From Phlyctochytrium arcticum (Eukaryota; Chytridiomycota; Chytridiomycetes; Chytridiales; Chytridiaceae), in contig JAHLKI010000048.1 of NCBI GenBank assembly GCA_025602905.1, forward strand, positions 1 through 64,000: a DNA stretch of 64,000 nucleotides. The letters run 5' to 3'. The number at the start of each line of letters is the position of its first letter. The stretch's first letter is position 1. Shown piece by piece: positions 1 through 64,000 of the stretch. The notes under the pieces were generated by a model. It was given only the letters and a program-made list of their open reading frames with translations. It was not told the DNA's origin and made no database searches. Position numbers and translations under genes: made by a program.

Positions 1-1761
<1,761 letters not shown>

Positions 1762-1914
1762 CTTGAATTCCGACTTTTTCATGTCTGAAACTTTGGTTAG
1801 ATGCTGCCCCTTTAATTTATTCTTTTACCTATGTACATAATATAAGCTACTGCTGCCACCCTTCCTTCTTTTCATTGCATGCATGCAAATGATCTCCTTC
1901 TCGGGAAAGGTTCA

Positions 1915-3872
1915 CTAATGTCTGCCTCGCCAGTCGATAAAAACCGGCTTGACATGTTTTTCCCATTGCTGCTGCCACGTCTCTCGCCGAAACTTTTGCG
2001 TCCCTTCTCGCAATCGCTGGAGTTGGTTGTCGTCATTCAGTAACTCCTGTAAAAGATACCAGGTCAGTATTGGGTGGGCACACAGATGCAAAAATGGGGA
2101 AATGTACAGTTAATTGCTGGAACAGCTCGGATGCCGTCACGAATACACGGCCATTGACTCCATCCTCTACCAATTCCTTTAAACTATTCAAAAAAAAAAT
2201 GAATTCAATTAGTTCAAGCCTAGATGAAAACACTTTGTGGGGAAAAGAGAGTTGAAGGTATCTTACCATCCATATCCCACTGCACAGACAGGTAACTCGC
2301 AGCCAAACATATCTACAATTTTCATGGGGAGGTCGACGCCCGACGACGACACATGTAACGAAATGCCTAAATCGGCCGCTCCTAAAAATCATTTCAGGAT
2401 GAGATAAGGAGCGATGCATGGCGCGTAGATCAAGTGTTTTACCGAGTAATGTGGGGTAATCGGCCGCTTCCAACCACACCGTCTTAATCTCAACACTCCG
2501 CCAATTAATTTTCCTAATTTTCTTCTTGTACATTTCCTTAAGAGGACCCTGCCCCGTAATAATCACCAACACACGCGGTGAACTCCCCGCAGCATGTTCA
2601 TCCATGATTCCACTCAAATCCCGGCGTTGGGTTTCTTCCTTTTCGTACATCCGGAGTGCATCCAGTAATAAGTCGAATTCTTCGTCTTCGGTCCAGCTGG
2701 TACTGCTCACGATGATTTTTGGGCGGGGGCCTTTGTAGCGGATGACTCCCGTGGGTGAGATTGTGGTTACGATGTTGTCAAAGTATTTGGGGTCTTCTCC
2801 GAGATAGATGGCCTCGGGGCCGGCAAAGTCGTACTTTGTGAATAACTAAGAAACGGGCAAGGCGTTGGCATGTGCGTTTGTATCATTGCGTACACTACTG
2901 GCAAAAGACTTACGTGATGTATCTCCTCCATGGTGGCTTTTCGAAAGTGCGCCGGAGCTCGGTCGTGCATGGTCACAATCGGACCTCTATAGTGATGAAT
3001 TAGACCTGGGGCTCTTCTATCCTGCAAAGACGATTGAGATGATTTACTTGACTTCCCAATCTTTGACCAATTGTCTAGCCATGGCATGACTGACACACAC
3101 ATGAGCTTCCGCATGTCGCCCGAACGCCAATTCATACCTAATTCAGCATACAGAATTAGATCGGATTCCATTTACGGCAGGAACAAAGGGTCTTACCGGA
3201 ATGCAGCCTCTACGATCCGGCTCTCGTTTCCCAGATTCAAGGCCATGATAGAGTATCCGTAATTGTGCCAATCAATGATTAAACGGGTGCCGACCACTAG
3301 ACGGACAATTTGGGCAATCAACAGGGTTGGAACTGCTGGTGGATTCTATAGATTGTTTCGATTAGTTTGATTCCAAGTCTAACCAGCATGATGCTTTAAC
3401 AGACCTGAACCAAGATGTGGCCGCATGGCGGAATATCAACCGTGAGCAACCAAAGCAAATTCAGAAATTGAAAAAGTGTCCTCCATATCGCTCTGACAAG
3501 ATAAACAAAGCGCGATCCGCTTGATGGTAATTTCGTCGGACTTTTGATGTAGTGGACAGTCACTTTCCCCTCTTTCTGGTACTCGGCAAGTTGAGGCAGC
3601 AATTTCGAACCGCCGTAGCCGACAGCATGCACATCATAGCCTTCGTGGGCTAACGATATGGCGTGGTATTGGGTTCGCGGAGAGCGGCCGAGATCGCCGA
3701 GGACGAGGACCAGGACTCGTTTGTGTTTATTGTGGGTTCGACTGAGGCGGAGGTAGAGGACTGGGAGGGCGGCTATGAGGATGAAAAGACTAGCGCAATA
3801 AAGCGCTGCTGAAGCGATCGCCATTTCGCGCGGTGCATGCAGGATTAGCAGAATCTTGGAGGCCAAGGTCAT
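1915..3872 (-). CDS. ALG1: ALG1 chitobiosyldiphosphodolichol beta-mannosyltransferase
   Basis: Adds the first mannose to GlcNAc2-PP-dolichol on the cytosolic face of the ER, an essential N-glycosylation step. The N-terminus has a hydrophobic anchor, then [20 protein letters not shown], the family's donor-binding opening. Later exons give [37 protein letters not shown] and the GT-B C-terminal half with [19 protein letters not shown] and [20 protein letters not shown]. The last exon ends [10 protein letters not shown] at a TAG at 1915-1917. At least six introns interrupt the gene. The first in-frame ATG is at 3872; another at 3824 would shorten the anchor. It runs convergent to DUS2. Confidence 0.9.
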
Positions 3873-4015
3873 GAATTTTCCCAAGGTAAACAAAACACAT
3901 CAACCATTTTAGAAACATGAATTGAATGATAACAGTAAGTTACAGTGAGGGATGAGAACCACATATGAATCACAACCCAAAAAAATATATATCTCAGGCT
4001 TTAGCAGGTTTTTTC

Positions 4016-4780
4016 CTACTTTCGCTTACTCTTGCTGCCGGTACTTGCCCCCGCCGTTCCCGGTCCTCCACTCTTATCCGACCCCGTCGTCGGTTTTCCA
4101 GCCGCCCGCCGAGCGCCTCCCTGGGTACTAGGTGGTTCATATAGACTGGTGGTGCTGGAGAAGCCTGAGCCGACTTTGGAGGATTTGCTGGTGGTGCCGC
4201 CTCCGCTGCCTCCCATCCCGACTGTACTAGCTTCACCGCGGAGTCCGGCTTTGGGTTTGGGTCGTTGTCGGGAGGCCACTGTATTGTGAGAAAAAACACG
4301 CGGGGATTAGGACTTCTTTTGAGGATGCATTTTGCTTGCGGTTGATGTACTTACCAGAGAATTTCAGTTTTTCGCCTGCTGGCTGGTCCAACAGACTCAG
4401 ATAGGTGGGGGTAGTTTCATCTCCCTCATCTAGAGTATTTCCAACAACGTTAGGAGATGCAATCACGAAGGAAAGAGCCCATTACGTACCGCCAATGACT
4501 TTGACAAGGATATAGGTTCCTCGAGCATCCAAAAACTTTTTAGCGTACTCTTTGTTTTTGCTGACGAGGTCCACGACCTCACCAGTTTCGGAGGCCAGAT
4601 CAACGTTTTCGAGGAGATGGCCGAACCCACAGGATGACTTGAGGTGCTGGAGTAGCACGCAGGCTAATGTATTTGGGTTGGCCAGTCGTTCCTCGCCGGC
4701 TGATGGGGGTGTTACTCCAATGGCCTACAATTTTCGGGCGAACAGCTCGTACCTCCGTACTTTACAGTGATGAAGGCCAT
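4016..4780 (-). CDS. CXorf65-like small protein, four exons
   Basis: Spliced product of about 165 residues. Exon 1 reads MAFITVKYG; a 53-nt intron (4700-4752) follows. Exon 2 reads NPNTLACVLLQHLKSSCG and then LASETGEVVDLVSKNKEYAK and KFLDARGTYILVKV. This order (short beta-start with VKYG, 'LLxHL', 'D..ETG', 'A.KFL.AR.TY.L.KV') matches the human CXorf65 family as I remember it. The C-terminal tail is low-complexity Ser/Gly/Lys (GSKSKRK end). The family has no established biochemical role; it looks like a ubiquitin-like fold. I associate its distribution with organisms that have cilia, which would suit a flagellated fungus, but that is inference. Confidence 0.65.
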
Positions 4781-4859
4781 GGCCGGGTCAAGCCGTGAAT
4801 ACAGACCAATCAATCACTGTCGGTGATAATTAAAGTCGTTCTATGTATCGTCATCAACT

Positions 4860-5110
4860 TTTATGCTGGGGGCAAACTTTTGTACTGGCCTTTCATCTGA
4901 TGCAACGAAACGCGTCGGAGAATAGCTCCATGACTGTGCCGCCACACGTACACGCATTCATTTTCGAGGCATACTCCCATTTTTCCTCGTTGTAGTTCTG
5001 CTTCTTCTCTCTTTCCAAAATCGTCCGCGCCCATCCATTTTTCCTCCGGAAGATGTCTGGGCCAAGAAGTGCCTCCGCTCGGGGTTCGAAAAAAAAAAGT
5101 GTCTGGGCCA
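4860..5110. repeat. Diverged copy of the palindrome-rich dispersed repeat
   Basis: The stretch around 5026-5065 (CGCGCCCATCCATTTTTCC followed by a short hairpin and TGTCTGGGCCA) matches the repeat at 36130-36190 and the reverse complement of 38230-38265. The left part (4970-5025) is weakly similar to the hairpin-rich body of those copies but its hairpins are mostly lost. Open frames here are small and mutually overlapping, so no gene is called. Confidence 0.5.
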
Positions 5111-5119
5111 AACCTCAAC

Positions 5120-5625
5120 AAAAACTCAGGTCTTCACCCAATGGGCAGAGTCCGTCCGATGTTTTGCCCGCCAGCGTCAAATCTGGAACCATCTCCTGCT
5201 GGAGTGGAGCGGGTAACGCCAATAGTGGCGCGCATCGTCAAGACGCTGGGTGATGCCCAGCGTCCGGCTTGAGTCCATAAGTCCTCAAAGGGGTTTTCTT
5301 CCGGCCAACCTTGCACGGACCCTTTACCATCGCCCATAAAGCTTGCCTTGGGTGGAGCTGCAGGCGCCCAAGGCGGCGAACCCATTTCTGGGTCAGAGGC
5401 GCGGTCCCATCCCTGCGTGTGCTAGCGTGCAGTGGATGAGCCTGTTATGCTGGCCCTCTGTGGCATTCCAATCCCGAAATAAACTGGCCAGTAACATCCG
5501 GCACCGGGAATCGAACCCGGGACAACTGGACCGGCAAGTGCTTTCGCACATGCACCAAGTCACAGCACGATGAATGTACTGCTGAAAGTTACGCTTATAT
5601 AGGTAGCCTCGGCCTCCGACACACA
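5120..5625 (-). repeat. tRNA-headed SINE-like element, copy A
   Basis: Minus-strand element. Its head, about 5490-5580, contains GGTTCGATTCCCGGTGCCGG, a pol III B-box and T-arm as in tRNA. The body ends near 5136-5190 with a block shared with copies B and C (forward strand: CAATGGGCAGAGTCC, then CCAGCGTCAAATCTGGAAC). Upstream of the head the forward strand reads TATATAGGT and a short ACACAG-type repeat. The body differs from B and C by indels. Confidence 0.7.
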
Positions 5626-5949
5626 GACACACAGACACACACTGATGTTAAGAATTCACTGCAACCATCGGTCAGGATTGATTGGTTAGACTTGTGGTTA
5701 GACTTTTCTCCACAAGTCATGACACATTAACGTCCCCCACATTAATCTGAAACATGCAATCTTCCTCTTATATAACTTGTGCTATGATGCCCCGCCTGTT
5801 TACTTTACACTTGACCCAATACACAATACACTACTCAACCATAATCTTTAACATGGCACACCTACACACTGCCGAGAGAAAAAAAAGAAAGTCCCCCAAA
5901 AAACCGCTGCTCACCAGCAGTAGACAATGAATGCATGAACAAATAGTAT
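5626..5949. other. Non-coding spacer between SINE-like copies A and B
   Basis: AT-richer DNA with no supported open frame. It begins with a short (ACACAG)n run at about 5622-5645. Confidence 0.5.
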
Positions 5950-6430
5950 CCCGAAAATAAAAAGCAAAACAGATAGCCTTCACCCATTGGGCAGAGTCCA
6001 TCACATATGCTCTCCAGCGTCAAATCTGGAACAGAGCGTGCGCTACACAAGCGACTTTCCTGCGCTGGGGCCGGCGACTCATTGTCGACAGCGACCCTTC
6101 TCCAGCGACTTTCGAGTGCCACACATATTGTGTGGTCCCACTCACAGAGGGATTCCTCCGACCCGTCGGCCGGTCCACTCTCCCGGGGCCCGGAGCAACT
6201 CTTATGCTCGTGACCCCAAACTGCTACACGCCCTCTTGGCGCAGCCTTCCCAGAGGCGAGGAACATACTCGCGGCTGAGGCACACCAATCCCGGAAAACT
6301 CATCCGGCACCAGGAATCGAACCCGGGACACGCGAACTGGGCAGCGCAACTACGGCGCCTGCACCATTCGGTTGCGATAATTTAATTGTGTCAAGATGCG
6401 CTTAGATAGGTGACCGTGGCTCCCGCTGGC
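5950..6430 (-). repeat. tRNA-headed SINE-like element, copy B
   Basis: Same architecture as copies A and C. The B-box sequence GGTTCGATTCCTGGTGCC lies on the minus strand at about 6305-6325. The 3' block (CATTGGGCAGAGTCC and CCAGCGTCAAATCTGGAAC on the forward strand) is at 5980-6030. The left edge reads CCCGAAAATAAAAAGCAAAA, shared with copy C. The open frames that cross it are chance frames in GC-rich repeat DNA. Confidence 0.75.
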
Positions 6431-6435
6431 GGCGG

Positions 6436-6565
6436 GTGGTTGTCTGTGGTTGTCTGTGGTTGTCTGTGGTTGTCTGTGGTTGTCTGTGGTTGTCTGTGGT
6501 TGTCTGTGGCTGTCTGTGGTTGTCTGTGGTTGTCTGTGGTTGTCTGTGGTTGTCTGTGGTTGTCT
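6436..6565. repeat. 10-bp minisatellite, about 13 copies
   Basis: Tandem array of the unit GTGGTTGTCT with one C variant near 6510. The 10-bp period is open in several frames on both strands, which produces spurious repetitive open frames. It lies between the 5' end of SINE copy B and the 3' end of copy C, so it may be an expanded SINE tail. Confidence 0.95.
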
Positions 6566-6634
6566 CCGTCCGAGGAGAACCAGAAGATTTGGCCCGATTT
6601 ACTGTATTGATATGTGCAACATGTCTGTCAGTAC

Positions 6635-7065
6635 TACCCCGAAAATAAGAAGCAAAATAGATGGCCTTTACCCATTGGGCAGAGTCCATCCCATATAGTG
6701 CGCTCTCCAGCGTCAAATCTGGAACATCCACGTTGTGGAATGGAGCGTGCGCTGTATATATACAAGCGTCTTTGTGGTTGCGCCCGGGCCGGCGACTATG
6801 TCTGCAGCAGCCCGTTCCTGGCGTTTGCGCTGGGGGCGGCGGACTATGTCTCGGCCGCACTGTCTCCAGCGGAGTAGGATATTTTCTCCCGGCCGGGGAT
6901 CCACCCAAACTGCTACACGCCCACTTAGTGGAGCGGAGCCTTCTCAGGGCTATGCCTCTGAGGCAAACCAATCCCAGAAAATTCATTCGGCACCGGGAAT
7001 CGAACCCGGGACACCCGAACTGGGCAGGCAACAGCGCCTGCGCCAACAGCTGCGCTAATTAGGGT
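6635..7065 (-). repeat. tRNA-headed SINE-like element, copy C
   Basis: The best preserved head of the three: on the minus strand TAGCGCAGCTGTTGG is a good A-box, followed about 50 bases on by GGTTCGATTCCCGGTGCC as B-box. The body then runs leftwards to the shared CCAGATTTGACGCTGG and GGACTCTGCCCAATGGGTAA block at 6670-6725 and an A/T-rich end. It is not a functional tRNA: the sequence continues for hundreds of bases past the T-arm. Its 5' end lies about 130 bp upstream of the RPC3 start codon. Confidence 0.8.
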
Positions 7066-7192
7066 TCGTGCCTGGCCACACGTGACTGAGCGGAGTCGAG
7101 AAGAAGTTGCAAACGAAAGGACCAGCGAAAGGACCACCGAATGGAATTTGGAAAACATCAATGTCCTTGACGCACCTGTTGCTTGAACAAAA

Positions 7193-9005
7193 ATGTCGCA
7201 TTCACAATACCGACTGTGCTCTCTCATAGTCAAGGAGCACTTTGGCCCGATCGTCGAGGTATGGGCGGGGTTTTATGGGGTTTTCACCAAAGTGATCTCT
7301 GTGTATTGACACTATCAATCCCCAAAGAGTGTTTGTACGTTTCTCATTCAGCACGGTCGAAGCCCTATCCCCGTCATCAGCCGCTCGATCGAACTATCCC
7401 CCCGCCAAATCAGGGAATCCCTCTTTATCCTCATCCACCATGGTCTGGTTACCTATGCCGAGATACCCGAAGGCACCCGGATGGCAGTCTACTACAAAGC
7501 TAGCCCAGAAGAAATTGCGCTGAGGGATTGCTTTCCTCTATACATGGCTGAAATCAATGCCCGCTATGGCGAAGAGGCAAGTTTCGGATGAGTTGGCCCC
7601 AGAAACATGCAAGAAACAATGACTGATACCAAATTTAGTGTGAGAGCATACTGAGAGAGATTTTGCGACAGGGCCGCTCAAGTTTCAATGAGTTACTGGA
7701 AACACGGGCAACCCGTCTTTCGCGTGATCAGCTCACAGAGGGCCTCCACCGATTGATTGACAATAAGGTTCTGGCAGAATGTACACCAGAGGACAGCATG
7801 ACGGCCGACGACATACGGATGCAGGAAGAAGCTGCAGAAGTGGCCAAACGAGGTGGTTTGCCCTTGACTGCAACAGAATTGACCAAGCTCCGTAAACAAC
7901 TTGCCGCCAAACGCGATGCCGAATACGAAGAACCCGCTGAAGGCACCAAGAAGCGTAAAGTTGTCCGCGACCTGGACGATATCGCCGCCAACAAAAAATT
8001 CGCCTCAGATGATCGTGTAGGCAGTCGGGGTGGTGGATCCAATACAGCACTTGGCGCCTTTGGAGGAGGCGACCTCTTCTATCGAGTCAATTACGAGCGA
8101 ATTCATATATTTATTCGTAGCGCGGATATTCAGCGGTTGGCAGAGTACCGAATCAATGCCGGGGCGGGTGAAGTCATTGGCCGCTTATTGGAAGCTGCCG
8201 AACCCAAAATCCAACGGTGTCAGGGAGCAGAAAAGGGGCCCATGGTCAGTCAACTGATGCTCTCATCCCTGATTGATCACAGCGTTCCCATGGAAGTTGA
8301 AGGCCGCACATCCAATGCTGTCGTAGACTACCTGGATGCGCTCACCCAAGACGACATGAAATTAATCAGTAAGGCATCAGAAGGCGGTGGGGGCCAGTAT
8401 GTGGTCAATCTGCACATGGCTGTCAATAGCCTTCGTGGCCGGATGATGGAGTCTATAGTCCAAGAACAGTTTGGTGATTCGGCCCGACGAATATGGCGAA
8501 TCCTCAATTTGATGGAAAAACTGACTGAAACTCAGGTATGTCTGGGATATCCCAAAACTTTCTCTCTCCACGCTAGCAAAAACTCATCCCCCGTGGTTTC
8601 TTACAGATCGCAAAACTGGCTCTCGTCCCCCTAAAAGAAGCCCGCCACGTCCTCTACCTCATGTTGAACGCCGGCCTCGCCTTCATCCAAGACGTCCCCA
8701 AAACCCTCGACCACAGCGCCGCCCGCACCTTTTTCCTCTGGTACGTCTCCATCCCCCAAACCGCCGTCCTGCTCACCGAAGACGCCTACAAAACCCTCGC
8801 CAACGTCAAACAACGCCGCGAAAAGGAAATTGCGGCCCGGGCGCGACTGATTGAGAAGACGCAGCGGTTGGATGTGGTGGCTGGCCAGGCGAAATTGAGT
8901 GAAGGGGAATTGAGGGCGGTGGAGCATTTGAATAGTGTCGTCCGACAGTTGCTGGTCACAGAGTGTCGTATGGCTCATTTGCTGATGACGATGAAGGATT
9001 ATTGA
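7193..9005 (+). CDS. RPC3: RNA polymerase III subunit RPC3 (RPC82/POLR3C)
   Basis: Winged-helix subunit of the RPC3/6/7 heterotrimer of RNA polymerase III, needed for initiation on tRNA and 5S genes. The first exon starts MSHSQYRLCSLIVKEHFG, the first winged helix. The next exon gives SRSIELSPRQIRESLFILIH and HHGLVTYAEIPEGTRM. The large exon (from about 7640) carries FYRVNYERIHIFIRS, characteristic of the family, and the last exon reads LVPLKEARHVLYLMLNAGLA and VPKTLDHSAARTFFLWYV, ending in a coiled coil and MTMKDY. Introns are at about 7259, 7578 and 8536. Length is usual for the family. Confidence 0.92.
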
Positions 9006-9359
9006 GTTGGCAAAATCTTGCCGACTATTTCCTCGCTCCTGTATCTATATCATGTACCATCCTACAATCTACTACAAGCTATAGCTAGACACTCTTAGTT
9101 TAACCAATTATTTATTTCTGAATTTCACATCGCTATTGAAACTGATTGCGTTACGATATGACCATCACTCCCGAAAGCAGTCGGTGAAAAAGACATTGCT
9201 GCAGAATCCGACAAAAGACATGTGGTCATGATATATAGTCGTGCGTACGAATCCAACAACATGAATATATAAAGCTATCTGAGATTGTGCAAAACTACAT
9301 TTCTGTGTATCCATCTGCAGTTCAACCGCTAAAAGTAGTCCCCAACATCCACCACAGAT
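9006..9359. other. Convergent intergenic region, RPC3 to KRS1
   Basis: AT-rich 3' flanks of two convergent genes. No open frame or structured element is supported. Confidence 0.5.
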
Positions 9360-11243
9360 TTACTCAGTAAGCACATACTTGTTTGACGACGGTCCTTCCT
9401 CGGGCTTCATGGCAGGCTATTTTATGGAGAAAATTAGTCAGAGTTTGGGACGTAAAAATGGATATTGCAAAAAATACACTTACGAAAAGCAAGACTTCCT
9501 TGATGTTATTGGAATCAGTCAAGAACATGGTCAGACGGTCGAGTCCCAGACCCCATCCTCCAGTGGGAGGTAAGCCGTATTCAAGAGCGTTACAGAACGT
9601 TTCATCAATCATTTGCGCCTCATCGTCACCGGCAGCCTTGTCGGCAGCCTGTTGCGCAAACCGCTCACGCTGATCAAAGGGATCGTTCAATTCAGTGTAT
9701 GCGTTGCAAATTTCCTTGGTGGCCACAAAGCACTCGAAACGCTCGCAGAGACCGGGAGTGGTGCGGTGAGCTTTGGCGAGGGGCGACATCATTTGCGGGT
9801 GTTCGGTAATAAAGGTGGGGTTGACGCATTGGACTTCGATAAAGTCACCGACCAGCTTGTCGAGGAGACGGGCACTCGTGCGGGGGGAAGAACAGTCTAC
9901 ATTGTTCTTTTTGCAGAGATCGTCCAGGAATTTACGGCCCTCTTCGTCAGCCAGCACATTGGCGGGGGGGAAGTTGACCTTGAGCAGCCGTTCCAATTCT
10001 GGAATCATTTGCACGCGGCGGAACGGAGGAGAAAAGTCGATTTCCCAGGCTTCACCTTCCGGTCCGTGGGGGTGGTATTTGACCTTGTAGCCGCCAGTCA
10101 GGGACTTGACCATGCCAGAGACGAGAGATTCCGTCATGTCCATCAAGTCGTTGACGTCGGCGTAAGCCATATAGAATTCACAGGTGGTAAATTCTGGGTT
10201 ATGGGTCAGATCGATTCCTTCATTACGGAACTGCTTTCCGATTTCGTAGACACGGTCAAGGCCACCAACCACAAGTTGCTTGAGGTACAATTCGGGTGCG
10301 ATACGCATAAAGAGGTCAAGTTTGAGGTCGTTGTGATGTGTGATGAACGGCTTAGCTGTGGCACCACCGGCAATCATGTTCATCATGGGAGTTTCGACTT
10401 CAAGGAAGCCCTGGTTGTCCAAGAAGCGACGAAGGTAGTGAATCACCTTGGCGCGGGTCACGAACTTGTTGCGAACATCGTTGTTCATGATCAAATCCAA
10501 GTAACGCATACGGTAACGGAGTTCCTGGTCCTTGAACCCGTAGTGGGCCTTGGGCAACATGCGCAAACAAGGGGTGAGAAGAATAATGTCCTTGGGGATA
10601 ATGGAAAGTTCACCCTTCTTGGATTTGCCGGGGAAGCCCTTGACACCAACGATATCACCACGTTGCAGGTGCTTGTGTACCTCGTTGAAATCGCGCTCGG
10701 AGTCTTGCGACGATGCCAAAATCTGAATCTTTTCGCCCTCGCCGTGCAAATCGTAAAAGATGAGGTTTTTCCCCGAAGCGCGGCAGTTGTGAAGACGACC
10801 AGCAACAGTAACAACCTCCTTTTCCAGACGGGCACCGGGCTCGAGACGGGTGTAACGCTGGATGTAGGACTTGATGGACAGAGACACATCAAACTTGTGG
10901 GGATACGCTTCACCCGTCTCGCGCAACTTTTGGACAAGAGCGGACCGGTTCTCAAAGAACTTGCGGGGATCCAATTCTTCCTCCTCCTCGTCATCCTTCT
11001 TCTTCTTTTCCACAGGAGGTGGGGCAGCAGCGGCCTTGGCAGCCTTGGCCTGCTCCTTCTCTCGCTGCTTCTTGCGGCGCTTCAGCTCCCTAAACGTAAA
11101 CAAATTGTATGTTTTTTTTTTAGAAAACAGCAGTACCCTCACCACCACAGGACATGAGATACTTACGACTTGGAGACCATTTCTCCCGTGGCCTCATCGA
11201 GCAAGAGGTTATCGGCTGCTACCGGCTTTTCGACTTCACTCAT
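9360..11243 (-). CDS. KRS1: Cytosolic lysyl-tRNA synthetase (class II)
   Basis: Charges tRNA-Lys. The product begins [17 protein letters not shown], then a Lys/Ala/Glu-rich extension ([19 protein letters not shown]) typical of eukaryotic cytosolic enzymes. The OB-fold anticodon domain follows ([20 protein letters not shown]). The class II catalytic core has motif 1 around [20 protein letters not shown], motif 2 [20 protein letters not shown] and motif 3 [21 protein letters not shown] first intron lies at about 11091-11166 and a second near the 3' end, after which the protein ends in [19 protein letters not shown] 514-residue open frame on the opposite strand is only a codon shadow. Confidence 0.97.
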
Positions 11244-12083
11244 GGCTGTGATCTCTAAGACCTCCAAGAATATCAGGACGGGGTTCTAACAAAACTTGCA
11301 TATCTCACGCATAGCATACCTCTTTAAAGTGAATTGTAAGTGGGGGGTTTGAGTATGTACCACCGTCTGTCGGTCGCAGGATCTCGAGAAACGCTAAAAC
11401 CCAGGCTAAAACCGTCGCCGTCGTCGTTCGCCGAAAACCCCCAAGTCAATCAACTTGCGCTTCCAAAAAAGGCTTAATTGCGAAAAATGTTTCAGATGAA
11501 TCAGATTGATATAAACTACAGTATTGAGTGAAGTGGGAGACTGAAAATGTATTGATAATATGCACAGGAGAGACGCAGCGATCGTGCTGCTCTTATACAG
11601 ATCAGAAGCTTTCTAGAAATTTCTACAGATTTCATTCACCGCTCACATCACAATCGTGCACGTGATTCCTGATTCGCAACACAGATCCCTTTCTTATGGG
11701 CAGCATATATATAGTGGGCAATACAAAATCAAGGACAATGAGAGCGGTGCTCCAAGGCATGGAGGATGCATGAGCATTAGATTCGACCCGCCAAGTCAAA
11801 AGTAGATGGTTACGGTTATACATTTTTGATCATACACGTCTCATTTGAGCAAAAACAGGCTTTCAACTTCAACCAAACTTAAAAGTCGTCAGGAAATGGA
11901 TTTCTCTAATCCAGTCCAAAGCTACACATTTCACCGGAGACGTTTCCTGAACAATAAACATTCAACTAACTGAAAACTTACCATCTTGCCCGTCATCTTT
12001 CTGATTTAACCATTGCGCGAACTTATATAACAAGCGCTCTTCCCTGATCATTTCAATTTCTAAAGGATCCAACACAATCACCA
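11244..12083. other. Intergenic region upstream of KRS1
   Basis: The first 200 bp are the KRS1 promoter and 5' leader (pyrimidine-rich). The rest is AT-rich. Small frames at 11632-11823 are not supported by any recognisable domain, though they may be 3' remains of the crinkler-like fragment to the right. Confidence 0.4.
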
Positions 12084-12439
12084 TCAGCAAACTACTCGAA
12101 AATGAATTGACCACCCGAACCGATCTCCCTTACCACTGATCTCTGGCTGCACTCGCTCCGGTACGACAATGAGCAGCGATACATCCGTCTGCAGGGTCTC
12201 CAGTTTCGTGCGCGGGCTTAGAGCTTTCAGAGTTGTGTTGGCGTCAATATCGGTGTCAAGTTCCGCCTTATTGGCGCAGATGAGAAGTCTTCCGGCTACC
12301 ACTCTTCAACAGCGGATCGCTCTCCCATTTTTTATGCACTGCATCTCTCAGGTTCACCAAAAGCGAAGTTTTCGGAAGCATCTTCGCCCTTCGTATTGTA
12401 TAGTTGAAACCAGAACTGCTCCAGGGTGGGGTTGGCCAT
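12084..12439 (-). pseudogene. Crinkler-like N-terminal domain fragment, frame broken
   Basis: An ATG at 12439 opens NPTLEQFWFQLYNTKGEDAS. The coherent domain then moves between frames: LVNLRDAVHKKWESDPLLK, then LLICANKAELDTDIDANTTL and VSLLIVVPERVQPEISG. The pattern (short beta-hairpin, 'LRDAVHKK..', 'L.ICANKAELD', closing 'LLIVVPE') resembles the ubiquitin-like N-terminal module of crinkler (CRN) proteins, which are secreted or nuclear effectors in oomycetes and also occur in chytrids and Glomeromycota. At least one frame change is not explained by an obvious intron, so I call a pseudogene or fragment. No C-terminal domain was found downstream. Confidence 0.4.
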
Positions 12440-12719
12440 GGCTGCAAGTCTGTGCTGCAAAAGTTGACCGGTTGTGCCTGCAACAAGAAAAAGTAGGATG
12501 CTGGAAGGACGAGGCGCCAAAAACTCGTTTGTCACTGGCTTACGCAAGTAGGCTCGTTTGGAAGTCACGTCCCAAAGCCAGAATTTCGTGTCAAAAATTC
12601 GAAATCCGTAGAAAACTCACTTCCATTTCATACCGGCGGCAACCATTGGAAACCAGCACCAAACCATCCCCTTTGCATTGGCACGTTAAAGCACTCATAT
12701 CCCCATCAGTAAGCTGCTA

Positions 12720-15714
12720 ATGACCGCGCACCCTCTGCCGGCCGTCATGTCGGTGTTGCATCCTGGAACACTATCCGGCCTCCCAAAGCAAGTCTCCAAA
12801 CCCTCATCCCCAAAGAGTCAACATCCACGGCAGCAGCAGCAGTCTCCTGCATCGCAGGAACCCGTTACTCCACAGCTCACACCCCCCCTCCCGCTACAAA
12901 GTATGTTGAATACACTTGCAGAGGCTTGTATGATACATCCCCACTCACATGTTGACATTACGCCAGTATCCAAGGAAGACGACGTTAAAGACTCACCGTA
13001 CACTTCCCCATCCCCCACCACATCATCTACCAGCAGCATCTCCCCCAATATTGCACTATGCATTCTTCCCGTTGTCTCCTCGACCTCACTCGCCGATTTA
13101 CCCCGTGAACTCCAATCCATTTTACGCAATCTGCCCTTTTTCCCGCTGGCAAATAACAACACGGAGCTCGCTGGGATTGACGATTTCCTGATTGAGATTA
13201 GTCAGGTCATGCACCTGCGACATTTCTCTCCCGGCGACGTGATTGTTCATCAGGGAGAGAAGGCACGCGCTCTGTTCTTTGTCATTCGGGGTAAGCCCTG
13301 CCGCTCCAGTACCCTTGCCTAGTTTCCATCGACCTGACATTTCTCTGTATTCTTTAATGGACAGGGATCGTCAAAGTTATGAGTGACGATGGGGAAATCA
13401 ACTTTGCCGAAATCCGAACAGGAAGCTATTGTAAGAGCCCATCTTCCTGATACCATACATATATAGTTCTAACCACACCTTAAATAGTCGGAGAAATCGG
13501 AGTCCTATTCAACATTCACCGGACCGCCACAGTCGTCGCCAAGACAAAATGCACCCTGGCGATCCTGACGTCCGAGGAATTGGAGCGCAAGCTCTGCCGA
13601 TACCCTGAAGTTAACAGCGTGCTGCGCGACGAGGCGAATGCCCGGTATGCCGATATGAAGCGCGAGATGGAAAAGGCGGGGCGACGCGTTCCATCTGAAC
13701 GGGATCATCTAGAAAAAGCTGCCGAAAGGAGGGTAATTTATGCCGTTTTTCGCAGCCTACAAAGATTGGCAATTTACCGCTTTTTGGCACATTTTAGGAC
13801 TCATCGCATGGATCACTCAAAGAGCTGTCGGCATCGAGAATTGCGTCAAGAAGACCATCAACGGAAGACAAAATGTCATCGCCCTCCTCGCCCAATATGC
13901 GGGACGGCCGCCGGTCACCCGTGGAAGAGTTTTCATCGTCGACCTTGGCCATGTCGGTGGCGATCGTATCACCCCCACCCAGTAGCGGCGCCGTCATCAC
14001 GTCCACGACCACTGAAGCTCCTGTTGGTGGGTCACCATCACCCATCTCTCATCTCGCATCCCGGTACAATGGCCGACGGCGGGCGTCCGTTGCCGTCTGG
14101 TCCGATGATCGTCTAATGCAGTTTGCTCAAGCCACCACCGACAAACACGAAGGCAGCGGCAAAGAAAAATTACCGGCAGCTCCACCCAAAAGCCGGCGTC
14201 TATCGGCTTCCTCGCCCACCACATCTACCATCAAAAAAGAGCATACCCTCCCCACATCAGCAGAAGTTCGCGCGTTTGGAGTCCTGGGACGAGAAAATAT
14301 GGCCCATGTCTTTCGGTTTCTGGATTTCCGGCAACGAATGCGCGTGCGAATCCTTAGTATGGACATCCTCCGACTGCTCCTGGACCCACAAGCCATGCTC
14401 ACAACCTCAGTAGACCTTAGCCCATGGCACAAACGCATAGACAACCAGGTCATCACCAACGTCATTTGTTTCTGCGGCAAAACGGTCCGGGAACTCAGTT
14501 TGCGGAATTGCTGGGGGGTAACGGATAAAGGACTCGCAGCGATCGCTCATTACGCGTCAAATTGCCTGGAAAATTTGTGTTTGGCCAGTGTATGGGATAT
14601 CACCGATTCGGGGATTGCCAGCATGGCGCGTATGTGTTCACAACTCAAGGAACTCGATCTGAGTAATTGTCGCAAATTGAGCGACGCGGGGGTGTGTAGT
14701 GTTTTGGATGCGTGTCGGGGTATAGAAACTTTGACACTGTCGTACTGCAAGAGTCTGACAGATAATCTTATGTCCCATCCGCGCTGGGCAACCGTGAAAC
14801 GCATCATTCTTCAGCGATGTACTGGAATCTTCGATGCGGGGTTTGAGCGGTGGGTGGAACAACTTAAAAACCTTGCCGTGAAGAAGGAACTCGAAGCCTC
14901 CCAATCGGCTGGTGACGCTTCAACCCCAGGCTCCACATCACAGCATCCCGTCGTCGGTGAAGATGGAGGACCGCTTTCTGAACTCAAAGAGGAGGATGAG
15001 GAGCAGCTTGAGCCATCACATTCCCTGACCATGAGTGATCAAACGATGCCGGCATCGTCCGATGACGGCGGAGAGGACCGAATGGACACCGACACCAGCG
15101 ACGACGATTTAGATCATGACTTAACTTACGACGATAGCATGAGTCCTTGCAGCTCTACATCTTCTTCACTCCGACCAGCCCCCCTTTCGCCATCCCTCAG
15201 TTTTGCCCTCCAGGAACTGATACTGAGCGACTGCTCCTTCCTCACAACCGCCACAGTCTCCGCCGTCGCGGCCTCCTGCCACCACCTCGAAATCCTCTCT
15301 TTATCCTTTTGCTGCGCTCTCACCGAAGAATTCGCCGATCACCTCACAAAAGGATGTCCCCGGCTCCGGGCCCTCGACATGTCATTCTGCGGGATGGCCA
15401 TTACGGATGCGAGCCTGGAAACATTGGCCCGGGGCTTGCGCTGGTTAGAGCGTCTGAGCATCCGCGGCTGCATCCAGGTCACGGAACGCGGTATCCTGAT
15501 TCTGGCCCGCTATGCGCGACACCTCCGCATGCTCAACGTCAGTCAATGCAAAAATGTGGATGCGCCGTTACTCGAGCGCGTCGGACGGGGATGGCGGTTG
15601 TTGACTTGTCAAAATCTGGTCGAAGTGGACGAGGTCAATTTCCGAAAGAATGGACATAAATTGTCCGGACGGGGATTCGGACGGCGCGACCGGGCACGAG
15701 CATCCACGGCTTGA
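12720..15714 (+). CDS. Cyclic-nucleotide-binding / F-box-like / leucine-rich-repeat protein
   Basis: Four exons: about 12720-13290, 13364-13433, 13488-13732 and 13798-15714, all phases consistent. After a Pro/Ser/Gln-rich leader comes a cyclic-nucleotide-binding domain (LRHFSPGDVIVHQGEKARAL, then FGEIGVLFNIHRTATVVAKT). A low-complexity linker leads to an F-box-like helix pair (NMAHVFRFLDFRQRMRVRIL) and a set of AMN1/FBXL-type cysteine-containing leucine-rich repeats (LRNCWGVTDKGLAAIA, LDLSNCRKLSDAGVCSVL, LSIRGCIQVTERGILILA). An acidic insert splits the repeats at about 14880-15180. The likely role is a substrate-receptor subunit of an SCF ubiquitin ligase whose activity or location could be tuned by a nucleotide; the sequence alone does not show whether it binds one. 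Confidence 0.75.
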
Positions 15715-16306
15715 ACCTCTTTTTTCCTTCCCAACCTTGGGCTTTTTTCCTTTTTCCGCTGTAAAAACATCTTCCAGTCTCGCAACTCCCTCACGCATCC
15801 ACCCCTTTCTTTCTGTCAAATGGTTTGGTCTGTTCTGTTGCTTCCCGTCGTCGGCCCTTTTATACCTATCTATACCTGAACCGACTCTCATTTTTTTTTC
15901 GTCATCCTTGTTATATATATCCTCCTCTGCCTTTGGACATAAGCCTTTATGCTATATCAAACAGTTAAAAAAAACTTTCCCTCATTTAAGTCTTTGCCGC
16001 ATCCTTGCTGGATTTTATATACTGCGCAGATGAGGCCCTGAACAAGCTTGGAGCTGTGCTGGGTAGATCGACAGAAAGGAATGTGGATGCACATGAGATT
16101 CGGAGTCAATGATATTATTGTAAAAGTTACTGCCCGGGTCGCACAGCCCAATCTTGGTATATTGGCGATCTGAAAATAAAGTGATATAAAGGGGTGGGGG
16201 AATATGAATGTGGGAGTGTTGGCAATACACCAACTTCCTATTATACTCTACTCAATGGGTATCATAAGCGTCCGCAGTAGGAGAATACTGCCTACGGAAC
16301 AGCCGG
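15715..16306. other. Convergent intergenic region
   Basis: 3' flanks of the CNB/LRR gene and the receptor gene. T-rich at 15715-15990. No gene is supported. Confidence 0.4.
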
Positions 16307-17822
16307 CTAGATTTCCAGCTCGTCATCATTGAGGAACTGTCCGTTGTGTACGTTGGGGTGGGAACCTCCTGTTTTGCCCTTCAAAGTATCTCTTCTCTCG
16401 TTTACAGACCTTTCATTTTTGGTTCCTTGAGATGTCCCTCCATGAGATTCGCCATCCTTATAGGCGGCTGAGTTGTGTGTTCGCGAATAAACAAAAAAGT
16501 TCTATGGGGACAACAAAAAGAGTATCGTTATTCACCGTTCACCGTCATGGTGAAGACTAGTGTTCATGCTGTACTTACAACCATTCCCGTTGTGTGGCAC
16601 ACACTGGTACCCATGATTTCAAACCATCCCGGCGTAATATAATCATGCTAAAGTTGAAGATTCGGAACTGGGGTGGCATGCAAATTGGGACGTCTCAACT
16701 TACGCCAGCCAGTTCCCACGAAAAATCCAATAACGCGGGAATCCATGTTATTAAATCTAGGGAAGGTATTAGGAGAAGAAACACAAAGAAAATGGCTCTA
16801 CTCACATGCAACAAGATAGGCCACCATCGTCCACATCACACTCATTTGTTGTTTGGTGACTTTGTCGATATGTGCTCGCGGCGAAACGGTTTGATCAGCA
16901 GTCTCTGAGCAAAATATTGTTCGAAGCCCCGGGCTGTTTCGGGCGGCTGCGGCCCTGAGTGCCATGGTGTTTCCGTAAATTTTCCAAATGATGGATCCGT
17001 AACTGAAGGTCATGACGAACAATGGGAATGCAAACAAACCCATGCATAAGAGGAATAGACCCACTGGGGTTCCAGGTCGAATGCCGCACCACGCTTCGTT
17101 ACGGAATCCATACTGAGGCGCGCCTCCCTTGAACCCCCAGAAAGGGATCGTCATGTACACAAGAGGACTGCCCCAGCACCAAGCGTGGAACCAGAGCTCC
17201 TGTCTAGAGGTCAACCGGATTTGTCTGACGACCGCAAAGTAAGAATTCAAGGCTACACACGAGATCCACTGTGTCATGCTACAAAAATCCCAATAGCAAA
17301 TTAGTATAGTGCAGGAAAAAAACGCACCGTGGGAACTTACACAGCGACTGAGTACAATATGATGAACCCTAAACCTTGGCAAGCAAATGAACTTTCTGTG
17401 AAATGTACACTCGCCAATCGAAGGACACATCCCATAAAACAGGCACCCTGGAAAGTTGTTTCGGCGACGATGGTATATATGAGAATTCTAGAATAGATGG
17501 TTAGATATAGAGGTACGCGCCGTTACAGTCGAAATAAGGGTTTCACTTACCGAAAGTTAAAACTTGCTCGGCTCCTTATGAGCCACCAGTGATAAACAAT
17601 GTAGCCAGAACAAAAGGCACTAATGATGGAGAATATAATGACGATAATGTTGAGCACCGTAGCCAAATGGCCCATAGACATGGGCGCACCTGTAAAAAGC
17701 AGAAGTTGAGTGGGCCGTCCCAGGAAAACTTTCGAATTCACTCAACAGCACTGACCATGAGCATCCTTCGGCAGCCTGTGAATAGCATATCCATAATCGT
17801 CGCCTGTGTAAACTTCATACAT
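16307..17822 (-). CDS. Seven-helix receptor, cAMP-receptor-like (CRL) type
   Basis: About seven exons. The N-terminus is MYEVYTGDDYGYAIHRLPKD, then a hydrophobic segment LATVLNIIVIIFSIISAFCS. Further membrane segments follow, with MTQWISCVALNSYFAVVRQ, FHAWCWGSPLVYMTIPFWGF, AWCGIRPG and VGLFLLCMGLFAFPLFVMTF, and a last pair around QQMSVMWTMVAYLVA and the exons near 16700 and 16600. The 'W.SC.AL..Y..V' and 'H..CWG.PL' features are those of the Dictyostelium cAMP-receptor / CRL group of GPCRs. The C-terminus is hydrophilic and ends at 16307. The ligand cannot be told. Confidence 0.65.
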
Positions 17823-18739
17823 TTTGCGATGGGGGTACAGTTCCAACAGTACCCCCCTCAGGCTTTTATATAGGACTTTGTCTGGGAGACCATGTGGGGA
17901 AAAAGCCATTTCACGATATGAATGACAGAGTTACTCATATTGTTCGAAATTTGTTCCAAATAATTTACACAGTAGAAAAAGCTCATGCCAAAAACGAGAT
18001 TCCTCTCGAATCCACCGGAGGCAGGAGCAGCCGCTTAATATTCATATACGCAAGAATAGACACAAGGTAGTTGAGAAGTCATGAAAACCCCTAAGGGTCG
18101 CAGCCGAAAAAACCGTTATGGCGAAGTGATCCGGAGTGCTGTCCCTTGGCTTATTCATTGGTCCAGTAGTATTATTGTGCGGAGTGAATTAGGTTTACTG
18201 TAATGACCAACAACGACAGAACAAGATGAAGATAGAGTGAGACGCATCCCGGAAACGCGTGCCTGGACGCGTATACGCGTGAGACAGTCGGTGGCTGTGT
18301 ACTTGATAGAACTGACCATAAACTCCGACCTGAACCTGGACCTGAACTCCGACACAGAGTGCGAATTTTTGAACCAAGTCCTGTATAGCGACAATACCAA
18401 CGGAAGGCATCGACGGCGTGTCAGAAATAAAGTACGGTGTACCCCTCCCTTTTCTCACCGTGCATCTGGATGTGGACCACGACACCTTGTGGACGTGGGT
18501 TGAGCGCAAAATCAGCTCTTACCAGTTGATACCTTAGTGCCAGCAAATGCCTGGCGGGTGAAACCAAAATATCCTCAGACGGGCAGGAACCACTCATGTA
18601 TCTTTATCCACAACCGTTCGGTGACGATTTGTTGCTTTCCTGTGGCAATGTACCACTGAAGAAACCGAAAGCGCAGCATATCATGAACCAGTTCAACTTA
18701 TTCATCCTAAACAGTCATTCTGAAAGCAATTCGTATCAA
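17823..18739. other. Intergenic, no supported gene
   Basis: Receptor promoter and then a gene-free stretch. Around 18240-18370 there are short internal repeats (ACGCGT; ACCTGAACCTGGACCTGAAC). Frames here are short and unsupported. Confidence 0.4.
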
Positions 18740-19110
18740 AAGCTCCAGGACGAAATGTTGGATAATGCACAGGAGCACCTATATACACGTTGCCGACTTG
18801 TTCTCGCATTTGGATGAATTCTCCAGCAACCCCAACAAAATAGATCAACTCGAAAAATTCAGATGCGAATACGCTAGCTCTAAATTTCCGTTTCTCAAGC
18901 CTAATCGAAACCACGTGGGTTCACCAATGGCGTTCTCAACCTGTATCTTGCATTCCTGCCAAAAAGGTGCGCCATTGGACTTGGTGTCCAGAAAACATTC
19001 CAGTACTAGCATATTATCACATGGTTCTATAGATTGGCTTACCTTGATGACACCGTGGTTGACGGCCTTCTGAATTTCCTGGGCGCTGCAACCGGAACCG
19101 CCCATTTCTT
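18740..19110 (-). pseudogene. Remnant of class II fructose-bisphosphate aldolase
   Basis: The minus strand reads GGSGCSAQEIQKAVNHGVIK at 19040-19105, a clear match to the class II aldolase segment normally written GGSGS...EI..A...GV.K. A possible intron follows, then at about 18745-18800 a segment GEFIQMREQVGN that could match the later 'Y...QVGNP' part of the family. The rest of the enzyme is missing and the reading frame is not continuous, so this is a decayed fragment. Confidence 0.45.
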
Positions 19111-19565
19111 AGTCCGGGCCCACTCGTCTGATCGGCACAGAAAAGTAAATGTTTTTTGACTAACCTCTCCATTGTAAGCCTGACGTGCATTAGCTCCATT
19201 GCGAACCTTCCATCACTATGAGGGTAGCCACGCGAGTAAATTCTGCGTCATGGACAGGCAAATGTGAAATGAAATGGGAGACTTGTGTGATTATGATTAG
19301 AGAGAGAAAGTAATAGGATGTAAATATTATGTGGGGGTAAGTATTAATGAGTAGAGTAATTATGTGTGTGGGGTAAAGAAAAGTAGTAGATTATGTGGGT
19401 AATGGTAATACTAGGTGTGGGAATAGTTTGCGACGGGGTATGCGACGGGGTATGCGACGAGGTATGCGATGCGACGAGATGAGGGATGCGGGACGAGTTA
19501 TGCGATCGTTTGGCGGCGGCGGTACCGGTATTCATTTCGTGGCTTGGTCGAATTTCAGGATGTGC
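19111..19565. other. Intergenic with short tandem repeats
   Basis: Contains a small degenerate tandem repeat of GCGACGGGGTAT-like units at about 19429-19485 and an AT-rich GTGTGGGGTAA-type stretch before it. No gene is supported. Confidence 0.5.
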
Positions 19566-20087
19566 TCAATGGTTTCTTCCCCTTCTTTGTACCCGTTCTG
19601 GCTTTTTTGACCGGACGGAATCGATCCACCCCTTGAGAGCCGCCAGTCGGTCCGTCGTGCCGACCATCGGGACAGATTCTTCCTTTGGTCGGTAGTCGTC
19701 CGGATTCCACCTGAGAAATACCGTGGGCATGCCGAAACTTTGCGAAATGTTGACCATTCTTGTCTGCTCGCATTCGCATGCAGACGACCAGTGCTGGTCC
19801 TCATCGACCTCCACAACCAGCATGTGAGTATGCCAGTCAATCCAAAAATCTGGCCTCTCAAGGCCACATACGCCGCGGATCGCAGGGTTTCCGTGCAATT
19901 CAGGAATGACTCTGTCCCGTTTGACAACCTTGAAATCCATTCCAGAGATGCGAGTCAACTGATAATGTGGCAGCATGTTTTCGCTCAGCAAATAAGAGCA
20001 AGTGATTTTCCCAGGCCACTTCCAGAACCAACGCGAACCTTGCAAATTGACTGCGAAGCTTTGTGTTTGAGAAAGACACATCCACAA
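19566..20087 (-). CDS. PD-(D/E)XK nuclease-like protein of giant-virus type
   Basis: Single-exon frame of about 170 residues. The core is ERPDFWIDWHTHMLVVEVDE followed by DQHWSSACECEQTRMVNISQ and a segment MPTVFLRWNPDDYRP. The signature RPDF..D.......EVDE.QH..Y.C..E..R......G.P...R.NPD is one I know from proteins of nucleocytoplasmic large DNA viruses and their hosts; the D...E.D.xQH spacing fits a restriction-endonuclease-like (PD-(D/E)XK) active site. The function is undetermined. The first ATG in the frame is not certain because the open frame begins with a hydrophobic leader. No viral neighbour genes are seen, so this is an isolated transferred or domesticated gene. Confidence 0.55.
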   Translation of the reverse strand: MWMCLSQTQSFAVNLQGSRWFWKWPGKITCSYLLSENMLPHYQLTRISGMDFKVVKRDRVIPELHGNPAIRGVCGLERPDFWIDWHTHMLVVEVDEDQHWSSACECEQTRMVNISQSFGMPTVFLRWNPDDYRPKEESVPMVGTTDRLAALKGWIDSVRSKKPERVQRRGRNH

Positions 20088-21005
20088 AGGCAGCCAAGGG
20101 GTAGCACCTTCATTCTAAACGATGCTTGCGTTAGACTAGTTTGGTCGAACGGTATATCTGTTGAACGAACCATTCCAAGGAGGGAGCTTGCAAAAGCTGC
20201 CGTTGTCAATGTGTCTTTCGTAGAGTTTGTCATATCCATCATGAGGATGTCAGAGACGAATCCTCCAAAGTACCATTTTGTTTCCGTGTTCCTTTCTCCT
20301 TTCTCCTCTCTCCACGGTACAATGAGGCTTTGAAGACCGATTCCGACGAAAGGGGGTCAGTCCCAGGGACAGCAACAATTTGCTGGACGACTATGTGTTC
20401 AGCGTACGGCAAAACAGTGCTTGGCCCCCCTCTATATACCGTAGCATGCTCTCTTGGTGTATCCCGAGACGATGCCCTGATGCGTCGCCACGACCACCAT
20501 AGTAGTCATAGAACCGTCAACGCTAAAATCCCCACGATATGACGGGGAAGGGGTATCTCATCAGATGCAGCGTTTGACGAAGATCTGGCCATTGACTGCA
20601 GATGGGTGCGGCTCGAGAGTGGAAACGGTGAAAAATTGCATGCTGCATAGGATAGCATGATTTTACTCGACACTGTATCGAGAGTCGAGACAAGAGCGAG
20701 CCGTTGAATTTAGAGAGCACGATCGGAGTCTGGAGACTGCGCCACGCAGCCCGCCCTTGCACGCAAATTTCCGTTGGCAAATGCACCAACTTGAAAGCGC
20801 ATCGTCTCACGCACTGACCACCAGATTGCACCTAATACCCAGAGCTTTACCACCCTCATCGTTTAGAGTGATAGGACCATCATTGTGAGCCCAGTTTTTA
20901 CTTTGATCGATAAACGCGGGGAGGAGTCAGGGTGGACGAAAGCGAACTCGGGCAATTGAGGCAAAACTTTCATCAAGGAAAGAGCGTATCACGTTCGCCC
21001 TCAAC
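20088..21005. other. Intergenic
   Basis: No recognisable gene on either strand. The 3' part is the promoter and leader of the AP180-like gene. Confidence 0.4.
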
Positions 21006-23771
21006 ATGAGTCTCGAACGATCCGTCAACAAGCTGACCTCCAAGAAAGTCAAGCCGCTCAAACCCAAGCATGTGCAACGTAAGTGGTGGACCATTTGAGT
21101 GACAAGTGATTAAATCTAAAACGCTCTACAGTTCTGACGAGTGCCACATGGCATCGAGAGGTGCCTATCTCGGATCTGTTTCGGGTCATCAACCATCGGC
21201 TGAGGGAAAATCATTGGGTGGTAAGAAATTTCATCATTGGTCAGGATTTAGGATACTTTGTCTAAAAGTTATTATGATCAGATTGCGTTCAAAGCCCTCA
21301 TTACTGTGCACATCTTGATGAGAGAGGGGGCTACGGATCGGGTCATTGGCTTTGTGGCCAGCAATGCGGGATTACTCAACATGTCCAATTTCCGTGATAG
21401 GACCAATACCCCGCTCGGTGAGAGCCCGACAAAGCAAGCGATCTGGCCAGTGACGCGCTCAGACTTACGATTTTATTTTTAGGATACGAGCAATCCAAAA
21501 ACATTCGGTCCTACTCCCAGTATTTAGAAGAGAAGGCGACGGGGTATCGTGAGGTCAAGCTGGATTTCGTCCGTTCAAAGACAGATACGATTGCTCGTTT
21601 CCGGTCCCTTCCCGTGGAAAATGGATTATTGCGTGAAATTGAGCTTTTGCAAAAGCAAATCGATGCGTTACTTGGATGCCATGTAGGTGTTATCTGTGTA
21701 TCTCCGGTTGATGCAAACGTTTTAAATTTTTCTGAATTAGTTTTATCTGGAAGAGATTGATAATGTCGTGACCCTGCAAGCTTTCCGACTTCTCATTGGT
21801 GACATGATGGCACTTTTTCATCTGCTAAATGAAGCCGTTATCCGAATACTGAGTAAGTTTTAGCTTCGTTTTGATGCTTTGATCGGACCCGTCACTTAGA
21901 GTATTCGGGCATTACCAGGTGAATATTTTGAGATGGCAAAATTGGACGCTTCACGGGCACTCCAAGTATACAAAAATTTCGCAACTCAGACGACCAAAAC
22001 CGTTGAATTCTTTGAAATTGCCCGGAGACTCAAGCCTGCTCTCGGTGTCGATGTGCCAGTCTTCAAACATGTAAATATCTGAAAACCGAAAGCAACACCT
22101 CTTACTTACCAGTCTCGGTAGGCTCCCATCTCGTTGGCAGGAGCCTTGGAAGATTATTTAAAAGCACCCGATTTTGAGGCTCAACGCATTGCATACAAGG
22201 AGAAAAAGGCTGCGAAGGCTGCTGGCAATTATGACAGTCAACATAATAGCAGTTCCCATGCACAAGAGCGGCAAGCAGGTAATTTTGCTACACTCAAGTT
22301 CTGTAACTCGTAATATCTGACAAGTTTAACGCCGCTTTAGCTCCGAAAGCGGCACCACCACCAAACAAGACGGAAGCTCCCAACATTGACTTTTTTTCCA
22401 GCTTGGACACAGAGCTGAATGCATTCAATTCGCCCACTGTTCAGGCCCAATACAACAATACGGCAGATCAGTTTGGCTCGCAATGGGTGCCCGATGCTGG
22501 GTCCAATCCATTTGGTAGTGCCGGACCCGAAAATCCATTTGCGGCGAGGCAGCAAGACCTGCAGCGCCAAACCGAAGAGATTAATCAGCAAATTGCAGCG
22601 CTACAGGCGGGAATGTCTACCAATGCATTCTCAATGAGCCCCAATGCGATTGGAAGTCAGCAGCAGCAGCAGTCACAGACTTTTACACCATTTGCGGGAC
22701 AGTCTTCCCAGGCGCAAACAGGATTTGAAGATGGATTTACAGTCGAAAATGTTTTTGGGAATCCAAGCAATCCGTCCATGAATGGCTCTGGGTTTGCCAA
22801 CTTTAATACCGGCCCATCCTCCAGTGCCCTTCGACCAGTAGCCACTCTCCCATCCGCATTTGGCTCTCAACCCCAAACTCAGTCAGCTGACCCGTTTGCT
22901 GGGCTCGGTGGCATTAAAACATCGTCACAAGAAAACCCAACTTTGGATCCGTTTAGTTTTGCGTCCAAGGGGTTAGCCCTCGCTCATAATCCCTCCAACC
23001 CCACCACCACTCCGTCACTCCATAATCCATTCGGTCAAGTCGCCTCCCCTCCCACCACCTCGAAACCGAACGCCTTCACCACACAGACATCTGTCGGCTC
23101 ATCTATGGGCATGCCATCCATGGGTGGAACCGGCATGAACCCGTCCTTTCACATGATGAATCAATCCTCTGTCCCCAATAATTCAATGCCGATGAACGCA
23201 ATGGGTTCGAGTGCAGGCAACATGTTTGCCAACTCCAACCTGGGTGGATCAAGACCCAACTACGGGCAAGCATTACCCACCAGTGTGAACACGGGTTTAG
23301 GATTTGGTGGGGGGTACGGAACGGGTGCTTCTTCCATGGGCTCGCCGGCTTTTAGCACCAGCACATCTGCCATGAATCCTTTTGGTGGAATATCCTCGGG
23401 AATGGCCAACATGGGTACGGGTGGAGGAGGGCTGGGCGCCGGCATGATGACTGGAACAGCTGGGATGGGGTTGAACAACAACGCGAATACTGCCATGAAC
23501 CGAATGTCGTATAATCCGTTTGCGCAGCCAGGTGGCAGTGGTGGGATGGGCGGTTTTGGAATGGCTGGTCCCTCAGGTGCCAATGGGAGCGGCGGCATGA
23601 CTAGCATGGGTGGGAATGCAAATGCCAGTGATAACCCATTTGGGCAATTTCAATCGGGAAATGTTCCCCAACAGGTGAGTCGTCCCCCTGTATTCTCCAA
23701 CCACTTTTCATTGTTCTAACTCCCATTACTCTCCGCACTAGGGGCTGAATCGTAATTCATCACTGATCTGA
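21006..23771 (+). CDS. AP180/CALM-type clathrin assembly protein (ANTH domain)
   Basis: Endocytic adaptor that binds phosphoinositides and clathrin. The start MSLERSVNKLTSKKVKPLKP is the basic ANTH start. Later exons give LTSATWHREVPISDLFRVIN, AFKALITVHILMREGATDRV and YLEEKATGYREVKLDFVRSK, then the helical solenoid and TKTVEFFEIARRLKPALGVD. The C-terminal half is disordered and rich in NPF and DPF motifs (for example SNPFGS, ENPFAA, HNPFGQ, MNPFGG, YNPFAQ, DNPFGQ), ligands for EH domains and AP-2. It also has poly-Gln and Gly/Met-rich tracts. The last exon adds GLNRNSSLI and stops at 23771. It is the counterpart of yeast Yap1801/1802. Confidence 0.9.
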
Positions 23772-23929
23772 AATGCTATCTCATAATCATATCTATGACG
23801 TTTCTTCTGGAATATATCTCTACAACGCCTATAAATCGTTCGCTCTTTGAATGGATCTTCACATATATAGATGCCCTCAGGTTTCTTACTACAAGAGATT
23901 AGGAATGGGATGGAGGTGAGAGAAGAGAA

Positions 23930-25908
23930 CTAAAATTCATCGGCGAGCATCCCAAGCAAGTCTGGAGGCATAAGTAAAGGGTAGTCCACCTGCAATTGAA
24001 AAGTTTCCAGTAAGGCGCGTCTTAGCATGGAATACTTTGGATCCTCAAATTCTGGAAAAAACATGTTTAACGTCAACCAACGATACCATGAGAAAAAAAA
24101 GGGTGGAAATGCCAAAACCCACCTTCCTTTTCCGTTCCCGCCCCCGAAAAGAGTCCGCTGGAGGATTTGGGGAGTATGGGCACATCGACGTTTGGCCTGT
24201 GTGCCCGCTCAGTTCGCTCCATCTCCTCGTTCATCATGGCGTTGGATCCGAGTTGGGATCTGGATCCCCCGAGTTCCGATTCCGACGCCCCTTTTCCTCT
24301 AGTGCTATCCAGAAGCCGGCGCACCAGCGCGGGAGAGCCATTCGCGCTGCTGGACGCACTGCGCACACTATGGGCACTTCCCGCCTTCAATAAAATTTTG
24401 GATGCCTCTGCGCTCTGCGAACGGCCTAGAAGTGGATCGTCCTTGGATGTTTTTCGATTCGGTAGAGTAATATTGGGTTTGGGCGGTCGCTGTGATGGCG
24501 GGGTTAAGGGGGATGAGGACGGCTTCAACTCTGAAAATTGAGGCGATCTAGGATCGGTGCACATTATGACATTGGGTGCTTTATGATATCGCGCGTCAAT
24601 GTGAAAATCTTTTATAAGTGCAAATGTAGAAGTACCTGATGCGACAATGCGCTGCTTGCGGCTTTCCACCAGTCCATGGGCCTCGGCCGAACTCATGGGT
24701 TTGGCGGGCTTGGCCGCTGGGACCCGGGGCTCGGGAGTCGCTAGATCCACTGCGAAAACGTGGTGAACACTCTGAGAGATTGTAATGATGGTCAGTTGGT
24801 TCTTACCTGCAATTGTGGGAGGACCCGTAGGCATGGGCGCTGGTTTTTCCGGTTGCGCAGCACTCTCCATGGTTGGTGCTGGGGTGGCAGGAGGAGGTGG
24901 TGGGAGGGGAGGTAAGGGGACCTCTGGGGGACGCCGCTCATCGAAAGGGATAATGAAACCGGGTCGTTGCGGAAACTGTGAGTGCGCTGGACTGATTTTT
25001 TTGGTTGGACTAAAGAAAATTTTGGCCGCATCCATGGGGCTATCCAGGAATTCTTCCGGTGGTGATAGTACACCTATGGCAGCGCTAATTGGTGCAGCTA
25101 CTGCCTTGCTGATATTTTTTGTTTTGATGACTGGAACAGCAAAAGCAGGTCGTACCATAGCCTTCCCAAACATGGGCGACCTCTCCGGAGGGTCTTCTGA
25201 GTCCGGTGCCTCTTTCAGTGCAGGTCGGTCAGCCCCAGGTCCTCCCCCTCCTCCTGGAGTAGCAGGTAGTTGTGGCAAGCCAGCTGAAGCAAAGGGACTT
25301 AATGGACTATGCATGAAAGGTGAGACCGGCGATGCAGCCGTTTGAGAATTTGACCGCTCAAACGGGGATCGAGGTTCAGCAGCCATTGGCCGTACTGTAT
25401 CCTCCACCTTGGCAGCAGGGAGACCACTGGTCCTTGGTTCTGGTGGCAATGGTTGTCCTCCACCTGGCAGCCCCATTGGAGGCGGGGCTGATGACACGAC
25501 AGATACTGATGGATTCTTCAGTGTAGGTTCCGCCTTTGGAGCTGCGGGTCCTGTACTTGACCGGTCAAAGGGGGATTTGGATCCCCCATTCGCCGCTCGA
25601 AACGAATCCTCTGCGGCCTGCAGGTGAGGTGGAACGGTATGTATGAGTGGTGGCGGGTTCTTGGGGGGTGCAGTGCCATTCGCTCGCGCATCCCCGAGCT
25701 TGGCTGCCCAAGGCGATTTCGGTTGTGATGAAGAGGGTTGGCTAGCGGAAGAGCTTGTGGGAGGAAGATGATGGTCGGGAACAGGGAAAGGAGGTAATGG
25801 AGGTAGTGAGTCTCCTGGTGGGGCGTTATCTGCTGCATGACTTGATTCCTTTGGTAAACGAATTGCAAATGGAGGTTGTGGTCGAGGTTGCCGAGTATCG
25901 GGCTCCAT
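23930..25908 (-). CDS. Proline-rich protein of unknown function
   Basis: Starts with ATG at 25908 (MEPDTRQPRPQPPFAIRLPK). Most of the product is low-complexity Pro/Ser/Ala with repeated SPF and proline runs (PPLPPFPVPDHH, VPLPPLPPPPP), suggesting SH3/WW/EVH1-type ligands. More ordered segments are RKQRIVASGTSTFALIKDFH and the C-terminal exon FEDPKYSMLRRALLETFQLQ, ending LLGMLADEF. Introns lie near 24740, 24600 and 24060-24125. I do not recognise the family. It converges on the AP180-like gene, whose stop is 158 bp away. A link to actin or endocytosis is only a guess from composition. Confidence 0.6.
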
Positions 25909-26431
25909 TGCCGCTTCGGATGTGGGGTGCAGCGCCCCTCTTCTCCAAGGATGAGGCTAGTAAAAAGATGCGTACAATTGAGCTTCCCAAGTCATCAGCA
26001 TAGATTTAGCAGAGAGTCCGTTTACCTTTGGATTTGACATTCCCACGCGCAAATAAATTTAATGAAAAAATTCCGCAAACTTCACCCAAGAGGCGCCTGG
26101 TTTGGATTTGGAAGAGAGAGCTAATACGGGTAAGATCGTTGCCTATGGGTCTTACGGGTTTTACTTCACACATACTTAAGCTTAATCTATCCGTGGTCCC
26201 GGGAAATCACTACAGTAGTGGGCGACATGGACATGGCATTTTCTCACACATTTCTACGCTACTTGGTTCCTGGGAAAGAGACTGAGCGGCACTTGATGGT
26301 TGGGCATGAATTTCACTAGGCAGACCCCATTCTGCGCGTAATCATAATAAACATTTGGATAGACTCTTTCCAATAAATTTTGGAATTTCAAGATCGGCAA
26401 ACCTTTTTAAACCTTGTATTTACACTTTCAA
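25909..26431. other. Divergent promoter region
   Basis: Lies between the start codons of the proline-rich gene (-) and the DinB-like gene (+). No other gene is supported. Confidence 0.5.
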
Positions 26432-27309
26432 ATGAAACCCACTGCCGAAATCACTTCGAGCAAAAGACTAGCGGACAGCTCTAGTGTCTATGGGTCCTGC
26501 TTTGGACTTTTGCACCAATACAAGGATTTCCTGCAAGTTTTTGTGGAAAAGCATGCCGACGCTTACAGCGCCATTTCAAGAGTCGTTCCCGGCTCGACGG
26601 TCGGCCAACACACACGGCATGTCCTTGACCACTTCAAGACCCTGATCAATGGAGTCTGGGACCAGCGGCACCGCACAGATACACACCAACCTAGGGCGCT
26701 CGAGATCAACTATGATCAACGCGTTCGCGACGTAAGTTTTCTTTGGGACCCAGGGTGCAAAAATCACTGACAATGCGCAGCCAGCGATTGAAGAGCGGGC
26801 CCAATGTGCGATTGATGCCATAGATCTTCTCGAAACTGTTTTGCAAAAGTTGGCAACAGATGCTGTCCCCTTGGATTCACCCATCAGCCTGCTTGCAACC
26901 ATTGACGCACATCAGACATCCTTTACCCATTTAAAAACAAGGTGGGTGTTGTTCAATTGTCCATAAATTAGAAATGTCTAAGTCTATCGTATTTACATCA
27001 ACATTATACTGATTTGTTAGCATTGAGAGAGAGGTTTGGTTTGTAAGTAACACCACCGCCAGGAACTAGGCTCGCAAATGCCTCTAATCCAAGAAACATA
27101 GGTGTGTCACCACGCCATACATCACGCCGCTCTTCAGCGAGCGATATGCATCGAGGTGAGTATTCCGCGCTTTGGAACCCCGTGCAGACTCGTTGCTCAC
27201 GAAATGTTGCATCAAGTTTGATATTGCCGTGCCGCAACAATTTGGGGTTGCGCCGTCCACCGTGAAACAACATAACCAACATGTACTACATGCCGAATCG
27301 TCTCAGTAG
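26432..27309 (+). CDS. DinB-fold putative metal-dependent protein
   Basis: Five exons. The product begins MKPTAEITSSKRLADSSSVY and carries VGQHTRHVLDHFKTLING, EINYDQRVRD, SIEREVWF and VCHHAIHHAALQRAICIE, then FGVAPSTVKQHNQHVLHAES. This order (GQH.RH..DH; NYD.R.RD; E...F..HH..HH.AL) is that of bacterial DinB-like four-helix proteins (DinB superfamily), whose three histidines bind a metal; the histidines are present. Members act as thiol- or bacillithiol-dependent transferases or hydrolases, but none can be assigned here. The stop at 27307-27309 is 12 bp from the stop of the convergent RPP30 gene. Confidence 0.7.
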
Positions 27310-27321
27310 GAAAATGGTCTT

Positions 27322-28578
27322 TCATGATTCGTCCATGTCGTTTTCCTCATCTCCATCGCCCAAATCGCCAATCTTCCAGCGATCAGCAGCCGAGATTCCG
27401 CATATGGCTTCGACGGAAACGACTCCTCGGGTGGTATGTCGTCGGGTTGCTACAAGATTCTGATTATAGACCTGCAAGGATCAATGTATGGAGGGAAGGT
27501 ACACATACCTGATCGAAGCAGCACCGCGCGCGTATTCGCGGAAATGGCATTCTTGGCAAGCGCTTGGTTTAATCCAAACAAAGAAGCCCTACAATATTCA
27601 CTTTAGTGATGGGCACGGGATGTGCTCACTTGTCATACTTTTTGCAACTTACAAATTGATCACATCATATGGTCCACGGATCTCGAGCGCTTTTGAGGCT
27701 TCGCTTGTCAGAAGAAGATTTCGTCCCTTAGTGACTCGGACCAGGGATTGTGCATTACTTATGAAATGCCGCCTAGCATTGGGATCTTTGAGGGGTGAAT
27801 TAGCAATTGAAGCGGAACGCATTCTTTCCATCAGTGCCAACAAACCTCGAATCGACGCACCATAAGATAATTCAAAGTAAATGCCTCGTGATATGGCCAA
27901 ATTGACCATCGGATGTCGGAGATAGAATGGTAGCCGGGTAGAAAGGTCGAGGGAGATGATATCAATATCCAGAGATTGGCATGCTAGCTGAAATGCCTTT
28001 TCGGTGGACGGTTGAACGGCCAAGAGATCAAACGATGCCAAAATAGCATTATCTTTCATCTTTTTGCGTAGACAATGAGACAAAGGTGAAGCTCTGATCA
28101 AAAAGCCTGGTGTCCTTACCATTTGATAGTTTGTGTTGGACTCCTCAATTTGTATGGTCAGTCTAGAGAGTTGTTGTATCCATGGCTGTTGCGGTTGGGA
28201 AGCGGATAAGAGGGATTGGGGAGGTTTTGTTGACACTTGGTCCTTGGTTTCGGGTATCCCCAACGACGAAAGATCCAGAATCTTGACGGGATTTGGCTAA
28301 CATAAAGCGGGGTATAGTCAATGCTTCAATCGAAACGATAATCATCATCGCATGGGTTTGTTTACCTTGCTAACAGCGTCTTTTCCCGATCGAGCGACAT
28401 TGTACGCTATGATCCGATAGCCAACTAACGGAAAACAGAAGAATTGTCAGAGACTATGAATAGATGTTGCAGAGTTTGATGGAAAGAGCTCACAGTCGTA
28501 AAGCTGGCTGACCGTCTTTCGCAGCTCCTCCGTATTTGCGCCGTGAGCTGGGTATGGCACATTGAGATCGGCAAACAT
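27322..28578 (-). CDS. RPP30: RNase P/MRP protein subunit RPP30 (Rpp1-type)
   Basis: Protein subunit of RNase P and MRP, which process pre-tRNA and pre-rRNA. The first exon is MFADLNVPYPAHGANTEELR. The next gives YRIIAYNVARSGKDAV. The main exon holds NAILASFDLLAVQPSTEKAF, DIDIISLDLSTRLPFYLRHP and GIYFELSYGASIRGLLALME, then SLVRVTKGRNLLLTSEASKA, all conserved in this TIM-barrel family. Downstream exons add SLFGLNQALAKNAISANTRA and a short C-terminus ending in acidic residues. It stops at 27322, convergent with the DinB-like gene. Confidence 0.92.
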
Positions 28579-29326
28579 TTCAAGGTCACTATTTTGACAC
28601 TGGGGCCGTCGTCGGATTCGGTGGAACGTATGTTATCAGCAAGAGCAAGTTGTGTGGTGGTCAAGCTGTTGGGATCTTTGACCCACGGAGGCAATTGTCC
28701 ACAATTTTGGCCCAAAAAAAGTGCTGGAAGTGAATATCCAATTTTGAACGCACACACATCGTTCACACATTCAATGCCAAATACAATCCTCTGCAGGCAT
28801 ACGCAACAATTGTACACGTAGTTTGCAATTTTTTTTAGAAGAGGATATGTTTACAGAAAAATCGGGTCCAAATTCTTCTGTTCTTCTCGGCATGATATAC
28901 CTGATTTGATCACAATTCGAAACCCCACTTCGCTTACCCGCAAAGATTCGTGTGTGCCCCATGTAGAATCATGAAGCTGCTGCAGATAACCCCATCTTTT
29001 TCGTCAATGTTGGCTTTGGAATCAAAGTTTGGATAAAATTCGTAGCCGCTTGAGCATATCAACCGGTTTAGCCTCCTGCTTCTACATCAAAACCCGTCAA
29101 CATTTGGGTGCTCTAACGAGGATTTACTCAACCTTTTCGGTTGCAGAAACCTGCTCAGTGATTCTAGAAATATCACAGCTTCATGTATAGAAATAAAAAA
29201 AGAGAGAAGACAAAGAGAGAAGAATGAAAAAGAGAGAATACAAAAGAGAGAAGACAGGACAAAATCTACAAAATAGAAAATCAGATGGGATGGCGAGAGA
29301 AAGCGGGCAGAGTCGACAAACGATGA
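28579..29326. other. Intergenic with purine-rich tract
   Basis: RPP30 promoter region, then a stretch without genes. From about 29195 to 29290 the plus strand is almost pure A/G (AAAGAGAGAAGACAAAGAGA-type repeats). Confidence 0.5.
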
Positions 29327-29890
29327 CTAAGCCAAATGCCGCCGCGTCCGCTCCTGCTCTTGGCTCAGTTTTACCCGCTCTTGGCTCAATCTCACCCGCT
29401 CTTGAGTGGTGCGCTCCTTCTCAATGGCTAGGAAGAGTTCAAGCTCGCGAATGCGGCTATCCCCACTCGTCGTCGTGCTCTTGGTCCCCCCATCACCACC
29501 ATCACCAGTCGACAGCATCTTGTCGGTAAGATGCCCGACGTACCCTCCGACCTTCCTCACCGTGGTCCCGGTCATCAGGGACAGCGCTGCATCAGACAAA
29601 TTTTCCAGGGAGCTTGCGCGGCTGGCCGTCCTGAGGGCCTGACCCGCCGTCTTCAGAGTCTGACGGGCTTGAATGTGCCCGAGTTCCGCATCCATTGTAT
29701 CCGCCCTCACCCACGTCGGTTCCAGTAGCGCCCCACTGCTCTGGGCGTCCGGAGACCCCTGAAACGGGGGGCGGTCGGCAAAATGGCGCAAGTGTAGGGT
29801 AACACCCACGGCAGCCGCTTGCCGTCCATGAGGTCTCTGACCTCCTCGGTGGTGAGCTGGCGATACCGGTCTCCGTCCTTCACCAACAAC
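29327..29890 (-). other. Open frame with C-terminal coiled coil, unrecognised
   Basis: A 180-residue minus-strand frame without a convincing ATG at its start. The C-terminal half looks protein-like: DAELGHIQARQTLKTAGQAL, an Ala-rich helix, and RVRLSQERVKLSQEQERTRR, a short heptad-like coil. A second frame in the same place reads LLVKDGDRYRQLTTEEVRDL, which also looks real and suggests an intron or a frameshift. I do not recognise a family. It sits at the left edge of the mobile-DNA island and may be part of an accessory gene. Confidence 0.3.
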
Positions 29891-31052
29891 TTGCACCGTG
29901 GTGGAAAGGGCGATACTAAAGAGCGCTATATCTGCTGTGCGCAGAACGACATAGGTCCTAGCGTCGACGCCATCAGGCCGTCAAGTGGTCGCCAACACAT
30001 CGACCTGGTGACAATGTTGATCGTCGCTTGTCCATCTCCGCAATCTATAGGCTTGCTTTAGAAATTGGGCTCATAATGTTTGTAAAGCTCCCTCGTCTGC
30101 CTTACCTTTGCGCGTCTGCACCACCACAGATGTACGGTCACGCCTGCCATTATATTGGCCTCTCCTGTCGACTGGGGGTAGGTAGTCTAGTTGCAGATGA
30201 TTGTGGAGTGATGTTTGAAAAAGCAATCTTGACTTGGGAGGTCTACAAGCCCGCGTCTGGCTAGCGTCTGGCCAGGCCTCGTAAGCAACTCCGACAGTCC
30301 GACTCTCGACACGTTTGCTTGTATATAGCATGGGCAGCATTCCAACGCACTCCAGAAGGCATGAACATTCACACTAGAAACCACATTACCGATATCTCTC
30401 TCCCAACAGGTTTTACAGGCCGACTCTGCGTGGGTAAGTGGTGTGTAAGGGGTAGAGAAATGGCCTTCTAATCCTCCAAAACCGTACATCCCCGATGCGA
30501 AAATTGCATCTGTGATTCTGTGCATAAACCGCAATACCTGACCCGTCCCAAAGTCTTATGACGAAAAGAAAAAGACCAAAGGTGGGAAAAATGGGGTCCA
30601 TCTTAAAACAAACTTCAATGTTACAAACAAAAAATATCACAAAAAAATGAAATATACCACCGGCGCTTCTTCTTTTGCACCGGCCCCCCCGGAGCAGCAG
30701 CAGCGGGCGAAACGGAGGGATTAGTCGAAATCCCCACCCCCGGAAGGTCGGAATGGGTGGGTAAATGCCCGGGTTGGGGGTGCATGGACACGGAAATCGG
30801 CTGCGCTGTGGTGCCCAGCCTTACTCCAAAAGTAGCGCATGGCGAGTTTGGCTGGCCTACGGTACGATATCATGTTACAGTTTTCTTGCATAGATGTTCA
30901 GATTGAGACGTAGTGTTTCCCAAAGAAACATCGTTTACTCATCTTCGAATCCGCTCGTAAGCTCAACACCGCCGAATATATACACATTTCACACAAAGAT
31001 AATAAGATCGATAAACGAAAGACATAATGGAAGGGTGTAAAGTTACGTCGGA
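29891..31052. other. Gene-poor stretch with a possible orphan C-terminal exon
   Basis: Nothing is recognised up to 30640. On the minus strand at about 30630-30860 a continuous frame reads SPCATFGVRLGTTAQPISVS, then HLPTHSDLPGVGISTNPSVS and a basic VQKKKRRW, which looks like the C-terminal, nuclear-localisation-bearing part of a gene. No upstream exon could be joined to it, so it may be a fragment. 30690-30790 is G/C-rich. Confidence 0.3.
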
Positions 31053-31331
31053 TTAATGTGTACGCCTCTTCTTCGGCGCGGGAGTCACTGGTGCCGTGGA
31101 AGAGCGCGAGGTAAGTTTGATAGCACTATCCAACTTTGGGAGTCGAGTGAGAGTTTCTGAGATGCATGCGTCGATTCTTGTGGCGTACGCCCGGTCCATC
31201 ATCGATGTGTTGCATCCACAGTCGATCAACGTCTTTGCCAGCCTTCCATTCACCCTCGTATACACAACGAAGGGATCCTCGGTTTCCAGTTCCGGTTCGA
31301 CCGTCTTTTCAACGTCGAGAGGAGGGGGCAC
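31053..31331 (-). pseudogene. Retropepsin-like segment, transposon remnant
   Basis: The frame reads PFVVYTRVNGRLAKTLIDCG and then CNTSMMDRAYATRI. This is the arrangement of retroelement aspartic proteases (VNG....LIDSGA...F), but the catalytic D-S/T-G is here D-C-G, so activity is doubtful. It ends in a basic tail PAPKKRRTH. No reverse transcriptase or integrase is attached. It overlaps the end of the helicase remnant. Confidence 0.35.
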
Positions 31332-32907
31332 GGTCGTTGCCGGATGCTTTGTTAAGTGCCATGCGTATTTCGTTCGAGGTGACTAGCACCGGACGCAGAA
31401 AGAGTTCAGAGTTTGTAGGGAAGAAGTGTGCTGGAAACTCAGCCGCCAGGATTGCCCATGCATTTTGGTCTGTCGTTGTGTTGTCTTTGACCGCGCCAAC
31501 GAAGTTAATGTTGTCTTTTCCAATTACACGCGCTAGGTCTTGTGCAATCCATTCTGCTGACCGGTTGCCACAGACGTATCGACTTGCTCGTTCAGCTACC
31601 GTATTTGATCCAGAGTGAGCGTACCCGTACGCAGAGCTTGCATTAAACCGGCATACTCGCTGCCCTCTCCCTGCCGCATATTTTGTCGCAAAAACCACAC
31701 CTGCTCCACGCCCATGTACATGTGGCTGCCTGCCATGTCGTTCGCAGTCCTGACCCTGACTATGGGGCTTCATTTCTGGGGGTGTTAGCTGGCTTTCGGG
31801 TTGTGATTCCCCGAGCTCTTCTCTTTCCTTGACATGCACCACTGCCAAAATGGTTTTCCGCTCATCCCACGGAATGCCGCGACGGGCAAAAAAGTCTGAT
31901 GTTGCTTGCGCGATTGTGGTTCTGGACCTTTGCGCTGCTCGTAGGCTGTCCCGGAGGGTCCTTACTTCGGCTCGGATGGCGGACCAGTCAGGCCCAGGTC
32001 TGGGTCAGGTTCGATCTCGGCTGGAGGACTTTTGTAATTTGGGATCATATGTGGTCCAAGGACGTATGCCGAGTCTCCAAGTAAATACTCTCCAGTTGGA
32101 AAAGCATAACTCAGGTTGCCTGTGCATCGTCATACTTTTGTAAACAAGGGGTCAGTCATAAAGTGGACTGGCTGCGACGGGTGGTAGCTGTAGCCAGTCG
32201 CCGCAAAATAAGACATGCAGCCCGCCGAACTTGGCTCCATTTCCTTTCACCATTTGCAACGCCGTGTCCGTTTTTGCCATTATGCTCGACGCAACCATGC
32301 TAACTTCGTCCACGATTACTAGTTGTAAAGAGGCAAACTGCTCCAGCTGCGATGGGAGTGCTTGGGTACGTGTTGAATCTGCGCTCCTTTTCCAACCAAA
32401 AAGTCAATGTAGGTGGACACCACCCGCATTTGACGCTGCTATGCCTGTGTATGCCGTTGATTTTACTGCTTCGGGCCGGCCCCACTTGTTTGCTAGTGTT
32501 CTGAGAGCCTTGATGACGTATGATTTGCCCGTCCCTGCTTCCCCGAAGCGGCTCCCAATCTGTTGTTCTGTCGGGAATGCCAATGCTGATGGTGGTATTT
32601 CATCAAGCGCGGCAAAGCCGCCGATGAGAGCCTTAGCATACGCAACAAACACGGTGTGCTGCTCTTCATTGAGGCCGACGTGTCGCGAAACTTCTCCGAT
32701 GGTGGGACATGGCACCAATGGTAAGGCAGTTTGAGTAGGAGTAGGCGCGACCCACTGCGTATCTCTAAAGGTCCGGTCGTATACTTCTATAGTGGTGGGG
32801 CGTGCAGGGAAGTTCGCGGAGGGGTCTGGCGCGTCCTCTTCGTTCCCATCATCAATGTGACTACCGCCTATGCCGCTCTGTATGCCGCTGGCATGATGTC
32901 GATCCAA
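31300..32907 (-). pseudogene. Broken Pif1-type helicase
   Basis: From the 5' end: GLNEEQHTVFVAYAKALIGG, then the Walker A region FGEAGTGKSYVIKALRTLAN, motif Ia TAYTGIAASNAGGVH and, after an in-frame TGA (32404-32406), a Walker B region LQLVIVDEVSMVASSIMAKT and motif III VLFCGDWLQLPPVAASPLYD. A second TGA follows at about 32153. Further on, FLRPVLVTSNEIRMALNKAS fits the later Pif1/Helitron helicase segment (P.LVT.N..R..LN). The order of motifs is right for a Pif1 or Helitron-associated helicase, but the stops and missing segments show that it is not functional. No Rep/HUH domain was found. Confidence 0.7.
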
Positions 32908-33639
32908 TAGTTGTCGGACGTGCCTCTAATCCTCACTCAGGGAGGCTGCCAGACTTATCGCACGCTGACTTTGAGGAACGTCGCGTAACCGCTCTTCATA
33001 TCGTCTTCGCTTTCTTCACCATCTGATTCGGGAATGTCACCATCCTCGTTCACGTCCTCCAGACCAAAAAGCTATCGTGAACATAGGGGTTAGCTGAATT
33101 CGATAGCGCGACGAAGAGAAACGTCATACCAGGAACTTGTAGCTTCGGTTTCGTATCTATCGTGGTCCTCATTGTGAAAGAGGTGGCCTGTGGCGGCAGT
33201 GGCCGTCTGTTCCAGGATCTGTTCGAGATTTGGAAATTACCGACGCGAAATGTTCGCAAGATCACGTTCAAGATGTCACCGGAGATGCCAACAGAGGGGA
33301 GGACTCGAGGATGCACACGGCCTCCGACTTGTGAGTGCTCCGCTCCGAAGCGGCATCGCCTCTGATGTCGCCTTAAAACCACAGAGTCGACAGTTCACAA
33401 AGTTTTCTCGCCAAACAGTTCCTACAGTTCCTCGTCCCATCAAACGCGCTCCCAACCATCCTCCTCCCTTGAGATGCGTCCTCTCATCCAATCCATTCTC
33501 CGCCAACACGACCGAGACTGCTGTACAACCTACGATCGAGCAGACTGTAGCAGTAAATCTTGCTGATCGGGATGGACAAATGTGTCAAGGGCCTATTCGG
33601 TCTTGGCACATCCGGCATGGGTTGTACCACGCGTAAACG
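32908..33639. other. No supported gene
   Basis: Overlapping short frames on both strands; none shows a known domain or a coherent exon series. Probably degenerate accessory DNA. Confidence 0.35.
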
Positions 33640-34116
33640 GTGATGATGAACGTATTGCTAGGTAAAATCTTGCCAGATCCCGAGCGTCTCGCCCAGCCTT
33701 TTATTGATCTATTCCTTCAGGTTATGAGCAGGGCTAACAATCATGTCATCAAGCTTTGTCAGGCCAAGATACGGGATTTGATTGCGGAGGAAGAAACAAC
33801 TTTCTCAGTTGTCATTTTTCGCGTCAGTTGCTTCATATTCGTCGAGCATTTAATGGCTGTTGTGCTGGATCAGAACGGAGGTGTTGTGCTAAAGGTCAGT
33901 AGACAAACTTCTCAAGCTCTGATGGTACGCTTTACTAAAACTTGGGATCAGATTGAGCGACCATTGAAACTGTTTTTGAACAGTAGTACTATCACCGTTC
34001 GTGATGAGAATGAGAACCTGATTGGCAAAGCCAAACAGTATGTTCCACTCTCAAGCGACTTTACACTTTCATTTACTGACTATAACAACAGGGTTTGGCA
34101 AACTTCTGGCGCATGA
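33640..34116 (+). CDS. Hypothetical protein
   Basis: Single open frame of about 158 residues. It reads LPDPERLAQPFIDLFLQVMS, VFVEHL-type hydrophobic stretches and ITVRDENENLIGKAKQYVPL near the end. Codon use looks protein-like, and an upstream run near 33575 (MDKCVKGLFGLGTSGMGC) in another frame might be an earlier exon. I do not recognise it. Confidence 0.3.
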   Translation: MMMNVLLGKILPDPERLAQPFIDLFLQVMSRANNHVIKLCQAKIRDLIAEEETTFSVVIFRVSCFIFVEHLMAVVLDQNGGVVLKVSRQTSQALMVRFTKTWDQIERPLKLFLNSSTITVRDENENLIGKAKQYVPLSSDFTLSFTDYNNRVWQTSGA

Positions 34117-34916
34117 TTTGTTTATAAAGCACCGACAGTGTGCCGTCATTGACTCAGGTAGATTTCATACACAGTGATCTTCAAGATGCCCTCGACTTAC
34201 TCGATACAGGTTTCTAGGCCTTGGGATTTCCCAATGCATGATGCCAACAATCATACCAGATGGGCGAGGTCAACCGACAAGGATGAGAGGAGAAAGGGCC
34301 TTTGTCCGCATTGCATCAGGAAGTCTGCTCGAACATAAGACGAGTCAAGTTTGTCGGAGCCAGCGTAAAGGGGAGACTTTCCCCCGCCTGCGCCATTCCT
34401 ACAAAGTTGACGTCTGCCCGTATCGACCCAATCATGCTCATCACAAAGGAGAGGAAGGTTCCATGCAATCTGGATAGAGGGTTGGATCATAGGGTCGAAG
34501 AGTATTTTTTTGGTCAAACGCTGGAAAAGGAAGGAAAGGACGTCTGAAGCTTTCGGAGCCTCTGCGGAGCCTGCCCGAGGCTTGACTCCCCTTCCCATGA
34601 AATTGACTTCAGAACTAGAACCCAGTTGCGACAACCGACGTCGACCCCGACAACATTCCGACATGAAAGGGTCTAAACATTTCTTTTCGCAAAAAAAACC
34701 ACAAAGGTTGGGAAAGAGCACAAGTTGTTAAAATAAAAGGAAATGATGAGGCAAAATTTCAAAACCCAAAATGTTTTGTGTCGTGTAATAAAAGCGCAAG
34801 CGTTGTGTGTGCGTGCAACCACACAATATATATATATAAAAACGCTCAGAAGGGAAGAAAATGTACAGATGGAATCAGGTATGTGAAAGAGTGAATGGAA
34901 GAAGAGGTATAAAGAA
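34117..34916. other. No supported gene
   Basis: Short frames only. The right end (34690-34916) is the AT-rich 3' flank of the mitochondrial coiled-coil gene, with a (TA)n run near 34829. Confidence 0.35.
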
Positions 34917-36896
34917 CTACTTTTTGCTGTTCTTGGACTCTTTCTCAGCCTTGGAACTCTCCTTCTCAACCTGCTTCTTTCCCTCCCCAATCAACTTTTT
35001 GGCCTTTTCCGCTTTGGCCTGCAACACCTGTGCAATCTCATCGTACGTTTCTTGGGCCAGAGCTTTGGCGTCATCGCCCTTTTCTTGGGATAGGCGGACC
35101 AGGATACTCATGTCGGGGACCTTGTCCAGTGCTTCTTTTCCGCCGGGGACGACTTTGACCCAGTCTTGGAGACTGTCGAGACCCTTTTCGAGAGTGGGAG
35201 AAACGGCGTCCTTGGTGTCTTGGGCAGTGGAAGCGAGGAATTCCTTGAATTTGGCGATTTTGGCTTTTTGGTCGTCCTTGCTGGATTCGGCAATATCCTT
35301 GACTTGGTCGAAAATCTTGCTGAAACTGGAGGAGCCCCCAGTGGCAACGGCAGCAGCACTAGCCATCAACCCTGACGAATTCTTGTTGAGCAAGTCACGG
35401 AGTTCGGGGACTTTGTCCAAGTAAGGTTTGGCTTGCTCGAGACCCTTGTTCCATGCATCGGAACCTTGCTTCTTGGTCAATTCCTTGATTTGCTCCGTCT
35501 TGGATTTGATCAATTCACTCGCTTGCTTGAGTGTTTCGGGGGTCAGGCCCTTCTTGAACATCTCATTCATCTACAAACATCTCGTATAAGTTCCAGTGCA
35601 TATGTTTGGGTAATACGAAATGCATACCTGCTTGGACACATCATCCAATGTCTTTTTGGCTTCGGGACCGGCCTTGGCAGCCAACTCTTGGAATTCTTGG
35701 TACCCACCACCCAGCTTCTTGGCTACTCCAGGAAACTTGTCTTCCAACTCACTAAACGCCGTCTTGCTCGCGTCCTTGGCCACCTGTAATCATTGACAAC
35801 TCGACAGTTAGTTCATGCACTCAAAGTCCACTCTCATCCGATCTGTCACATCCATCCCCTCATCCATCCCCCTCATCCATCCAACCATCAAAACCATCCG
35901 AGTCAGCGAGTAAACGCATGCTCCTCCCCCTCGCTACCGCTCGGGGTCGTCGTATTGTTGCACCATGTGCGAACCCGCATTGATTTTGCTCCGCAAAATC
36001 GTGTTCCTCGCTGTTTGCAGAGCTTCGTCAGTATCCTTTTTCCCTCCTCGCTTCGCTCGCAAGAATTGCCTCGCTTCGCTCGGCGTCCTGCTCGCTGCCG
36101 CTCGCACTCGATTTTGCTGCGCAAAATCATCCGCGCCCATCCATTTTTCCTTGCCCTCGCTTCGCTCGGGCGCGGAAAAATGTCTGGCCCTCCTCGCCCT
36201 ACGGGCTCGTCGGGATCGCTCCCGCTCGCCTTTTTTCCTTTGGAAAAAAGTCTCACTCCGCGATAGTACCCACCTTCTTCAGCTCAGTCCCGCGACGCTT
36301 GAGAACATCGACAATCTTTGTTCCAGTAACCATGTCGAGACCAGACTTGTCACTTTGAATAATCTTCTTGACCTCATCATAAGCTTCCGTAACGATACGA
36401 TCAAAGTCGTCACCATGTTCATCCCGAATCTCATCCAAAGAATCAAAGGTAGCGTCGATATAAGAAGAAGCACCGGGGATGACAGAAGCATAAGATTTGG
36501 TGAGAGAGCGTAACGACTCGAGAGCCTCATGAGCATTGTCTGGTGTTTTCTCTTGTAAAGTCTTTTTGGCCTTGACTGTAATGTCCTTGTAGTAGTCCTT
36601 TGCGGTGGAAGCCGTGTCGACAAACGTCTTTGCGCCGGAAAAGTAGTAGTATCCGTAGGCTGTATGTAGAAATCACAAGTTAGGGATCTGGGAGATGTGT
36701 AGTAATACCACTACTCAGAATACTTACCACCGGCAAGGACGGCCGCACCGCCGGCAGCTCCGGCCAGAGCATGGGATGAGGCGGTAGAAGGTGGTGGTGG
36801 AGTAGAATGTTGAAAGCGTTGGGAGATGCGGATGCCGCCGACGCGACGGGCAGTCATGATACGGCGGGAGGAGATCATTCTGGTAGTAGCAATCAT
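34917..36896 (-). CDS. Mitochondrial coiled-coil (apolipoprotein-like) protein, conserved in fungi
   Basis: Four exons: 36896-36729, about 36659-36274, 35783-35627 and 35570-34917. The N-terminus MIATTRMISSRRIMTARRVG is Arg/Ser/Thr-rich without acids, a mitochondrial presequence, followed by the Ala/Gly segment SHALAGAAGGAAVLAGG and AYGYYYFSG, a possible membrane turn. The rest is almost entirely amphipathic helix rich in Lys, Asp, Glu and Ala (for example DEIRDEHGDDFDRIVTEAYD, KPYLDKVPELRDLLNK). I know similar unnamed proteins from many fungi; no function is established. The second intron (35784-36273, 490 bp) is far longer than the others because it contains a palindrome-rich repeat. Confidence 0.75.
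35870..36255 (-). mobile_element. Palindrome-rich dispersed repeat inside an intron
   Basis: Reverse-orientation copy of the repeat at 38215-38570. It carries perfect 8-bp-stem hairpins with 3-base loops at 35982-36000 and 36110-36128 (GATTTTGC-nnn-GCAAAATC), a CATTTTTCC...GGAAAAATG arm pair at about 36138-36180 with a second hairpin in its loop, and TTTTTTCC-ttt-GGAAAAAA at about 36232-36250. Between them are repeated CTCGCTTCGCTCG motifs. It sits wholly within intron 2 of the coiled-coil gene and should be removed by splicing. Confidence 0.75.
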
Positions 36897-37328
36897 TGTG
36901 GTTGTAAAAGTGGTTGTAAGGTTGGTTTGGAAGTTGGTTTGTTTGTAGCAAAGTAGGTTTTCGTAAGCAGAGTCAGGAAAGTAAGAACAAACACGGAAAG
37001 AACGAAGCGCCCCTCGCTTTTTATACAAACGCAGAAAACGATGACGAACGCAGAACAAAAGCTAGCGCGCGAAGGTGACGTCAGGCCCATTACCCAGGCT
37101 ACCCAGCATGTCACAGGTCACGTGAGCAGGACAGCGGAGAGACTCGGGCCGGCGCATTCCGGGTTTGTGTCGGAGATTAAGCAGAGCAGTAATTATATTG
37201 AATAAAGACTATGATCGAAAAAAAGAAACTACACTAAAAAGTCCTTGAAGAGTATATAATCACAGACACTGGGCCTTCTCTGAGTGAGTGCTTCATTCAG
37301 GCCCAGTGTCCAGTGATGGTTTCTGCTA
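36897..37328. other. Promoter region and spacer
   Basis: Upstream region of the coiled-coil gene. At 37268-37312 the segments CACTGGGCCT and AGGCCCAGTG form an inverted repeat (ACACTGGGCCTtctctg...tcAGGCCCAGTGT) with 11-bp arms. No gene is supported. Confidence 0.5.
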
Positions 37329-37919
37329 CTAGTATCCCATCCGAGGCATGATGATTTCCCGGGTCGTTTGGGGCGAGGTGGACTCGACTGGGTCATAGTC
37401 TTGCAGAAAGATTCTCTTCATTTGCTGATGCGGGGGATACATATGCGGAGCTACTTTGTCAACAGTGACCTCCTGCCCCCACATGGCAGAGCCAAAGGTA
37501 ACCGGCTCACAGCGCACCGCACTCTCAAACTTCAAGGCAGCATGTTCGGTCTTGAAAAAGAATACAAAATCGTAAAGTGTCGCCCTCATAATACACTGCC
37601 TTTGCGCGGTCTTGGCACGGATCGTAGAATCCAAGATGCTTGCTTGTCAGGAGATAGAGCTGGTTCCGGACACCTTTGATCCACAGTGCACGTCCTATGG
37701 TTCCGGATACCAGCCAAAACTGAACATCTTCTTCTTCAGAGGCAACATTAGAACATGGCTGCAGCGGCGGGGACACTCGGCATGCACTGCCCTTTTTAAA
37801 TGCTGAACATGGCTAGTAGTAAGCGGGAGCTCAACGCGACCGATTTGAGACTGCCGTTCGCCGGTCGTGCTGCTAATGAACTGGAAGTAGATTGCCGTTG
37901 CCGTCGTTGTCGTCTCCAT
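37329..37919 (-). pseudogene. Crinkler/HNH-effector-like gene, frameshifted and lacking the nuclease end
   Basis: An ATG at 37919 opens a ubiquitin-like start with VELPLTTSHVQHLKRAVHAE. In a second frame comes VSGTIGRALWIKGVRNQLYL followed by SKHLGFYDPCQDRAKAVYYE, and in a third FVFFFKTEHAALKFESAVRC and EVTVDKVAP. These three segments follow one another in the order I remember from crinkler-like proteins of fungi and oomycetes in which an HNH nuclease domain comes later. Here the protein ends in EIIMPRMGY before any HNH motif. The frame changes have no clear intron explanation, so I call a truncated pseudogene. Confidence 0.45.
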
Positions 37920-38214
37920 GCTGGTACTCTGGTTTACTAATTGTTTCTTGGGGGTCCTTTGCTTCTTGGGTCATTTTATAGAGGTCGGGGGAATGAATTG
38001 TTTGCTGGGGTGTCTCTGTCCAGCGTCTCTGTGCAGCGTCTCCAGCGTCCAGCTAAGAACGGTACCATGGCACCCTGAGAATCTCAGCAGCAGCAGCGCA
38101 TATATAAAAAGCAGGCTGTAAAAGAATTGTCCCTGCAAAACAACCAAAAACACTATGTCCTCAATGTTTGGCCCCACCTCTGACTTTCTCTCCACCAAAG
38201 ACTTTATCCACGGC
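37920..38214. other. Spacer
   Basis: No gene is supported; it carries a TATATAAAAAG promoter-like box at about 38100. Confidence 0.3.
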
Positions 38215-38570
38215 CAAGGGCCGAGGGTGGCCCAGACATTTTTCCGAAGGAAAAATGGATGGGCGCTAAGATTTTGCGAAGCAAAATCGAATGCGAGCGG
38301 CAGCGAGGAGGGAAAAAGGATACTGACGAAGCTCCAAACAAAGGAGCGAGGAACAGGATTTTGCGGAGCAAAATCATTACGGGGTTCACATATGGTGCAA
38401 CAATACGACGACCCCGAGCGTAGCGAGGGGGAAGAGCATGCGTTTACACACAGACTCGATTGGTTTTGATGGATGGATGAGGGTGATGGCTACGTTCGGG
38501 GGAGGAGCATGCGTTTACACACAGCCTCGATTGGTTTTGATGGATGGATGAGGGTGATGGATGAAGGGGA
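38215..38570 (+). mobile_element. Palindrome-rich dispersed repeat, intergenic copy
   Basis: Contains perfect hairpins CATTTTTCC-gaa-GGAAAAATG (38237-38257), GATTTTGC-gaa-GCAAAATC (38270-38288) and GATTTTGC-gga-GCAAAATC (38357-38375), and CCCCGAGCGTAGCGAGGGG (38412-38430). Its right part is a direct duplication: the segment from GAGCATGCGTTTACACACAG to TGGATGGATGAGGGTGATGG occurs at about 38434-38489 and again at 38506-38561. The same sequence order, inverted, is found at 35870-36255. It has no coding capacity. Confidence 0.8.
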
Positions 38571-38759
38571 TGTATAGTGTATATTGATGTGCATGAACTA
38601 ACCCAGTTTTGTGACTCCCATCTTCCAGGGCAATCCGCATGATGACCACTATAACATAACAGAGGCCGAGGTATATTTTTGTGCTCACATCCAACCAAAC
38701 CACAGGTCGCTAACTTTTGTTTCCAACGACCGTTCTTAGCCCAAGAAAACCGAGAAATG
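38571..38759. other. Spacer between hairpin repeat and Rpn-like remnant
   Basis: No supported frame. The nuclease remnant to the right lacks its N-terminal part, so the break lies here, next to the repeat. Confidence 0.4.
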
Positions 38760-39539
38760 ATCAATTGAAGTTGAACAAAGTTTATATTATCGCCATCCTG
38801 GATATTCCCGTAAGTTTGATGGCCGGTTTTCGTTTGTGACCATGATCTGGGACTGAATTTCACGATGGACTACCTACAGTTTTCGGAATTAAAAGGGTTC
38901 CCGGGTGCATATAAAAATTGTTGGAAAGTGACGGGCGGGTGCCGCGTCGACCCGGTAGACTGCCTCCCACCCATGAAACGTTCGGCCGTGCTCGACAATA
39001 CCGTAACCTACATTTTCATCTCCCTCGAGAATTTCCGCAACCACCACCACCCATCAGCCACCTGCACTACCGAACTGGAACAACTAACCTGGATCATGGC
39101 CTACCTTGGCCTTAATCGGACCCAGCGGGCCATCCCCGACTGGTTTGCCGAGGACTCCTTCAAAAGGTTCGTACACCTTTTCCAAGTAAAACACTACGCA
39201 ACAGTATATACTAATACTTATCAGTTTCCGCGACCGACTCCTATGGACATCCCTAACCCGTGCCCAACAAACCTTTTACCATCTCGAAATTGACCAGATC
39301 AAGGTCACGAATAGTATCCTGACATATAACAGGGAGGAAGGATTGCGTGAAGCGATGCGTCAAGCAGCCAACGGCATGTTTAGGAGCCGTCTTAAGGTAC
39401 TGAAACAGAGAATAGATCCCGGCAAACGATTTTGGATGACATGGGTTTGGAGGAGGAAGAATTGAGGGATTTGGAGAAAGCGATGGATTTGAATGAAGAA
39501 GAATTGAAAGAGTTGTTGGAGGAGGACACTTTGGATTGA
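38760..39539 (+). pseudogene. Rpn/PDDEXK_2-type nuclease gene, 5'-truncated copy
   Basis: The first recognisable piece, at 38775-38820, reads NKVYIIAILDIPVSL, the 'PVY.IAILDF' segment of the PD-(D/E)XK nuclease family transposase (Rpn, PDDEXK_2). After an ATG at 38865 come VLDNTVTYIFISLENFRN, LEQLTWIMAYLGLN, a downstream exon QTFYHLEIDQIKVTNSILTY and NREEGLREAMRQAANGM, and the closing ILDDMGLEEEELRDLEKAMD. This is the usual C-terminal pattern (Y..E...REEG...A......G...EEL..L). The N-terminal nuclease core with its acidic residues is missing. A homologous gene lies tail-to-tail at 39668-40879. Confidence 0.6.
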
Positions 39540-39667
39540 AGGACCTTTTGTACACGGTATTATTTATTTATTTACTGGGGGGGGAAACGATCGGGAATTT
39601 TTCAGGGAATTTTTTAACTTTCCCAGAAAAATTCCCGGGGGTTTCTCGATTATAAGATGGGTACATG
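39540..39667. other. Spacer between the two inverted nuclease genes
   Basis: Short AT-rich stretch with an imperfect inverted repeat around CGGGAATTTTTCAGGGAATTT; no gene. Confidence 0.4.
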
Positions 39668-40879
39668 TTACAATTCTTCATCACTGTCAATCTCTTCATC
39701 ACCGAGTGCCTCTGCAGCCTCCTCAATCTCCCTCAATTGGTCCCCACTCAGGAAGAAATCTTGAAGGACTGCCTTCCGGCTTCTACCCTTGGCGAGATTT
39801 TTTTTCACCAAGTCGGCCAACAATCTTATGGCCGCTTCTTTCTCCCACTGTTTGAAGATGGAAAGGGTCTCCCCATGTGATCCTCGTAGGCTTCTCTTTC
39901 TTTTGCTGTCATGTATGTACAATATACAGGAGTCGGTTCCGGAACCTCTGAAAAGTCACGCAAAGTCTAGCATACATGAAATGAGATCACTCTCGGATGG
40001 CTACTAACGGCTTGAATTCCTCGTCCCCCAGCCAGTCAGGCAAGCGCTGCTTCTTCCGTCCACGTCCGCGTCCACAATTCGCCAAAATCCAAGTCATCTT
40101 GTCCAAATGGGTGGTGCACACCGTCTTCCGGAAAGTCTGCAGGGATAGAAGCATGTACGTGACTGTACCGTCCAACAAAGCCGGGTCAGAATTATGGGCC
40201 AGGGGGGGGGGTAATCAGTCGAGTGGATTGATACGGCACCCGGCGGTAATAATTTTCCGACAGTCTTTATAGGATATTGGAAAACCTCGTAAGCGAGAAA
40301 ACTATGTCATGTTTGCGAAAAATTTCAGTCCCCCAGTGCATGTATATTCGGAAGAGATCATCGCTGTTACTCACGCTAGAATCTAAGATGGCGATAAGAA
40401 ATACTTTTGGGATCTTGGGGTTCCATTTCTTCTTGGTCTTGGACTGCCTCGAATGGCTAGAAAACAGCCGTTGGCGGAACCAGGCAAAAAATGGCGGGGA
40501 ATATAAAAACGTACATGGAATTGCAGGCGATTCAGAAAATAAGCGTCCGGGTTGATTTGCACATCGACCATAAACTCATCATCTGTGTTTGAGACACAAC
40601 TCATATCGTAGCGCATGGTGTCTTCCATCCATGCCGGTGCCGTTTGCTCAGTGAGGGGGGGTGAACACCCTCGGTGATCCGCGAAGACGATGACGATGAC
40701 TGGGTGAAAGCAGGCCGGGCCGAAAGAATTTTGATCTGTTCGATGGATGTGACTTGTTTGACTTGGATTTGGGATGGTAAGAAGGTGTTCAGGAAGAAGA
40801 TGAGAGATGCGTCGTCTTCCAGTAGGCGCCTGAAGCCGCCGAGGGAGCAGCTTTTGGTTAAGAGAAGGATGATGGACAT
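39668..40879 (-). pseudogene. Rpn/PDDEXK_2-type nuclease gene, disrupted copy
   Basis: From ATG at 40879 the product reads FRRLLEDDASLIFFLNTFLP, the family's opening (F..LL.D...L..FLN..L). The active-site region follows as RYDMSCVSNTDDEFMVDVQI and NPDAYFLNRLQFHV, the 'D..C......VD/EMQ....F..R..Y' pattern of this nuclease family. Next exons give FLIAILDSSVSNSDDLFRIY, GTVTYMLLSLQTFRKTVCTT, KMTWILANCG and a C-terminal IRLLADLVKKNLAKGRSRKA. Two lesions are visible: a frame change at a run of seven C (near 40658) and, in the AGCRINPLD exon, a TGA followed by a frame change at a run of ten C (near 40202-40211). Homopolymer errors in assembly are an alternative. Confidence 0.65.
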
Positions 40880-41117
40880 GGTGCTGGAGCTGGAAAAGGT
40901 GTTGGGGAGCTTTCACCGGCTTTGCCTTTTATCTTTTGCAATGGCAGCAATGCAGTGTTTTTGCCGTGTGGCGCAACAGAAAACTCCCACGAAAACTCCG
41001 ACCGTCGGAATTCACCGGAGGGAACAGAATGGATGGACCCGGCTATACCCGAGCCCAAAAATTAGCAAACAATTTGACATTCCTTCGAAGGATAGTTTGA
41101 CCAGGAGTGGATAGACG

Positions 41118-41986
41118 ATGGCAGTGCCCAGAACGAGCCGTCTGCTCGTAAGTATAACGCAGCATGATCAAGAAGAGGATATCCAGAAACTGACCTTCTC
41201 GAGCAGATTGTGGGCCTGGGCAACCACAACATGCCCCAAACCAGGCACAATATCGGCATGGCCGCCATAGACCATACCATGCGTTTATTCCAGTGCCCGC
41301 CTGCCAAAATCAACAAATCCATCAATGGCATTGTCGCTGAAACTGTACTGGGACGAGACACGTTTCCGGCCGCTCCTCACGAGGGGTGGAGCCAACATGT
41401 GGTGTTTATCAAACCCAAGACGTTTATGAACTTTAATGGGGGGACGGTGGCCAATGCTGGTAAATGGTTCTCGGTCTCATTTTTCCTCCTAAGAATGCTA
41501 AGAAAGGAATTGGAACAGTCAAGCACTATGGCGTTTCACCGTCGGATGTCATCATCCTTCACGATGATTTGGATCGCAAGTTGGGCCTGGTATCCGCCAA
41601 ACTAAAAGGCAGCGCAAAGTACGGCCCCGGGGAATCCCATGATCAGAACTTCCGCATACTGACTCTCCTATTTCTTTAGCGGGCATAACGGCGTTCGATC
41701 CTGCATCTCTGCTCTCAAAACCGATGTAAGCATATCTGTCCCTTTTTGCGCCTTGACCCAACAAACTCATTTCAAATATTAGGATTTTTGCCGGATCCGC
41801 CTTGGAATTGGTCGTCCGTCCGACGGAAGCAAAGCGAAAGGTGGCGCGGTCGCTGACTTTGTACTGAGCAAGTTTTCGGAAGAGGAATTGGAGACGCTCA
41901 AATCGACCACTTTCCCGGCTTTTGATCTCATTCTGGCTAAATTGATTTTGGGGCATGCTACTGCAAAAGATGTTTCAATGGGGTAA
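41118..41986 (+). CDS. PTH1: Peptidyl-tRNA hydrolase (Pth family)
   Basis: Recycles tRNA from prematurely released peptidyl-tRNA. The first exon is MAVPRTSRLL. Exon 2 starts IVGLGNHNMPQTRHNIGMAA; its Asn and the His of RHNIG are the conserved substrate and catalytic residues. KPKTFMNFNGGTVANA, VIILHDDLDRKLGLVSAKLK and GHNGVRSCISALKT follow, with the conserved Asn, Asp and Asn. The end is FDLILAKLILGHATAKDVSM. Introns are at about 41151-41206, 41460-41510, 41617-41677 and 41728-41782. No clear mitochondrial presequence is visible. Confidence 0.9.
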
Positions 41987-42310
41987 AAAAAAACGGAACA
42001 CCTTGGATCAGCAGCGCTCTTCCAATGGTTCCGGATACCATACTTGACACCTTCTAATGAGAGCCGAAAGGGAAATAAAGACGCAAGGCTTGAGAGGCTA
42101 AACATGGCCGTTACCACTCATTGTCTGTGGAGCTCTCTCCGGCATCACAATCAACAGCGGGTGATCGTCCGAATTTTCTGCACCCTTCCCCCAACACGAA
42201 GCGATCTGACAGGTTTGAACGCGTGAAATTCCTTTTTGCTGGAGGAGACTTTTCGCTGTGATGGTATGCACCGCATCTATCGATAGCAAGTTACGAACCA
42301 CGGAGATCAA
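41987..42310 (-). pseudogene. Second crinkler-like fragment
   Basis: A frame at 42098-42310 ends NSDDHPLLIVMPERAPQTMS, parallel in sequence and position to the LLIVVPERVQPEISG end of the fragment at 12084-12439. Beyond a possible intron (GTAACGG...) the next 60 bp resemble the segment at about 37690-37730 that encodes VSGTIGRALWIKGV, here readable as VSGTIGRALLIQGV. So this locus joins the two modules seen apart elsewhere. No continuous frame is present. Confidence 0.4.
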
Positions 42311-42902
42311 CAGCGTCGTCCTTTTCAGATTTGTTTCAGATCTTGTTTGACCTCAATCTAATTTGGAGGAACGCGATGTCAATTCACAGGCTTTTGGCTG
42401 GGGCTTGATTCGGCCTGACACGGAACGTCAACAGGCACTTCACGATGATCTTTAACATTCTACTTAACAAACATCGAACCAGAACACCCCCAATGTGTCC
42501 AATTTCGTGGAAAGAATCAACGGGGAAGACTGAGATCGACCGGGATTGGGAACAAGAATTGACGTGAGAGAGCAGAGCTGGAAAAACAGCAAGAAATGAT
42601 TTACCAGCAATGTCTCGATCAAGATTCAGTTTCATTTGGGCAGCTGAAATATTCGATTTTGGATAGCATCCGAATCTTCAGGTAGCAACGCTCAAGTAGC
42701 TTGCAAGTTGGAAAACGCGACCCAGAACGCGACCAACGCTTGGGCAACCGCAAATGGGAATTTGACCAGGAACTTGATGACAAGACTTGGTAGGCAGCTT
42801 GGTATAGGCGGTCTGGTAGGAGGTTGAACTTAAATTACGGTTAGTCTAATGCAGAATGTGTATATATACAATGTGTAGGTTCCATCAATGCGCAAATGAT
42901 GT
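42311..42902. other. No supported gene
   Basis: Small unrecognised frames; it may contain the 5' remains of the crinkler-like fragment. The right end is the DPH1 3' flank. Confidence 0.35.
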
Positions 42903-44736
42903 CTATGTGGAAAGCGGAACGGGGGTAGACGTGGTTTCCGAGAGCTTTGCTGCTGGCCTTGTACGGGCTCGCGAGACAGTCGAGCGTGGTTTAGGTCCAG
43001 ACCCATGATTTGGCGTCCACTTCCCGAGTGAATCCCGGGCATAAAAGTCCATTGGGTACCGCTCTTGCCACTCGACGCATCTCAATACCACAGCAAGCTC
43101 GTAGGGGCTCAGTAAAGGCTTGGGGAATGCATACCCCCAGTCTATTGAGAGCCGGGGACATGCAATTTGCACCCATGCGTCCACATCCGGAAACTGTGCG
43201 AGTTTCGAGGGGAAAATTTCGGAAAGGAGGACGACGCAGTAGGAGATGTTTCGTGAATCAAACTGCGATTTCAGAAACTATGGAAAAAAAACATTCAGTC
43301 TTTTGAAAGCACATTGAACTGCCAAAAGGGGAGCAGGATGCTGACCTCTAGAACCTTTAAACTCCCTTGCCGTCCCAAAGTTCCCAAAATTAGCCCAAAC
43401 TGCTTTGCATTCTTGGCCTTTTCGATGGCATTCTTTCGTAAAGAGTGCATCTCTTCGTGCTCGTAACCCTCACGCGTGAAAACTTTGGAGTAGGGATCAT
43501 AACGGAAAGCTGCAATGTCGGGATTGGCAATCATGATGGCTTCCAGGTGGAAGCGACCGTCTCCTAGATAACTACAACGATGGCAGACGTCAGAAAGGGA
43601 GACGCTACCATAGACTTTGAGATGCCTTACATGAGAGCATCCTGATCCTCCAAACGAGGGGCGGTGCAGCCCAGGACTTCTCCCGGCGAAAGCGGTTTGG
43701 ACTGAGGTACCGTGACTGTATAATCGTTGGACAACTCTACTCGAGACGCTTGCAATGCCGCCATGAATTGTACCGTAGATACCAACACGAGCCTCTTCCC
43801 TGGCTCAAAGTTGAACCGAACAGTTTCGACGAAATGTGATGTATCAATTCCAATGTCCACAAACACATAGAGAGTCTTGATGGCCGTTATATCGACTGGT
43901 ACCAAGCAGCTATGGCCGTAGTGGACCATAAAGTCGCATTGTAGGGCTCGCGCCGTGAAATCGTCCACGCAACAAGCCCCATAAGTCACATCGCCCATCA
44001 CCAGAGTTTCAACTTGGGCAAACTGTTCCAGAATGTCGGCAATGGTCAACGCAAACATCAAGAGTCCCTCGGGAAACTGCAAGGCCACTTTTTGAGCATT
44101 GTTTTTCTTTATTTGCCAGAGCGTCTTGTGGATCTCGAAGCTGTAGTTTTTAGGGAGAGCCTTGATGGCCTCGTTGAGTGCTTCATCGTTCAGGATTTCG
44201 TCGGGTATCTGATGAGCTACACGTGAGGCTGATGCCCTGCCTGTCACTGGTACTTTAGGATATACGAAACAAAAGTGAGGCATAAACAAACCTGCGAGGG
44301 CTGTTCCCGAGTCCTCTATTGCCCCGTTTTCGCCGCCATCCGATCCATTGACTGCGTTCAGCTTACGGCGCCCTGCACCTACGAAGCGTTTGCGAGCCTG
44401 TGTCGTCCTACTAGTGCCCTGACCTGGCAAAGAGCCTTCATTGCCAGTATCCGTGTCCTTTGAAAAGGAATTTATTTTTGGGGCTGCATCCTTGCTACAG
44501 CAGCTGGTGCTCTTGCTTCCACAGCAAGTCGTCCCCTTATTTTCCTCCACATCCAGTCCCGCCAGTCCTCTTATTGTAGCCTCGATGGACTCTGCTCTTC
44601 CCGACATTTCGAGCGATTCTCCAACTTTGAAAATTTCGAACTTTGGCGTTCTGGCTTCGACGACCGCTCGCCGTGGCTCCGCCGCTGTGCGCAGCATCCT
44701 ATCCCTGAAACCGCGATATTGAAAGCTTTGTTCCAT
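42903..44736 (-). CDS. DPH1: DPH1, diphthamide biosynthesis radical enzyme subunit
   Basis: With DPH2 it transfers the aminocarboxypropyl group of S-adenosylmethionine to a histidine of elongation factor 2. The family core is complete: [60 protein letters not shown] (first cluster cysteine), [13 protein letters not shown] (second) and [20 protein letters not shown] (third), plus [15 protein letters not shown]. The N-terminal 110 residues are unusual: they include [15 protein letters not shown] and a Gly/Ser/Arg-rich stretch not seen in the short N-termini I know. Start ATG at 44736; introns near 44250-44290, 43566-43630 and 43280-43345. It is divergent to the transporter gene with about 200 bp between the starts. 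Confidence 0.93.
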
Positions 44737-44938
44737 TGGCAAAAACTTGTATTAAAGCGGCAGGCACTACTTCTTCTACGGCCATTAACTAATAAAGTTT
44801 GCTACCTCCGGCCGCAGGACAGAGAGCAGGCAAGCGTGGTCTTTGGCTTGCATCGTGAGCAGTTTGTTGGGCGCTCCGTGATCTCTCCGTCTTCTATATA
44901 TATCTGCTACCGCGCTGGTCCGTGAGTAGACGACAGCC

Positions 44939-46402
44939 ATGTCAGGTAAGGCACCTCGCTATGATTTGAGCTTGCATTCCACGGTAGCTAATGATTGCCT
45001 TTCCACTCCCCCTGTCCCTCTTCATTCATTCGGCGCTGTCGCATGTATAGGCAAAACACCAACATTGTTTGGATTTCCCCTCAAATGGATATCATTGATG
45101 ATCCTCGTGGTGCAAAACTCGGCATTGACGATTGTCATGTCGTATTCCCGGAAGAAGCGAGGACCCAATACGCTCCCGTACATTGTGTCTACCGCCGTGG
45201 TCATGTCAGAACTGTTAAAGTTTGCAGTATGTGCGACCATTTACATTCGAGAAATGGACAAGCAGGGACGATTTTCCTTGGAAAACCTCTGGAGCGACCT
45301 GTTTGGCCCATCAAGTCACTGGAAAAAGATGACTGTACCAGCTGTTTTATACTTTATACAAAACAATCTGCAATACCTGGCGGTTCAATATCTCGACCCA
45401 GCGACATTTCAGGTAGGGCCTACCCTCTCACAGGATCCCTGACTTTCTGGGTCCTTGCAATGGTGCATCTTTTGGGCCAGCAGAATTCTCATCCACCCAA
45501 TTTAGGTCACTTACCAGATGAAGATTCTGACGACGGCGTTGTTTTCAGTATGGATGCTGAACCGCAAGTTGTCTTCGCACAAGTGGACTGCTCTAGTGCT
45601 TTTGACTGCAGGCATTGCCCTCGTCCAATTGGATGGTAAAAAGCCTGCGGGGAACTACGGCGAGCCGGGGCGGCATCTGGTCGGCTTATTTGCTGTAGCG
45701 GTGGCGTGTGTCTTGTCCGGCCTGGCGGGTGTATGGTATGCTCGCTCCCGTAAGCTGGCAACGAGGTTTGAACTAATCCCCTCTTCGTAGGTTTGAGAAG
45801 GTACTGAAGGGAACAAAGGCGTCTTTGTACCTCCGAAACATGCAGTTGTCCATCTTTAGCATCATCCCGGGTCTCTTTTTCGGAGGTATGTGTGGTACAA
45901 GAGAGGGATTTTCGGATAATTATTGACTCATATTGTCCCTGCTCAGTTTACCTCATGGATGGAGAGCTCATTTCCATAAACGGATTCTTTCAGGGATATA
46001 CCGCCTGGACATGGGGAGCCATATCGTGTCAAGCACTCGGAGGGATTATTGTGGCGCTGGTCGTCAAGTACGCCGACAACATTTTGAAAGGCTTTGCAAC
46101 GTCCATCTCCATCATCCTGTCCAGTGTGGCATCGATATTTCTATTTGATTTCACCGTCACATTGATGTTTGCTTTTGGCGCCTTGGTGGTGCTCTACGCC
46201 ACGCATCTATATGGTCTGGTTCCCCCTCCCTTTTTACTCAACTCATTTTACTGACCGTCATGCTACAGGCCGACCAGATAAGCCCGACTTTACCTCTATA
46301 CCGCGCCGTGAAAATGAAGAGTACTCTACCTCATTGAATGCGTATCCCAGCAACAAAACTGCTGATGACGAGCTGCCGCAGTATCAGTCCGACCGCAAGT
46401 GA
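44939..46402 (+). CDS. SLC35A-type nucleotide-sugar transporter (UDP-GlcNAc/UDP-Gal)
   Basis: Golgi membrane antiporter that brings nucleotide sugars into the lumen. A 7-nt first coding exon (ATGTCAG) is spliced to an exon that starts [18 protein letters not shown]. Then [60 protein letters not shown] and [11 protein letters not shown] follow, the order of the nucleotide-sugar transporter family, with about ten hydrophobic helices in all. The later exons give [40 protein letters not shown] and [20 protein letters not shown]. The cytosolic tail ends PQYQSDRK. The substrate is assigned only to subfamily level. Confidence 0.88.
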
Positions 46403-47744
46403 TATATATATTAGTGTCTGGCTCGCTTGTGCCTTGTATTTTCTATTGTATTTTCCCTTGCCTAACCCCTAATCTTTCCTCAAACCTTCAATGCGGGCGG
46501 CGGACTGTACGCAAAGCCCAAGATTCCCACCCGTGTATCCGTCTATATGCTGTTCTTCAGAAAAATCTTACTCTTGCCTTCCGTCGACTATATATATGGT
46601 TTCTCACGTCTTTTCTGTATATGTAAACAACGCGTCCAGAAATCCCACGGCGTACGCCGGAAATTGCCGGGATGCGCAGCAGTTTCGGTAAGTTTAGACA
46701 TCCTCATCTCATGTTAGTGCTTGCTTTTGTGTGGACTTGCCAGCGACTGCCACTAAGTGCCAGGCTGTCAAACAGCGTCGAGTATGTACTGTATTAGGAT
46801 GAGGACGTTCAGAGGGTCAAATTTTCAGCGCCGTTTTTTTTGGGTAATGACTATTTTGATTTTCCAAAATTTTGCAAATGGAGGTCATCATCAAAAAAAC
46901 AAACGCCGAAAACCGTACATCCTTACGTCCAGTGTGGGTAGCCAGATGAAGGATGGTAGAAGAAGTCAAAATATGGAAAAAAGTGTGTTTGATGGATTGT
47001 GCGCGTCCTCCAGAACCATCAGATAATTCAATTCCTAAAGTTTCAGCACTTTTGGAATGACATTGACACGATGGGCAAATGTTGGAAGAGGCGGACGAGT
47101 CATAAGAACGAATCCTCTATTTGCCAAGAATGTCATCTCATCAAAAGTTACCAAAACAGGGTCCTACTCGAGTAGAAGGCCCTCACATCCGGTCCCAGAG
47201 GCGTGGTGTCAATCATGGAAACGGGTGGTTGAGTTCGAGAAACAATCCAGAGCGGAAAACATGGGTGGTCCGATGGTTTTGAACAGCTTGGCGGGGTTGT
47301 TCTCCAGAAGGAATTGTGACTCCGGACCTTCTTCCAGATGAAATAAGACACAAACCCAGGCATTTATTTTTTGCGAATGGAACTTTTATAGTCTGATAAA
47401 GCGGTAACAACGTGATTTCTGGCCGCAGCACCGGAGGAAGAAAAGGGCGGGCCCCGCCGTTCTTCGCAAGTTGCGCAGCTCTGAGCAGATATCATAAAAC
47501 CCGATTAGTCAATCACGTGCCGAATCATTGGCAGGAAAGAGCCAGTGCCTTCAGCCTGTCCGTTCAGCGAAGATCGGAGTCGACGATTACATAAGAATAG
47601 TTCGGGAATACCCGGCGCTGCCACGTGCGCGTCAAGATCAGCGCGGCTGATTTTGCGAGGCCCGTCTGCTTACAACTTTTTCCTCCCCACACAACAACAT
47701 TTATACATTAACTTTTTGTCCATTGCAACAATAAAAAGTCTGAA
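46403..47744. other. Long gene-free stretch
   Basis: The first 200 bp are the 3' flank of the transporter gene. The rest has only short frames without domains. The last 150 bp are the acyl-CoA dehydrogenase promoter, with a TTTATA-rich leader. Confidence 0.4.
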
Positions 47745-49471
47745 AATGTTGGTACGACAGGTAGCTCGTTTGGCTTTCGGGCCGTCTTCTCGATGTTTGG
47801 TTGCCGCCCGTGCTCTGCCGGTAGGTACCCGACAATCACGTTACGCGCGACGATGATTTGCAGTCCTCACGACAAAGATTTAGGGAGTTGCAAGAACTTT
47901 TGCCAGCGCTTCCTCGCAAGGAGTTGGATTTGGGCTCACCGAGGACCAGAAGGAATTGCAGGAACTGGCCCGCAAGTTTACCCAGAACGAAATTATCCCC
48001 AATGTATGTAATAGCAGTTTTCATTCACACTCACGCGTTAATCGTAATCTATGCTAGGCCGCCCACCATGACCGTACCGGCGAATACCCCACAGAGATCC
48101 TAAAGAAGGCTTGGGAGGTCGGTCTCCTGAACATGCACATCCCCGAAGAATTTGGTGGCATGGGATTGGGTGTCTTGGACTGCGCTATTGTGTCCGAGGA
48201 GCTTGCCTATGGTTGCACGGGTATCCAGACGGCCGGCGAGGCCAACGGTTTGGCCGAAGCACCCGTCATCCTTGCCGGTAACACGGCCCAGAAGAAAAAG
48301 TACCTCGGCCGTATGACAGAGGAGCCACTGATGTGCGCCTACGGTGTGACGGAGCCAGGCGCTGGCTCAGATGTCGCAGGACTTCAGACTCGTGCCGTGA
48401 AGAAGGGAGATAGCTGGGTCCTAAACGGTATGTTCTCTTGACATCCAGCGGTTTGCCCAAACAAATCCATTGTTTATACTTTTGTGGTACAGGAAGCAAG
48501 ATGTGGATCACTAACGGTGGAAAGGCCAACTGGTACTTTGTCCTGGCCCGAACCGACGACAAGGCGTCAACCGGTAAAGCCTTTACTGGTTTCATCGTCG
48601 ATGGTGATTCCCCAGGCATTTCTGTCGGCAAGAAGGAAATCAACATGGGTCAACGTGCTTCCGATACGCGTGGAATCTCGTTTGAGGACGTGGTTGTTCC
48701 TGATGAGAATGTGCTGGGTGAAGTCGGTGCTGGTTTCAAGATTGCTATGGGTGCATTTGACATTACACGACCATTGGTGGCTGCGGCTGCTGTGGGTCTG
48801 GCGCGTCGCGCAATGGACGAGGCTGCAAAGTACTCATTAGGTGGGTAGAGCCTTCTGTCCCCCTCAAATTACTCCCCCTTACACATGCATGTTCTGTTTT
48901 CCAGAGCGAAAGACAATGGGTAAGGCCATCGCAGAGCACCAGGCTGTTTCGTTCATGCTTGCCGATATGGCGATTGGGACCGAGGCTGCCCGAAATCTCG
49001 TCTGGAAGTCTGCCTGGCTCCGTGACCAAGGTCAACGTAATACCTACTGGGCGTCAATGGCCAAGGCTTTTGCTTCCGAGGTCGCCAACAAGAACGCTGC
49101 GGATGCTGTACAAATTTTCGGAGGAAATGGTATGTGCTCGAGTAGTTTCCGGCTCTCTGAATCTTTTTATTAACTACTGCTATGTTTAGGATTCAACACC
49201 GAATACCCCGTTGAAAAGGTACATTTTCATTCTAACCTCTATAAAAGCTAGTCTAACTCTTGCCTTTCCCAAAATTTTCCTTTCGCAACTCTTAGCTGAT
49301 GAGGTAAGAGCAATCTTTTAAGTGGCAGGCTGTTGGATCTGCATGCTAACGCACCCCTCCTTTTGCAGAGACGCAAAGATCTTTATGATTTACGAAGGCA
49401 CATCGCAGATTCAGCGTCTGGTCATTTCCCGAGGAGTTTTGGATATGGCAAAGGCCGGCGCTGTATACTAA
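47745..49471 (+). CDS. ACADM: Medium-chain-type acyl-CoA dehydrogenase, mitochondrial
   Basis: FAD-dependent first step of beta-oxidation. The leader [20 protein letters not shown] is a mitochondrial presequence. The core reads [60 protein letters not shown] and [20 protein letters not shown]. The catalytic glutamate lies in [20 protein letters not shown], at the place used by [24 protein letters not shown] and [18 protein letters not shown] are also typical. At least eight introns, several under 60 bp. Length fits the family. Substrate range is inferred from the closest remembered relatives. Confidence 0.92.
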
Positions 49472-49592
49472 TTCCCGTCAACCTACAACATCAGCTCCAA
49501 CTGTCACCAACGTCTTGCGGTCTTATACTTTTAATAATAGATTGGCCTCTTTCCCCCCACAATGAGCATCATTAGACCACTGCTAGAAGCGC

Positions 49593-50877
49593 TCAGTCTA
49601 ACAAGTCAATTAACGGAGTTTGGGATGGTGGCGGACTGCTGTCCGGAATGTACGATCGACTGACTTGGTGATCGGGTTTCTTGTTGCGAAGCATTTCCGC
49701 CACTTGTACTCGGAGCGATTCAACCCTCTGCTCGCTCTCGAGCATTTGTGATGCGGCTTTCTATTCACCAGAAATATGATTATTACCCAGGCTTTTTTTA
49801 AGTAAATGTAAACAAAGCGGCTTTGAGACGAACCTCCAGCATGCCCATGTGTTTTTGAAACAGCAGCTTGTGATCCGTAACGTATTGCTTTGACAAACTG
49901 TCCCAGCTGCGATTGGCCGAGTTGCATTGGGAATTTGTCCCCACCGGCGTGGATGGAACAAACCATTCATGCTGCAGTTGTGAGCTTTCGACCGTGTTGG
50001 CTATCACCAGTCCAACATTGGTGAACTGCCTGCACTCAACGGGTATCGATCAGCCAGGGATGTATCGGAATGCAATCTTTCAACCCACCCATTGGTGTCG
50101 TGCACCATGCACGCAATCTCAAATGATATCGTATTCAGTCCGTCCATTGAGGAAGTGAATAACATAAATAATGGGGGGTTGAGGGATGGGGTATGCTGCG
50201 ATAATGACTGATACACGGCCTTTTCACGTAGAGATGGCACTAGCTGTAGAAAGCAATTAATTCTTTCAAATCTGGGTGTTGGTCGATAGGCAAACTGCCG
50301 CCAAACCTGGGTATTGCGCCTCCACCGGAAGAATCCAAGCACATCCTAGCAGCATTCCATAAGTTCCTCTGTGGTCTCTGCTATGATTTGGAAATGCATA
50401 CCTTGCCATCTACTTGCTTTGCGACCCGCTCGTACCGATCTACCACAATTGTTCCACTGGCATCATAAAACCGGTCCCGAGCATACACACGACGAAACGA
50501 ATGAATGTGAATCTCAGTCTCTCGCCTTGATTCACTGCTCGATGCATCGGTCGTCTTGAAAACGCAGAACGCATCAGATTTTGGAATAGATGATGTGATG
50601 TGATAATCACAAACCTGGTTTTTTATGCGGTGGTTGACTGATCCAAACTAAAACGTTTTGAAAAGTGGGTTGGCTTCTCCCGTCAAAAGGTCTTGCAGTG
50701 GATCGTACCAAGAGTCCTTCAACGTCGGCAAAGTCGGTGTCATTCAGCATTTCTGGGTCCGAGAATTAGTTTCAAAGTAACAAAAAGGACATAACCCCGG
50801 GACGGACCTTGCTGCAGGAGGGATAGGATGATCCCTGTTATGTAGACGGTGCTAATGGGGGGTGGTAGATCTGGCAT
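49593..50877 (-). CDS. Abraxas/FAM175-like MPN(-) protein
   Basis: Scaffold of BRCC36-type deubiquitinase complexes (BRISC or BRCA1-A in animals). ATG at 50877 starts MPDLPPPISTVYITGIILSL, then EMLNDTDFADVEGLLV, like the opening of Abraxas. The main exon gives VLGFFRWRRNTQVWRQFAYR (compare 'VVGWYKFRR'), RINCFLQLVPSLREKAVYQS, NPPLFMLFTSSMDG and ACMVHDTNGWVERLHSDTSL. The C-terminal exons form a coiled coil (FQKHMGMLEKAASQMLESEQ and RVESLRVQVAEMLRNKK) and end PLIDLLD. No JAMM zinc motif is seen, as expected for the non-catalytic partner. The exon between about 50380 and 50740 is less certain. Confidence 0.65.
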
Positions 50878-51417
50878 TTTTGAGGCTCCAAATTTCGAAG
50901 TTTCGGGCAGACTCGGCAGAGTGTCACTGTGTCACGGTTTTGTATTGGGGCTTGGTCGTTGAATTGCTCTGATTTGAAACTTTCCCACAGGGCCGCGGCC
51001 ACAGACAGACTTACGATCTAATCTACGAGGCTGAGCGAGAGCCGCTGCTTTTGAAAACGCACAACCTACCCTTTTCCGAAAATCCCATGTTGGCAAACCA
51101 CCGAAGCTCCCCTCGAGTGCAGTCAAGACAAACCGCGATGAGGAAGATCCCGCTTGGGACACATTACCAGACAAGAGAACCTCATTTTGGGTACGTACGG
51201 AGAGTCTCAAATCCATGTGGGAGGGCTGAATCAACATTCCACTAGCAACGGAAGGAGGGCTCTGTTCGAGAGTCTTTGAGTCCTGCACCCCCAGGGCGGT
51301 ATGACTTCGAGAGTTCCATCGGTCTTCAACTTCGTTTGTTGATACTCGTTCGACCTGAGTCCCGTCGTGCATTCACCTATTCAACGAGCCACACCTAGTG
51401 GAGGTAATGCTCGAGCG
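50878..51417. other. Intergenic with an unassigned minus-strand frame
   Basis: A 146-residue minus frame (50932-51372) starts with ATG but is low in recognisable structure and ends in a Pro/Arg-rich tail; I do not call it a gene. Confidence 0.3.
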
Positions 51418-51705
51418 ATGACCCCGTTTTGGAACCAATGCTGCTATGAATACCCCAACCAGAGTACAGTATCTGCGAACAATGCCCATGTTGAGGACAA
51501 TGCGGATTCACTCATTGGCGACTTCAGCCAGGATCTTCTGGGATTAGGACTTGGAAATGAAGCATTGGATCTGGAACTTGAGAAGATGGAGCAGGAGCGT
51601 GAACGTCTGGAGCACCTGAAGGAGATGAAAAGAGTCAAGCTTCTTCGTCTTGCTGAGTTACAACGGAAGGTTGAAAAGGCCCGCTTGGAGTTTGGAGCGG
51701 TATAA
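51418..51705 (+). CDS. Hypothetical coiled-coil protein
   Basis: From ATG at 51418 the frame encodes an acidic segment (DNADSLIGDFSQDLLGLGLG) and then a strong amphipathic helix DLELEKMEQERERLEHLKEM and KRVKLLRLAELQRKVEKARL. The stop overlaps a possible GT donor, so more exons may follow (see the frame at 52050-52380). Not recognised. Confidence 0.35.
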   Translation: MTPFWNQCCYEYPNQSTVSANNAHVEDNADSLIGDFSQDLLGLGLGNEALDLELEKMEQERERLEHLKEMKRVKLLRLAELQRKVEKARLEFGAV

Positions 51706-51939
51706 TTGGACAACAAACAAAATTCCCAAAATTCCCACGTTCCGGCTACGGCTGCGCACCGTCAACCCTTTCATGACATTCGTAACCCTGCTTGCGCCGG
51801 ACCCACGCCAGACTACCCGCGGGTCGGCCATGACGGCGACTCCGAGAACGACCCCTCTCGCTTCTCAACATGAACTGGATAGCATTCAGGAAGATCGAAA
51901 GGCCGAGTTGCGGTACAAACAAGGAGATCAAGGGACAAA

Positions 51940-52449
51940 TCCGTCAAATTTGCGATAGTATTGTTCCGGAGATTCGATTCAAAGGAAAAGGGGGGAGAAC
52001 GATAAGCATACATTGATGGACTTTGAGCCTTTGAAGAGCAGGAGCTTGACGTTTATGACAAGGACCCCCGCTTTCAAAAGTTGGTCTTGTTCGCTTTGCG
52101 GAGCTTCCTACACCCGGACGGGAACGGGAAAGCATATGAGATGTATAGGCAGCGCTTTGACGCCTGGCGTAGCTTTGACGACTTTCTTGAGGACCTCTAC
52201 TCGATTCCTGAAGGCAAACTCCGATGCGGCTATTGTAGCCGAATGGGAAGCATCGTGTCAGGGCTCTTGGAATGGAAATCTGAATTGGACAGGTTATGGG
52301 AAACCGTTAGTGTGCATATGAATCGGCACATTGTGACAGCTTGCACTGTCAGGTGTAGTTCGGCCATCTGGAACTGCCCCAACCCCGCTAATCCCCAGCC
52401 TCAATGCGGACTTGAGTTAGGATACGTAGAACCGAAACCGCACTCTTAG
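51940..52449 (+). other. Unrecognised coding-like fragment
   Basis: At 52055-52370 a plus-strand frame reads RDPRFQKLVLFALRSFLHPD and GKAYEMYRQRFDAWRSFDDF, ending GKLRCGYCSRMGSIVSGLLE. A short piece EIKGQIRQICDSIVPEIRFK precedes it in another frame. This looks like a real but interrupted protein, perhaps belonging to the same mobile island as the Fanzor-like gene that follows on the other strand. Confidence 0.3.
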
Positions 52450-53604
52450 TAATAGTCATCTGTAATCGATAATTAGCTGAGACCGCATTGCGGAGTTTTG
52501 TACTTAGTTTAGGCAGTAGATCTCTGTTCATTTTATTATAAAAAAGGGCCCCTATCCTCGCCCCAGAGTGGGAGGATAACCCGGACTTCAATACAGTTCT
52601 CTTTGCCCCTGTGAATACTGTCTGTCCCTGTTACCTGTCAAATTTCATCAGAAGGATTGTGTAATTCGGCGTCAGCGGCTAATATTCGACACTTGAAGCA
52701 GACTTTGGATGTGCGATGCTCGTCCACCATCACAACCGTCATGCCCTTATTCAGAGCCTTGATGATTGTTTTGGTCGGTGCTCCACGTCGACCTTTGGTG
52801 GCTGCGAACTGACCTGCCCCGAAAGCAATCACCAATCTCATTCCGCGGTTTATTGCTGTTTTCGGGACCCTTGCTTGATCCTCAAAGCTATGCTGTGCAG
52901 GGCCTTCTGCTAGCGGATATAGGTGTAGAATCGCCAGCCGGCTTCTTGGCTATGAGCTTCACGGAGGGTGTCGTAATGGAAGAGGGTCTGCCGTGAGTAC
53001 GCTTGGAATACTTGGAGAGAGGCTATCTTGCCGCTTCCCAAATTTGTCTGGATGTTTTTGACACTGTCGGTGATATGCTGTGCCCTGAGCCTACTCGTCC
53101 GGTTGTAGCCCGCAAGATCTCTCCACTCGGCTCCAGAAACGTGGGCCAATGGCGGCCATCCTGAGAAACTTGTGTCTTGGTCAATGTCAAGCAATCTACT
53201 ATGCACGGGATACCGAAGGTGCATTTTTCTCTGATCCTTTCGAAGGACACGTCCTTCTGCTTTGTGAAGCTCCATTTTAATGATTGAATTCCCGCCTCGA
53301 TGATCTTTAACGTATCCTTCAAGGAATGCTGAATGTTTTCCATCTTCCGACCACCAGACGACTCCATATATAGTACTTCATTTTAAAATCCCATCTTTTC
53401 ACGCACGGTGACACTTCCTTCCGGGTCTACCATCCCAATCAATTCCCAATCAGCTTCATTGATGACTTTCTTCTGGTTCAACAACTCGACATAAAGCGTG
53501 GCGATCAGTTCAAACATCCGGATGATTTGTGCCCTTCGGGACCATGACATCGGTATCGCTGCGTCCCTCAGCTCGATCGCTTCCAATGGCGGCCATCCTG
53601 ACAA
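52390..53604 (-). pseudogene. Fanzor/TnpB-like (OMEGA) nuclease gene, damaged
   Basis: The minus strand carries, in order, SGAEWRDLAGYNRTSRLRAQ (53070-53134), FQAYSRQTLFHYDTLREAHS, AGWRFYTYIR, QKALHSIALRIKQGSRK in another frame, then RLVIAFGAGQFAATKGRRGA, PTKTIIKALNKGMTVVMVDE and HRTSKVCFKC (52688-52720). The 'S.AEW..L.G', 'R.Y..RQKAL', 'FG.G.F....RG..P.K...K.L' and 'VDE.RTSK.C..C' series is that of eukaryotic TnpB homologues (Fanzor): RuvC subdomains and the first half of the zinc ribbon. The frame stops at 52638 after one CxxC; a further frame (about 52520) reads YNKMNRDLLP, possibly the NRD end of the RuvC site. No intact RuvC-I Asp-Pro-Gly is seen. Frame changes and a duplication make this a pseudogene. 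Confidence 0.65.
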
Positions 53605-53824
53605 ACTTGTGTCTTAGTCAATGCCAAGCAATCTACTATGCACTGGATACCGAAGGTGCATTTTTCTCTCATCCTTTCGAAGGAAACGTCCTTCTGCTTG
53701 GTGAAGCTCAATTTTAAAGATTGAATTCCCGCCTCGATGATCTTCACTGTATCCTTCAAGGAATGCTGAATGTTTTCCGATTTCGGACCACCAGACGACT
53801 TCATATATATCACTTCTGATTTGA
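53147..53824. repeat. Tandem duplication, two units of about 242 bp
   Basis: Unit 1 (53147-53388) and unit 2 (53583-53824) run in the same direction and differ by roughly one base in fifteen by eye. They start AATGGCGGCCATCCTGA and end CCATATATAGTACTTC or TCATATATATCACTTC. About 195 bp of different sequence lie between. Both units encode, on the minus strand, ENIQHSLKDT-KIIEAGIQSL in one frame and LRKD-RKMHLRYPVHSRLL in another. Confidence 0.9.
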
Positions 53825-56132
53825 TACCGGACACAGTCCGTAGTCATTGGAATGTAAAACGGTCGCCGCTTTGGATGCAATTGGGTACTCACACCAAACA
53901 AATTGCATCAGACCCGTGTGGATGGCAAGTCCTTCGAAGTAGGGCACAACCTTTTGCTCCCAAGGTGTCCGTTCATGCGGATCGAGGTTATTCTTCGCCA
54001 AACTCCGGATGCACTTTTTGGAAAAAGTCGCTCAGTGCATATCGAACTGCCCTCCAGAATACAAGCTCCTCATCTGGGCAATCCTTTGGCTTCTGTGTCC
54101 ACAACCACTCCAGCCACTCATTAGTGTACTCTTCTTTGAGGAGAGCCTCCTGGATCAAGCCAAGTACTGTCGGGAACCTTTTCAGGGAAGCCAAGTTTTT
54201 GCCATCAGCCATGTTTTGTTTGAGCTCGGATTGAATGTCTGCAGGGAGATGTTCCGACTTTGTGTTGCTCAAAGCAACGTAGACAACTTTGGAAACCGCG
54301 TCCAAATCCTTGCGCTTCACTTTCGGCTTGTGCGGAGTGGGACCCTCTGAAGAAGTACTTAGGATTGAGTATGTACTGTCTTTGAGGTTGACCTTGATTG
54401 GGCGTCTGAATCATGATATCGTTACTTATCAAACCAGGGCGCATCAATGTGGTTCATCTGGGCCACATACCATTATTCCACTGCATTCTTCTGGAGGATC
54501 GAGCCCTTCTGCATCTGATTCGGCTGATTCCCCATCGCTGTCGATGACTTCAGACTCAACATCTTTCAATACTTGCAATTTCGCTCTCTGAACTTGCGGT
54601 ATTAGGGGAAGGGGCTATCGGCAGGACAGCGATATGGCATCAACATACCTTCTTTGAATTCCCGCGGACGTTGTGTTCTTTGCGAGCAAGCTTTTGATAC
54701 AGAGTAGCTTCTTTTTCTGCCCATTGGTAGTACACGTCGAAAAAATGGTCATTTTTCTATATAAAGATCAAAGAACACATCTTAGTAATAATATCTTGAC
54801 CGGCGGGTGTACGACTTTGAGCCGCAGGCATGAGGCCGCCGCGCCAGATAGGGCGGCTATTCGCCATCGGCAAGTGCGATATTTTGAGCGAACGCATTTT
54901 CCCTAACCGACTCTCCCAAAGTATCCCGCAGAGCAAGTAAGCAAGGCAGGAGCACTACGTCGACTGGCAGATGCCAACTGAGGACGTGGGATGTGGCTAG
55001 CTTGTGTATCTCAAAGAGCTACTTGAGGCGGTTGCCTCCGCGCCAGTTAGGGCGGCTATTTGCAATGAGACGACCTAAACTGCAGAGAGCTTTTTGGCGG
55101 ACAGTAGCAATCCATGTAATCGGATCAACAGAATCGTCCCAAACACCTTTCGGGGAGAAGACACTGCAAGGAGCATGGCAGGAGCACCAGCAGAATGGGA
55201 TATGGCCGAACAGTTCAACAGGCGGCAGAAGAGGAAATGGACCTGTCGAATGGAGGGGATTCCTTGCAACTACTGTGCACTGCAAAGCAGAAAGAATGGC
55301 GTAAGTTTTGGGGACCGCAATCTCGCAATCTCGCAACCGCCAATGGGCCTCCGGGCAGGATCTCATTGCCATCAATGTTGGAAGCCAGCCGCCCTGTGTA
55401 AGAATTGTCTGATTGTCTATACAACCATGGGAACATGTCGTCTCTTTGCAATCATTATGTATGAGCAAACGCATTTTCCCTAACCGACTCTCCCAAGGCA
55501 TCCCGCGGAGCAAGTAAAGCAATGCAGGAGCACTACGTCGACTGGCAGTTGCCAACGGAGGACGTGGGATGTGGTTGTTCTTCTCGAGTGTAGTCGAGCA
55601 AAAACAAAGCGGCAGACTGCGACGCGTAGACCTTCGAGTTTTGTTGCCCACTATACACTGACCTGTATTTTATTGTACAGCTGCTTGCATTTCGTTCGTC
55701 GGACAGCATAGGATATGCTTTCCTTCAACTGCGACAGCGCACGTACAAAGTCTCCTTTGACGGTCTCGGCCTCGAATGCGGTGAATGGTGCATCGTCAAT
55801 TCTAGCTTTGGCATAAGCAATGGGCTCGTAGTTGTCCACGTCGGTCTGAACCCAATAGTCTGCGTTGTGGAGTTGAGTTAAATTTAAGTGTTTTGCTGCC
55901 TACACGGACAAAGGGTGGTCTTACCAACCGCTTTAAGGTGTTTAAGCGCTGATGGAGAAATGTCATTTCGCTTCCTCTTGGTCGTCGGTAAGATCGTTCG
56001 GTTGGCTAGAGAAATGCACGCGCGTTGGCTGGTTGAAAAGGAAATATGAACCCCCAGGTCGGAGTTTCGCGTCGAAACTACTAAATAGGCCAGATAAAAC
56101 TTTGAGATGTGTGGGAGGCATAAGTAGTGCAT
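53825..56132 (-). CDS. Unknown multi-exon protein, intron invaded by repeats
   Basis: Exons, 5' to 3': about 56132-55925 (ending KRKRNDISPSALKHLKAV), 55845-55665 (DYWVQTDVDNYEPIAYAKAR and RALSQLKESISYAVRRTKCK), 54760-54655 (HFFDVYYQWAEKEATLYQKL), 54595-54473 (RAKLQVLKDVESEVIDSDGE), 54405-53990 (RKDLDAVSKVVYVALSNTKS, then CPDEELVFWRAVRYALSDFF) and 53970-53860 (ERTPWEQKVVPYFEGLAIHT). Together they read as one coherent, partly acidic, helical protein. I do not recognise a family. The long intron at about 54765-55660 contains duplicated repeat sequence. It may be a host gene or the accessory part of the mobile unit next to it; the 3' end is uncertain. Confidence 0.4.
54825..55585. repeat. Duplicated sequence blocks within the intron
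   Basis: The block CGCATTTTCCCTAACCGACT ... GAGGACGTGGGATGTGG occurs at about 54893-54994 and again at 55469-55573. The short block CGCGCCAG(A/T)TAGGGCGGCTATT occurs at about 54840 and 55039. Between them a plus-strand frame (55094-55483) has several Cys pairs (CRMEGIPCNYC, HCHQCWKPAALCKNC); it may be a chance frame or a small zinc-binding protein of the inserted element. Confidence 0.7.
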
Positions 56133-56251
56133 ACAATAATAGGTTCTGGACTGTTTGATGGTCACTGCCTGGATGTGGAGCGATATTTTGAGACCAAGCT
56201 GGTCCGATTTATTGAAAGAAATTTAAATAAGATGGACACCACGAATCCAGA

Positions 56252-58039
56252 TTAGAGCGTCAATGCCTTCTTGGCCATCGCCAGAACGCCCTCCTGCACG
56301 CAGATGAGGTGAGCAAAACAGAGTACGGCATGCCCAACAAGCAACAATTTTACCTGGGTATCATTACCACCGATAAATCCGCTGGCATGGACAAAGATAC
56401 ATCCGCGGATGCCAGTAAGGTCACTCAAAGCTTGGTCACGAACTCCCTAAAAGTATCACTTTAATATTTTTATGGAATTGATATTGCAAGAAGTGTCAAC
56501 TTACCCTCCATGGTTCCGGCATGGGCTTGCGGCTGCAGAAGGAAAAACGCCAATGCTGAGTGCACAGGGGATAGCTGATACACAAATGAAAGAGAGGCAT
56601 ACCTAACAAATGAGTCAGGGGCAATAGAAACGGCCTGTATTCTCCATTTCTTCGCGAATTCATCCTCGTACAAGACGTACAGAGGTTGCTTGTCCTCTGC
56701 AATCTTTTGCTCTTCCTCCAGAATGTGCCTGGTGAACAGCTCTTAATGAATGGCCTGCGGGACTTTTTGACCTTAAACTTACAAATGTTCCTTCCATGGG
56801 CAAAAGCTCTTCAAGACCATGATTTTGCCGGATGGGTCGACGTTGAATCGGTCAGCCAGGGACTGTTCGACCAGCTCTCGTCCAGGCAACCAGGCCAGCC
56901 CAATGTAACGAACCTGGAAAAAATTCCAAGTTAGATTGTGTGTATCACATCAAAAATCTTACACTTGACGCACCCTCTCTACGAATTCCTCTCCCATCAT
57001 CTTGACTGTTATTTCGCAATAAGCGAATGTGTGCATTCGCATGTGGAAGGCAGCCACGCACCTGCACGCAAGAAACGGGACTGAAGGTCGTCCTGTTTCT
57101 CGTTCCACCAAGGGTTCAACTTGCTAACCCGGGCACTTGCATTGGTAGAGTCGCGGTATTTCGGCTTTAGGTCAGCAGGATATTGGGGTACACCATTGTC
57201 AATGCCGTCAAACTATGGTTCTCAATTAGACCACATGCCGCGCGGAAAGTTTTGCACACACACGGCCACGCACCGCAAGAACGAAATCCTTGTAGACTTT
57301 TTGGTAGACAATTTCTACGCGTGCATCATCCTCAGCGAAACCCAAGACCTTGGCTACAACCCGTCGACCAAAGTGCTTGTATACCAATCCGGCGGAAGAT
57401 AATCTGTACAGCAGAGCAAAGATGAGCACCATGGGGGATGTTTGATGACACTCTACCCATTCACATACTTGATGTCAAAGTTTGAGTCAAACGTCTCCTC
57501 AAATCCACGCTGATGATGATCGAATCGGTTCCGAGCAGGGTCGTATTCACCTCCAACATCCACCACGATGTCGCCTTTGGCAATAACTTCCGGGTCGCGG
57601 GTACGAACAACATCTACGTATGTCGGGATTCGATATTCAGTGCTGCTATAAAATGATTCACATTCCCCCGAAATTGCACAAGTACCTGCATCCGCAAATT
57701 CTGGCAGAACTCTTGAGAAAACGAGCGAAAGTCTTTAGAGGGCGTGCAAGGGATTTGTTTATGAGAAGCACTCACTGGAGCATGGCTACGGCCAGAGACT
57801 CATCGGCGTGGAATCTGAATTTTAAAACAAACAGAAAATCAGAGACGATGCATTGCCAAGACAAGGAGATGCCATGGGACTTACGTTCCACTGTGGGTAG
57901 TGATAATTTTCTGTGAAGAGAAGAGTTGCGGGCGAGGGGAGGTGAGAAGAGGACGCCATTGGGATAGTGTCAAAAGGCAGCGCCGTCGGCCCACGCAGCC
58001 AGCAGACGGGAAAAAAAGAGAGCCTACCTTTGCTGCCAT
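56252..58039 (-). CDS. MYG1: MYG1 family exonuclease-like protein
   Basis: DHH-related hydrolase with 3'-5' RNA exonuclease activity in yeast and human, acting in nucleus and mitochondrion. Spliced 5' exons give MAAK, IITTHSGT and FHADESLAVAMLQ, the conserved metal-binding start. Exon at 57430-57600 reads GDIVVDVGGEYDPARNRFDH, and the next SSAGLVYKHFGRRVVAKVLG. Later exons give VDGIDNGVPQYPADLKPKYR, NPWWNEKQDDLQSRF and KPMPEPWR, and the last ones RDQALSDLTGIRGCIFVHAS and GFIGGNDTQEGVLAMAKKAL. All family landmarks are present. Around ten short introns. It is divergent to TTC1 with 375 bp between the starts. Confidence 0.92.
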
Positions 58040-58413
58040 TGCGGGATTCAAGTCAGAGTTTTTGGTATTTTCTGGAGGTGATCTCTGGTGGAGAGCTGTG
58101 AAGAATCGTTTTCGAATTTTGACATTTTGTGGGTTGTCATCAACCCTAGCTCTATTTGTAGACCTGTCATTTTTACCTTAGGTGAAAGCGCTTGTTTCTT
58201 TCTGAGAGCAGCTAATAACAACACTGTAAAAGAATAGGATCCTACATCAAGGTCCAACTGTTATCGCTCTCGAAAAGTCACCCCAAGTCCTGTCTACCGC
58301 AAAGGATCCCTTCAAAATTACCAGCCAGTCATAGTGGCGTCCGTTGTCGAAATTCAAAATTCAAAAGAGAAGCACGAGCAGAACAGGGCAAACCACAAAG
58401 AAGATAGTATAAT

Positions 58414-59552
58414 ATGGCTGAAGGATCAGGTTCGCATCCCTCACGAAACGACTTTGTGCGGTCGAGTTAACCAGACGATCATAGGATTAGATCCGTCGTC
58501 GGCGTCGAGCAACTCTGCACCCTCAATATCCCCACTCCAGAAACCCGTCTCCGATCTCACCGACGCCGGTTTACATTCAGAAGAAGTGGAAGAGTTCCAT
58601 GATTGCGTCGAGGAGATCATATTATCGCCAGAAGAGCGAAGAGTGAGTAAAGATAAACAAACACGGCTAGGCATCGCACCGATTGAAGATTTTGATGTCA
58701 TGTAGGCATTGAAGGAACGGGCGAGCAGCATCAAGAATGAAGGAAATGAATTGTTCAAAAAGCAAGAGTACGATAATGCGATGGCGCGGTAAGCATCAAC
58801 TAAACATGAAGCATGGGGTGTGGCCATTCTGATGATTGAGCTTACTATCCAGGTATGAGGAGGCGCTGGCGACCTGCCCCAAAGATGAGGCAGAAGACAG
58901 GGCAGTGTATCAGGCAAACATTGCCGCATGCTATATGCAGCAGGTTGGTCACAGATTGGCATTTCTTCAGACTAGATCTAGACTGTTGACCGGCAGCCTT
59001 TAGGGTGATTTCAAGTCAACGGTCGCTTTCTGTACTGAAGGTGAGCATTTGTTGTCTATTTGCCTATTGCTTGAAACTGACCCTCCTTCATCTTGTGTGT
59101 CAGCCTTGAAAGGCAATCCCACGTATATCAAAGCACTCAGCCGCCGAGCATCCGCCAATGAAAAGATTGGATCATGGGCATCACTTACGGATGCACTTAA
59201 AGGTACAAACAGTTTAGACTTTCTCGAACATGCGATGGCATTTGGTTGACTTTTATGACGGTAGATTATCAGAAGATACAGTCATTAGGCGCGGCAGATG
59301 CAACCGTTAAACGAGCACTGTCATCATTACCAGGGAGGATAACAGTACAGCAAGAAAAGGAAAAGGATGAGATGTTGGGTACGTTATTCGCGAGCCGTCA
59401 AACAGTGGAATCATTTGCTCATAGTTCGACCAGGAAAATTGAAGGATCTTGGAAATGGGATATTGGGCAAATTTGGGCTATCATTGGATAATTTCAACAT
59501 GCAGAAAGATCCCAAAACTGGGAGCTATAGTATGAACATGGGGAGCAAATAA
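58414..59552 (+). CDS. TTC1: TTC1-like TPR co-chaperone
   Basis: Start ATG at 58414 (MAEGS), spliced to an exon reading DPSSASSNSAPSISPLQKPV and VEEFHDCVEEIILSPEERR. Three TPR units follow over small exons: LKERASSIKNEGNELFKKQE, YEEALATCPKDEAEDRAVYQ and AFCTEALKGNPTYIKALSRR. The C-terminal LKDLGNGILGKFGLSLDNFN with DPKTGSYSMNM is diagnostic of TTC1. TTC1 binds Hsp90/Hsp70 tails and Ras-like GTPases in animals. An alternative in-frame upstream start without ATG was rejected. Confidence 0.85.
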
Positions 59553-59784
59553 ATACACAAAGTCCAGTTCAAATTCTTTCCCTTTTGGGCCTGCCTTTTC
59601 TAATTCTTTTTGATGTTGCTGGCGAATAATTTCTTACGGTGATGACAAATAGGTTTTGAGGTGACTGACGCGTTGGAAATTGTCTCTTTGATATAAAAAG
59701 GTCCCCAGATCTCTCCCGTCTGTTTCCACTGATACACTGATAACAACTCACATAAAGCTACTCTCAACCACCCGCTAAAGAACA

Positions 59785-60640
59785 ATGGCCGACCACGGAC
59801 ACTCTCACGGCGCTCATGGTCATGCACATGCTCACGGACACTCTCACGGTCATTCGCACAGCACAGAGATGCCTCAACAAAACCCAGGCGAAAGTCTGCA
59901 CGATTTCAACGTTCGGTTCTTCAATGCCAAGGCTGCCGTGTATGATCAGCTGAATGGGGTGCAGGATGTTGCCCAACAGACTGCCAACATTTTTCGTGAC
60001 ATCCTTCCCTTGAACAAGGAGACGGTCGTTTTGGATTTCGCCTGCGGGACAGGTAGATCTCTCTGAGGTTAAAGGCATCCACGAGTGAGACATTAAAATG
60101 ACATTATATATAGGCAATCTATCCGTTCTGCTCTCCCCGTACGTAAAGTCGATTCAGGGCATCGATGTGACTCAAGGAATGGTAGACACTTACAACGAAA
60201 AGGCGGTTTCGCTGCCCGATAAGAATATCCACGCCAAGGTAGCCAACATTACTGAACCTACTGACCTGAAACCACTTCAGTCGACAAAGTACGACCTCAT
60301 ATTCACGCAATTGGCCCTTCATCACATCCCCAACGCCGAAGAAATCGTTTCTCTATTGGCCACTCTTCTCAAGGAAACGGGAAAGCTGGTGTTGGTCGAC
60401 TTTGAGAATACCAAGGACGGGCAGGGCTTCCACGAATCACACGGACATGTAGCGCACCAGCATGGGTTTACCCGAGGAGAGGTGGAGGGATGGTTTGGAA
60501 AGGCTAACTTGAAGGTGGAAGAGTTCAAAAGTCGGGCCGTGACATTGACAAAGCAGCATGTCGAGGAGGGAAACAAGGCATTGGGTGGGAGCGCCGAAAG
60601 CAAATCCTTCCCAATTTTTGTAGCTGTGGGTAGCAAGTAG
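59785..60640 (+). CDS. Class I SAM methyltransferase with His-rich leader
   Basis: The N-terminus MADHGHSHGAHGHAHAHGHS is a His/Gly run, then NVRFFNAKAAVYDQLNGVQD. Motif I is VLDFACGTGNLSVLLSPYVK, split by a single intron after the second Gly (about 60051-60113). Motif II is IQGIDVTQGMVDTYNEKA, and motif IV/post-I is YDLIFTQLALHHIPNAEEIV. KLVLVDFENTKDGQGFHESH follows, with more histidines. This is a fungal type of UbiE/methyltransf_11-like enzyme; the substrate is unknown. The poly-His leader could bind Zn, Ni or Cu. It converges with XAP5 (129 bp between ends). Confidence 0.8.
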
Positions 60641-60768
60641 TGCAACGTAGAACGTGGACACGAGAACGTTTGTAGTATAGACAATGAAACTTTACAGGCC
60701 TTTGCTTTGCATACAACCCGAGGTGTGTTCGTAGTATATTTGACGGGTACTTAATACATATGAAGAGT

Positions 60769-62305
60769 TTAGCGAATTTCCTGCTCACGTTCCTTGTTGC
60801 GGTCTTTGACAGTGTACGACCCGTACTTGCGTTGAGGATCAAATACTTCCCACCGACTAGCTGGAAATATGTGCTTGTTTTTCTCGTACCATGCTCGCTC
60901 AATAATCTTCCCCGCGTGGGACTGGTGAAATTAAGTTTTCCAGTCAGTATATACGCGGGATACCATTGTCCGATGTACTGCATACCTCCTCAGTTTCTAT
61001 CGACGCGTCATTGATCAATCGGACGTCGTCGTGAACATCAAAGGAAAATAGGGGCCCCGACTTCCCCCGCGTCTTGTTTATAATAAAGTCGTAAAATGTG
61101 TAGTGCTATAAAGAAAGCATGATCAAGACGCGTCCACGAGAATCTTTGATGCATAGCGCAGAGAACTTACGTGTGGTATGATCAAATCTTCTTTGACATA
61201 CATCAGATTATCGACATTGACCCCCCGCAACTCATGCCATTGCTGGCGACAATTTTCGAGAAATTGGGCTATTGTATCCCCCTTTTTGCATTCTACTTGC
61301 ATGCGGTGTCCTGTGCCATCCCAGTAACTATACGTAATTAATATCTTATCTTCTGTTTTTTTCGTGGAGGGAGGAGAGGAGGCCGGTTGAGCGATTTGAT
61401 GGTTGGTTGATGACAATAGAACTTACGTTTGATGAGTTCTTGCCGATCGAGCCAGTCTTGCTTGAGTTTTTCTCGCTCCTTCCTGTCCTCTTCTTCTCGT
61501 TCACGATCGGGCAGAAAGCTCGTGTCGACATTGGGGTTCTTCTTGTGCTTTTTACTTTGAGATTCTGTTGACGGTTGTACAGAATCAGTAAAACCATTTG
61601 ATCATCGTTTACTGTAGCAGAACGAGCAGGCAGAGGCCTCAGCGAGAAGATCCATTGTCTCATATAACCGTTCCCGAAGGAGCAGTCTCGAAAACATTGA
61701 AAGTTTCGATACAATCTGGCATTCATCATCGGACAGTGCGAGCCCGTTGTGCACAGAGTACTGAACTACTGACCTGTCGGCGAGTCGGTGTCCTTTTGCT
61801 CTTCCTCTTCTTCATCATCGACATCAAAGGAAAGTTTGACCTTTTCCTTCTTCTTTTTCCGCTTCTGTTTCAGTCTGCGAAAAGCGTCTCAATACAAGCA
61901 TGTCGACAAACCGCCCAATGGTTCACATACATTGCAGCTCGCTCCTTTTCAATTTCTTCGCGGCGTTTCTGATCAAGACTTTCCCTGATTCGCTGGAAAT
62001 CTTCCAGCTGCACCAACCCAATGGTTTGCCGTTTGAGCTCGTTATCGACCCAGTCATTCTGAGCCACAAACTTGTCGGCGCCAATATGAACTTGCTTTTC
62101 CTGATGAAATCAAGCAACAGAAAGCGCAAGTCAATGCGCAACCTTTCAGCGGTGAGCCAGTCGGTCTTTGGGAGGTAAAAGACGGAATCCAAACCTTGGC
62201 AATGCGATCTTTTTGGCTTTGATAGTCGGCTATCATTTGAGTCCGCTGTTTTTCAAGCTGCAGCGCTCGGGACCCTTCCGCCCCGGCACCCTTGTATTCC
62301 GCCAT
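60769..62305 (-). CDS. FAM50: XAP5/FAM50 homologue
   Basis: Nuclear protein linked to splicing and chromatin in other eukaryotes. Starts [20 protein letters not shown], as in FAM50A. Then [40 protein letters not shown], a Lys-rich [20 protein letters not shown] and [20 protein letters not shown]. The conserved C-terminal domain reads [40 protein letters not shown] and [20 protein letters not shown]. The last exon has [20 protein letters not shown] and ends KEREQEIR. Start 62305 lies 185 bp from the divergent APC11 start. Confidence 0.92.
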
Positions 62306-62490
62306 TGTGACTTTCTCTCTTAAAAGATTTGTGCAAAGGAGAGAGGAAGAATTCATATATCAATCGCCGTGGTTGCCATGGTCTTGCAAATGAACAAGTG
62401 ACACATCGCAATTCCAAATCTGAGTTTCGCCTTGCGGAAGTGATCGCAGCCGGGATCGCAGGGGATCGCAGCGTCCAGGAAAGGACTGCC

Positions 62491-62933
62491 ATGCCGCTCA
62501 AAGTCAAGATAAAAAGTAAGCACCAACCTTGGAAATACAGTTGAAATCCTGGTTCTGACTTAGTTGTGCTCAGAGTACGCGACAAACCCACAGTTTTGCA
62601 ATTTTCCCAAGACTAAATTTTAGGCCACAGCTGGAAGGCAGTTGCTATCTGGAAATGGGACGTCGGGGAAGTGGGCGATGAGGAGACATGCGGTATCTGC
62701 TACAATCCCTTTGACGGATGCTGCTCCGACTGTAAAGTCCCTGGCGACGAATGTCCATTAGGTCGGTAGGGGCTTTCTACTGTGTCGCAGAGTCAAGAAG
62801 CTAATGATTGTTTTTAGTTTGGGGAGAGTGCAAACATGTTTTTCATATGCACTGTATCGAAAAGTGGATCAGTAAGGAAAACTCAAAAGAGCAATGTCCT
62901 ATGGATCGGCGGCCCTGGCGCATACGAAATTGA
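62491..62933 (+). CDS. APC11: APC11, RING subunit of the anaphase-promoting complex
   Basis: Catalytic RING-H2 subunit of the APC/C ubiquitin ligase. Three exons. The product starts MPLKVKIK; the next exon reads WKAVAIWKWDVGEVGDEETC, then GICYNPFDGCCSDCKVPGDE. The third exon completes CPLVWGECKHVFHMHCIEKW, and the protein ends EQCPMDRRPWRIRN. Length (about 90 residues) is usual. Two oddities: the last zinc-ligand position is Asp (CPMD) instead of the Cys of human APC11, and intron 2 seems to start with GTCGGT. Confidence 0.93.
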
Positions 62934-62998
62934 AAGCTTCTGGATTCTGGATGTGATTGTAAATAGAGGATGAAAATAATTTAAATACGAAATGTACA

Positions 62999-64000
62999 TT
63001 AGTGTGCTAATGATAGCACAGTCATCATCAGACCCATAACCTCAGTCAATCGCTCCTGCAATTGGATCTCTTGGGAAACTTTCCGTTTAAGGCGATGTAT
63101 CAGGTCGTCGATGAGAGGAGCTCTACCCAGAATGCTGCTGTAGATGTCTGCCGAGGGATGTTCAACAATTAGTCTATGAGCTTTGGAGTGCAATGAGTAA
63201 AAACATACCGAGTATCAGGTTAGCAACGTCAATGAGGAAGGCAGAATAACGGGGTTTGGAAATATGTCTCAGCAGGAAACGCAATACTGGCTCGAGCGAT
63301 CGATCGTCTCGGCCACCCAAAGCGGCTCGCAAACCTCCTTGATGTCGGATCTCTTCCAGCACACTTATTGTGATGACTGATCGATGAGACTATTAAAAAC
63401 ATGTAAGAATCGGGGCGGGTAACATCATCGAAGAACGGCAAAAAACACATACGCCAGTCAATGATGCATCCAAGGCGTCTGAAAATCGGAAATTCCTCAA
63501 GAACTTGTCATAGATCTTGAGCTGCTTTCTCCTCTGGACTTCTACCCTGATATCGTGCTGTTCGGGCGTGTATTGCGCACCGCGGTTCCAAAACTTGGCT
63601 GTTCCACGTCGAGCAGTCTCCCGTGAATCTGAATCCAGCTCCGCAGTCTTTACCATTCGCTGTCGCATCGAGAGTAGCCCGTTGTTCATACCAACAACCA
63701 GATGCTTGTCATTTGGCTGAAGCAAAGCATGTTTAGCGAAATTTTGTACTGTGCACATGCGCAGATCTTACCGAAACGCCAATGCAAGAGACTGGGGCAG
63801 GATACTTGATATTGTGGACAACTTTGTAATCCTGCACGCTGTAGATCTTGACGTGGTGATCCAACGAACCGGTCAACAAACGAGTTCCTGACCCATCAAA
63901 GGTCATGCAGGTGATAGTTTTTTGATGATTCGCCAACGTCTGGATATGACGGGGGCCGCCAAGAATGTCCCAAATCTTCACTTGATTCCCACCTTCACCA
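62999..64000 (-). CDS. UTP15: UTP15, U3 snoRNP WD-repeat protein (3' part)
   Basis: Component of the t-UTP/UTP-A complex of the small-subunit processome in the nucleolus. The visible part starts inside the beta-propeller: KIWDILGGPRHIQTLANHQK, LTGSLDHHVKIYSVQDYKVV and KYPAPVSCIGVS. Then GMNNGLLSMRQRM and the family C-terminal domain: QLKIYDKFLRNFRFSDALDA, LEEIRHQGGLRAALGGRDDR and LLRHISKPRYSAFLIDVANL, ending VMGLMMTVLSLAH. The 5' part lies beyond the window. Confidence 0.92.

What the first reader, a model, noticed from the sequence alone, without database searches (positions are those of the whole stretch)
52390..53604. Damaged Fanzor/TnpB-like (OMEGA) nuclease in a fungal genome
The C-terminal series RLVIAFGAGQFAATKGRRGA ... 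VVMVDE/HRTSKVCFKC is the RuvC-to-zinc-ribbon signature of eukaryotic TnpB homologues; Spizellomyces punctatus, a chytrid, supplied a characterised RNA-guided Fanzor. Here the gene is interrupted by a duplication and frame changes, so it records past mobility of an RNA-guided element. The 3' side, where the guide RNA of such elements lies, includes a hairpin at 52553-52578 (TATCCTC ... GAGGATA with inner CCA-gag-TGG).
Basis: partly seen in the sequence, partly recalled or inferred. Interest (0 to 1): 0.75.

Follow-up and report, generated by a model that had tools for sequence, protein, structure and literature searches.

The report
Broken Fanzor fragment beside retrotransposon LTR
This is a dead, roughly 500-base scrap of a Fanzor gene (a known family of RNA-guided DNA-cutting enzymes) in a chytrid fungus, stranded between a leftover retrotransposon end and an unrelated duplicated sequence, so it is an ordinary genomic fossil and the hairpin beside it is not its guide RNA.

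Summary
Window 52643-53145 (-) is a 503-bp fragment of a Fanzor1-type gene, 86-92% identical in DNA to two paralogues in the same genome (Phlyctochytrium arcticum, by protein records on contigs of the same length). It has an in-frame stop and out-of-frame insertions. It keeps the relocated RuvC glutamate and first CxxC (VDEHRTSKVCFKC) and lacks the DPG aspartate, second CxxC, final RD and N-terminal half. Longer copies at C28 and C1 keep the whole C-terminal series; a profile including both matches the solved Spizellomyces Fanzor (8gkh) at E=3.2e-9. The 234-bp duplication (53146-53379 / 53583-53816) is real but is not Fanzor sequence; it abuts the fragment. The hairpin (52553-52578) is real but lies inside a 311-bp LTR (52332-52642) of a Ty3/Gypsy chromodomain retrotransposon, is kept in the nine LTR copies aligned, and the LTR runs on the opposite strand, so it is not Fanzor's guide RNA. 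Beyond the LTR lies part of another retroelement-like ORF. The LTR shows no target-site duplication, which fits ectopic LTR recombination or deletion. No function is expected for the fragment.

The parts
52643..53145 (-). 503-bp Fanzor1 gene fragment (pseudogene): part of the RuvC region and the first half of the zinc ribbon
   Evidence: 92% to C28 over 52674-53145 and 86% to C12 over 52643-53145; alignment and frames
52638..52949 (-). 103-aa stop-to-stop ORF carrying FGAGQF...VDEHRTSKVCFKC; its first part is out of frame with the gene upstream
52332..52642 (+). solo LTR of a Ty3/Gypsy chromodomain retrotransposon, sense strand +
   Evidence: ten other copies of this repeat in the genome; paired copies around gag-pol-chromo on C3; ends and flanks
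   Evidence: seven outer pairs kept in 9 of 9 aligned LTR copies, one with a change on both sides
51319..52331 (+). fragment of another retroelement-like ORF (two aligned pieces, 91% and 86% to C25/C14 copies), cut off at the LTR; 'gag-like' is inferred from a zinc knuckle in the next ORF of those copies
53146..53379 (-). duplicate copy A, non-Fanzor, abutting the fragment
   Evidence: no Fanzor match
53583..53816 (-). duplicate copy B, in continuous sequence

Best explanation
A Fanzor1 gene of Phlyctochytrium arcticum was reduced to a 503-bp pseudogene fragment. Shown: the fragment ends at the first base of a Ty3/Gypsy LTR on its 3' side, inside what is coding sequence in the paralogues (between the two halves of the zinc ribbon), and at the first base of a local 234-bp duplicate on its 5' side; it carries a stop and frameshifting insertions; a piece of a different retroelement-like ORF follows the LTR. 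Inferred: LTR-LTR ectopic recombination (or insertion plus deletion) removed the rest of the 3' part, a non-homologous join made the 5' end, and point damage accumulated. Inferred from characterised Fanzors: intact relatives would be RNA-guided RuvC-type DNA nucleases of mobile elements. The fragment cannot act so: it lacks two of the three catalytic residues, half of the zinc site and the N-terminal half. No guide RNA of its own was found.
For: DNA similarity to C28 and C12 paralogues stops at 53145 and at 52643; exact LTR and duplication borders; damage; profile match to SpuFz1 E=3.2e-9; DPG / TSxxCxxC / CxxC / RD series in C28 and C1; relocated glutamate described for Fanzors (PMC10711439 passages); the hairpin is an LTR feature; LTR without 5-bp duplication in the window while C2, C19 and C3 copies have one.
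Against: The fragment alone scores below Pfam's cut-off and its only PDB hits are a dehydratase at E=1.2. The N-terminal half of the C28 gene matched no Fanzor structure. The structure prediction failed. The LTR on C1 also shows no target-site duplication, so its absence in the window is weak evidence for recombination.
Confidence: 0.92

Rival explanations
1. One reading: one degraded Fanzor element, internally duplicated, with its guide-RNA hairpin on the 3' side.
For: Peptide, duplication and hairpin all exist at the stated places, and known Fanzor guide RNAs lie 3' of the gene (PMC10432273 section 7).
Against: The duplication has no Fanzor similarity; the hairpin is inside an LTR present at ten other places, in an element with gag-pol-chromo, oriented against the gene.
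Confidence: 0.03
2. Same fragment, different history: the Fanzor piece and the retroelement-like piece were already joined, and a retrotransposon later inserted exactly at the join and collapsed to a solo LTR.
For: Solo LTRs are common in this genome.
Against: It needs insertion exactly at the join and loss of the 5-bp duplication; both flanks are cut exactly at the LTR ends.
Confidence: 0.1
3. The peptide belongs to an unrelated zinc-ribbon family and only resembles Fanzor.
For: The fragment alone scores below Pfam's cut-off and hits only a dehydratase at E=1.2 in the PDB.
Against: Longer paralogues hit SpuFz1, pass Pfam's TNB cut-off at C28 and C1 and carry the DPG / TSxxCxxC / CxxC / RD series.
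Confidence: 0.02

Closest known systems
SpuFz1 / Spu-1 element of Spizellomyces punctatus (Fanzor1, 8gkh)
   Same: Profile of the relatives matches it at E=3.2e-9; same order of DPG aspartate, glutamate before TSxxCxxC, second CxxC and RD in the C28 and C1 copies (motif from PMC3627910 and PMC10711439 passages). Partial Fz genes and Ty3/Gypsy insertions in Fz loci are described there too (PMC10432273 section 7).
   Different: The window copy is a fragment of about 500 bp without DPG, second CxxC or RD and without a guide RNA; SpuFz1 is a single ORF between inverted repeats (PMC10432273 section 7), while the relatives here are split over open frames and showed no inverted repeats in the one locus tested, C2. 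The linker between the CxxC pairs is 74-108 residues in the four proteins measured.
Fanzor-like genes C28 (DFS34DRAFT_696937) and C1 (DFS34DRAFT_30418) of the same genome
   Same: C28 is 92% identical in DNA to the fragment over 52674-53145.
   Different: They have long open frames with the complete C-terminal motif series; whether the full genes are functional was not tested.
Ty3/Gypsy chromodomain LTR retrotransposon (C3 element, L040)
   Same: The window LTR is 83-84% identical to its two LTRs.
   Different: Only a solo LTR remains in the window; C3 has two LTRs around gag, protease, RT, RNase H, integrase and chromodomain.

Membership tests
Fanzor (window fragment) | Relocated RuvC glutamate six residues before CxxC, within [TS][TS]xxCxxC | tested here: met
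   VDEHRTSKVCFKC in ORF 52638-52949; feature taken from PMC10711439 and PMC3627910 passages
Fanzor (window fragment) | RuvC-I aspartate in a DPG motif | tested here: not met
   Similarity starts downstream of it, at C28 ORF residue 139; so it is filed as a pseudogene fragment derived from a Fanzor gene, not as a working Fanzor
Fanzor (window fragment) | Second CxxC and final RD | tested here: not met
   The sequence ends at the LTR before them
Fanzor (window fragment) | Sequence match to a characterised Fanzor | tested here: inconclusive
   None for the fragment alone; present for its relatives
Fanzor (window fragment) | Guide RNA encoded 3' of the gene | tested here: not met
   The proposed hairpin is an LTR feature
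Fanzor (C28 and C1 paralogues) | D (DPG) ... TSxxCxxC ... CxxC ... RD | tested here: met
   2 of 2
Fanzor1 rather than Fanzor2 (paralogues) | TDG motif of the WED domain (PMC10711439 passages) | tested here: inconclusive
   By eye TDG in C1, C7, two C13 loci and C2 proteins, ADG in C28; no tree was built; the only Fanzor chain among 3 PDB hits was SpuFz1, a Fanzor1
Fanzor (paralogues) | Carried by a mobile element with defined ends | tested here: inconclusive
   Four loci share a 3' end of similarity; no inverted repeats found around the C2 copy and its 5' border was not reached
Fanzor (paralogues) | RNA-guided DNA cleavage | not testable with these tools
   Needs bench work
LTR retrotransposon, Ty3/Gypsy (52332-52642) | Paired LTRs around gag-pol with chromodomain integrase; 5-bp target-site duplication | tested here: met
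   Met by the C3 element (its duplication needs one LTR edge moved by one base); the window itself holds one LTR and shows no duplication

The most novel reading that the evidence does not exclude
The Phlyctochytrium / Borealophlyctis group of Fanzor1-type proteins, from which this fragment derives, carries a 74-108 residue, acid-rich insert between the two halves of its zinc ribbon, possibly a partner-binding insert comparable in role to the RuvC insertion of the Parasitella Fanzor. The window fossil itself would only witness this group's past spread.
Probability: 0.15. Interest if true: 0.35.

Novelty: new member of a known kind. Interest (0 to 1): 0.14.

Why it matters
It matters little by itself: Fanzor1 in a chytrid, partial copies and Ty3/Gypsy insertions in Fanzor loci are already described for Spizellomyces punctatus (PMC10432273 section 7). 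The useful outcome is that the apparent guide-RNA hairpin is a retrotransposon LTR feature, and that the same genome holds two Fanzor-like genes with long open frames (C28, C1), deposited as hypothetical proteins, that are better objects of study.

Tried and rejected
AlphaFold on the C28 protein with a 4-sequence alignment gave mean pLDDT 31.9, so no fold search was run. PDB search with the 103-aa fragment gave only a dehydratase at E=1.2. NCBIfam hits were all far below their cut-offs. The N-terminal half of the C28 gene had no Pfam hit above cut-off and no useful PDB hit. Three searches of the large protein database returned five different proteins in all, P0001-P0005, too few for a deep alignment; P0002, found, was not returned.

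Element ends: in the C2 copy the self-comparison showed no inverted repeat around the Fanzor gene, and C2/C13 similarity runs on to the edge of the fetched sequence. Similarity among C2, C7, C13 and C15 stops at a common 3' point just after a conserved block of about 40 nt; a 22-base pattern from it occurs at four places, all of them at those genes, and 0 times in the reversed control, so no ghost copies were seen. The block can also be read as protein in C7 and C15, so it may be a last exon rather than RNA. The sequence around and after the C28 stop found only itself in the genome, although the direct comparison shows a weak 67-nt match to C12 (76%). A first blast script read the wrong files and returned nothing and was redone.

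The idea that the duplication is a second Fanzor part was rejected: C-terminal Fanzor queries hit this contig only at 52680-53155 and the N-terminal query not at all. Literature, open-access library only: 'Fanzor' + 'chytrid' 1 paper; four terms on Fanzor and Spizellomyces 2 papers; 'Fanzor' 82 papers, 30 listed; 'Phlyctochytrium arcticum' + 'transpos' 0; + 'genome' 3 listings, none opened; five terms on the catalytic glutamate 1 paper. Supplements could not be read, so these copies may well be listed in published survey tables.

Full report
What is there. It gives a sub-threshold hit to Pfam Cas12f1-like_TNB, E=2.1e-4, 21.8 bits against a cut-off of 26.3. The own-genome search returned 10 matches including itself; the best others are C28 (65%, E=4.8e-28, in a 412-aa open frame) and C12 (60%). 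The genome is 31.5 Mb in 91 contigs. The C28 protein is recorded as DFS34DRAFT_696937 of Phlyctochytrium arcticum on a contig of the same length, 374,593 bases, and the C1 protein as DFS34DRAFT_30418 on a contig of 2,971,897 bases.

Family. The C-terminal half of the C28 gene hits the solved Spizellomyces punctatus Fanzor (8gkh) at E=5.1e-5. A profile of four relatives (C28, C1, one Borealophlyctis protein, one unnamed) hits it at E=3.2e-9; the two other hits of that search are LaTranC at E=0.65 and 0.79. Pfam's TNB cut-off is passed by C28 and C1 (27.1 and 31.0 bits, cut-off 26.3) and not by the six other ORFs of the same call, three of which are N-terminal halves and three C-terminal pieces cut before the second CxxC. 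C28 and C1 carry an aspartate in DPG, TSxxCxxC 204-208 residues later, a second CxxC and RD, which fits the motif of Bao and Jurka (PMC3627910, passages). The glutamate six residues before the first CxxC is the relocated RuvC residue described for Fanzors and their closest TnpBs (PMC10711439, passages). For SpuFz1 the catalytic residues are D383, E541 and D606 (PMC11423790, passages); that E541 corresponds to the glutamate of DEHRTS here is my inference from the alignment. The TDG motif given for Fanzor1 is visible by eye in the C1, C7, two C13 and C2 proteins, and reads ADG in C28. No tree was built, so Fanzor1 rather than Fanzor2 is likely and not proven.

Extent and damage. DNA similarity covers 52674-53145 (92% to C28) and 52643-53145 (86% to C12). 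In a three-way alignment the fragment is identical to C28 at 446 of 489 ungapped positions and to C12 at 433 of 486. It has an in-frame stop, and 4-nt and 1-nt insertions against both. Missing are the N-terminal half, the DPG aspartate, the second CxxC and the RD. C12 is itself broken.

The duplication. The direct repeat 53146-53379 / 53583-53816 (92%, spacing 437) begins at the first base after the Fanzor similarity ends. Copy B runs on in other sequence while copy A is cut at the Fanzor join. A genome search with 53146-54600 found only itself and a relative of about 100 bp on C30 (84%), which spans the boundary at 53583. Searches with C-terminal Fanzor proteins touch this contig only between 52680 and 53155, and the N-terminal query does not touch it. 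So the duplication is local, non-Fanzor sequence. An ORF further up (53988-54410) has three weak relatives (25-32%) and no Pfam hit.

The 3' side and the hairpin. 52332-52642 is a repeat. Of 13 matches to 52280-52660, one is the window itself, ten are other full or partial copies of this repeat, and two match only the sequence beyond it. On C3 two copies bracket about 5.6 kb that encode Retrotrans_gag, retroviral protease, RT, RNase H, integrase and a chromodomain (the integrase hit is just under its cut-off). On the plus strand the window copy reads TGTGACAG...CTGTCAAA, and three copies (C12, C24 and the C3 3' LTR) are preceded by a purine-rich tract. It is therefore an LTR in plus orientation, opposite to the Fanzor fragment. 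Its seven outer pairs are kept in 9 of 9 copies aligned (one pair as T-G in one copy), and one pair shows a change on both sides, A-T to G-C; the innermost A-T pair is lost in 6 of 9. Two truncated copies, a second one on C24 and the one on C6, do not reach the hairpin and were left out of that alignment (9 of the 11 copies held). Alone, the stretch folds no better than shuffles (z=-0.67). It lies just downstream of a TATA-like run, so it may sit at the start of the retroelement transcript (inference).

History. Five-base target-site duplications are visible for the C2 LTR (GGGAC), the C19 LTR (AATTC) and, with one LTR edge moved by a base, the C3 element (GCTCA). None is visible for the C1 LTR or for the window (TGAAA against ATGTG). 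The other copies cannot be tested because a boundary is internal or truncated. In the window one flank is Fanzor and the other is part of a different retroelement-like ORF, 86-91% to two nearly identical copies on C25 and C14. That ORF has no Pfam hit itself, and the ORF after it has a zinc knuckle, so 'gag-like' is inferred. Both flanks are cut exactly at the LTR ends, as ectopic recombination between two LTR copies would produce; insertion plus deletion remains possible.

The wider family. C-terminal Fanzor similarity was found at ten clear loci (C1, C28, C7, C2, two on C13, C15, C12, C6 and the window) and three weak ones (C14, C2:594 kb, C32), plus a short piece 0.7 kb from the C1 gene. 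The N-terminal query gave 17 matches at about 11 places. The tool states that such counts are lower bounds. The C2 and one C13 copy are 98% identical over 4.9 kb, so some spread is recent. In the four proteins with both CxxC pairs the linker is 74-108 residues, 21-31% D+E.

What is known. In Spizellomyces punctatus 42 loci with full-length (19) or partial Fz genes are described, with Gypsy/Ty3 inserted near or in some, and a guide RNA from the 3' inverted repeat (PMC10432273, sections 5 and 7 read). A Fanzor with a roughly 100-residue RuvC insertion is described from Parasitella (PMC11423790, passages).

Verdict. Ordinary: a broken Fanzor1-type fragment in a patch of transposon debris. The most exciting element of the finding, an adjacent guide-RNA hairpin, is a retrotransposon LTR.

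Noticed in passing
L009 (C28:106500-114500) 2147-4810 and L011 (C1:1596000-1604000) 2926-5698: Two Fanzor-like genes with long open frames and the full C-terminal motif series, deposited as hypothetical proteins; better objects of study than the window fragment.
   Followed up: partly
P0001, L011 (C1), P0002 (Borealophlyctis nickersoniae), P0003: A 74-108 residue linker, 21-31% D+E, between the two CxxC pairs of the zinc ribbon in the four proteins that have both pairs.
   Followed up: partly
L069 3554-3596 (C2), L012 2654-2696 (C7), L015 4545-4584 (C13), L014 3210-3253 (C15): A block of about 40 nt, 87-100% alike, at a common 3' end of similarity of four Fanzor copies and found nowhere else in the genome as a pattern; last exon or guide-RNA region.
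   Followed up: partly
L069 3319-3552 (C2) and L015 2365-2603 (C13): A repeat of about 235 bp, 97% alike, interrupts the 3' part of the C2 Fanzor copy and lies in opposite orientation within the C13 one.
   Followed up: no
L042 (C25:169500-173000) and L043 (C14:757500-761000): Two retroelement-like stretches 99.94% identical over 3.4 kb, so a recent copy event.
   Followed up: no
window 54885-54996 and 55462-55574; 35864-36061 and 38292-38489; 5944-7060: Further direct and inverted repeats in the window, 77-93% alike.
   Followed up: no
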